From positions 1 through 37,966 of the forward strand of contig JALUXH010000211.1 of the NCBI GenBank assembly GCA_027019065.1: DNA of 37,966 nt, given 5' to 3'. The stretch is from Anaerolineales bacterium (GTDB lineage: Bacteria > Chloroflexota > Anaerolineae > Anaerolineales > DRMV01). Position 1 is the first letter of the stretch. Each line of letters starts with the position of its first letter. Of the stretch, positions 1-37,966 are shown piece after piece. A model generated the notes under the pieces. It ran no database searches. It was not told where the DNA came from and was given only the letters and a program-made list of their open reading frames with translations. Position numbers and translations under genes: made by a program.

Positions 1-1
1 G

Positions 2-787
2 TCAGGGGGCGGTGGCGACGACATAAAGGATGGCACACATCAACGTGAGCAACACCAACAGCGCCAGAACGCCCAGAATAGCCCACTGGCGGGGGGTAAA
101 GTTGAAATACCGCTCGGCCTGCTTGACGGCTTTGGGCGGTGCAGCGGCTTTGCGGCTGCGGCGCTTTTTGGAGGAGGCGGCGGCCTGCGGCTTGGGGCGG
201 AAAGCATCGGTCAGGTTCAGCAAATCGGTCGGGGTCAGTGCCGCATCGGCCTGGGTCAGTTTGAGCGCGTGGCGCTTCAGGCCGTCCAGCAGCAACGGCG
301 TAACCTCCGGGCGCACGGCGTCGATATCGGCGCCGGGGTTGGCAAACACCATCAACGGCGTGACTTTAACCGAGAGCCCGGCCTGCTTTTCCAAAAAAGC
401 CGCCACGGCACCGCTCAAATCTTTGGCAACCTGCACCTCATTAGGCTTGCCCGGGCGGTAGCGGCGGTTGCTGCCCTGCATCACTTCCCACTGGCCTTCC
501 CGAATGCGGAAAAACCCCGCCTTCGGCCAGACATACAGCAAAAACACCCCTGCCGGGCCAAGCACCACCGGCGGCAGAGGCGTTTCTTCGCCCGGCAAAC
601 GGAACCCCCGCACCACCGTAAAACGATTATCCAGCACCCCGGCCAGCACCTGCAACACCCGGTCTTCAGCCTGGTGGCGCTGATACCACTTCCAGCCGTG
701 TTTCACCATGGCTTGCAGACGAGTGGCCCAATCCGTTGCTTTTTGCCCCCGTTTGGGCTTGAGCGGCGAAAGGTCTATGAGTTTCAT
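2..787 (-). CDS. NERD-like domain protein with C-terminal membrane anchor
   Basis: A 261-residue protein. The start at 787 is chosen because GAGGAG lies 5 nt upstream; the frame stays open far beyond it only because it runs through repeat DNA. Residues about 45-160 resemble the nuclease-related (NERD) domain: a strand with a 'GPAGVFLLYV' pattern, an aromatic 'GQWEV' segment, and a 'PNEVQVAKDL' helix where NERD proteins usually have a P-x-x-Q helix. The acidic and lysine residues expected in the core 'GVFVIEVK' motif are replaced here (LLYVWPK), so catalysis is doubtful. A basic Ala/Lys/Arg linker (about 200-225) leads to one hydrophobic helix in the last 30 residues, ending near the C-terminus, which suggests a tail-anchored protein with its domain in the cytoplasm. 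Its function is not known. The family assignment is from pattern only. Confidence 0.7.
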   Translation of the reverse strand: MKLIDLSPLKPKRGQKATDWATRLQAMVKHGWKWYQRHQAEDRVLQVLAGVLDNRFTVVRGFRLPGEETPLPPVVLGPAGVFLLYVWPKAGFFRIREGQWEVMQGSNRRYRPGKPNEVQVAKDLSGAVAAFLEKQAGLSVKVTPLMVFANPGADIDAVRPEVTPLLLDGLKRHALKLTQADAALTPTDLLNLTDAFRPKPQAAASSKKRRSRKAAAPPKAVKQAERYFNFTPRQWAILGVLALLVLLTLMCAILYVVATAP

Positions 788-827
788 GGCATCTCCTCGC
801 GAGAAAGAGCCTTCAGGCGCTGCCCGT

Positions 828-836
828 ATTATAGCA
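828..836 (-). promoter_or_regulatory. Extended -10 promoter for the NERD-like gene
   Basis: Read on the minus strand the site is TGCTATAAT, a perfect -10 hexamer with the TGN extension, about 41 bp upstream of the start at 787. No convincing -35 box is seen at 17 bp, which is normal for extended -10 promoters. The rest of 837-927 holds no gene; it contains a GC-rich imperfect palindrome near 893-912. Confidence 0.6.
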
Positions 837-927
837 GAAGAGGCGCCCCGCTGCACTTTTGGGTACAATAGGGGGGCGCTAAAATGCTTCAGGGCGGGGC
901 GGCGTCCCGCCTTACCATTGCCTGCTC

Positions 928-1302
928 GTAACTGTTCAGCCCCGGCCAGGGGAAACCGCAGATGACGCAGATTCCCCAGAAAATCATCCACAGATTCGCA
1001 CCGATTGCAACCCCAGAAAGCACCGGTGATTACCCAGATCTCTCCCCACCCCCGCCGGGGCCTCCCCCTCCCCTCCCTTACAAAGGGAGGGGAGGGGGAA
1101 AAGCCGCCGCAGGCGGCTTGGGGGAGGGGTGAGATCACCCTTCTTCCGAGTTTTGGGTAATCACCAGAGAAAGCACAGCAGCGTCGCAGAAAACACAGAA
1201 GTTCACTTTGCGTCTTTGCCTTTGCGCTTGGCGTTACGCGGCGCAACTTTCGGGTCTCCTCTGCGCCTTGTCGTTTTCATCGCAGGCGGGCTGAGCAGTT
1301 AC
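928..1302. mobile_element. MITE-like element, family D (375 bp), carrying a nested second element
   Basis: The ends are inverted repeats: GTAACTGTTCAGCCC at 928-942 and GGGCTGAGCAGTTAC at 1288-1302, 15 bp with one mismatch. An 8-bp direct repeat GCCTGCTC sits directly outside at 920-927 and 1303-1310, as expected of a target-site duplication. There is no coding capacity. Removing the nested element at 1023-1167 and its own 8-bp duplication leaves an ancestral element of about 222 bp. Its interior contains low-complexity text of the 'cacagaag...gcgtctttgc' kind. It fills the gap between the divergent NERD-like gene and dtd and pushes any upstream promoter away from dtd. Confidence 0.75.
1023..1167 (+). 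mobile_element. MITE-like element, family A, copy 1 (145 bp)
   Basis: The terminal inverted repeats are CCGGTGATTACCCA (1023-1036) and TGGGTAATCACCAG (1154-1167), identical over 12 bp of the inner part with one mismatch near the tip. It is flanked by the direct repeat AGAAAGCA (1015-1022 and 1168-1175; the match extends to a ninth base). Inside are a long hairpin with C/T-rich and G/A-rich arms around the loop TTACAAA, and a second palindrome GCCGCCGCAGGCGGC. A copy in opposite orientation lies at 7034-7177. No ORF of its own is credible. It is inserted in the older element 928-1302. Confidence 0.85.
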
Positions 1303-1333
1303 GCCTGCTCCTTTTCCCAACCAGGAGGCCGAC

Positions 1334-1786
1334 ATGCGCGTTTTGCTTCAGCGAGTCAAGTGGGGACGCGTGCTCATCGGCGGGCACCCCATCGCCGAAA
1401 TCGGGGCGGGGGTCGTGTTGCTGGTGGGCATCGCCCACACCGATACCGAAGAAGAAGCCCGCTACCTCGCCCACAAAATCGCCCACCTGCGCATCTTTGA
1501 AGACGAGAACAGCCAATTCAACCTTTCGCTGCTGGAAACCGGCGGTGAAGCCCTCGTGGTTTCCCAATTCACGCTTTACGCCGATACCCGCAAAGGCCGC
1601 CGCCCGGCTTTTGTTGCCGCCGCGCGGCCGGAGCACGCCCGCCCACTTGTAGAACGCTTCGCCGCATTGCTGCAGGCCGAAGGGGTGCCGGTCCAGAGCG
1701 GCAAATTCGGCGCCCACATGCACGTGGAACTCTGCAACCACGGCCCTGTAACCCTGTGGCTGGAACGGGAGCACGCCGGTGCCTGA
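1334..1786 (+). CDS. dtd: D-aminoacyl-tRNA deacylase (Dtd)
   Basis: A 150-residue cytoplasmic enzyme that hydrolyses the ester bond of D-aminoacyl-tRNAs, and of glycine mischarged on tRNA-Ala, as a quality-control step of translation. Length and sequence match the bacterial DTD family throughout. The two signature motifs are present: SQFTLYAD (residues 77-84) and NHGPVT (135-140), whose Gly-Pro forms the cross-subunit cis-proline site that rejects L-amino acids. The start is set by AGGAGG 5 nt upstream. The gene lies directly after a nested pair of mobile elements, so its promoter is not obvious. The Nnr gene follows 89 bp downstream on the same strand, and the two are probably co-transcribed. 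Confidence 0.95.
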   Translation: MRVLLQRVKWGRVLIGGHPIAEIGAGVVLLVGIAHTDTEEEARYLAHKIAHLRIFEDENSQFNLSLLETGGEALVVSQFTLYADTRKGRRPAFVAAARPEHARPLVERFAALLQAEGVPVQSGKFGAHMHVELCNHGPVTLWLEREHAGA

Positions 1787-1875
1787 ACCTCCGCCTTCGC
1801 TGCAAAGCCCCCTTTCCAACCCCCGCCGCCTGTGGTACAACAACACCACGCAACCGACACCATCGGGAGGCAGCC

Positions 1876-3489
1876 ATGAAACTGGTCACCATAGAAGAAA
1901 TGCGCGCCATTGAGCAGCAAGCCAACGCCCGCGGCCTATCGTATGCTCAAATGATGGAGGCCGCCGGTCAGGGGCTGGCGCGCATCATCGCCGACGGCTA
2001 CGCGCAGCTGGCCGAACACACCGTCTTGGGGCTGGTGGGCGGCGGCAACAACGGCGGCGATACGCTGGTCGCTCTGGCCGAACTGCAGCGCATGGGCTGG
2101 CAGGTGGCCGCCTACCTCGCCCGCCCCCGCCCCAACGACCCGCTGGTCGCGCGCGTCGCCCGCGGCGGCGGCTGGGTTCTGGAAGCCGCAGACGACCCGC
2201 AGCAGGAAACCCTCCGCCGGGTCATCGCCGACCATGCGCTGCTGCTCGACGGCCTGCTGGGCACCGGCGCCCGCCTGCCGCTGCAGAAAGACATCGCCCG
2301 CATTCTGGCAGCCGCAAAAGAAGCCGTGGCCGGGCGCGGCAACATCGTGGTCGCCGTAGACATTCCTTCAGGCACCGACGGCAACACCGGCGAAGCGGCC
2401 GAAGAAACCCTGCCCGCCAGCCTGACCGTCACCATGGCGGCAGCCAAAGTCGGCATGGCGCAAATGCCCGCGCTGGGGCTGGCAGGTCAGGTGGTTGCCG
2501 TAGACATCGGGCTGCCGGCCGACCTGCCCGCGTGGGAAGCCGTGCATCGCTACTGGGCCGATACCGACATGGTGCGAGCCCTGCTGCCGCCGCGCCCGGC
2601 CGAAGCCCGCAAAGGCCTTTTCGGGCATGCGCTGCTTGCCGCGGGGTCGGTCAACTTTGCCGGGGCGCCGCTGCTGGCCGGGGAAGCCGCCTTCCGCATC
2701 GGGGCCGGGCAGGTTACCCTGGCCGTGCCCACGCCCCTGCACCCCGCGCTGGCGGGGGCTTTCCCGGAAGCGGCGTGGCTGCTGCTGCCCCACGAAATGG
2801 GCGTTGTGGCCGAAGATGCCGCCGAAGTGCTGCAAAAAGCCCTCCCCGAAGCCACGGCCTTGCTGCTCGGCCCCGGGCTGGGGCAAGAACAGGCCACCGC
2901 CGATTTCCTGGCGCGCCTGCTGGGCGCCAGGCGGCAAGGGCGCGGGGCGCTGGGCTTTGTGCCCGCGGAAAACAGCCCCAACAAGCCCGCGGCGAGCCTG
3001 CCGCCGCTGGTTGTAGAAGCCGACGCCCTGAAATTGCTGGCGCGCCTGCCTCAATGGCACCGTCACCTGCCTGCCCCCGCCGTGCTGCTGCCCCGTCCGG
3101 AAGAAATGACCGCCCTCACGGGAAACCCCTCCGCCGCCGAACAGGCCAACCGGCTGGCCGCAGCCGAAAAGTATGCCCGGGAATGGGGGCACGTGCTCGT
3201 GCTGAAAGGCGCGGGCACCGTCGTCGCCGGGCCTGACGGCCGCACCGCCGTCATCCCCGTAGCAACACCGGTCCTGGCGCGCGCCGGCAGCGGCGACGTG
3301 CTGGCCGGTGCAGTTGCGGGCTTGCTGGCCCAGGGGCTCCCGCCGTGGGAAGCCGCCGTCGCAGGAGCCTGGCTGCACGCCCAGGCAGGCCTGTTCGCCT
3401 GGGAAAACCTGGGCACCACCGCCAGCGTACTGGCGCGCGAAGTCGCCCGCGCCTTGCCGCAGGTCTTCAACGCGCTCGGCTACGGATAG
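1876..3489 (+). CDS. nnr: Bifunctional NAD(P)H-hydrate epimerase / ADP-dependent NAD(P)HX dehydratase
   Basis: A 537-residue fusion that repairs hydrated NADH/NADPH. The N-terminal YjeF_N domain (about 1-215) epimerises R- and S-NAD(P)HX; visible are GGGNNGGD in the nucleotide loop and VDIPSGTDG. The C-terminal ribokinase-like domain (about 245-537) dehydrates S-NAD(P)HX using ADP; visible are LLLGPGLG, an ADALKLL helix and AGSGDVLAG, with the key Asp at 474. The ATG at 1876 is preferred over longer in-frame starts because GGGAGG lies 5 nt upstream and the longer reading would overlap dtd. The stop is only 3 bp from the stop of the convergent degV gene, with no terminator between. Confidence 0.93.
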   Translation: MKLVTIEEMRAIEQQANARGLSYAQMMEAAGQGLARIIADGYAQLAEHTVLGLVGGGNNGGDTLVALAELQRMGWQVAAYLARPRPNDPLVARVARGGGWVLEAADDPQQETLRRVIADHALLLDGLLGTGARLPLQKDIARILAAAKEAVAGRGNIVVAVDIPSGTDGNTGEAAEETLPASLTVTMAAAKVGMAQMPALGLAGQVVAVDIGLPADLPAWEAVHRYWADTDMVRALLPPRPAEARKGLFGHALLAAGSVNFAGAPLLAGEAAFRIGAGQVTLAVPTPLHPALAGAFPEAAWLLLPHEMGVVAEDAAEVLQKALPEATALLLGPGLGQEQATADFLARLLGARRQGRGALGFVPAENSPNKPAASLPPLVVEADALKLLARLPQWHRHLPAPAVLLPRPEEMTALTGNPSAAEQANRLAAAEKYAREWGHVLVLKGAGTVVAGPDGRTAVIPVATPVLARAGSGDVLAGAVAGLLAQGLPPWEAAVAGAWLHAQAGLFAWENLGTTASVLAREVARALPQVFNALGYG

Positions 3490-3492
3490 CCG

Positions 3493-4356
3493 TCACGCCC
3501 ACCGGATCGTTACCCCCAGCAAGCCGGGGCCGAAATGCACCGCCAGGGCGGGGCCGAAGTCCACCACCAGGGGCTCGCCGTCAAAGCCGAGGGCAGCGGC
3601 GGCTTCCGGCGCCCAGGCACGCGCTTTATCGCCGATGCCGCCATGCACCACCGCCATCCGCCTGACGGCGGCTTCCCCTTTGGCCGCCTGCGCCAATGCC
3701 AGCACCCGCTTCAGCGCGCCGCGGTAAGTGCGCTCGGTGGCCACGGCTTTGGGCACACCCTCCAGCAGGCCCACCACGGGCTTGACCTGCACCGCGGCCT
3801 GGGCTGCCGCCTCGGCGCCCTGCGTGCGGCCGGAAGCCGTCAGGTGCTCCACCTCGGTAACGGTGAAAAAGAGGCAGGAATGCGCTTTGACGGCTTCAAT
3901 GGCTGCCAGGGCTTCATCCACACCGCCTCCGGCGCGCACGGCTTCTGCGGCCTCAATGAGCATAAAGCCCATTTGCATGGAAGTCGTGGCGCTATCCACT
4001 ACATGCACCCGCACGCGGTCGGCGACCATTTGGGCAGCAAGTTCCGCCGACTGGCAGGTGCCGGAGGCTTTCGCGGTCACGTGTACCGAAATCACGTCGG
4101 TATAGCCCTCATCGGCAAGGCGGGCATACACGCGGCGGAAATCTTCCGGCGAAGGCTGCGAGGTGGTCGGCATGTGGCCGGTTTCCTGCCGGAATGTTTG
4201 CAGGCGGCGGTAGAATTCGGCCGGGGCGATCTCTTCGTAATCTTTCAGCGAGGTCTCCCCGAACATGACATACACCGGCACCACGGTCACGCCATAAGCA
4301 GCAGCCATTTCCGGCGGCATGTTCACGGTGGTATCGGTTACAAAAGCAACGGTCAT
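3493..4356 (-). CDS. DegV family fatty-acid-binding protein
   Basis: A 287-residue DegV (EDD fold) protein. It opens with VAFVTDTTVNMPPE, the Thr/Asp-rich start of the family, and contains a TSQPSPEDF-type loop, VDSATTSMQMG and FTVTEVEHLTASGR; the Ser/Thr and Arg residues of these segments line the fatty-acid pocket in known members (FakB-type). FakB proteins present fatty acids to the kinase FakA, but no fakA is visible here, so the partner is unknown. The start at 4356 is supported by AAGGAG a few bases upstream; a longer reading to 4407 has no such site. A terminator-like hairpin (4381-4418) sits immediately upstream. Confidence 0.88.
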   Translation of the reverse strand: MTVAFVTDTTVNMPPEMAAAYGVTVVPVYVMFGETSLKDYEEIAPAEFYRRLQTFRQETGHMPTTSQPSPEDFRRVYARLADEGYTDVISVHVTAKASGTCQSAELAAQMVADRVRVHVVDSATTSMQMGFMLIEAAEAVRAGGGVDEALAAIEAVKAHSCLFFTVTEVEHLTASGRTQGAEAAAQAAVQVKPVVGLLEGVPKAVATERTYRGALKRVLALAQAAKGEAAVRRMAVVHGGIGDKARAWAPEAAAALGFDGEPLVVDFGPALAVHFGPGLLGVTIRWA

Positions 4357-4380
4357 CTTTTTCTCCTTCCGGAAGGGTGT

Positions 4381-4418
4381 GAAAACGAAAACACCGCATC
4401 CCGTCAAGAGATGCGGTG
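4381..4418 (-). terminator. Intrinsic terminator or attenuator upstream of degV
   Basis: On the minus strand a perfect 9-bp stem (CACCGCATC / GATGCGGTG, 4410-4418 and 4392-4400) with a 9-nt loop is followed by TTTTCGTTTTC. It lies 34 bp after the methyltransferase stop and only 25 bp before the degV start, so any degV transcript must pass through it unless it starts inside that 25 bp. Confidence 0.75.
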
Positions 4419-4451
4419 CTCTGCGCTTCGGGAAGCCGCGGCTGCAGGCCG

Positions 4452-5345
4452 TTATTTTGTGGCCACGATATCGGCCATGCCGTGTGCGGTGATGATTTCC
4501 ACCTCGGCTTCGGGGGGCAACAGCGCAGCAATTTGCTGCGGCCGCAGGAAATGAGAGCGCATCAGCAAGATTTTCTCGCCCGCGGCCAGCGCCTTGATCA
4601 GCGGCAGGTTAAGGTCGGGTTCTTCAATCACCAGCCGCCCGCCCGGCGCCAGCACGCGCCAGAGTTCCTGCACGGCTGCCGCCTGCCTGAAGACATGATG
4701 CAGGGCATCCACCATCACCACGCGATTGAAAACGCCGTCGGGGAAGGGCAACTGCTCGGCAAGCGCAGCGGCAGCCTGCACGCCGGGTTTTGCCCGCGCG
4801 TAGCGCAACATCCCCACCGAAAGGTCGGCAACCACAACCTGCCGCGCCGGTTTCAGGAACTGCGCCACGCGCCCTGTGCCGCCGCCGACATCCAGAACAC
4901 GATGTTCCGGCGCAAGGTGCAGCACGTGCAGCAGTCGATGCGGGTCCTGGGGGTGAATCAGGCGTTCATACCAGGGAGCAATCAGGTCAAAATGAAAATC
5001 TGCGCCGTAGTGCGCTGCCCGCCAGCGCCAAAGCAGTGCGCCTCCCCAGGCGGCAACGAGATCCGCCAGCAGGGTTCCCCACCAGAGGCCCGGCTGCCCC
5101 AACCAGGCCGCGCGGAGCGCCAGTTGCCCGCCCCCCAGCACCAACGCCGCGGGCAGCACCGCGCCGCGCCCCAGCCGCCCGCTGCCCAGATAGCCTGCGC
5201 CGAAATACAGCGCCCCCTGCCCCAGCAAAGCCAGCCCTGCAGCCCGCGGCGCCGCCTGCCCCCACCACGCGGGCAGAGGCAGCAGGGCCAGCAAAAACCA
5301 AAAAGCCGTCAAGCGCCAAGAGGGAGGCCGCACGGCTACCCCCAC
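4452..5345 (-). CDS. SAM-dependent methyltransferase with N-terminal membrane segment
   Basis: A 297-residue protein. Residues about 12-108 are hydrophobic and look like three or four membrane helices. From about 115 there follows a class I methyltransferase of the UbiE/Methyltransf_11 type: DVGGGTG (152-158) is the SAM-binding loop, then an acidic residue in VVVADLS, and a conserved 'LWRVLAPGGRLVIEEP' strand region. The substrate is unknown; the membrane segment suggests a lipid or quinone-like acceptor, which is inference. The start is a GTG at 5345 that overlaps the exonuclease stop by 10 bp without a clear ribosome site, so translation is probably coupled. It is last in the operon 6870 to 4452. 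Confidence 0.8.
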   Translation of the reverse strand: MGVAVRPPSWRLTAFWFLLALLPLPAWWGQAAPRAAGLALLGQGALYFGAGYLGSGRLGRGAVLPAALVLGGGQLALRAAWLGQPGLWWGTLLADLVAAWGGALLWRWRAAHYGADFHFDLIAPWYERLIHPQDPHRLLHVLHLAPEHRVLDVGGGTGRVAQFLKPARQVVVADLSVGMLRYARAKPGVQAAAALAEQLPFPDGVFNRVVMVDALHHVFRQAAAVQELWRVLAPGGRLVIEEPDLNLPLIKALAAGEKILLMRSHFLRPQQIAALLPPEAEVEIITAHGMADIVATK

Positions 5346-5905
5346 GGCAGCGACTGCGCCGCAAGTTTGCGGTGGACTTCCCGCGCCAGCAAGGTATCAT
5401 CCAGGGCGCGATGGCTGTTAGGGATGGGAATGCGAAGTTCCCGCCCCACCTGCTCTAACCGCCAGCGGCGCAGGCTGCCGTCGGGGCGGCGTTGCCCTTT
5501 GAATTCGGAATAGAGCATCAGCAGATCGCCGTATTCCGCCCCCGGCACATCAAACGCCATCTCATAGCGGGCAGCCGTTTGCCGCATCACCCGAACATCG
5601 TAGTCGGCGTTGTAAATCAGCACCAGGCGCCCGGCCATGGCCGCCTGAATTTGCGGCCAGGCTTCCGGCCAGGATGGCGCGTTTTGCAGCATCGCGGTGG
5701 TCAGGCCGTGCACGCGGGAAGCATCGGCAGGCACCTCGCCCTGGGGGCGAATCAGCGTGTTGACCAATGGGCGTCCGTCGGCATCCACAATCGCGATTTC
5801 AACAACCTCGGCGTCCCCGCCCAGCCCTGTGGTTTCGGTATCCAGATAGACCGGCTGCCGCTGCAACCATGCTTTGGCCTGCCGGATGGCATCCCAACGG
5901 CTCAT
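5336..5905 (-). CDS. DEDDh-type 3'-5' exonuclease (DnaQ/PolC epsilon-like)
   Basis: A 189-residue exonuclease of the RNase T/DnaQ superfamily. All motifs are visible: ExoI DTETTG (Asp22, Glu24), VHGLT, ExoII YNADYD (Asp103), and ExoIII H165-R-A-L-D-D170. These residues bind the two metal ions that hydrolyse 3'-terminal nucleotides. The protein is a stand-alone domain, not fused to a polymerase, so it could act in proofreading, repair or RNA trimming. The start at 5905 has GGAGGA 7 nt upstream and overlaps the stop of the aldo/keto reductase gene by 4 bp. Confidence 0.9.
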   Translation of the reverse strand: MSRWDAIRQAKAWLQRQPVYLDTETTGLGGDAEVVEIAIVDADGRPLVNTLIRPQGEVPADASRVHGLTTAMLQNAPSWPEAWPQIQAAMAGRLVLIYNADYDVRVMRQTAARYEMAFDVPGAEYGDLLMLYSEFKGQRRPDGSLRRWRLEQVGRELRIPIPNSHRALDDTLLAREVHRKLAAQSLPWG

Positions 5906-6870
5906 GCGTCTTCCTCCGGAGCATTCTGCAAAATAGCCTCAATGCGTTCCAGCACCTCGTCGTTCAATTTGCCCAGGGCATCCGCAGCGCCCAGGTTTTC
6001 TTCCAATTGCGCCATACGGGTAGCGCCGGTAATCACGCTGGAAACCTCTTTTCGCCGCAGCAGCCAGGCAATGGCAAGTTGTGCGGTGGTCATATCCAGT
6101 TCAGAAGCCAGCGCCGAGAGTTGCCGCACCTTCGCCACGACTTCGGGCGTAATGCGGTCGCGCAGCCAGCCCATGTTTTCCAGCGAGGCCCGGCTGCCTT
6201 CGGGAATGCCATCGTTATATTTGCCGGTCAAAATGCCGGAATAAAGCGGGCTCCAGGTGGTCAGGCCGATGCCAAACCGCCGGGTCACAGGGGCCAGTTC
6301 CAGTTCCACCCGGCGGCGGTGCAGCATGTTGTACTGCGGCTGTTCCACCACCGGCGGGATGAGGTGATGCTGCCGGGCGATGCCCACGGCTTCCACAATT
6401 TGCGCCGCCGTCCATTCCGAAGTGCCCCAGTAGAGGATCTTTCCCTGCCGGATGAACACATTCATCGTATAGACCACTTCCTCCACCGGCGTATCGGGGT
6501 CAAAGCGATGGCAATAGTAAATATCCAGGTAATCCGTCTGCAAACGGCGCAGGGAAGCATGGAGCGACTCGGACATATGTTTGCGGGAAAGGCCGCGTCC
6601 GTTGGGGCCGGGCATGGTTTGCCAGAAAACTTTGCTGGAAAGCACCAGCGCTTCACGCGGCAGCCCCTGAATGGCCTTCCCCAGGATGATTTCAGCCTGG
6701 CCGCGAGCATAAACATCGGCATTATCAAAGAAGTTGATGCCGTGGTCGTAAGCCGCATGCACAAGGTCGGTGGCTTCCTGCTGAGAAAGCTGGTTGCCGA
6801 AAGTCACCCAGGCGCCATAAGAAATTTCGCTTACTTTAATGCCTGCTTGTCCCAAGCGTCGGTAGTGCAT
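5902..6870 (-). CDS. Aldo/keto reductase (Kv-beta/YghZ-like)
   Basis: A 322-residue NADPH-dependent oxidoreductase of the aldo/keto reductase superfamily with a TIM-barrel fold. The catalytic tetrad is intact: Asp49, Tyr54 (in FFDNADVY), Lys80 (SSKVF) and His121 (YYCHRFDP). The N-terminal YRRLGQAGIKVSEISYGAW and the internal YLDIYYCHRFDP resemble AKR6/AKR14 members such as Kv-beta subunits and YghZ. The physiological carbonyl substrate cannot be read from sequence. The start at 6870 has AGGAGGT upstream. It is first in the three-gene minus operon, with an extended -10 promoter at 6957-6965. Confidence 0.92.
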   Translation of the reverse strand: MHYRRLGQAGIKVSEISYGAWVTFGNQLSQQEATDLVHAAYDHGINFFDNADVYARGQAEIILGKAIQGLPREALVLSSKVFWQTMPGPNGRGLSRKHMSESLHASLRRLQTDYLDIYYCHRFDPDTPVEEVVYTMNVFIRQGKILYWGTSEWTAAQIVEAVGIARQHHLIPPVVEQPQYNMLHRRRVELELAPVTRRFGIGLTTWSPLYSGILTGKYNDGIPEGSRASLENMGWLRDRITPEVVAKVRQLSALASELDMTTAQLAIAWLLRRKEVSSVITGATRMAQLEENLGAADALGKLNDEVLERIEAILQNAPEEDA

Positions 6871-6956
6871 GGTTTACCTCCTGAAAAACGAAAGGGTTGC
6901 GATGGCCGTTCAGCACCCAAATCTGCTGTTCAATGGTCACAGGGTGTGTGGAGAAA

Positions 6957-6965
6957 ATTATACCA
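6957..6965 (-). promoter_or_regulatory. Extended -10 promoter of the aldo/keto reductase operon
   Basis: On the minus strand the site reads TGGTATAAT, a perfect extended -10 box, 86 bp before the start codon at 6870. No good -35 is seen at the expected distance. The stretch 6966-7026 contains no gene. Confidence 0.65.
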
Positions 6966-7033
6966 GCCCCGTCAAGGGCAGGACACATCAATCGGACCGC
7001 CCGCCCGCCAACATTGGCGTGCCCCCATTTTTG

Positions 7034-7177
7034 CTGGTGATTACCCAAAACTCGGAAGAAGGGTGATCTCACCCCTCCCCCAAGCCGCCTGCGGCGGCTT
7101 TCCCCCTCCCCTCCCTTACAAAGGGAGGGGAGGGGGAGGCCCCGGCGGGGGTGGGGAGAGATCTGGGTAATCACCAG
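7034..7177 (-). mobile_element. MITE-like element, family A, copy 2 (144 bp)
   Basis: Perfect 14-bp terminal inverted repeats, CTGGTGATTACCCA (7034-7047) and TGGGTAATCACCAG (7164-7177). It is flanked by the direct repeat ATTTTTG at 7027-7033 and 7178-7184. It is the reverse complement of the element at 1023-1167 except for one T missing from a short T run, one base at a tip, and the hairpin loop, which reads TTACAAA on the plus strand in both copies despite the opposite orientation of the arms. The right end abuts the promoter of the 7416 operon. Confidence 0.87.
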
Positions 7178-7187
7178 ATTTTTGGGC

Positions 7188-7216
7188 TTGCGTTCCAGGA
7201 TATCTTGTGCTAAAGT
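7188..7216 (+). promoter_or_regulatory. Sigma-70-type promoter of the 7416-9147 operon
   Basis: TTGCGT at 7188-7193, a 17-bp spacer, and TAAAGT at 7211-7216 preceded by TGC (extended -10). It starts 4 bp after the target duplication of the mobile element at 7034-7177, so the insertion replaced whatever lay upstream of this promoter. The predicted transcript has a leader of about 190 nt. Confidence 0.6.
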
Positions 7217-7415
7217 GTAACTGACAGGTCTTGCGGGGTGCGCGCCTTGTGCACCAGCAGGGAGCAAGCGCAGCCCGCCGAGCCATTGCCTCCACGGCGC
7301 AAGCGCCGGCGCCGCGGGGAAAGTGTTTATCGTGGCAGGCCACCGGCCAGCGCCTGCCGATAGCCGTACGCTCACCGCCGCATGCTGTAACGCTTGTCTG
7401 CGAGGGGAGGTTCCA
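7217..7415 (+). other. GC-rich untranslated leader, no gene seen
   Basis: This stretch contains several short self-complementary GC-rich runs (for example GGCGCAAGCGCC near 7299) and no credible ORF. It would be the 5' leader of the downstream operon. No known riboswitch is recognised. Confidence 0.35.
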
Positions 7416-7718
7416 ATGGATAACGAATGGGAACAGATGGCAGAAGACATCCGCCGTTCGGTTGAGGCCGTTGCGCGCGCCCATGCCCGCGCCGAAGCCT
7501 TGCAAGAAGCCCCCACCCATCACAACCTGCTGGCGTACCAAAAAGAACTCCAGGCTCTCATCAAAGAGCTGAAAGCACTGGACTATCTCGTGCACCACGA
7601 AATAGAGGCAACGGTGGAAGACATCGGCGACGTGCTCAATCGGGCGCTGGTAGGGCGAAAAGCACCATACCGCCACAGCCCCGAAATTCATTCCTCTGAG
7701 GATAAGAAAGCCCCATGA
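7416..7718 (+). CDS. Small alpha-helical protein of unknown function
   Basis: A 100-residue protein not assigned to a family. It is rich in Glu, Ala, Leu and His and looks almost entirely helical: residues about 1-30 (EDIRRSVEAVARAHARAEAL) and 40-80 (QKELQALIKELKALDYLV) have heptad-like spacing suggestive of a coiled coil. There is no signal peptide or membrane segment. GAGGGGAGG 5 nt upstream supports the ATG at 7416. Its stop overlaps the response-regulator start (ATGA), so the two are translationally coupled and may work together, for example as a receiver and its partner; this is inference from position. Confidence 0.7.
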   Translation: MDNEWEQMAEDIRRSVEAVARAHARAEALQEAPTHHNLLAYQKELQALIKELKALDYLVHHEIEATVEDIGDVLNRALVGRKAPYRHSPEIHSSEDKKAP

Positions 7719-8104
7719 CGCGCACCCCCTTTGAAATCTTCATTGTGGAAGACGACAATGACACTGCCGACATGCTGGCCGAAATGGTGCAGCTGAGCGG
7801 CTATCGGGTTCGGTTATATCATGGCGCGCAAACCGTGCTGGCGGCTTTGCGGCAACATGCCCCGCCTTCTGCCATGATTCTGGATATCATGATGCCGGAC
7901 ATTTCCGGCCTGGATGTGCTGCGGGAAATCCGCGGCGACGCCCGCCTGCGCGACCTGCCGGTCATTTTGCTTTCGGCCAAAAGCACACCGTTAGAAATAG
8001 AAGAAGGCCTCAAAGCGGGCGCCAACCTTTACCTCACCAAACCCGTGCGGTTTGACGAAATTCGGCGCGCGCTGGAAGAAGTGCTGGCAAACAACACGGC
8101 CTGA
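7715..8104 (+). CDS. Stand-alone response regulator receiver protein
   Basis: A 129-residue single REC domain. Visible are the acidic pocket E12-D13-D14, the phospho-accepting Asp57 in ILDIMMPD, the switch Ser in LLSAKS and the conserved Lys in YLTKPV. There is no output domain, so signalling must go through protein contacts. No histidine kinase is present nearby. It is coupled by a 4-bp overlap to the small helical protein upstream, and thpR follows 19 bp downstream. Confidence 0.92.
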   Translation: MTRTPFEIFIVEDDNDTADMLAEMVQLSGYRVRLYHGAQTVLAALRQHAPPSAMILDIMMPDISGLDVLREIRGDARLRDLPVILLSAKSTPLEIEEGLKAGANLYLTKPVRFDEIRRALEEVLANNTA

Positions 8105-8123
8105 CGCCCTGCGAGGTTGCCTT

Positions 8124-8726
8124 ATGAGTGTGATTCGCGCTTTCATTGCCATTGATTTACCCGCCGAAATCCGCCAGCACCTTTCCCGCGTATCTCACAA
8201 ACTGCAGCAACAGCTTCAGCCCTACCCGGTGCGGTGGGTGCCGCCGCAAAACATTCACCTGACGTTGAAGTTTTTGGGCGACGTTTCGGAACACAACCTG
8301 CAGGTGCTGACACGTTTACTGGCCGGGGAAGTCGCGAGTCACCGCCCCTTTGAATTTGGCGTGGGCACGTTAGGCGCTTTCCCCGACTTGCGCCGCCCGC
8401 GGGTGATCTGGGTGGGGATAGAAGCCCCCGATGAACTTCACGCCCTGCAGCGGGGCATAGACCACGCCATGGCCAAACTGGGCTACGCCGGGGAACGCCG
8501 TCCCTTCCAGCCCCACCTGACCCTGGGACGGATTTCCCGCAATGCCACCGGCGCAGAAGTCCGCGATATCAGTCACGTGCTGCAAAAAACCACAGTGGGC
8601 TTTCTGGGCAGCACTCGCGTGACCGAAGTCCACCTTTACCGCAGCGACCTGCACCCTCGCGGCGCAGTCTATACTCGCCTCTTTAGCACGCGGCTCAACC
8701 CGGAAGCCCCCCCGGCCGTTGTCTGA
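8124..8726 (+). CDS. thpR: RNA 2',3'-cyclic phosphodiesterase (ThpR/LigT)
   Basis: A 200-residue member of the 2H phosphoesterase superfamily. Both catalytic HxT motifs are present: H45-L-T47 in NIHLTLKFLG and H131-L-T133 in PHLTLGRI. The enzyme opens 2',3'-cyclic phosphates on RNA to 2'-phosphates and can join tRNA halves in vitro; its cellular role in bacteria is unsettled. The start at 8124 is chosen for the conserved MSVIRAFIAIDLP opening and a GAGGT upstream. The stop falls 79 bp before the preferred RsfS start. Confidence 0.92.
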   Translation: MSVIRAFIAIDLPAEIRQHLSRVSHKLQQQLQPYPVRWVPPQNIHLTLKFLGDVSEHNLQVLTRLLAGEVASHRPFEFGVGTLGAFPDLRRPRVIWVGIEAPDELHALQRGIDHAMAKLGYAGERRPFQPHLTLGRISRNATGAEVRDISHVLQKTTVGFLGSTRVTEVHLYRSDLHPRGAVYTRLFSTRLNPEAPPAVV

Positions 8727-8805
8727 TTTCCTTCCGGAAGTCAAAAACGTGGCTTTCTTCTCTCCGTCATATTGGCTATACGAAACCCCGCAACAAGGAG
8801 GACGC

Positions 8806-9147
8806 TTGGACGCCTTGACTTTTGCTCACCGCCTCGTCGACGCCCTGGAAGAACACAAGGGCGAAAACATTGTGCTCCTGGACCTTCACAATCTGGCCCC
8901 TTTTGCCGATTACTTCATCATTTGCTCCGGCAGCAACGACCGGCTGCTCGACGCGCTGGCCCGCACCGCGCTGGACGAAGGCCGCGCCGCTAAAATTCAC
9001 GGCCGCGTGGAAGGAGATGCCCGCTCGGGGTGGATTCTGGTTGATTTTGGCGATGTCATCGTGCATCTTTTTACCCCCGAATTGCGGGAATATTACCGCC
9101 TGGAAGACCTCTGGGCGGAGGGGAAAGCGCTCCTGCACATTCAATAA
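8806..9147 (+). CDS. rsfS: Ribosomal silencing factor RsfS
   Basis: A 113-residue protein that binds ribosomal protein uL14 and blocks 50S-30S joining when nutrients are short. The family pattern is clear: a DLHNLAPFADYFIICSGSND core, then GWILVDFGDVIVHLF and EYYRLEDLW. I chose the TTG at 8806 because AAGGAGG ends 4 nt upstream and the length then matches the family (about 105-120 residues); a longer in-frame reading from 8719 would overlap thpR and add an unrelated hydrophobic tail. The stop codon TAA (9145-9147) is inside a 7-bp target duplication of the mobile element that follows directly. Confidence 0.92.
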   Translation: MDALTFAHRLVDALEEHKGENIVLLDLHNLAPFADYFIICSGSNDRLLDALARTALDEGRAAKIHGRVEGDARSGWILVDFGDVIVHLFTPELREYYRLEDLWAEGKALLHIQ

Positions 9148-9345
9148 CTCACGTTACGCAGCAGTGCTTGACAGACAGCAATTTCACCCTATGAAACCGT
9201 TGAACATTTGGCTTTTTCGCCCTCACCACACCCCCTCGCGGCGGCTCGGCCCCCTCTCCTCTCCCAGTGGGAGAGGAGAGGGGGCGCGCAGCGGGGGTAA
9301 GGTGAGGGCGCTTAGATATGTTGTTACTCAACTGCGTAACATGAG
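9148..9345. mobile_element. MITE-like element, family B (198 bp), inserted at the rsfS stop codon
   Basis: The ends are CTCACGTTACGCAG (9148-9161) and CTGCGTAACATGAG (9332-9345), inverted repeats of 14 bp with one mismatch. The direct repeat TCAATAA lies outside at 9141-9147 and 9346-9352; the left copy includes the rsfS stop. Within it an inner inverted repeat CGCCCTCACC / GGTGAGGGCG (9219-9228, 9301-9310) encloses a C/T-rich / G/A-rich hairpin around 9250-9283. No ORF is credible. Insertion would have kept the rsfS reading frame and stop intact. Confidence 0.8.
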
Positions 9346-9414
9346 TCAATAAGACCTTTCAACGCCCGCTGCGCCCCTCAAATTTTGCCCGCATTTAAAT
9401 TTTTGCGCCAAAAC

Positions 9415-9443
9415 TGGACATGCCCCCCGCCTCATGGTAGAAT
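9415..9443 (+). promoter_or_regulatory. Promoter of tRNA-Gln
   Basis: TGGACA (9415-9420), exactly 17 bp, then TAGAAT (9438-9443). The mature tRNA starts 13 bp further on. The -10 context CATGGTAGAAT closely matches the one before tRNA-His (CATGGTAAAAT). Confidence 0.75.
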
Positions 9444-9455
9444 TACGCCCGCTGT

Positions 9456-9530
9456 TGGGGGCTCGTCTAATCGGCAGGACAGCGGACTCTGGATCCGTAT
9501 GTGGAGGTTCGAGTCCTCCGCCCCCAGCCA
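9456..9530 (+). tRNA. tRNA-Gln (anticodon CTG), CCA encoded
   Basis: The cloverleaf folds cleanly. The acceptor TGGGGGC pairs with GCCCCCA, the anticodon arm is GCGGA-CTCTGGA-TCCGT with the anticodon CTG, and the T arm contains GGTTCGAGTCC. The discriminator G (9527) is followed by genomic CCA (9528-9530). Confidence 0.95.
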
Positions 9531-9531
9531 A

Positions 9532-9562
9532 ACACCCGGCCTTTGCTGGTCGGGTGTTTTTC
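9532..9562 (+). terminator. Intrinsic terminator after tRNA-Gln
   Basis: A 10-bp stem ACACCCGGCC (9532-9541) / GGTCGGGTGT (9548-9557) with one G-T pair, a 6-nt loop, then a T run TTTTTCGTT. It lies between tRNA-Gln and the end of the convergent trmH-like gene. Confidence 0.88.
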
Positions 9563-9570
9563 GTTGCGGG

Positions 9571-10338
9571 TCAAGGCGAATCGGCCCATTCCGAAGGCAG
9601 AGGCAACCCCCGCCGCCGATAGAATTCCCGCTCCAGGGCTTCATGGCGCTCCACAATGCGCCGATACCAGCGCAAGGTCAGTTTTTCGCGCTCGTCTTCG
9701 CTCAGCGGCCAGGGGACTTCGGCGCGTTGCAGCGCCGCCCGCAAGTGCGAGAGTGCAATCGCCACGCTCACCGAAATGTTAAAGCTTTCCACAAAGCCAT
9801 ACATGGGCAGGCGCAACGACGCATCGGCGTGTGCGAGAGCATAAGGGCTCAAGCCTTCCCGCTCGTTGCCAAACAGCAAGGCCAGCGGCCGGTCTAACGG
9901 CACGTCTTCCAGCCCCCAGGCTTCCGCGTGGGGGGAAGTAGCCACAATGCGATAGCCGCGCGCCCGCAAGGCTTCCAGCGCAGCCGCCGTTGCCGGAAAC
10001 TCTGCAGGCATTTCGTGCAGCGCATCCAGCGCTTCAGGCGCAGCCTGCCCGGCGGGGCTGCGGAAACGGTGCAAATCCACCCATTTGTGCGCGCCCAGCG
10101 CCACATCGGGGTTCACTTTGTAGGCATTCCAGTTTTCGGCAATGTACACATCCTGAATGCCGAGGGCATCGGCAGTGCGCAACGTGGCACTGGCATTCTG
10201 AGGCTGGTAAATGTCTTCCAGCAAAAAAGTGAGATAGCGCGTGCGCCAGCGCAGCACCTCGGCAATTTTGCGGCGCTTGTTTTCGGTAACAAATTGCCCC
10301 AGGAAAGCCATTAACTCACGGCGCAAAGCAGGTTCCAT
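9571..10338 (-). CDS. TrmH/SpoU family RNA 2'-O-methyltransferase
   Basis: A 255-residue SPOUT enzyme that transfers a methyl group from SAM to a ribose 2'-OH in tRNA or rRNA. The three SpoU motifs are visible: NASATLRTADALG (motif 1, with the catalytic-type Asn and Arg), LALLFGNEREGLS (motif 2) and PMYGFVESFNISVSVAIAL (motif 3, forming the trefoil knot). The long C-terminal tail after motif 3 and the basic N-terminal helix are like TrmH, which makes Gm18 in tRNA, so that is the best guess. The start at 10338 has GAGGAGG upstream. It is last in a minus-strand run beginning at 13429. Confidence 0.88.
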   Translation of the reverse strand: MEPALRRELMAFLGQFVTENKRRKIAEVLRWRTRYLTFLLEDIYQPQNASATLRTADALGIQDVYIAENWNAYKVNPDVALGAHKWVDLHRFRSPAGQAAPEALDALHEMPAEFPATAAALEALRARGYRIVATSPHAEAWGLEDVPLDRPLALLFGNEREGLSPYALAHADASLRLPMYGFVESFNISVSVAIALSHLRAALQRAEVPWPLSEDEREKLTLRWYRRIVERHEALEREFYRRRGLPLPSEWADSP

Positions 10339-10355
10339 GCAGCCTCCTCGGAAAA

Positions 10356-11837
10356 TTAGCGGCCATAAAGCACACTGATGTCATCGCGATAGAGCACACG
10401 CCACCCGCGGGCCACCAGCATCCGCCCCAAGAGAGTATCCGGCGGCATCAACACCAGGCGCACATCCCAGTAATCCAGCACGGCATCCCAACCGGGCTTG
10501 ACGCCCACCACCCGCAGCCACTGGCCGATGATCTCATCGCCATACAAATCGGCCCGGCCATCGATAAAAACCGGATAGTCGGGCGCAGCCCACATCAAAT
10601 AGGCCCCCCAGCCATAATCGTTGAACAGGCGCCCCTGAGGGTGTGCGGTTTCCAGAAAGGCCACCGCATCCACAGGGAAGTTCTGCGCCGCAGCGCCGGC
10701 ATTCACGCCGGGCAGCGTCATGACGCCCAATTTGCCCACGGCCAGCAAAGCGGCCAACGCCACCAACCCCAGGTTAATTTTCGGGTGAGGCCGGGCAGGG
10801 GGGCGTGCGGGGCGGGAAGGCAGCCACTGCAACCCGTCGCGCAGCAGGTATTCGGCGTGGCGGGCCAGCGCGGGAACCGCCACCACGGCAAACAAAGCCA
10901 CATTCCGCACGGCTGTCAGCGCGAGCGCCAGCATTCCCCCCACAAGAAAGACGTTCTCCAGAGTCATCCGGCGGGCAGAAGCCCCCACCACACCCACCAA
11001 AGCCACCAGCAACACCAGCATGGGAAGCAGCGACGCTTTATGAAAATCGGGCACCTGCCATTCGGAGATCAGGCGCAGCGCGTGAATTCCCAGCGTTTTG
11101 AAAGGATAGCCATACATCTCCAGGCCGTAAGGATTCAACAAAACGGCTACCGCTAACGCCGCGCCCACCGCGGTCAGCGAGAGCAGCCAGCGCCACGCCG
11201 AAGCCGCCGCCTGCGGGCCTTCCCGCCGACGCTGCACCGCCCAACGGAGCACCGCCGCGGCCCAGTAAGCCCCCCACCACACCAGCCCCATGATAAACGC
11301 CCCATGGCCGTTTGCCCAGAGCACCATCAAAACGGGCAGCCCAAGCAGCAGGCGGGCCCGGCCGCGTTTTGCCCGCGCCAACAGCCACAAAAAAAGTGCC
11401 GAGAGCAAAAACGAAAGCATTTGCGGACGGGCGTTCCAATAAACGGCCGAAGCCGCCGCCCCCCATGCCACCGTTCCGGCCTTGAGGAGGGGATGCACTT
11501 CCACTTCCAATTCCCGCAAGGTCAGCCACACCAGCCCCCAAACCGTCGTTACGGTCAACGCCACGGCCACATTCAATGCTCCTGTGCCGCCCAAACGATA
11601 CAGGCCATACATCAGCACTTCCACAGGCCAGCCCGGGTAGTGCCAGGCTTCGCCCAAACGGGTGTATGAAAAATGGTCCACGTTGGGCAGCGCCCTGTGC
11701 AGCCAGATCCACTGCCCGGCGCGCAAATGCCACCATGTATCAGGAGAAACGGTATAACGGGCTGCCATGGCCAAAATCAGCAGCAGCGTCAGCACTGCCA
11801 GCAACCGTTCCAGCACCCCGCGATTTTCGTCTTGCAT
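10356..11837 (-). CDS. Multi-spanning membrane protein, GT-C-like
   Basis: A 493-residue protein with about ten hydrophobic segments. Early in the chain comes DTWWHLRAGQWI followed by LPNVDHFSYT and 'WHYPGWPVEVLMYG', a pattern of GT-C-fold membrane glycosyltransferase-like proteins in which an Asp in the first periplasmic loop binds the lipid-linked sugar. The soluble tail holds NDYGWGAYL and FIDGRADLYGD. No substrate can be named. I prefer the ATG at 11837, with GAGGAGG upstream; an ATG at 11855 overlaps the preceding stop (ATGA) but lacks a ribosome site. It is adjacent to a second GT-C-like gene, suggesting joint work on cell-surface glycans. Confidence 0.7.
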   Translation of the reverse strand: MQDENRGVLERLLAVLTLLLILAMAARYTVSPDTWWHLRAGQWIWLHRALPNVDHFSYTRLGEAWHYPGWPVEVLMYGLYRLGGTGALNVAVALTVTTVWGLVWLTLRELEVEVHPLLKAGTVAWGAAASAVYWNARPQMLSFLLSALFLWLLARAKRGRARLLLGLPVLMVLWANGHGAFIMGLVWWGAYWAAAVLRWAVQRRREGPQAAASAWRWLLSLTAVGAALAVAVLLNPYGLEMYGYPFKTLGIHALRLISEWQVPDFHKASLLPMLVLLVALVGVVGASARRMTLENVFLVGGMLALALTAVRNVALFAVVAVPALARHAEYLLRDGLQWLPSRPARPPARPHPKINLGLVALAALLAVGKLGVMTLPGVNAGAAAQNFPVDAVAFLETAHPQGRLFNDYGWGAYLMWAAPDYPVFIDGRADLYGDEIIGQWLRVVGVKPGWDAVLDYWDVRLVLMPPDTLLGRMLVARGWRVLYRDDISVLYGR

Positions 11838-11851
11838 GGCTTCCTCCTCGC

Positions 11852-13429
11852 TCATCGGCGCCCGCAGGCGCTCAGCGCCCCGGCAGGCAAAGGGGCGCTC
11901 AAACCGTAAAACACCGCCTGCCCGCCCACCACGGCCTCGCGCCAGGCCAGCCCGCGCCCGCGCAGCAGGGCGCGCAGGCAAGCCACCAGGCGAGGGTGCT
12001 GCGGCGCTACCAGCGCCACCCGCGCGGCCCGTGCCACCTGCGCATCGTAAGGCGCATAGCGGTCATCGCGGGATGTGTAGCGCAAATCTTCGTGGTAAGG
12101 CAGCCGCGGCACAAAAATCATCCGCTCATCCGTCAGGAAAGCCAGAGGATACGCCACCCAGTAGGTCGTGTAGCCGCGCGTTTCGCCGCGGGCTTCCAGA
12201 AACGCAGCCAGCCGGGGCACCGCATCCACGGCAAGGCGGGCATCGGGGGCAAACTGGGTGGTCAGGCGGTAGGGGTTCGCTGCGGCCTGGGCAGTGCCGG
12301 CCGCCTGAAACAGCACCAGGAAGCCGAGCAGCGCCCAGCCGAGAGGCTTTCCCTGCCGGCGCAGGTGCGGGAAGCCGCCCGCCATCCCCAGGAAGACCAT
12401 TTGCGTAACCGGCAGGAAATAGCGCCCTGAAGGGTCGGTGCCAAAAGCCGTGAAAAGGAACCCCGCCAAAAGCGCAGCAGCCACGCCCGCCGGCAGCCAC
12501 CAGGCCCGCCGCCACGGGCGCCCTGCCCGCCACCACACCGCCGCGGCCACAGTGTAAACCAGCACCGCCCCGGCCGCCAGCGGGGGTATCAGCACGCGCA
12601 CATCCCACGGCGGGCGCAGGCCCAGCGTGACAGGCAGGCCAAAGAGCAGCGCATAAAGTGCGTGGTGCGCCGTGCGCGCCGGCCATCCGAGGCTTTCCAC
12701 AGCCACCGCGTGGCCGGTCAGTTCCTGAAGCAAAGCCGCCCAGCCGTGCCGCAGGCCGTAAGCCCACCACGGCGCCGCCCCGGCCAGCGCGCCCGAGAAG
12801 GCCCAAACGAGCAGCCCGGCAGCCTTCCGGCGCGGCAACCGCCGCCAGCGGGCCAGCAAATAAAGCCCCGCGGGCAGCGCATACACCAGCGTCAGGCCAA
12901 ACGCCCACAGGCCCAGGCCCGCCAGCAAGCCCCACAGCGCCGCGCCGAGAGGCCTTGCCCCCGCCGCCGAGAGCGCCAGCAGCAGCAAAGCCGTGCCGAT
13001 GAGCAGCGCTTCGCCGTAGCCGCCCAGACTCACCGTGGTGTAGAGCGTCATGTTCACCGTAGGCACGGCCATCAACAGCGCGGCTGCCAAGGCGCTTTCC
13101 CAACGGCCGAAAAGCCGCCGCGCCAGCGCCGCCGTCAGCGCCACCGTGACCGCATAAAGCAGCGCCTGCACCAGCCGAATCACCCACACATGCACGCCGA
13201 ACAGCGCAAAGCCACCCGCCACCAGAAAGGCATCCAGGCTGCCCATGTAAGCCTGGCCGTAAAAGAAAGTGGGGCGCTCGCCCTGCAAAATGTGGCGCGC
13301 CATCAGCCCCACCACCGCTTCATCGGCATTGAAAGGGAAAGCCCCGCGCGCCAGCCAAAACGCCTTCCACGCCACGGCCAGCAGCACCGCTCCCGCCAGA
13401 AACCACCGCCATCGCCTCGTTGCCTGCAT
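11852..13429 (-). CDS. GT39-like membrane glycosyltransferase family protein
   Basis: A 525-residue membrane protein with an N-terminal helix and about ten more hydrophobic segments. The first external loop has [18 protein letters not shown] and then [10 protein letters not shown], a hallmark of ArnT/PMT-type (GT39) proteins where Asp-Glu coordinates the metal and donor phosphate of a polyprenyl-phosphate sugar. The C-terminal part (about 400-525) is soluble. The acceptor is unknown. The start at 13429 has no Shine-Dalgarno site; instead a TACAAT box lies 6 bp upstream, which would make the mRNA leaderless. It is very Ala/Leu/Gly/Arg rich, like its neighbour. Confidence 0.78.
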
Positions 13430-13435
13430 GGCTCT

Positions 13436-13441
13436 ATTGTA
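13436..13441 (-). promoter_or_regulatory. -10 box placing transcription start at the GT39-like start codon
   Basis: On the minus strand TACAAT is followed by six bases and then the ATG at 13429. With usual -10 to start spacing, transcription would begin at or next to the A of the ATG. No Shine-Dalgarno site is present, and no clear -35 is seen. Confidence 0.5.
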
Positions 13442-13472
13442 ACAGCCCCGGCCACCCAAAGAAGTCGCTTTG

Positions 13473-13481
13473 TGCTATACT
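13473..13481 (+). promoter_or_regulatory. Extended -10 promoter of the KBL-like gene
   Basis: TGCTATACT, an extended -10 box, 47 bp upstream of the ATG at 13528. It is divergent from the leaderless minus-strand promoter at 13436-13441. Confidence 0.65.
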
Positions 13482-13527
13482 GAAAACGTGCCTTCGGGCG
13501 CCATCCTTCTTCTGCGAGGGTACTCTG

Positions 13528-14721
13528 ATGGAAACCAAACTTCCTCCCAAACTGCAATGGATTGAAGACGAACTCCAAAAACTGCAGGAAAGCGGGCTCT
13601 ACAACCACATCCGCACGCTGGAATCGCCGCAAGGGGCCTGGCTGGTGGTGGACGGCAAAAAAGCCCTCAACTTCTGCTCCAACAACTACCTCGGCCTTGC
13701 CAACCACCCCCGCCTGGTGCAAGCCGCTCGGGAAGCCGCAGAAAAGTACGGCGTCGGCCCCGGCGCGGTGCGCACCATCGCGGGCACCATGAGCCTGCAC
13801 GTGGAACTGGAAAAGCGCCTCGCCGCCTTCAAAGGCGTGGAAGCCGCCATCACCTTCCAGTCCGGCTTCAACGCCAACCTGGGCACCATTCCGGCGCTGG
13901 TGGGGCGCGGCGACGCCATCTTCTCCGACGAACTCAACCACGCCAGCATCATTGACGGCAGCCGCCTCTCGCGCGCCCAAATCATCCGCTACGAACACTG
14001 CAACCCCGCCGACCTGGAAGCCAAACTCAAGGAGCACCGCCGCGAATTCAACCATGCCCTGGTCGTTACCGACGGCGTGTTCAGCATGGACGGCGACATT
14101 GCCCCCTTAGATAAAATCTACGAAGTCACCAAAAACTACGATGCCATCCTGATGGTGGACGACGCCCACGGCGAAGGGGTGCTGGGGCGCGGCGGCCGCG
14201 GCATCGTAGACCACTTCAACCTGCACGGCAAGGTAGATATTGAGGTCGGCACGCTTTCCAAAGCCTTCGGCGTGGTGGGCGGCGTGGTGGCCGGCAACGC
14301 CAAAATCGTGGAATGGCTGCGTCAGCGCGGCCGCCCCTTCCTCTTCTCCTCGGCCATGACGGTGCCCGACACCGCGGCCTGCCTCGCCGCCGTAGACCTG
14401 CTGGAAGAATCCACCGACCTGGTGGACAAACTCTGGGAAAACACCCGCTACTTCAAAGCCGAAATGCAGCGCCTGGGCTTTGATACCGGCCAGAGCGTAA
14501 CCCCCATTACCCCCGTGATGTTAGGGGAAGCCAAACTGGCGCAGGAATTCAGCCGCCGCCTCTTTGAAGAAGGCGTGTTTGCCATGGCCATCGGCTACCC
14601 CACCGTGCCCAAAGGCAAAGCCCGCATCCGGGTGATGATTTCCGCCGCCCACGAAAAGGAAGACCTGGACCAGGGGCTGGAAGCCTTCGCCAAAGTCGGC
14701 CGGGCGCTGGGCGTCATCTGA
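13528..14721 (+). CDS. kbl: Glycine C-acetyltransferase / alpha-oxoamine synthase (KBL-like)
   Basis: A 397-residue PLP enzyme of the alpha-oxoamine synthase family. Visible are [13 protein letters not shown] near the start, [11 protein letters not shown], the [12 protein letters not shown] substrate segment, [12 protein letters not shown] with the PLP-contacting Asp and His, and the Schiff-base Lys245 in GTLSKAFG. Glycine C-acetyltransferase condenses glycine and acetyl-CoA to 2-amino-3-ketobutyrate in threonine degradation. BioF (8-amino-7-oxononanoate synthase) has the same fold and length and cannot be excluded. No threonine dehydrogenase or biotin gene lies next to it, so the symbol is tentative. 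GAGGG precedes the start. Confidence 0.82.
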
Positions 14722-14743
14722 AACGCCTTCCCCCCCTGACAGC

Positions 14744-14779
14744 CAAGACCTGACGGCGCTTTCTTCTCGTCAGGTCTTG
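14744..14779 (+). terminator. Terminator-like hairpin after the KBL-like gene
   Basis: A perfect 12-bp stem CAAGACCTGACG (14744-14755) / CGTCAGGTCTTG (14768-14779) with a 12-nt loop. It is followed by CCGTTTAACG, so the T run is weak; it may terminate poorly or act as a 3' stabiliser. Confidence 0.6.
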
Positions 14780-14792
14780 CCGTTTAACGAGC

Positions 14793-14823
14793 ATGCCCCG
14801 GACGCACACCTCGCCCGGGGCAT
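14793..14823 (+). other. Second hairpin, upstream of a small ORF
   Basis: A perfect 9-bp stem ATGCCCCGG (14793-14801) / CCGGGGCAT (14815-14823) with a 13-nt loop and no T run. It lies 18 bp before a strong Shine-Dalgarno site, so it could be a structured leader. No known RNA family is recognised. Confidence 0.35.
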
Positions 14824-14851
14824 ACCCGACCAACTCGGAAGGAGGGAAAAC

Positions 14852-15034
14852 ATGTTCGTTCGGCTCGCACAACGTGAGTTTATTTTACCCCCCTTTCTCA
14901 AATCCGTTAGTGACAACCCTCACCTTTTGAGCATGAGTTTTTGCCCGAAAGCAGGGTTTATCAGAAAAGTATTAGAAAATTCCCGCCTGGCCGCGCACGG
15001 CTTGACGAATGCCGCCGCCGGTAGTAAACTATAA
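14852..15034 (+). CDS. Possible 60-residue small protein
   Basis: An ORF of 60 codons opened by ATG at 14852 with AAGGAGGG 5 nt upstream, the best ribosome site in this stretch. The product (begins MFVRLAQREFILPPF) has no recognised domain and no clear membrane helix. The DNA is noticeably less GC-rich than its neighbours. Its last 33 bp overlap the likely promoter of the peroxiredoxin gene, which argues against a long-conserved protein. It could be a regulatory leader ORF or chance. Confidence 0.3.
   Translation: MFVRLAQREFILPPFLKSVSDNPHLLSMSFCPKAGFIRKVLENSRLAAHGLTNAAAGSKL
15002..15030 (+). promoter_or_regulatory. Promoter of the peroxiredoxin gene
   Basis: TTGACG (15002-15007), a 17-bp spacer and TAAACT (15025-15030). 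The start codon at 15080 is about 43 bp after the expected transcription start. The leader is AT-rich and ends in ACGGAGGAAG, a good ribosome site. Confidence 0.65.
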
Positions 15035-15079
15035 AGGCAATAAGTTTATACACATTCTAAAGAAAACGGAGGAAGACCT

Positions 15080-15724
15080 ATGGAACCCAAACAGATGCCC
15101 CTTCTCGGCGACCCCTTCCCTCACATGGAAGTCGTGACCACCCACGGCACGCTCAGCCTGCCCGATGCCTTCAAAGGCAAATGGTTCGTGCTGTTCAGCC
15201 ACCCTGCCGATTTCACCCCGGTATGCACCACCGAATTTTACGCCTTCCAGCAACGCTACCCTGAATTCCGCAAACTGAACACCGAACTTATCGGTCTGAG
15301 CGTGGATCAGGTCTTCTCGCACATCAAGTGGGAAGAGTGGATTCACGAGAAACTGGGCGCCCAGGTAGAATTCCCCATCATTGCCGATACGGGCGCAGTG
15401 GCCGAAACGCTGGGGCTGATTCACCCCGGCAAAGGCACCAACACCGTGCGCGCCGTCTTCATTGTGGACCCGAAGGGCATCATCCGCGCCATCCTGTACT
15501 ACCCGCCCGAACTGGGACGCAACATGGACGAGATTTTGCGCATGGTCAAAGGCTTCCAGGTTGCCGACGCCCAGGGCGTTGCCATTCCCGCCAACTGGCC
15601 CAACAACGAGCTCATCGGCAGCAAGGTCATCATCCCGCCCGCCAGCGATGTCAAAACCGCCGCCGAACGCCCCAAGCAATACGACTGCTACGACTGGTGG
15701 TTCTGCTACAAAGAACAGAAATAA
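15080..15724 (+). CDS. Peroxiredoxin, Prx6/archaeal type
   Basis: A 214-residue thiol peroxidase that reduces H2O2 and organic hydroperoxides. The peroxidatic Cys49 sits in FTPVCTTEF. The extended C-terminal domain ends with Cys203 and Cys209 in [10 protein letters not shown], the arrangement of archaeal and thermophile Prx6-family enzymes with two C-terminal cysteines. It has its own promoter and terminator and so is a single-gene unit. ACGGAGG supports the start. The annotation alkyl hydroperoxide reductase C is often used for such genes, but the AhpC subfamily proper is different. Confidence 0.93.
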
Positions 15725-15748
15725 CCTCCCGCCCTTCTCCTCCTTGCC

Positions 15749-15784
15749 CGCGGGCCGGTCGTTGCACCGGCCCGCGATTTTTTC
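15749..15784 (+). terminator. Intrinsic terminator of the peroxiredoxin gene
   Basis: A perfect 10-bp stem CGCGGGCCGG (15749-15758) / CCGGCCCGCG (15767-15776) with an 8-nt loop, then ATTTTTTTC. This is the clearest Rho-independent terminator in the window. Confidence 0.93.
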
Positions 15785-15809
15785 TGCAACCAATTGCCCG
15801 CTGGCGGGT

Positions 15810-15815
15810 TATAAT
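15810..15815 (+). promoter_or_regulatory. -10 box for the fabF-fabH operon
   Basis: A perfect TATAAT 36 bp before the fabF ATG. No -35 box is convincing: TTGCCC at 15794-15799 is only 10 bp upstream. Confidence 0.5.
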
Positions 15816-15850
15816 CCCCAGAAACCCTCTCTCGGAAGGAGAACACCCCC

Positions 15851-17095
15851 ATGCAATTTCATCGTGTGGTCATTACCGGGTTGGGCACGCTCAACCCCCT
15901 CGGCAACGATGTGCCGACCACGTGGCAAAACGCCCTGGCAGGGCGTTCGGGCATCGGGCCGATTACGCTTTTTGACGCCAGCAGCCACAAAGTGCGCATC
16001 GCGGGCGAAGTCAAAGGCTTCGACCCGAAAGAGCACTTCGGCAGCCGCGACGCGCGGCGGCTGGACCGTTACAGTCAGCTCGCCATCGTTGCGGCCCGGC
16101 AGGCCGTGGCCGACGCGGGCTGGGACATGGAACACCTGGACCGCGACCGCGTCGGGGTCATCATCGGCAGCGGCATCGGCGGCATCGGCACCTTCGCCCA
16201 CGAAATGCGGGTTTACGAAACCCGCGGGCCGGGGCGCGTCAGCCCCTTCCTGGTGCCCATGATGCTGGCCGATACGGCCCCGGGCCTCATCGCCATTGAA
16301 TTCGGCCTGCGGGGCCCCAACTTTGCCGTCGTGGCCGCGTGCGCCAGCGGCACCAACGCCGTCGGCGAGGCCTTCCACGTCATCCGCCGCGGCGACGCCG
16401 ACGCCATGCTTGTGGGCGGCGCCGACGCGGTCATCATTCCCCTCGCGATGGCCGGGCTGGAAGTCATGACCGCGCTTTCCAAACGCAACGACGAGCCCGA
16501 AAGGGCTTCCCGCCCCTTTGACGCCAACCGCGACGGCTTCGTGATGGGCGAAGGCGCCACTTTCCTTACCCTGGAGACTCTGGAACACGCCCGGGCGCGC
16601 GGCGCCAACATCATTGCCGAAGTCGTGGGCTACGGCGCGACCAACGACGCCTTCCACATCACCGCGCCCGATGCCGACGGCGGCGGCGCAGCCCTCTGCA
16701 TCCGCAATGCCCTGGAAAGCGCCGGGCTGAAACCAGAGCAAATCAGTTACATCAACGCCCACGGCACCAGCACCCGCCTGAACGATAAAAGCGAAACCGC
16801 GGCCATCAAAGCCGTTTTCGGTGAGCACGCCTACAACATTCCGGTTTCTTCCACCAAATCCATGACCGGCCACCTGTTAGGCGGCGCAGGCGCACTGGAA
16901 GCCATGTTCTCGGCGCTCGCCATCCGCGACGGCATCCTGCCGCCCACCATCAACTACGAAACGCCCGACCCCGAATGCGACCTGGATTACGTGCCCAACG
17001 AAGCGCGCCGCGCCGATGTCCGCTATGTGCTTTCCAACTCGTTCGGCTTCGGCGGGCACAACGGCAGCATCATCCTCGGGCGCTACGAAGGCTAA
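15851..17095 (+). CDS. fabF: Beta-ketoacyl-ACP synthase II (FabF)
   Basis: A 414-residue condensing enzyme that extends acyl-ACP with malonyl-ACP in type II fatty-acid synthesis. The catalytic triad is complete: Cys164 in AACASGTNA, His304 in NAHGTST and His341 in STKSMTGHLLGGAG, with Lys336 in the same motif. Length and start (MQFHRVVITGLG) are those of the FabF family. GGAAGGAG lies upstream. fabH follows 11 bp downstream with its own ribosome site, so the two form an operon; the other fatty-acid synthesis genes are not in the window. Confidence 0.95.
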   Translation: MQFHRVVITGLGTLNPLGNDVPTTWQNALAGRSGIGPITLFDASSHKVRIAGEVKGFDPKEHFGSRDARRLDRYSQLAIVAARQAVADAGWDMEHLDRDRVGVIIGSGIGGIGTFAHEMRVYETRGPGRVSPFLVPMMLADTAPGLIAIEFGLRGPNFAVVAACASGTNAVGEAFHVIRRGDADAMLVGGADAVIIPLAMAGLEVMTALSKRNDEPERASRPFDANRDGFVMGEGATFLTLETLEHARARGANIIAEVVGYGATNDAFHITAPDADGGGAALCIRNALESAGLKPEQISYINAHGTSTRLNDKSETAAIKAVFGEHAYNIPVSSTKSMTGHLLGGAGALEAMFSALAIRDGILPPTINYETPDPECDLDYVPNEARRADVRYVLSNSFGFGGHNGSIILGRYEG

Positions 17096-17106
17096 CGGAG
17101 GTCGGC

Positions 17107-18222
17107 ATGAGCCGATACGCGCACATCACCGGCTGGGGTGTGGCTTTGCCGGAGCACGTCTTGACCAATAAAGACCTGGAGCAGATGGTCGACACCAGCG
17201 ACGAATGGATCGTGAGCCGCACGGGCATTCGGGAACGGCGCATTGCCTCGCCTGACCAAACCACCGCCAGCCTGGGCGCCGATGCCGCGGTGGAAGCCCT
17301 CAAGGTCGCCGGTCTCAAGCCCACCGATGTAGACCTCATCATCGTTGCCAGTTCTTCCCCCGAACACATTTTCCCTGCCACGGCCTGCATTGTGCAAGAC
17401 ATCATCGGCGCAACCCGCGCCGGCGCTTTTGATATTTCGGCGGCGTGCAGCGGCTTCATCTTTGCGCTCAACATGGCCGCTCAGGCCATCCGCACCGGCA
17501 GCATCAACAACGCTGTGGTCATTGGCGCGGAAACGCTTTCCCGCATCGTCAACTGGCAAGACCGCAACACCTGCATCCTCTTCGGCGACGGCGCCGGCGC
17601 GTTCGTGTTGCAGGCTTCCGGCGAACCGGGCGGCGTGCTGGAAGCCGTGATGCACGCCGACGGATCCGGCGCCGACGTGCTTTCCCTGCCCGCCGGCGGC
17701 AGCAAACTGCCGACTTCGGCCGACACCGTCGCCCACGGCCTGCATTATGTGCACATGGACGGGCGTCCCGTCTTCCGCTTTGCCACCCGCGTGATGGCCG
17801 AAGCCACCCAGGAAGTCGTCGCCAAAGCAGGCCTGACGCTGGATGACATAGACCTCATCGTGCCCCACCAGGCCAACTACCGCATTCTGGAAGTCGCGGC
17901 CCGCGGGCTGAAAATGCCCATGGACAAATTCATGGTCAACCTGGACCGCTACGGCAACACCTCCACCGCCTCAATTCCGATTGCCGCCGCCGAAGCCGCC
18001 GAAAAAGGCCGCCTGCGCCGCGGCGACAAAGTGGTGCTGGTGGGCTTTGGCGGCGGGCTGACCTACGGTGCGCTGCTGGCCGAATGGACCGGCCCGCTCC
18101 CCGACCGCCCCGAAGTCAACCCCGAACGCTACCGGCTGTGGGCCAAAGTGCGCTCCACGGGGCTGCGGCTCAAACGCAAGGTGCTTTCCCAAACCCTCGG
18201 CGAAGACAAACTCGGCGGGTGA
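17107..18222 (+). CDS. fabH: Beta-ketoacyl-ACP synthase III (FabH)
   Basis: A 371-residue enzyme that starts fatty-acid synthesis by condensing acyl-CoA with malonyl-ACP. The triad is visible: Cys114 in DISAACSGF, His254 in IVPHQANYRI and Asn284 in RYGNTSTASIP, together with the GDGAGAFVL loop. The core ends near residue 330; about 40 further residues (PLPDRPEVNPERYRLW and a basic tail) extend beyond the usual length and have no recognised role. GGAGG precedes the ATG at 17107. Confidence 0.94.
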   Translation: MSRYAHITGWGVALPEHVLTNKDLEQMVDTSDEWIVSRTGIRERRIASPDQTTASLGADAAVEALKVAGLKPTDVDLIIVASSSPEHIFPATACIVQDIIGATRAGAFDISAACSGFIFALNMAAQAIRTGSINNAVVIGAETLSRIVNWQDRNTCILFGDGAGAFVLQASGEPGGVLEAVMHADGSGADVLSLPAGGSKLPTSADTVAHGLHYVHMDGRPVFRFATRVMAEATQEVVAKAGLTLDDIDLIVPHQANYRILEVAARGLKMPMDKFMVNLDRYGNTSTASIPIAAAEAAEKGRLRRGDKVVLVGFGGGLTYGALLAEWTGPLPDRPEVNPERYRLWAKVRSTGLRLKRKVLSQTLGEDKLGG

Positions 18223-18263
18223 AACCGGCTTTTTTGCCTGTCGGCGCGACAGCGCTCTGCAGC

Positions 18264-18285
18264 GCAGGGCAACATCCTGCCCTGC
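18264..18285 (+). other. Hairpin in the fabH-tRNA-His gap
   Basis: A perfect 8-bp stem GCAGGGCA / TGCCCTGC with a 6-nt loop, 41 bp after the fabH stop and without a T run. It might mark the end of the fabF-fabH transcript. The rest of 18223-18383 has no gene. Confidence 0.35.
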
Positions 18286-18383
18286 CGCCAACACACCCTC
18301 AACGGCAAGGCTGAACGGGGGTGGATTCGGCCACACGGCTCCAATTTAGCGCCGTTTGCCCTGAAGGATAGCACGCGCAAACC

Positions 18384-18412
18384 TTCCCAGCCGCAAGCGG
18401 TCATGGTAAAAT
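18384..18412 (+). promoter_or_regulatory. Promoter of tRNA-His
   Basis: TTCCCA (18384-18389), 17 bp, then TAAAAT (18407-18412) in the context CATGGTAAAAT, shared with the tRNA-Gln promoter. The tRNA begins 16 bp downstream. Confidence 0.65.
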
Positions 18413-18427
18413 ACCGCCGCTCGGTAT

Positions 18428-18501
18428 GGTGGCTGTAGCTCAAGTGGCAGAGCACCTGACTGTGGATCAGGATGTTGTGGGTTCAAGTCCCATCAGCCAC
18501 C
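18428..18501 (+). tRNA. tRNA-His (anticodon GTG)
   Basis: The acceptor GTGGCTG pairs with CAGCCAC, and an extra 5' G (18428) faces C73 (18501), the identity feature of tRNA-His. The anticodon arm is CCTGA-CTGTGGA-TCAGG, giving GTG. The T arm contains GGTTCAAGTCC. CCA is not encoded (CTG follows). Confidence 0.95.
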
Positions 18502-18563
18502 CTGACGTCTCCGCTCCCGCCCCGACTTCCCCAGGCCGGGGCATTTCTTCCAGGGGCGATACC

Positions 18564-19031
18564 ATGACACGCATCCTTTGCATTGAAGACGAACCGGAAA
18601 TGATTGAACTTATCCGCCTCATCCTGGCACGAGGCGGATATGAAGTGCTGGGGGCAGAAAGCGGCCCCGACGCACTGGAATTACTGGCCACCAACCCCAA
18701 CGTGGACCTGATTTTGCTTGACCTGATGATGCCGGAAATGGATGGATGGGAAGTTTACCAGCGCCTTAAAGCCAACGAACAGACACGCGACATCCCCGTG
18801 ATCATCGTCACGGCCAAAGCCCAGCGCATAGACCGGGTGCTGGGGCTTTACATCGTGGGCGTTGACGATTACATCACCAAACCCTTCTCGCCCAAAATGC
18901 TTCTGGAAAGCGTCCAAAACATTTTAGAGAAAAAAGCCCAAGGCGACCAGGATGGCGGCCAGGATAATGAAAAGGGCGGCGAACCGGCCGGCCATACCCG
19001 GGCAAGCGCCGAAACGCCTCCCAACCCCTAA
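18564..19031 (+). CDS. Response regulator receiver protein with disordered tail
   Basis: A 155-residue protein. Residues 1-122 form a REC domain: acidic pocket E8-D9-E10, phospho-acceptor Asp53 in LLDLMMPEMDG, Thr in IVTAKAQ and the conserved Lys in YITKPFSP. The last 30 residues are polar (Gly, Asp, Gln, Glu, Pro rich) and probably unstructured; no output domain is present. It begins 62 bp after tRNA-His, and a weak ribosome site (AGGGG) precedes the ATG at 18564. A terminator follows at 19069. No kinase is nearby. Confidence 0.9.
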   Translation: MTRILCIEDEPEMIELIRLILARGGYEVLGAESGPDALELLATNPNVDLILLDLMMPEMDGWEVYQRLKANEQTRDIPVIIVTAKAQRIDRVLGLYIVGVDDYITKPFSPKMLLESVQNILEKKAQGDQDGGQDNEKGGEPAGHTRASAETPPNP

Positions 19032-19068
19032 TTCCCCCCTTTTTTCCACGCCATCCCTCACCCCGGCG

Positions 19069-19099
19069 CGGCAGGCACAAAAACCTGCCGTGCTTTTTA
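19069..19099 (+). terminator. Intrinsic terminator after the receiver gene
   Basis: Stem CGGCAGG (19069-19075) / CCTGCCG (19084-19090), an 8-nt loop, then TGCTTTTTAT. It lies 37 bp after the stop and directly before the next promoter. Confidence 0.75.
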
Positions 19100-19113
19100 T
19101 CGTGCCGGTGAAA

Positions 19114-19122
19114 TGGTATAAT
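19114..19122 (+). promoter_or_regulatory. Extended -10 promoter of the DUF192-M23 operon
   Basis: TGGTATAAT, a perfect extended -10 site, 39 bp before the DUF192 ATG. It is identical to the 9-mer upstream of the aldo/keto reductase gene. Confidence 0.7.
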
Positions 19123-19161
19123 TTCCGTCACCGTTCAGCATCATGTCCGGCGGGAAAAGCC

Positions 19162-19530
19162 ATGCCGCGTTATCGTCTCAAAAACCTCACCCACCCTCTG
19201 CGCGCGCCGCTACAGGTACAGCCATGCGAAACCTTTCGCTGCCGCCTGTTAGGGTTAATGGGGCAACGCGGCTTACCCCATGAAAGCGGCCTGCTTTTTC
19301 GCTGGCCGCGCGAAGGGCGGCTCGAAACGGCCATCCACATGCTTTTCATGCGCTTTCCCATTGCCGTCATCTGGCTCAACGGGGCACAGAAAGTCGTCGA
19401 CGCCCGCCTCGCCCGCCCCTGGGTGGATTTTCTGGTACCGCGCGCTCCGGCCCGCTATGTGCTGGAACTTCACCCCGCCCGCCTGAAAGACTTTACCCTC
19501 GGAGACCACATCGCCTGGTATGTCATCTAA
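19162..19530 (+). CDS. DUF192 family protein
   Basis: A 122-residue protein matching DUF192 in layout: an early CETFRCRLLGLMG segment (the 'a.t..er..GLM' signature), GLLFRWP, then IHMLFMRFPIAVIWLNG, followed by a VVDARLARPW strand and a C-terminal VLELHPARLKDFTLGD. The role of the family is not known. Unlike many members it has no signal peptide, so it is probably cytoplasmic. The ATG at 19162 has only a weak ribosome site. The end overlaps the start of the M23 peptidase gene by 11 bp. Confidence 0.85.
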   Translation: MPRYRLKNLTHPLRAPLQVQPCETFRCRLLGLMGQRGLPHESGLLFRWPREGRLETAIHMLFMRFPIAVIWLNGAQKVVDARLARPWVDFLVPRAPARYVLELHPARLKDFTLGDHIAWYVI

Positions 19531-20917
19531 ACGCTTTCGCGCGGTTCTGCCCCTCCTGCTGTTGAGCCTGCTTCTGCCCGCCGCCTCACCGGTGCGCGCC
19601 GAAGGCCAGCCCGAAGCGCCCTACTACATCGTCCAGCCCGGCGATACGCTTTCGGCCATTGCCTACCGCTTTGGCGTAGATATGCAGGCCCTTGCCCGGG
19701 CCAACCACATTGCCAACCCTGCCGACCTGAAAATCGGCCAAAAACTGGTCATTCCGGGGCTGGAAGGCGTGCAGGGCAGGCTGAGCACCCGCACGGTCAC
19801 GTTTGGCGATTCGCTGCTCGGCCTCAGCCGGGCACTGCACCTGCCGGAAAACACCCTGGTGCGCCTGAACCGCGTGGTTTCCCCTTACCAGTTATTTGCC
19901 GGGCGGTCGCTCATTGTTCCCATCGCCGCCGCCCAACAACAGGCCTTTCCGCAAAGAGTGCTGACCGGCAAGCGCCCCCTGCTGGAAACAGCCCTCGCCC
20001 ACGGGCAAAGCCCCTGGGCGCTGGCCCTCGCCAACCAGTTGCCGGGCACCTGGGCCGCCCTGCCGGGCGATGTCATCACCCTGCCCGGCACCAGCAGCCC
20101 CCCCGCCGCCTCCGCCTTCCCCCAAAACATGACCGCGCAGGTGCGCCCCGCAGCCTGGATACAAGGCCGCACGGGCGAAGTGCGCCTGCAAGCCCCCGCA
20201 AAAGCACAGATCACCGGGGCATTCGGCACGCACCCCCTGCACTTCTTTCGCTGGAAAGCGCAAACCTGGGTGGCATTGCAAGGCGTTTTCGCGCTGGCTT
20301 CCCCCGGCCTTTACCCGCTCACACTGCAAGTGGCCCTTCCCGACGGGCGCGCCTTCCGCTTTGGCCAGGCCGTCAGCGTGCAGCGCGGCCGTTACGCTTA
20401 CGAACGGCTCGTCGTGCCTGCCGGCCTGCTCAACCCCCAGCTCAACAAAGAAGAAGAAGCCCGCTTTGAAGCCCTTACCGCCCCCGCCACGCCAACCCGT
20501 TACTGGCAGGGGCGTTTCAAAGCGCCGGAAGCCCCGCCGCTGGACGCCTGCCACCCCTCTTATTTCGGCACCCGCCGCAACTACAACGACACATTCTACT
20601 GGTACCACACCGGCCTGGATTTCTGCGGCAAGGTCGGCACGCCCATTTACGCCCCCGCGGAGGGCGTGGTCGTCTTCGTGGGGCAAACCGAAATCCACGG
20701 CAACGTCACCATCATCAACCACGGTTGGGGCGTTTACACCACCTACTGCCACCAATCGGAGATTCTGGTCCGAAAAGGGCAACGCGTGCACACCGGGGAA
20801 CTCATCGGCAAAGTCGGGCGCACGGGCCGCGTCACCGGTCCCCACCTCCACTGGGAAGTATGGGTCGGAGATGTTCCGGTGGACCCGCAGGAATGGCTCG
20901 GCCGCGCCTTTCCCTAA
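19520..20917 (+). CDS. Secreted LysM - M23 peptidoglycan endopeptidase
   Basis: A 465-residue exported protein. Residues 1-27 are a signal peptide (basic start, Leu-rich core, ending PVRA). LysM repeats follow at about 36-80 (YYIVQPGDTLSAIAYRFG) and about 88-132, which bind cell-wall glycan. After a long middle region of strands (about 150-335) comes the M23 metallopeptidase domain: His363 and Asp367 in HTGLDF, then His442 and His444 in GPHLHWEV, the Zn ligands and catalytic His. The enzyme would cut peptide cross-links during wall remodelling. Translation is coupled to the DUF192 gene. A mobile element follows the stop. Confidence 0.93.
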   Translation: MSSKRFRAVLPLLLLSLLLPAASPVRAEGQPEAPYYIVQPGDTLSAIAYRFGVDMQALARANHIANPADLKIGQKLVIPGLEGVQGRLSTRTVTFGDSLLGLSRALHLPENTLVRLNRVVSPYQLFAGRSLIVPIAAAQQQAFPQRVLTGKRPLLETALAHGQSPWALALANQLPGTWAALPGDVITLPGTSSPPAASAFPQNMTAQVRPAAWIQGRTGEVRLQAPAKAQITGAFGTHPLHFFRWKAQTWVALQGVFALASPGLYPLTLQVALPDGRAFRFGQAVSVQRGRYAYERLVVPAGLLNPQLNKEEEARFEALTAPATPTRYWQGRFKAPEAPPLDACHPSYFGTRRNYNDTFYWYHTGLDFCGKVGTPIYAPAEGVVVFVGQTEIHGNVTIINHGWGVYTTYCHQSEILVRKGQRVHTGELIGKVGRTGRVTGPHLHWEVWVGDVPVDPQEWLGRAFP

Positions 20918-20938
20918 AGCCGGAACGGGCTAAGCGCC

Positions 20939-21177
20939 TATCCGAAAAATCCACCGTGCCCGCGGCTCTCCTTCTCGGCAAGGACGCCGATCTCCCCTTC
21001 CCCCAAGGAGCCTCGCTACGGCTCGGCTCCTTTGCCCCCTTCCCCTCTTACTAAGAGGGGAAGGGGGCGGCCCTGGCCGCGCAACGCGCGGCCAGGGCGG
21101 GGGTTAGGGAGATCAGCAGCGAGGCCGCCGCCGCAAGGCGATGCATCGTACAGCCCCGCCGTTTTTTCGGATAGATA
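20939..21177. mobile_element. MITE-like element, family C (239 bp), inserted at a stop codon
   Basis: The left end TATCCGAAAAA (20939-20949) is the inverted repeat of TTTTTCGGATA (21163-21173); the right end carries an extra GATA (21174-21177). The 9-bp direct repeat CTAAGCGCC sits outside at 20930-20938 and 21178-21186, and the right copy includes the stop codon of the minus-strand DUF2007 gene. Inside are inverted GATCTCCC/GGGAGATC segments, a C/T-rich / G/A-rich hairpin near 21040-21070 and a GCGCGTTGCGCGG-type palindrome. No ORF of its own is credible. It separates two convergent genes. Confidence 0.75.
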
Positions 21178-21441
21178 CTAAGCGCCTTCTTCGCTTCCTG
21201 AAGCCTCATCTTCAAAATCGCCCCGGAAAAAGGCGCTCACCACGGCCTGCCCTGCGGCGGCGCGGCTTTCCGGCACTACAATTTGAATTTCGCCCAACGG
21301 CCCCACCTGAAGCCCCAAAGCACGCGCCGCCGGTTCCTGCAGCAACCGCGCCGGCACCCCCTGGGCTTCCAGCAAACCGCGCAAAATATCGGCCTGGGCC
21401 TGATTGTAAGTGGTCAACACCACCACCCAACGCTCATCCAT
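21178..21441 (-). CDS. DUF2007-like small protein
   Basis: An 87-residue protein. The pattern WVVVLTTYNQAQADILRGLLEAQGVPARLL, then 'GEIQIVVPESRAAAGQAVVSAF', matches the DUF2007 (putative signal-transducing) family: a ferredoxin-like strand-helix-strand that often follows 'ael..s.LeaaGIpa'. Function is unknown. An acidic tail (FEDEASGSEEGA) ends in the TAG that lies in the target duplication of the adjacent element. GGAGGG supports the start at 21441. It is divergent from the 21533 gene and has a good promoter. Confidence 0.8.
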   Translation of the reverse strand: MDERWVVVLTTYNQAQADILRGLLEAQGVPARLLQEPAARALGLQVGPLGEIQIVVPESRAAAGQAVVSAFFRGDFEDEASGSEEGA

Positions 21442-21491
21442 ACGCCCTCCTTTGAGGCAAAAAGCCGCGCGAAAAGTGCGCAGCGAGATAG

Positions 21492-21520
21492 AGTATAATT
21501 GAAAAGACGCTAACTGTGAA
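21492..21520 (-). promoter_or_regulatory. Promoter of the DUF2007 gene, overlapping a divergent promoter
   Basis: On the minus strand TTCACA (21515-21520), 17 bp, then TATACT (21492-21497); each box differs from consensus by one base. Its -10 overlaps the plus-strand TATAAT at 21494-21499. Confidence 0.65.
21494..21499 (+). promoter_or_regulatory. -10 box of the 21533 gene
   Basis: A perfect TATAAT 34 bp before the ATG at 21533; no strong -35 is visible. It shares four bases with the minus-strand -10 box, so the two promoters cannot be occupied together. Confidence 0.5.
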
Positions 21521-21532
21521 GCGAGGCCAACA

Positions 21533-23092
21533 ATGATCCGCGAAACTTATTGGGAAGACCTGAACATCACACCGGAAGACATAGAAGCCCTTTACAACCA
21601 CCTGCTGGAAACCGAAACACCGCTGACGCCCGAAGCCCTGGCCGCGGCATTGGTCGCGTTCCGTTTGGAGGCCGAACAGCAAAAACTGGAGCGCCAGCGG
21701 AGCGGAGGCGCCGCGGTTTACCTCCCCAAAGGGCACTACGAAGTCGGGCAAACGCTGGTGTTTCCGGCCTTAGCGTGGGCCGAAGGCGAAGTGGTGGCCG
21801 TGCGCGCGGCGCATAACCCCACACTGCCGCCGTTCCAGGTCATTCGGGTGAAATTCGCCGACGGCCGCGAGCGCGAATTTGCCGCCGGGCTGGAAGAACA
21901 CCCCCTCAACGAACCGCCCCGCCTGAGCGCCGACGACCCGCTGCACAACCCCGAAAAGGTGCTGGCGACCTATGGCGAAGCACTGGCGCAAAAAATAGAA
22001 GCCGCGCTGGCCGAAAACGAAGAATTTGTACGCATTGCGGGCAAGTGGTTCCCGCGCGCCCTGCTGATGGAAGTGCATGTCGGCTTCCTCAACCTCGCCG
22101 AAGCCGTGCTGGATATGCACGGGGGCGGGCCGCTGCCCACAGCCGAAATCATCCGGCAAATTGACTTTCCGGCCGAGAACCCCCACCTGGCCGCCTTCTC
22201 GCTGGATTACGCCCTGCAGGAAAGCGAGCAATTCGACGAAGTCGGCCCCGCAGGGCAGGTGCTGTGGTTCCTGCGGCGAATGGAGCCGGAAGGCGTGCAG
22301 GAAACGCCCCCTCACCTGCGCTACCGCCCGCTGGACTATGACCGCGAAGCCCTCACCGCCGACATGCTGGCACTGGAAACCGCCCTGGGCGACGAACTTT
22401 CCCCAGAGAGCAGCGTCGCGGAAATCCCCGGCAAGGTAGAACTCGCCCTGATCTACCCCCACTGGCGGGCGGGCACCCTTCCCCTGAGCGCCAAAACTCG
22501 CGCGCTTTTCCCCACGGCCTATCAGGCCCCGCGGGTGCGCTTCACGTGGGTGGACGCCCAAAGCGGTGCAGAATTCCCCGGCTGGGTCGTGCGTCCGGGC
22601 CAATATGTCTACGGCCTGGAGGCATGGTACCGGAAAAAAGAGCTCCTTCCCGGCAGCCTGGTCACGCTCAAACCGGGGCGCGCGCCGGGGCAGGTGCTCA
22701 TAGAAGCCCACACCCACCGCCCCCGGCGCGACTGGGTGCGCAGCGTGCTGGTGGGGCGCGACGCCCAACCCGTCTTCGCCATGCTGAAGCAAATCGTCAG
22801 CGCCGAATTTGACGAGCGCATGGTGATTGCCGTGCCCGACCCCGAAGCGCTGGATGCCGTTTGGGAAGAAACCGCCCGCAGGCGCACACCGCTGGAAAAC
22901 CTGGTGGTTTCCATGCTGCGCGAACTCGCCAAACTGACACCGCAGGGGCATGTCCACGCGGCCGGGCTGTACGCGGCAGTCAACGCCGTCCGCCGCTGCC
23001 CGCCGGGTCCCATTTTCGCCTTGCTGGCCACCCGACCGTGGTTCATCCACGTCGGCGACCTGTACTTCCGGTTAGACGAATCTGCCATCTGA
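21533..23092 (+). CDS. Unknown protein with two winged-helix-like segments
   Basis: A 519-residue soluble protein that I cannot assign by full-length family. It starts with a helical segment (MIRETYWEDLNITPEDIEAL). Residues about 185-248 contain NLAEAVLDMHGGGPLPTAEI and then a LDYALQESEQFDEVG...VLWFLRR stretch, the layout of a HARE-HTH-type winged helix. The last 70 residues repeat the layout (HVHAAGLYAAVNAVRRCPPG ... PWFIHVGDLYFRL). The middle (about 60-120 and 300-400) looks beta-rich. Two DNA- or RNA-binding wings flanking beta domains suggest a nucleic-acid-binding role, which is inference. The 23106 gene follows 13 bp downstream and also carries a wing-like domain. Confidence 0.75.
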   Translation: MIRETYWEDLNITPEDIEALYNHLLETETPLTPEALAAALVAFRLEAEQQKLERQRSGGAAVYLPKGHYEVGQTLVFPALAWAEGEVVAVRAAHNPTLPPFQVIRVKFADGREREFAAGLEEHPLNEPPRLSADDPLHNPEKVLATYGEALAQKIEAALAENEEFVRIAGKWFPRALLMEVHVGFLNLAEAVLDMHGGGPLPTAEIIRQIDFPAENPHLAAFSLDYALQESEQFDEVGPAGQVLWFLRRMEPEGVQETPPHLRYRPLDYDREALTADMLALETALGDELSPESSVAEIPGKVELALIYPHWRAGTLPLSAKTRALFPTAYQAPRVRFTWVDAQSGAEFPGWVVRPGQYVYGLEAWYRKKELLPGSLVTLKPGRAPGQVLIEAHTHRPRRDWVRSVLVGRDAQPVFAMLKQIVSAEFDERMVIAVPDPEALDAVWEETARRRTPLENLVVSMLRELAKLTPQGHVHAAGLYAAVNAVRRCPPGPIFALLATRPWFIHVGDLYFRLDESAI

Positions 23093-23105
23093 AACGGAGT
23101 CAACC

Positions 23106-23546
23106 ATGCCTCAGGGAAAACGACGCAGTCTGGTCAAGCCCACGCTGGATACCCCCTTCCACATTGATTTCTCGTGGTGGCAAACCCACACGCGCGACTG
23201 GCGTTTTTACATGCACCGCCTGCTTTGCACCGAACACCAAAAACAATTTGAAAACTGGGAAGAAACCACCCCGGTGGACTGGGTTGACCCCGAAACCGCC
23301 GAGGTTCACCCCGTGGACGGTATGCAATACATTTTGATGACCCACTGCGCCCAGCAGCCCGAATTCCTCAACGCCCACGTGCCGCTGGTGGACGCCATCT
23401 TTCGGGTGCTCATCGCCAACGGCAACCGCCCCATGACCCCCGCCGAACTGGCCGAGCACCTCAACCGCCCGGCGCAGGCCCGCACCATCCTGCGCACCCT
23501 GGCCGGCAAGCGCGACTACCTCGGCATCCGGCCGGTGGAAGAATAA
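23106..23546 (+). CDS. Unknown small protein with C-terminal winged-helix-like domain
   Basis: A 146-residue protein of unknown family. The N-terminal half is rich in aromatic residues and His (FHIDFSWWQTHTRDWRFYMH), with one Cys at LLCTEH and a second at MTHCAQQ. The C-terminal 55 residues (VDAIFRVLIANGNRPMTPAE, then LAEHLNRPAQARTILRTLAG and YLGIRPVEE) have the helix-turn-helix plus wing layout of replication- or transcription-type winged helices. ACGGAG precedes the ATG. It is very likely an operon partner of the 21533 gene. tRNA-Arg starts 8 bp after its stop and may be processed from the same transcript. Confidence 0.75.
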   Translation: MPQGKRRSLVKPTLDTPFHIDFSWWQTHTRDWRFYMHRLLCTEHQKQFENWEETTPVDWVDPETAEVHPVDGMQYILMTHCAQQPEFLNAHVPLVDAIFRVLIANGNRPMTPAELAEHLNRPAQARTILRTLAGKRDYLGIRPVEE

Positions 23547-23553
23547 ACTGCCA

Positions 23554-23627
23554 GCCCCCGTAGCTCAACCGGATAGAGCGCCGGACTTCTAATCCGACGG
23601 TTGCAGGTTCGAATCCTGTCGGGGGCG
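23554..23627 (+). tRNA. tRNA-Arg (anticodon TCT)
   Basis: The acceptor GCCCCCG pairs with CGGGGGC, the D arm is GCTCAACCGGATAGAGC, the anticodon loop CTTCTAA gives TCT, and the T arm contains GCAGGTTCGAATCCTGT. The outermost pair of the anticodon stem (C-A) is a mismatch. CCA is not encoded. A small hairpin AAGGCCG-AAAAA-CGGCCTT (23631-23649) without a T run follows. Confidence 0.94.
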
Positions 23628-23681
23628 CTGAAGGCCGAAAAACGGCCTTACTTACCCGCCTTACCCCACAGAAGGAGTGGC

Positions 23682-24212
23682 ATGACCATGTTAGAACGAC
23701 AAGGCATCATCAAGTTCGGAGCGAACGACGTCACCGTCGTCGGCCCCGACATCACCCCCGGGCAGCAAGCCCCCGAATTCCGCGCCCACACGCGCGACTG
23801 GCGCACAATTTCCGTGCTGGCCGAAACCGCGGGCAAAGTGCGCGTCATCGCTGCCCTGCCTTCCATTGACACCCCCGTGTGCGACCTGGAAGGCCAAAAA
23901 TTCAACGAAGCCGCCACAGCCCTCAGCGACGACATCGTTATCGTGACCATCAGCGCCGACCTGCCCTTCGCCCAGCAGCGCTGGTGCGGCGACCACGGCA
24001 TTGAACGCCTGCTGGTCGTCTCCGACCACATGGACATGGAATTCGGCAAAAAATACGGCTGCCTGATGAAAGAAGTGCGCCTGCTGCGGCGGGCGGTTTT
24101 CGTGGTGGACCGCAACGACAACGTCGTTTACGCCGATTACATGAAAGCCTTAGGCGACGAACCCAACTACAGCGAAGTGCTGGAAGCCGCCAAAGCCGCC
24201 CTCGCGCGCTAA
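23682..24212 (+). CDS. tpx: Thiol peroxidase (Tpx, atypical 2-Cys peroxiredoxin)
   Basis: A 176-residue peroxiredoxin that reduces alkyl hydroperoxides and H2O2 with electrons from thioredoxin. The peroxidatic Cys67 is in SIDTPVCDLE and the resolving Cys102 in QQRWCGDHG, the spacing that defines Tpx. The N-terminal VTVVGPDITPGQQAPEF is typical. Two ATGs (23682 and 23688) share the GAAGGAG site; the first is used here, and the second is equally possible. It opens a stress-related run with hsp20 and lon, 37 bp and more apart. Confidence 0.93.
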   Translation: MTMLERQGIIKFGANDVTVVGPDITPGQQAPEFRAHTRDWRTISVLAETAGKVRVIAALPSIDTPVCDLEGQKFNEAATALSDDIVIVTISADLPFAQQRWCGDHGIERLLVVSDHMDMEFGKKYGCLMKEVRLLRRAVFVVDRNDNVVYADYMKALGDEPNYSEVLEAAKAALAR

Positions 24213-24249
24213 CCGCTGCACGCCAACCGCAATTTTCCGGAGGTGCGCC

Positions 24250-24657
24250 ATGTTTTCCCTCTTAAGCGCCGTGCCCACTGAAAGCGACGACCCGGAAGGG
24301 GCGTGGCTGATTGACATCCGGTGGAAGCATTACCCGGCCGCATGGCGCCCTCCGACCGATGTTTTTGAAACCCCCGAAGCCATCATCGTGCGCATGGAAA
24401 TCGCCGGCATGCACACCGACGATTTCCGCCTCTCATTAGAAGCCCAAACGCTGGTCATCAGCGGCACCCGCCGCGACCCCGACCTCGGCTCGGCCTACCA
24501 CCGCCTGGAAATCCCCTTTGGGCAGTTCCAGGTTACGGTTACGCTCCCCGCGCCGATAGAAGAAGCCGAAGTGGAAGCCGAATACCGCGACGGCTTCCTG
24601 CGCATTCGCCTGCCCAAACGGCGCGCCCACACCGTCGCCATTCATCCCGGCCAATGA
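24250..24657 (+). CDS. Small heat-shock protein (Hsp20/alpha-crystallin)
   Basis: A 135-residue holdase chaperone. The alpha-crystallin domain spans about residues 35-130: [21 protein letters not shown], then [28 protein letters not shown] and the closing [13 protein letters not shown]. The C-terminal HTVAIHPGQ lies where sHSPs have an I-x-I/V anchor; V-A-I may serve. GGAGGT supports the ATG. It lies 23 bp before the Lon start, so holdase and protease are probably co-expressed. No CIRCE or other known heat-shock operator is recognised upstream. Confidence 0.92.
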
Positions 24658-24680
24658 CCTTACCTCCGAGGAGAACACCG

Positions 24681-27278
24681 ATGCCCGCATCGCGCTGGCA
24701 CATGGGTTGGGAAGACATCGCCCAATGGCTTGAAGAAGATGCGGCCTGGGAACAGGCCGTGCTTCCCTTTTTGCACCGCATTCTCGGCGGCAACCAGGGT
24801 GAAGAAGCCGCCCCTCCCCCCGACGAACAGCCCCAACCGCCCGAACCCCAGGCGCCGGAAACCCTTGAAATTCCGGTGCTGCCCTTGCGCGGCACGGTCG
24901 TCTACCCCCAAACGGGCACCCCCCTCACCGTGGGGCTGCCGCGGTCCATCCGCCTCGTGGACGACGTGGTGGCAGGCGACCGCCGCCTGGGGCTGGTGGC
25001 TTCCAAAAAGCCCGAACTGGAAGACCCCGCCCCCAACGACCTTTACACCATCGGCACCATCGCCACCATCCACCGCCTGTTCCGCGCCCCCGACGGCACA
25101 GTGCGCCTGCTGGTGCAGGGGCAGCAGCGCATCAAAGTGCTGGAATTCGCCCAAACCGAGCCGTATTTCGTCGCGCGGGTCCAGGTCATTCCCGAAGAAA
25201 CCGAGCAGTCGCTGGAAACCGAAGCCCTGGCGCGGCAGGTGCGCGAACACTTCCAGACCATCGCCGAAATGGTGGCTTCCATCCCCAAAGAACTGGTGGC
25301 CTCGGTGCTCTCACTGGAAGACCCGCTGCAACTGGCCTACACCGTCGCCAACTTCCAGCGCATGAGCCTGGAAGACGCCCAAACCATTCTGGAACTGCAC
25401 TCGGTTACCGAAAAACTGCGCAAACTGCTCGGCATCCTGGCGCACGAAGTAGAAGTGCTTGAACTGGGGCAGAAAATCCAGAACGAGGCGCGCTCCCAGA
25501 TCGAGCAAATGCAGCGGGAATACTTCCTGCGCGAGCAGATGAAAGCCATCAAACGGGAACTCGGGGAAGAAGACGAACAGGCCGCCGAAGCCAGGGAATT
25601 CCGGCAAAAAATTGAAGCCGCGGGCATGCCCGAAGAAGCCAAAAAACAGGCGCTGCGCGAACTTGACCGCCTCGCCCACCTGCCCAGCGCCGCCGCGGAA
25701 TACAGCGTCATCCGCACCTACCTGGACTGGCTGGTTTCCCTCCCGTGGAGCAAACTTACCGAAGATCACTTAGACCTCCACCACGCCCAGGAAGTGCTGG
25801 ATAAAGACCACTACGGCCTGAAAGACGTCAAAGACCGCATTCTGGAATACCTTGCGGTGCGCAAACTGCGCCTGGAACGCAAAGAAGCGCTGGAAGCCCG
25901 CGTGCCCGACGACGCCATCCGCCACGACCGGGAAGGCGCCATCCTGTGCTTCATCGGGCCGCCGGGGGTGGGCAAAACCTCGCTGGGGCGCTCCATTGCC
26001 CGCGCCATGGGGCGGGAATTCGTGCGCATTTCCCTGGGCGGCGTGCGCGACGAAGCCGAAATCCGCGGCCACCGCCGCACCTACATCGGCGCCATGCCGG
26101 GGCGCATCATCCAGGCGCTGCGACGCGTGGGCACCCGCAACCCCGTTTTTATGTTAGACGAGGTGGATAAACTGGTCTTTGACTTCCACGGCGACCCGGC
26201 CTCCGCCCTGCTGGAAGTGCTTGACCCCGAGCAAAACGCCGAATTCCGCGACCATTACCTTGAAGTGGCCTTTGACCTCTCGCAGGTGCTTTTCATCACC
26301 ACCGCCAACTACCTGGACAACATCCCCGCCCCCCTGCGCGACCGGATGGAAATCATCCCAATCTCGGGGTACACCGAAAACGAAAAGGTGGAAATCGCCA
26401 AAGGCTACCTCATCCCGCGGCAGGTGCACGAAAACGGGCTCTTCCCCGAAGAAATCGCCTTCACCGACGACGCCCTGCGCACCATCATCCGCGCCTACAC
26501 CCGCGAAGCCGGCGTGCGCAACTTAGAGCGGGAAATCGGGAAAATCTGCCGCAAAGTGGTGCGCCAGATCGCCGAGGGCAAGGCAACAGCAGTGGAAATC
26601 ACCCCCGAAAAAGCGCGCGAGTTCCTGGGGCGGCAACGCTATTACGGGCTGGAAGAAGTCGCCCGGCGCGTCGCCATCCCCGGGGTCGCCATCGGCCTCG
26701 CGTGGACCCCCGCAGGCGGCGACATCCTTTTCATTGAAGCGACCAAAATGCCCGGCAGCAAAGGGTTCATTCTGACGGGCTCGTTGGGTGAAGTGATGCA
26801 GGAATCGGCGCGCGCGGCGCTTTCCTTCGTGCGCTCCCGCGCCGCGGAATGGGGCATTCCCGAAGACTTCTTTGAAAAAACCGACATTCACCTGCACGTG
26901 CCCGCGGGGGCACAGCCCAAAGACGGCCCCTCTGCAGGCGTCACCATCGTCACCGCCCTGGTTTCCCTGCTGACCGGCCGCACGGTGAAACCCGATGTAG
27001 GCATGACGGGCGAAGTCACCCTGCGCGGGCAAGTGCTGCCGGTCGGCGGCATCAAAGAAAAAGTGCTCGCCGCCCACCGCGCCGGGCTGAAAACCGTCAT
27101 CCTGCCCAAACGCAACCAGGCCGACCTGGAAGACCTGCCCGAAGAAGTGCGCGCCGCCATCCAATTCATCTTTGCCGAAACCGTCGACGATGTGCTCAAC
27201 GCCGCCCTGCCTGCCGCCGGCGAAACGCCCCCCGCCGCACCCGCCGATGCTTCGCAAGGAGACGCTCCCCATGGCTAA
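24681..27278 (+). CDS. lon: ATP-dependent protease Lon
   Basis: An 865-residue hexameric AAA+ serine protease that degrades misfolded and regulatory proteins. From the N-terminus: an unusual 60-residue extension (helical [19 protein letters not shown], then a Pro/Gln/Glu-rich linker), the LON substrate-binding domain (about 62-260), a coiled-coil region, the AAA+ module with Walker A GPPGVGKT (426-433) and Walker B MLDE (491-494), and the protease domain with the Ser751 (KDGPSAGV) and Lys794 (GGIKEK) dyad. The C-terminal 25 residues are Pro/Ala rich. The ATG at 24681 has GAGGAG upstream; an earlier ATG overlapping the hsp20 stop lacks one. The end overlaps the receiver gene by 8 bp. Confidence 0.96.
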
Positions 27279-27633
27279 AATCATGCTGGTGGAAGACGAC
27301 CACACCATGCGTTCCCTCCTCAAAACCCTGCTGGAAATGGAGGGCTTTGAAGTGGTCTTTGGGGGAGGGCAGGCAGCCGCCTTGCTTGAAAACCTCCACA
27401 AACACAAACCCGACCTGCTGGTGATGGACGTGCACCTTGCCGGCGGCATCAACGGCATGGATCTGCTGCATTCCATTCGCCAGGATGATGAACTGAAACA
27501 TACCCGCGTGGTGATGACCTCGGGGATGAACTACGACGAGGCTGCGCTGGCCGCAGGCGCCGACGGCTTCCTGCAAAAGCCTTATATGGTTGACGACCTG
27601 CTGCACCTGTTGCGCCAGGTGTTGGCGCAATAA
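27271..27633 (+). CDS. Stand-alone response regulator receiver protein
   Basis: A 120-residue single REC domain. The acidic pocket E8-D9-D10, phospho-acceptor Asp53 in [10 protein letters not shown], a Thr/Ser in VVMTSGM and Lys in FLQKPY are all present. It has no output domain. The start at 27271, with AAGGAG upstream, overlaps the lon stop by 8 bp, so its synthesis is tied to that of Lon. A role in controlling or being controlled by the protease is possible but only suggested by position. The PHP-domain gene follows 53 bp later. Confidence 0.9.
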
Positions 27634-27686
27634 AGCCGCCTCCTGACCGATTTCCCCATCACCACTTTCCAGAGAGAGGATTCACC

Positions 27687-29429
27687 GTGGCACGCAAACG
27701 CTCGCCCAAAGGGCGCTGGTACGTGATGGATTTGCACCTCCACACCCCCGCATCCAGCGACTACCAGCAGCCAGAAATCACTTACCTTGACATTCTCCGC
27801 CAGGCAGAAGCCCGCGGCGTGGACATCATCGCCTTTGCCGACCACAACACCGTGGCCGGCTATCGGAAAATGCAAGAAGAGCTCCGGCAGCTGGAACTGC
27901 TGGAACAGTTAGACCGCCTGATTCCCGAAGAAAAAGCGCGGCTGGAAGAATACCGCCGCCTGCTGAAGAAAATTCTGGTGCTGCCCGGCTTTGAACTCAC
28001 CGCAACGCTGGGTTTCCACATTTTGGGCATCTTCCCGCCCGAAAAGCCCGTGCGGGAAATAGAACACCTGCTGCTCACCCTCAACATCCCGCCCGAAAAA
28101 CTGGATCAGGGTTCGGCTACCGTAGGGGCAACCAGCGACGTGCTCACCGCCTACCGGCTGATTGACGAAGCCGGAGGGCTGGCCATTGCCGCCCACGCCA
28201 ATTCCAGCAACGGCGTGGCCGCCCGCAATGTGCCGGGGCAAACCAAAATTTCTTACACCCAAGACCCGCACCTGCACGCGCTGGAAGTTACCGACCTGGA
28301 AAAGAGAGGCCGCCACACCACCGCGGCGTTCTTCAACGGCACCAAACCCGAATACCCGCGCCGGATGCACTGCATTCAAGGCTCCGACGCCCACCGGCTC
28401 ATCGGCGACGGGCGCAACCCGGGCGTAGGCGACCGCACCACCGAGGTGCTGCTGCCCGAAGTCAGTTTTCAGGCGCTGAAAGAACTTTTTCTGAGCAACG
28501 ACTTTGCCCGCCACCGCCCCCACCGCCACAAGGAAGCCCCCCAGGAAGACTTCATCCAGCAGGCCCGCGAAGAAGGCGCCAACCTGATTCAGGCCTTCCA
28601 CGAGCGCATGACCGTGCGCGGGGGGCGGCTGTATGCCATCATCGCCGACGTGTGCGCCTTCGCCAACACCAACGGCGGCACGCTCTACATCGGCCTGAGC
28701 GACGACCCCAAGCAGCCCCCGGCCGGCCTTGACAACCCCGACCAGGCCGCGGCCGAACTGGCAAAACAGATTTCCGAACGCATCATCCCGCCGCTGGAAG
28801 TTACCATTGATACCCACGAAACGCAGGGCAAAAAAGTGCTTCGGGTGCTGGTGCCGCGGGGCAGCGAGCCCCCCTACGCGGTAGACGGCAGCAAAATCTA
28901 CATCCGCGCCGAAGCCGAAACCGGCCTTGCCGTGCGCGATGAAATCGTGGACCTGGTGCTGCGCGGCCTGCGGGAAAAGGAAGCCGCCGCCGCGCCCGCC
29001 AAAACCGAAACCGGCCAGCCGCGGCACGCGACCATCCGCCCCGCGCCGGTAGACGAAGTGCCGCCCCTGCCCAAAGACGCCCCTCGCACCGGTGTAGAAG
29101 TGGTCTCGGTCATGGAACGCGACGGCACCCAATACTACACCGTGCGCGACCTGCGCAACGGCAATGTGGTCAAAAACGTCACCACCTCATCGGCGCGCCG
29201 CCTGTGGCATTACGCCATCAGCCGCTATGCCAAATTGCCCGCCGACCTCGGCAAAGTGCGCGGCATCCACTGGGAAGGCGACCGCGGCGTGATGCGGAAA
29301 TACAAACAAGGCAAACAGTGGCACTTTGACCTGGTGCAGCACACGCCCGAAGGCAACCGCCTCTTCTTCGGCGTTACCGAAGACGGCCTCACCGAACCAT
29401 GGAAGGCGGTGGTGGGGTTGGAGGAATAG
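27687..29429 (+). CDS. PHP-domain phosphoesterase fused to an AlbA_2-type domain
   Basis: A 580-residue fusion. Residues 14-270 are a PHP domain with its metal ligands intact: His17 and His19 (DLHLHTPAS), Asp52-His53 (FADHNT), Glu103 (PGFEL), His170 (AAHAN), Asp234 and His236 (GSDAH). A helical insert (60-95) separates early strands. Residues about 295-425 match AlbA_2/Schlafen-like nucleic-acid-binding domains: [19 protein letters not shown] and [19 protein letters not shown] linker and a beta-rich tail (about 470-580, [20 protein letters not shown]) end the protein. A metal phosphoesterase acting on nucleic acid or nucleotides is the likely activity; the substrate is unknown. The start is GTG with GAGAGGA upstream. 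Confidence 0.85.
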
Positions 29430-29430
29430 C

Positions 29431-29520
29431 ATGGGCAAAAAGCAGCAAGTCATTTCCCGCCTCTTTCAGAAGTGCCAGCAGCGCGGCGAGATGCCGGGGC
29501 TAACACAGCCGACCCCATGA
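29431..29520 (+). pseudogene. 29-codon ORF, possible remnant of a restriction endonuclease gene
   Basis: It begins with ATG 1 bp after the PHP gene stop and encodes a basic peptide starting MGKKQQVISRLFQKCQQRGE, then ends in TGA overlapping the methyltransferase ATG (ATGA). The first 20 residues look like the N-terminal helix of a larger protein, and the stop coupled to a DNA methyltransferase is where an endonuclease partner would sit. An internal deletion that kept both gene ends would give this arrangement. The endonuclease identity is inference; it could also be a true small coupled ORF. Confidence 0.4.
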
Positions 29521-30386
29521 GTGTGTACTCCACCGAGCAATTCGTTGACACGGTTTATCTGGGCGATGTGCTGGAATTGCTGGCGCAGTTGCCCGACAAA
29601 AGCGTAGATATGGTCTATGGCGACCCCGATTACAACGTTGGCGTCAAATACGAAGGCAAAAGTTACACGCGCAAATTTGACGAATACATTGATTGGTACA
29701 TTCGCCTCGCGAAAGAGTCGTTACGCGTTCTCAAAGACGACGGCAACCTCTTTCTCATCAATTACCCCAAGCAAAATGCCTATTTGCGGGTGCGCTATCT
29801 CGATGAAGCCTGCTATGAAGTGCAAGATTACGTCTGGATTTACAACACCAACATCGGGCATTCCCCCCGCCGCTTCACCACCGCCCACCGCAGCGTGTTG
29901 CACGCCCGCAAGACCCGCCATAACCGCTTCTACAAAGACCAGGTTGCTGTACCTTACCAAAACCCCAACGACAAGCGCATCAGGCAGCGCATCGCGCAGG
30001 GTTCCAAAGGCCGCATGCCCTACAGTTGGTTTTACTTTGACCTGGTGAAAAATGTCAGCCACGAAAAAACCAAACACCCCTGCCAGATCCCTCAAGGGCT
30101 CTACGAAATGCTCCTCAAAGCCAGCACCCGGCCCGGCGACATCGCGCTCATCCTGTTCGGCGGCAGCGGCTCCGAAATTGAAGTAACCCGCCGGTTAGGG
30201 CGGCATTTCATTTCTGCCGAGATCGACCCCGAATACCATCGCCTCATCATGGAAAGGCTAAAAACAGGCACTGTGCCTGCCGACTTCAAACTACGAGTTC
30301 CTCAGCGCACATCCAAACCCCTTCAACAACCTCGACTACTGGAAGCAGCCGAGAAGTACTCCATCAACGAAGCAAAGCCATCATGA
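29517..30386 (+). CDS. DNA N-methyltransferase (N6-adenine or N4-cytosine), beta class
   Basis: A 289-residue SAM-dependent DNA methyltransferase. The catalytic motif IV comes first, YGDPDYN (Asp36-Tyr39), then a target-recognition region (about 110-180), motif X as KHPCQIPQ (187-194) and motif I LFGGSGSE (213-220); this order is that of beta-class enzymes. The third residue of motif IV is Asp where Pro is usual (DPPY). Its DNA is visibly less GC-rich than that of its neighbours, suggesting transfer. No intact endonuclease is adjacent, so it is an orphan or a relic of a restriction pair. The ATG overlaps the upstream mini-ORF stop, and its own stop overlaps the GNAT start (ATGA). Confidence 0.88.
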   Translation: MSVYSTEQFVDTVYLGDVLELLAQLPDKSVDMVYGDPDYNVGVKYEGKSYTRKFDEYIDWYIRLAKESLRVLKDDGNLFLINYPKQNAYLRVRYLDEACYEVQDYVWIYNTNIGHSPRRFTTAHRSVLHARKTRHNRFYKDQVAVPYQNPNDKRIRQRIAQGSKGRMPYSWFYFDLVKNVSHEKTKHPCQIPQGLYEMLLKASTRPGDIALILFGGSGSEIEVTRRLGRHFISAEIDPEYHRLIMERLKTGTVPADFKLRVPQRTSKPLQQPRLLEAAEKYSINEAKPS

Positions 30387-30829
30387 ATTACACCCTCCGC
30401 ACTTTCCGCTTTCCTGAAGATTACCCCGCCGTCTACAACCTGTGGGCCAACGCCGGGCCGGGCATCCAGTTGCGGGTTTCCGACGAACCGGAAGAGATCG
30501 CCAAAAAGGTTGCCCACGACCCCGACCTGTTCGTCGTTGCCGAAAACGAAAACGGCGAGATTATCGGCGCGGTGATGGCCGGGTTTGATGGGCGGCGCGG
30601 GCTGATTTATCACCTCGCCGTGGATGCCAACTACCGCCAGCACGGCCTCGGCACCGCCCTGATGGACGAAATCGAAAAACGCCTGCGCGCCAAAGGCTGC
30701 CTGCGCGCTTACCTCATGGTCGTGCCCAGCGAAAAAGAAGTGCTGGCTTTCTACCGCAAACGCGGCTGGGAAAACCTCCCCGTCATCACCCTCGCCAAAA
30801 ACCTCACCTCTGACCATCCGACCAGTTGA
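30383..30829 (+). CDS. GNAT family N-acetyltransferase
   Basis: A 148-residue acetyltransferase using acetyl-CoA. The GNAT core is visible: VVAENENGEIIGAVMAGFDG, then HLAVDANYRQHGLGTALMDE with the R/Q-x-x-G-x-G pyrophosphate-binding turn, and VPSEKEVLAFYRKRGWE at the end, like YpeA-type proteins. The substrate is unknown. Its start overlaps the methyltransferase stop by 4 bp, so they are translationally coupled although codon use differs. The stop (30827-30829) lies in an octamer repeat. Confidence 0.88.
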   Translation: MNYTLRTFRFPEDYPAVYNLWANAGPGIQLRVSDEPEEIAKKVAHDPDLFVVAENENGEIIGAVMAGFDGRRGLIYHLAVDANYRQHGLGTALMDEIEKRLRAKGCLRAYLMVVPSEKEVLAFYRKRGWENLPVITLAKNLTSDHPTS

Positions 30830-30856
30830 CTAATTGACTAATTGACTAATTGACCA
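30825..30856 (+). repeat. Tandem octamer repeat (ATTGACTA x4) between GNAT and mogA
   Basis: Four adjoining units: GTTGACTA, ATTGACTA, ATTGACTA, ATTGACCA. The first contains the GNAT stop codon, and the last ends 5 bp before the mogA ATG. Each unit supplies a TGA or TTG in some frame. Such octamers are prone to slippage, which would change the spacing between the two genes. Confidence 0.85.
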
Positions 30857-30861
30857 ACCTC

Positions 30862-31362
30862 ATGCTCCGTTTCGCCATCCTCACCGTCTCCGACCGTTCG
30901 GCCCGCGGCGAGCGGGAAGACCTCTCCGGCCCTGCCCTCGCCGAAGCCATACGCGCCCGCGGCTGGGAAGTCGCCCACACCGCCATCCTGCCCGACAACC
31001 TGCCCGCCCTGCGCGACACGTTAGCCCGCTGGGCCGACAGCGACGCCTACGACGTCATCCTGACCACCGGCGGCACCGGCTTTGCGCCGCGCGATGTGAC
31101 CCCCGAAGCCACCCTCGCCGTGGTGGAGCGGCAGGCACCCGGCCTGGCCGAAGCCATGCGCGCCGCCAGCCTGCAAATCACCCCCCACGCGATGCTTTCC
31201 CGCGCCGCAGCGGGCATTCGCGGCCACACGCTCATCGTCAACCTGCCCGGCAGCCCCAAAGCCGCGGTAGAAAACCTGGAAGTGATTGCTCCGGTGCTGC
31301 CCCACGCCGTCAAACTCCTGCGCGGCGACCAAAGCGCCGAAAAGGAACACAGGAAAATCTAA
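30862..31362 (+). CDS. mogA: Molybdopterin adenylyltransferase (MogA/MoaB family)
   Basis: A 166-residue enzyme that adenylylates molybdopterin before molybdenum insertion. The MoCF-domain pattern is complete: AILTVSDRSARGEREDLSG at the start, DVILTTGGTGFAPRDVTPEA (Mg-ATP and pterin site), then LSRAAAGIRGHTLIVNLPGSPKA. The ATG at 30862 is preferred; an in-frame TTG at 30850 lies inside the octamer repeat. There is no Shine-Dalgarno site, so translation may depend on GNAT upstream. The last residues (EKEHRKI) and the stop run into the palindrome at 31361-31421, so the tail may be repeat-derived. Confidence 0.9.
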   Translation: MLRFAILTVSDRSARGEREDLSGPALAEAIRARGWEVAHTAILPDNLPALRDTLARWADSDAYDVILTTGGTGFAPRDVTPEATLAVVERQAPGLAEAMRAASLQITPHAMLSRAAAGIRGHTLIVNLPGSPKAAVENLEVIAPVLPHAVKLLRGDQSAEKEHRKI

Positions 31363-31421
31363 ACCACAGATTGCACGGATGAGCGTAGATTTTTCTGTGC
31401 CATCTGTGCAATCTGTGGTTT
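31361..31421. repeat. 61-bp palindromic repeat overlapping the mogA stop codon
   Basis: Perfect 16-bp inverted arms, AAACCACAGATTGCAC (31361-31376) and GTGCAATCTGTGGTTT (31406-31421), with a 29-nt centre. The mogA TAA covers 31360-31362. The 'ccacagattgcacggat' wording resembles short palindromes scattered in many environmental bacterial genomes. No direct repeat flanks it. It leaves 20 bp before the next ATG and could act as a 3' transcript stabiliser. Confidence 0.8.
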
Positions 31422-31441
31422 TCCTCTTAAGGAGAGCCCCC

Positions 31442-32500
31442 ATGGAACTGGACGATTTCAAATACTTCCCCGAAATTGACCGCTCAAACATGCTGGCCGA
31501 AATTAACGGCCTGCCCGCCCAGCTGCAAACGGCATGGGAACTCGGGCAGCAATTCCCCATGCCCGACGTCGCGGGCGTGCAGCATATCATCATCGCGGGG
31601 ATGGGCGGCTCGGCCATCGGCGCCGACCTGCTCGCCGCTTACGCCGCGTCGCGGGCTTCCGTGCCCATCACCGTATGGCGCGATTACGACCTGCCTGCCT
31701 GGGCACAGGGCGGAAGCGTGCTGCTCATCGCCTCTTCGCATTCCGGCAACACCGAAGAAACGCTGAGCGCCTTTGCCGCCGCGCAGGCACGGGGCTGCCG
31801 GGTGCTCGCCGTGACCACCGGCGGCAAACTGGCCGCCCAGGCCGCCGAAGCGGGCCACACCGTGTGGCAGTTCGTCCACCCGGGGCAGCCGCGCGCCGCG
31901 GTGGGCTACTCCTTCGGGCTGCTGCTGGCCTTTTTCGCCCGCGCCGGCTGGCTTCCCGACCCCGCGCAGGAACTCACCGCCGCGGTGGCGGCAATGCGAG
32001 CCCAGCAGGCCAACTTGCGCGCCGAAGTACCCACCGAAAAGAACCCCGCCAAGCAATGGGCCCTGCGGCTGGAAAACAAGTGGGTGGCCGTTTTCGGCAG
32101 CGGTGCTTTCGCCCCCGTCGCCCGCCGCTGGAAGGGGCAAATCAGCGAAATCGCCAAGGCATGGGCACAATTCGAGTTCCTGCCCGAAGCCAACCACAAC
32201 ACTTTGGCCGGGCTGGACAACCCTGCCGCGCTGTTCCCCCAGACTTTTGCCATCTTCCTCAGCGGCAGCAGCGGCCACCCGCGCCACAACCTGCGCGCCC
32301 GCCTGACCGCGCAGGTTTTTGAGGAACACGGCCTGGATGCCGCCGTGGTGCAGGCCCCTGAAGGCAACGCCCTGGCTCAACAATGGACCCTGCTGCACCT
32401 GGGCGACTACATCGCCTATTACCTCGCCATGTGTTACGATACCGACCCCACGCCGGTTACGGCCATTGAGGGCTTCAAGGCAGCCCTCAAAAAAGCCTGA
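31442..32500 (+). CDS. Bifunctional phosphoglucose/phosphomannose isomerase (archaeal type)
   Basis: A 352-residue SIS-fold enzyme interconverting glucose-6-P or mannose-6-P with fructose-6-P. The two SIS domains show GMGGSAIGADLLAAY and SSHSGNTEETLSA (sugar-phosphate binding), then WKGQISEIAKAWAQFEFLPE with the catalytic-type Glu, NHN, and HLGDYIAYYLAM near the end. It resembles the PGI/PMI family of archaea and some bacteria, not classical Pgi. Mannose-6-P production would feed sugar donors for the GT39-like genes downstream, which is inference from position. AAGGAGAG supports the start. A terminator follows. Confidence 0.92.
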   Translation: MELDDFKYFPEIDRSNMLAEINGLPAQLQTAWELGQQFPMPDVAGVQHIIIAGMGGSAIGADLLAAYAASRASVPITVWRDYDLPAWAQGGSVLLIASSHSGNTEETLSAFAAAQARGCRVLAVTTGGKLAAQAAEAGHTVWQFVHPGQPRAAVGYSFGLLLAFFARAGWLPDPAQELTAAVAAMRAQQANLRAEVPTEKNPAKQWALRLENKWVAVFGSGAFAPVARRWKGQISEIAKAWAQFEFLPEANHNTLAGLDNPAALFPQTFAIFLSGSSGHPRHNLRARLTAQVFEEHGLDAAVVQAPEGNALAQQWTLLHLGDYIAYYLAMCYDTDPTPVTAIEGFKAALKKA

Positions 32501-32510
32501 GCCTCAAACC

Positions 32511-32536
32511 GCGGGCGGCCACGAGCCGCCCGCTTT
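32511..32536 (+). terminator. Terminator-like hairpin after PGI/PMI
   Basis: A perfect 9-bp stem GCGGGCGGC (32511-32519) / GCCGCCCGC (32525-32533), a 5-nt loop and only TTT after it. A strong stem with a short T run, 10 bp after the stop. Confidence 0.65.
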
Positions 32537-32556
32537 GCGTAGCCCCCCTGCGCTGA

Positions 32557-32565
32557 TGGTAAAAT
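32557..32565 (+). promoter_or_regulatory. Extended -10 promoter of the GT39-like operon
   Basis: TGGTAAAAT, 36 bp before the ATG at 32602. A TTGCGT at 32535-32540 is 19 bp upstream of the -10, longer than ideal. Confidence 0.55.
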
Positions 32566-32601
32566 ACGCCCCATCACGCTGATACCATCGCAAGGTATAT
32601 C

Positions 32602-34830
32602 ATGCCCGAACTCAGCCTGTTGGACTACATCAAAGGCCGCTTAGCCGCCCACCTGCCGGAGGGGCTGCGCCCGCGCGGCTGGCAGCCGTTAGACGATGCC
32701 ACGGCGGCCCAACTGTGGGAAGCCATCCGGGGTACCGCTCGGCCCGCGAATACTACCGTCCGCCCCGCAGCGAGACCCGCCCCCTCCAGAACCGCACCGC
32801 CCCCGTCGGCCCCCGCCGCCCATCCCGAAGCCACGGCGGTTTCCCCCATTCCGGTCAAACGCCCGCGCGCGCGGGCGGCCTTCCCGACGGCCATACTGGC
32901 AGGCACCCTGCTCGCGCTGGTCGCTCAGCGGATGATGGAGCCGCCCGGCCGCAACTGGCAAATCGGCATCACCGTGTACGCCTTTGCGCTGGCCGCGTGG
33001 GGGCTTGCACTCATTCAAAAGCAATGGCGCCTGCCCGACCTGCGCCTGGCCGAATGGGAAGGCGACGCCGACGGCCCGATTGAAGTCCGCATTGTGCCTC
33101 TCAGCATTGGGCTGGTACTGGCTTTCATCGCTTTTCTGGCCTTTGGGGGCAACCGCTTCACAGCCTTCAACACCACCATCTGGCTGCTGGGCATGGTGCT
33201 CATCGTGGCCGCCTTCTGGAACCCGCCGCGCTGGAAAACGGCGCTGCAAACCCTGCACCGCGGACGCTGGCAGGTGACGCTTTCGTGGTGGCACCTTGCC
33301 CTGCTGGGGCTGGCTGCCGTTGCGGTGTATTTCCGCTACGTGCACCTTGCGAGCGTGCCCGCGGAAATGTTTTCCGACCACGCCGAAAAGTTGCTGGATA
33401 TTGCCGACGTCCTGGCCGGAAAAACGCGCATCTTCTTCCCGCGCAATACCGGCAGGGAAGCCATAGAAATGTACCTGGTGGCCGCGGTCATCAAATACCT
33501 GGGCACGGGCTACTCCTTCCTCAGCCTGAAACTCGGCATGGTCACGGTGGGGCTGCTGGCGCTGCCTTTCATCTATTTGCTGGGCAAGGAACTCGGCGGC
33601 AAGAGTGTGGGCTTTTGGGCGGCGTTGTTTGCTGCCTTTGCCTACTGGCCGAATGTTACCTCGCGGGTGGCCTTGCGCTTTGCGCTTTACCCGGCTTTTG
33701 CCGCGCCTTCACTTTACTTTTTCGTGCGCGGGTTGCGCCACGGGCGGCGGAACGATTTCCTGTGGGCAGGGCTGTTCCTCGGGGCGGGGGTGCATGGCTA
33801 TTCTCCCTTCCGGCTGATGCCTTTGACAATAGCCGCCGCGCTGCTTGTTTACTGGCTATACGAAAAAGCGGGAGCGAGGCGTACCCGTGCCCTCACCGGC
33901 TTCCTGCTGACCGGCCTGCTTTCTTTCATCGTTTTCCTGCCGCTCTTCCGCTACATGCTCGGCAACTGGCAGATGTTCTTCTACCGCAGCGCCACCCGCC
34001 TCGGCCAGTTGGAACGCCCCTACCCCGGCAACCCCCTCGCCATTTTCTTCAACAACCTTGCCAAAGCCCTCATCATGCCCTTCTGGGATGATGGGGAAAT
34101 CTGGGTGCATTCCATCCCTCACCGCCCGGCCTTAGACTGGGTCAGCGGGGCGCTGTTTGCCTTGGGGCTGGTCATCGTGGCGGTACGGCTGGCGCGCCGC
34201 CGCCATTGGGAAGACGCTTTCCTGCTGATGAGCCTGCCGCTGCTGATGATGCCATCCGTTCTCTCGCTGGCCTTTCCCAACGAAAACCCCTGCCTCAACC
34301 GCACGGCAGGGGCGTATGTGGTGGTGTTCATCATCGTAGGCCTGGCCGCCGATGCCCTCTGGCGCGCGTTCCGGCGCTGGCGGCCGCGGGCAGGGCGGTG
34401 GCTGGGCATTGGCCTGCTTGCCCTTTTGGCTGTGATCGCCGCACGCGCCAATTACGACCTGGTTTTCCACCAATACGCCGACGAATTTCGCGCCGGCGCG
34501 TGGAACACCACGGCCATCGGCGAGGTCATCCACGGCTTTGTGGCCCTGGGTAACACCCCCCAGCGCGCCTGGGTCATTCCCTACCCCTACTGGGTGGATA
34601 CGCGGCTGGTCGCCATCAACGCCGGGCTGTTCCCGAAAATTGCCGACACCGCCCTGCCGCCCCAAAGCATCGCCGAAACCCGCAGTGTGCCCCCGCCTAA
34701 ACTTTTCATCCTCAAGCCGGAAGACCAAAAGTCGCTGGACATGCTGCAACACCTTTACCCCAACGCCATCGTGCGGCTGCATCCAAGCCCGCTGGAAGGC
34801 AAGGATTTCATCGTGTTTTTCGTGCCGTAA
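32602..34830 (+). CDS. GT39-like membrane glycosyltransferase with cytoplasmic N-terminal region
   Basis: A 742-residue protein. Residues 1-95 are soluble: a helical LLDYIKGRLAAHLPEGLRPR segment and then a Pro/Ala/Arg-rich linker. About 12 membrane helices follow. The first large external loop has EMFSDHAEKLLDIADVLAGK and FFPRNTGREAIEMYL, where GT39/PMT-type enzymes carry the Asp-Glu or Asp-His pair that handles polyprenyl-phosphate sugars. A periplasmic C-terminal domain (about 610-742) holds WVIPYPYWVDTRL. Donor and acceptor are unknown. It shares its strand and a 32-bp gap with the DUF2298 protein gene, so the two probably act together in surface glycan assembly. Confidence 0.82.
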   Translation: MPELSLLDYIKGRLAAHLPEGLRPRGWQPLDDATAAQLWEAIRGTARPANTTVRPAARPAPSRTAPPPSAPAAHPEATAVSPIPVKRPRARAAFPTAILAGTLLALVAQRMMEPPGRNWQIGITVYAFALAAWGLALIQKQWRLPDLRLAEWEGDADGPIEVRIVPLSIGLVLAFIAFLAFGGNRFTAFNTTIWLLGMVLIVAAFWNPPRWKTALQTLHRGRWQVTLSWWHLALLGLAAVAVYFRYVHLASVPAEMFSDHAEKLLDIADVLAGKTRIFFPRNTGREAIEMYLVAAVIKYLGTGYSFLSLKLGMVTVGLLALPFIYLLGKELGGKSVGFWAALFAAFAYWPNVTSRVALRFALYPAFAAPSLYFFVRGLRHGRRNDFLWAGLFLGAGVHGYSPFRLMPLTIAAALLVYWLYEKAGARRTRALTGFLLTGLLSFIVFLPLFRYMLGNWQMFFYRSATRLGQLERPYPGNPLAIFFNNLAKALIMPFWDDGEIWVHSIPHRPALDWVSGALFALGLVIVAVRLARRRHWEDAFLLMSLPLLMMPSVLSLAFPNENPCLNRTAGAYVVVFIIVGLAADALWRAFRRWRPRAGRWLGIGLLALLAVIAARANYDLVFHQYADEFRAGAWNTTAIGEVIHGFVALGNTPQRAWVIPYPYWVDTRLVAINAGLFPKIADTALPPQSIAETRSVPPPKLFILKPEDQKSLDMLQHLYPNAIVRLHPSPLEGKDFIVFFVP

Positions 34831-34862
34831 AGACGCCCTTTCCTTTGCGCTCCGCCCAAACC

Positions 34863-37800
34863 ATGAACGCCACTCACCTCCCCCCCTCTCCCTCAGAACC
34901 TACCACCAAGAGCCGCGCGGCCGCTCCTACGCAGGCCACGAGGGCACGCCCCCGGGGCCTTCCCGCGTGGCTATACGAAGCAGCCCTCGTCATCATCCTG
35001 CTCCTTGCCCTCTACCTCCGCACCACCGGTCAAAACTGGGATGGCGAGCAGCACCTCCACCCCGACGAGCGTTTCCTCACCATGGTCGCCACAGCCATCC
35101 AGCCGGTGCACAGCCTGCGGGAATACTTTGATACCGCCCATTCCACCCTCAACCCCACCAACCAGGGCTTTGGCTTTTATGTTTACGGCACTTTGCCGCT
35201 TTTCCTGACCCGCTTCGTGGGGGAAGCCTTCCACAAAACCGGCTACGGGCAAATTCACCTTGTGGGGCGCACCCTCTCGGCATTGGCCGATGTGCTGCTG
35301 GTGTTCCTGGTCTACCTGGTGGCGGCGAGGCTCTACGACCGCCGCGTCGGCGTGTTGGCCGCGGCTTTCAGCGCCTTTACCGTCACGCAAATTCAAAACG
35401 CCCACTATTTCACCGTTGACAGCATCTTCAACCTGCTCACTTTTGTCACCGTCTGGCTGGCGATAGAAATTGGCCGGAAGCCGCCGGGCCGCCCCTTGAA
35501 AGACGACTGGTGGCTGTTTGCCCTCTTCGGGCTGGCCTATGGTGCGGCGCTGGCTTCCAAAATCAGTGCAGCGCCGGCAGCGCTGCTGCTGCCTGCCGCG
35601 GGGCTGCTGCGCCTCGCCCGCCTGCCCAAAACAGCCCAGCAGCAGGAAACCCCGTGGCTTTTCGGCCTGCTGGCGCTGGGCGGCGGCATCGGGCTGCTGA
35701 CTTTCCGCGTTTTCCAGCCTTACGCCTTCGCCGGGCCGGGCTTCATCAGCGGCCTCAACCCCCACTGGCTGGACAACCTGCGCGCCCTGCGCGCCCAGAC
35801 CAGCGGCACGGCCGACTTTCCCCCCGCCATGCAATGGGCACGGCGGCCCATCTGGTTTGCCTGGCAAAACCTGACCTTTTGGGGCACCGGCCTGCCTTAC
35901 GGCCTCGCAGCCTGGGCTGCTTTCCTGTGGCTGGGATGGCGGCTGCTCCGTGGGCAGGAAAAGCCCCTCGCCGCCCTGGTGTGGGGCTGGACGGGGTTTA
36001 TCTTTGCGCTGGAATCAGCCATGCCCAACCCCACCATGCGCTACCTGCTGCCGGTGTATCCGGGCCTGGCGGTCATCACCGGTTGGGGTGCGGTGCGGCT
36101 TGCCGGGCAGGCGCCCCGCCGACGGCGTTTTTGGGTCGTAGCGGGTACCGCCGTGGTGCTCGCCCTCACCGCCGCCTGGGCCTTCGCCTTCGTCAGCATC
36201 TATCACCGCCCCCACACCCGCATCGCAGCCACCGAATGGATTTTCAGCCACATCCCCGGCCCGCTCACCCTCGCTATCCACACCCCCGGCGGGCAGACCG
36301 AGCCGCAACTGCTTCCCGTCCCCAAAGACTGGACCATTCTGCCCGACACGCCGCTCAGCGTTACCTTCCGCGCCCGCGCCGGCGGCACACCGGAAAGCGT
36401 CCGCGTGTACCGCGTGGTCGCGCCCGCGCCTGCCGACCTGCAACCCCTCACCCTGACGGCCGCGCTGAAACCCGCAGGGCAGAAAACCGCCCTCGCCAGC
36501 GGAAGCGTACGCGTCACGCCGCAGCCCAACACTGCCGGGCCGCCGCAGAACCTTGTCATTCCGCTTACCCCCGCCGTGCACCTGCAGGCCGGCGAAGTTT
36601 ACACCCTCACCCTGGGCACCCACCGCGGCCGCGCCTGGGTGCTTTCCCCCGCCCTGGCCAACGAAACTTCGTGGGACGACGGCCTGCCCCTCCGTATGGA
36701 CGACTACGACCCCTTCGGCGGCATTTACCAGGGGCTGAACTTTGAAATGTACTGGGATGACAACGCGAAGAAACTGACCCGCATGGAAAACATTCTGGAC
36801 GGGGCAGACGACATTCTCATCACCTCCAGCCGCCAATGGGCCAGCCTGACACGCCTGCCGGAGCGCTACCCGCTGGTCAATGCCTATTACCGCCACCTGA
36901 TGGGCTGCCCGCCGTGGGAAACCGTGGAAACCTGCTACGACCGCGCGCGCGTGGATACCGCCCACGGCGATTTGGGCTACGACCTGGTCGCGGTGTTTGA
37001 ATCGGACCCCACGTTAGGGCCGCTGCGCATCAACGACCAGCCTGCCGAAGAAGCCTTCACCGTTTACGACCACCCCAAGGTTTTCGTCTTCCGCAAAAAC
37101 TGGGCCACCTACAACGCCGCGCACGTGCGCGCCGTGCTGGGAGCGGTGGATCTTGACCACGTGATGCACATCCTGCCGGGGGAAGCCCCGCCGCACCCGG
37201 CCAACTTGCTGCTGCCGCCTGCCCGCTGGGGGCTGCAGCAGATCAGCGGCACTTTTCGCCTCCTGTTCCCCTTCGGCTCGCCGCTCAACCGCTACCCTCT
37301 GCTGGGGGTGCTGGCATGGTATCTGCTGATTGCGCTGCTGGGTTGGGTGGCATGGCCGCTGCTGCGCCCCTTCTTTGCCGCCTTCCCCGATGGCGGCTAC
37401 CCCGCGGCGCGCCTGGCCGGGATGCTGCTCTTCGCCTATGCCGCCTGGCTGTGGGGTTCCGCCGGGCTGCCGGTAACGCGCGGGGCGCTGGCCGTGCTGC
37501 TGCTCGCGCTGACCGCTGCTTCGGCAACTGCGGCCCGCCTGCAATGGCCGGCCCTGCGCGCCGACTTCCGCCGCCGCAAGCGGGAAATCCTTTGGGCAGA
37601 GCTCTTCTTCCTGGCCTTCTTCCTGCTGGATTTGTACATCCGCTGGCAGAACCCCGACCTGTGGCACCCGTGGAAGGGCGGCGAAAAGCCCATGGACTTA
37701 TCGTACTTCACCGCGGTGCTGAAAAGCGTTACCTTCCCGCCCTACGACCCGTGGTTTGCCCACGGCTACATCAACTACTACTACTGGGGCTTCGTGCTGG

Positions 37801-37966
37801 TCGGGATGCCGGTCAAACTGCTGGGGCTCGCGCCCACGTTTGCCTACAACCTGATTTTGCCCACCCTGTTTGCCACCGTGGCGCTCACGGCTTTCGCCGT
37901 GGTGCGCGGGCTGTATGCCGCGTTAGGCCGCCCATCCCCGCGGCCGCGGCTGGTGGGTCTGGCCGG
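34863..37966 (+). CDS. GT39-like / DUF2298 ('YYY') membrane protein, 3' end outside window
   Basis: At least 1034 codons remain open to the window end, so the gene is cut. After a short Pro/Thr/Arg-rich start and a helix (about 37-55) comes QHLHPDERFLTMVA, the GT39-type external loop with Asp-Glu. More helices follow up to about 450, then a soluble beta-rich region (about 460-780, for example WTILPDTPLSVTFRARAG). Membrane helices resume near 815, and the stretch WKGGEKPMDLSYF ... GYINYYYWGFVLVGMP matches the DUF2298 'Chlor_Arch_YYY' domain known from Chloroflexi and Archaea. This is a fusion of two membrane modules, most likely for lipid-linked sugar transfer. The start lacks a strong ribosome site. 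Confidence 0.82.
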   Translation, partial: MNATHLPPSPSEPTTKSRAAAPTQATRARPRGLPAWLYEAALVIILLLALYLRTTGQNWDGEQHLHPDERFLTMVATAIQPVHSLREYFDTAHSTLNPTNQGFGFYVYGTLPLFLTRFVGEAFHKTGYGQIHLVGRTLSALADVLLVFLVYLVAARLYDRRVGVLAAAFSAFTVTQIQNAHYFTVDSIFNLLTFVTVWLAIEIGRKPPGRPLKDDWWLFALFGLAYGAALASKISAAPAALLLPAAGLLRLARLPKTAQQQETPWLFGLLALGGGIGLLTFRVFQPYAFAGPGFISGLNPHWLDNLRALRAQTSGTADFPPAMQWARRPIWFAWQNLTFWGTGLPYGLAAWAAFLWLGWRLLRGQEKPLAALVWGWTGFIFALESAMPNPTMRYLLPVYPGLAVITGWGAVRLAGQAPRRRRFWVVAGTAVVLALTAAWAFAFVSIYHRPHTRIAATEWIFSHIPGPLTLAIHTPGGQTEPQLLPVPKDWTILPDTPLSVTFRARAGGTPESVRVYRVVAPAPADLQPLTLTAALKPAGQKTALASGSVRVTPQPNTAGPPQNLVIPLTPAVHLQAGEVYTLTLGTHRGRAWVLSPALANETSWDDGLPLRMDDYDPFGGIYQGLNFEMYWDDNAKKLTRMENILDGADDILITSSRQWASLTRLPERYPLVNAYYRHLMGCPPWETVETCYDRARVDTAHGDLGYDLVAVFESDPTLGPLRINDQPAEEAFTVYDHPKVFVFRKNWATYNAAHVRAVLGAVDLDHVMHILPGEAPPHPANLLLPPARWGLQQISGTFRLLFPFGSPLNRYPLLGVLAWYLLIALLGWVAWPLLRPFFAAFPDGGYPAARLAGMLLFAYAAWLWGSAGLPVTRGALAVLLLALTAASATAARLQWPALRADFRRRKREILWAELFFLAFFLLDLYIRWQNPDLWHPWKGGEKPMDLSYFTAVLKSVTFPPYDPWFAHGYINYYYWGFVLVGMPVKLLGLAPTFAYNLILPTLFATVALTAFAVVRGLYAALGRPSPRPRLVGLA

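Follow-up and report, generated by a model that had tools for sequence, protein, structure and literature searches.

Upstream of dtd, the gene for D-Tyr-tRNA(Tyr) deacylase, two short mobile elements lie one inside the other. We read them as nested non-autonomous MITEs: an element with IS66-type ends, D, was moved in trans to the dtd locus, a second element, A, arrived later, and the dtd leader was probably lengthened as a result; we put the probability of this reading at about 0.88. In the mechanism that we propose, an IS66-family transposase would have acted in trans on D, about 222 bp long and with IS66-type ends of the ISBst12 group, either cutting or copying it. D would thereby have landed downstream of the dtd promoter and upstream of the dtd ribosome site, giving an 8-bp duplication, and A (145 bp) would then have entered D, giving an 8-bp duplication of its own. 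The window, that is, the whole 37,966-bp stretch that we analysed, belongs to contig C211 of a genome of 2.48 Mb in 277 contigs.

Two MITE families, one element inside the other

Element D, of the GTAACTG family, spans positions 928–1302, 375 bp with A inside. Its 15-bp inverted ends (GTAACTGTTCAGCCC at 928–942 on the plus strand and GTAACTGCTCAGCCC at 1288–1302 on the minus strand) match at 14 of 15 positions, and an exact 8-bp duplication, GCCTGCTC, abuts the unit on both sides (920–927 and 1303–1310). Element A, a 145-bp MITE with branched hairpins, occupies 1023–1167. Its ends have the form C(C/T)GGTGATTACCCA (CCGGTGATTACCCA / CTGGTGATTACCCA in the window), and it is flanked by two copies of AGAAAGCA, the left of which (1015–1022) is D sequence and the right of which lies at 1168–1175; the base adjoining this duplication matches too. 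Folded as RNA, A yields –107.9 kcal/mol (z –10.4). The initial annotation had described a unit with 15-bp inverted ends and an 8-bp duplication, containing a family A copy with a duplication of its own, and this description holds to the base; removing A and one copy of its duplication from D leaves 222 bp, the length it had predicted for an uninterrupted copy. When the whole 37,966-bp window was scanned for 15-bp inverted repeats (at least 13 of 15 matching, span 100–600 bp), an exact 8-bp duplication beside an inverted repeat was seen in only two places, D and A, and none of 40 first-order Markov-randomised windows contained such a structure.

Copies elsewhere in the genome were counted by pattern searches and similarity searches, with at most 100 places listed per search. 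The unit 928–1302 has 90 matches in its own genome, the D ends (GTAACTGNTCAG) occur at 178 sites in 2.48 Mb as compared to one in a reversed control, and the D core (CCCCAGAAAGCAC) is found in 48 places as compared to none in the control. Among the loci that we fetched, some 40 distinct end-bounded elements are flanked by 8-bp duplications whose two copies differ at one position at most; 30 elements combine near-exact D ends with an exact 8-bp duplication, a number that falls to zero with four scrambled ends. Closest among the uninterrupted D copies is L010, of 219 bp, which has a duplication of its own (CGCTCAAC) and is 89% identical; other uninterrupted copies measure 234–238 bp. The D family, which the initial annotation would have considered weakly founded had the window held its only copy, is therefore well represented. 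D displays the hallmarks of a MITE: inverted ends flanked by a target duplication, many copies at separate loci with a different duplication at each, and no transposase gene, the copies (154–450 bp, or as much as 842 bp with multiple nesting) being too short to code for one. Related elements with D-like ends and duplications are present in two sister genomes (G002 and G003). Scanning a genome collection with a 22-mer of the D core returned matches only in unrelated phyla, within other intergenic repeats that have neither D ends nor duplications, and a plasmid search gave no match. The word AACCGCAGATGACGCAGATTCC turns up repeatedly in unrelated phyla, where it lies in intergenic repeats without D ends, frequently as part of a palindrome (L199 and L201 in Geothrix; L198 and L200 in Verrucomicrobia; L197, L202 and L203).

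A has inverted ends, a duplication and several copies, and is likewise a MITE, of a different and less abundant family than D: its ends occur at 22 sites in the genome, and eight copies have both ends, six of them with clear duplications of 8–9 bp. No longer element that might be a parent IS was seen among the A end sites listed. The window itself holds a second A copy (7034–7177), which has the hairpin core and preserves the 8-bp duplication only in part; the 3' end of an open frame (5767–7170) falls inside it. Another A copy (L166; contig C73, about 10407–10841) has about 290 bp of other DNA between its two parts.

Order of insertion and the dtd locus

The target that A duplicated belongs to D and occurs once in uninterrupted D copies (both the 219-bp one and those of 234–238 bp). 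A, which interrupts D, thus entered it, and D was inserted before A, the order that had been proposed. Identity to the nearest copy, 89% overall for D as compared to 97–99% for A, is as expected if A is the younger insertion. The D+A composite is single-copy in the assembly, with only the window locus matching across both junctions among the matches listed, which favours A having entered when D was already at the dtd locus. The composite might instead have arisen elsewhere and reached dtd as one 375-bp unit: its intact outer ends could mobilise the whole, and elsewhere nested elements have kept their outer duplications intact at lengths of up to 842 bp (L023). We nevertheless regard this as unlikely, given that no second composite copy was found in the assembly and that the A sites listed do not adjoin other D cores.

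Insertion at the dtd locus agrees with the appearance of this locus in relatives. Gene dtd (1334–1786, plus strand; PF02580, E = 3.8e-53) has orthologues in 23 of 25 relatives searched, and in seven relatives it is paired with the same divergent gene (2–787, minus strand; 261 aa, no Pfam match). The gap between the two genes is about 120–250 bp in those seven relatives and 546 bp here; subtracting 383 bp leaves 163 bp. The unit with both copies of its duplication takes up 391 of the 546 bp (72%), in agreement with the earlier statement that the pair fills most of the gap. In the sister genome G004 both flanks can be aligned (80.5% over 2–870 and 79.5% over 1321–2597), with only 47 bp and no element between the aligned parts. 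The unit is thus absent from the sister species at the dtd locus. Owing to divergence over a few dozen bases at the insertion point, the exact D target is unreadable in G004.

Intergenic alignment suggests a –10-like hexamer for each of the two genes. TATAAT (826–831, minus strand), the putative one of the divergent gene, is found in the window and in most relatives aligned. For dtd we propose TACAAT within GGGTACAATA (864–869, plus strand), upstream of the insertion; GTACAAT precedes dtd in all five same-genus genomes compared (that of the window, G001, G003, G004 and G005). The proposed ribosome-binding site region of dtd, AGGAGGCC (1323–1330, plus strand), is present in G004 too. Since both –10-like motifs lie upstream of 928, the insertion would separate the likely dtd start from the ribosome site, so that the leader has probably been lengthened by 383 nt. 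The gap would have gained 383 bp, and a dtd mRNA leader of about 80 nt would probably have become one of about 460 nt, with a very stable hairpin inside; folded as RNA, the leader has a z of –6.6. The initial annotation held that the distance from promoter to dtd must have changed. An insertion between the conserved GTACAAT and the ribosome site, together with sister genomes that lack the unit, supports the change itself, while ‘must’ is too strong for what is read from sequence, and we consider that the distance very probably changed.

Rather than passively extending the leader, the unit could provide a new promoter or regulatory signal and so place dtd under gained control, as other bacterial MITEs are known to carry outward promoters (PMC10969869). 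We judge this improbable: a consensus scan of 700–1400 revealed no full sigma-70 pair and no terminator, an Rfam search of the unit returned no family, and a conserved –10-like site was already present upstream of the insertion. With the unit negative for promoters, terminators and Rfam families, any effect on dtd expression is to be taken as putative. Finally, that the D and A repeats are chance inverted repeats of GC-rich intergenic DNA has nothing in its favour and is refuted by the 0 of 40 randomised windows and the zero count for scrambled ends, by the many copies with distinct duplications and by the empty locus in the sister species. The nested-MITE reading makes the dtd locus a clean case of two-step, ordered insertion before a housekeeping gene, in a genome whose short non-coding elements are nested together.

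A third family within D copies

A third MITE family, with ends GTAATTACCTAC (111 end sites as compared to none in the control) and 8-bp duplications, occurs within D copies and within related 154-bp elements. In six D copies it sits at the same 8-bp target, GAAGCGTC, or a one-base variant of it: L148 (C193:8878), L030 (C233:4446), L020 (C195:34867), L238 (C25:20414), L249 (C71:261) and L255 (C124:2547). The insertions at GAAGCGTC comprise two internal sequences and both orientations. The A insertion of the window uses a different D site, 10 bp from the third-family target. Tentatively, D elements may serve as preferred landing pads for the family with GTAATTACCTAC ends, with at least six entries at GAAGCGTC; if so, a site within one MITE family would be the target of a second. 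The count comes from the part of the copies that we inspected, many of the loci having been chosen for containing D, and we therefore claim no genome-wide target preference. Nesting goes deeper at L023 (contig C239, 1306–2147), where an 842-bp outer element with the duplication TGTTGTGC holds three elements, namely a complete D copy and two third-family elements, each with inverted ends.

Mobilisation of D and comparison with known systems

Ends that start with GTAA, together with an 8-bp duplication, are indicative of the IS66 family. D has both features, which are those of the ISBst12 group, and complete single-gene IS66 elements with D-like ends are found in the same order or class: L089 (ends GTAACCGTTCAG, duplication CTCAATTT) and L130 (ends GTAACTGTTCAG/GTAACTGTTTAG, duplication GTCCGCTC), both with PF03050 confirmed, as well as L137 (ends GTAACTGCTCAC, duplication TAACTGCC) and L144 (ends GTAACTGCTCAGGC, duplication not exact). 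D has only its ends in common with these elements. PF03050, the IS66 DDE transposase domain, has no match in the genome of the window and is not encoded by D, and we therefore file D as bearing IS66-type ends and not as an IS66 element. Since no IS66 transposase was found in the genome, the mobiliser of D, as a MITE, is either missing or was external, and we infer that an IS66-type transposase mobilised it.

A search of 30 relatives found no IS66 transposase among genomes of the family, except for one doubtful match in G001. We rejected this match as a partner of D, as no GTAACTG end pair surrounds it and its neighbour is chemoreceptor-like. The G001 locus (L087, contig C41) is a three-gene IS66 element with a chemoreceptor-like gene beside it, which sets it apart from the other genomes of the genus, and this contig is possibly a contaminant in that assembly. 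Two stretches of 0.8–1.1 kb between GTAACTG ends were also dismissed as autonomous D copies: the one on C14 contains no transposase, and the one on C81 resolves into several short elements.

ISDge4, an IS66 element of the ISBst12 group that has been seen to transpose, closely parallels D in its ends (GTGACTACTCAGCA/GTAACTGCTCAGCA) and has an 8-bp repeat (PMC12898284). Its end GTAACTGCTCAGCA resembles GTAACTGCTCAGCC of D, and both make an 8-bp target duplication, but D is only about 222 bp long and lacks a transposase gene, so the likeness is confined to the ends. The D family offers a test case for whether IS66-type ends can be moved in a genome that lacks a resident IS66 transposase. In being short, non-coding and intergenic, with inverted ends, target duplications and high copy number, D and A resemble the bacterial MITEs reviewed previously, for which regulatory effects are known (PMC10969869). 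Our literature search for MITEs in Chloroflexi or Anaerolineae found nothing relevant and no published description of this family. Elements inserted into one another have been described for the BOX, RUP and SPRITE repeats of Streptococcus pneumoniae (PMC3049150), which differ from D and A in sequence and host and do not have IS66-type ends. Bacterial MITEs, their mutual nesting and their regulatory effects are thus already known, and the D/A pair adds a further case to them.
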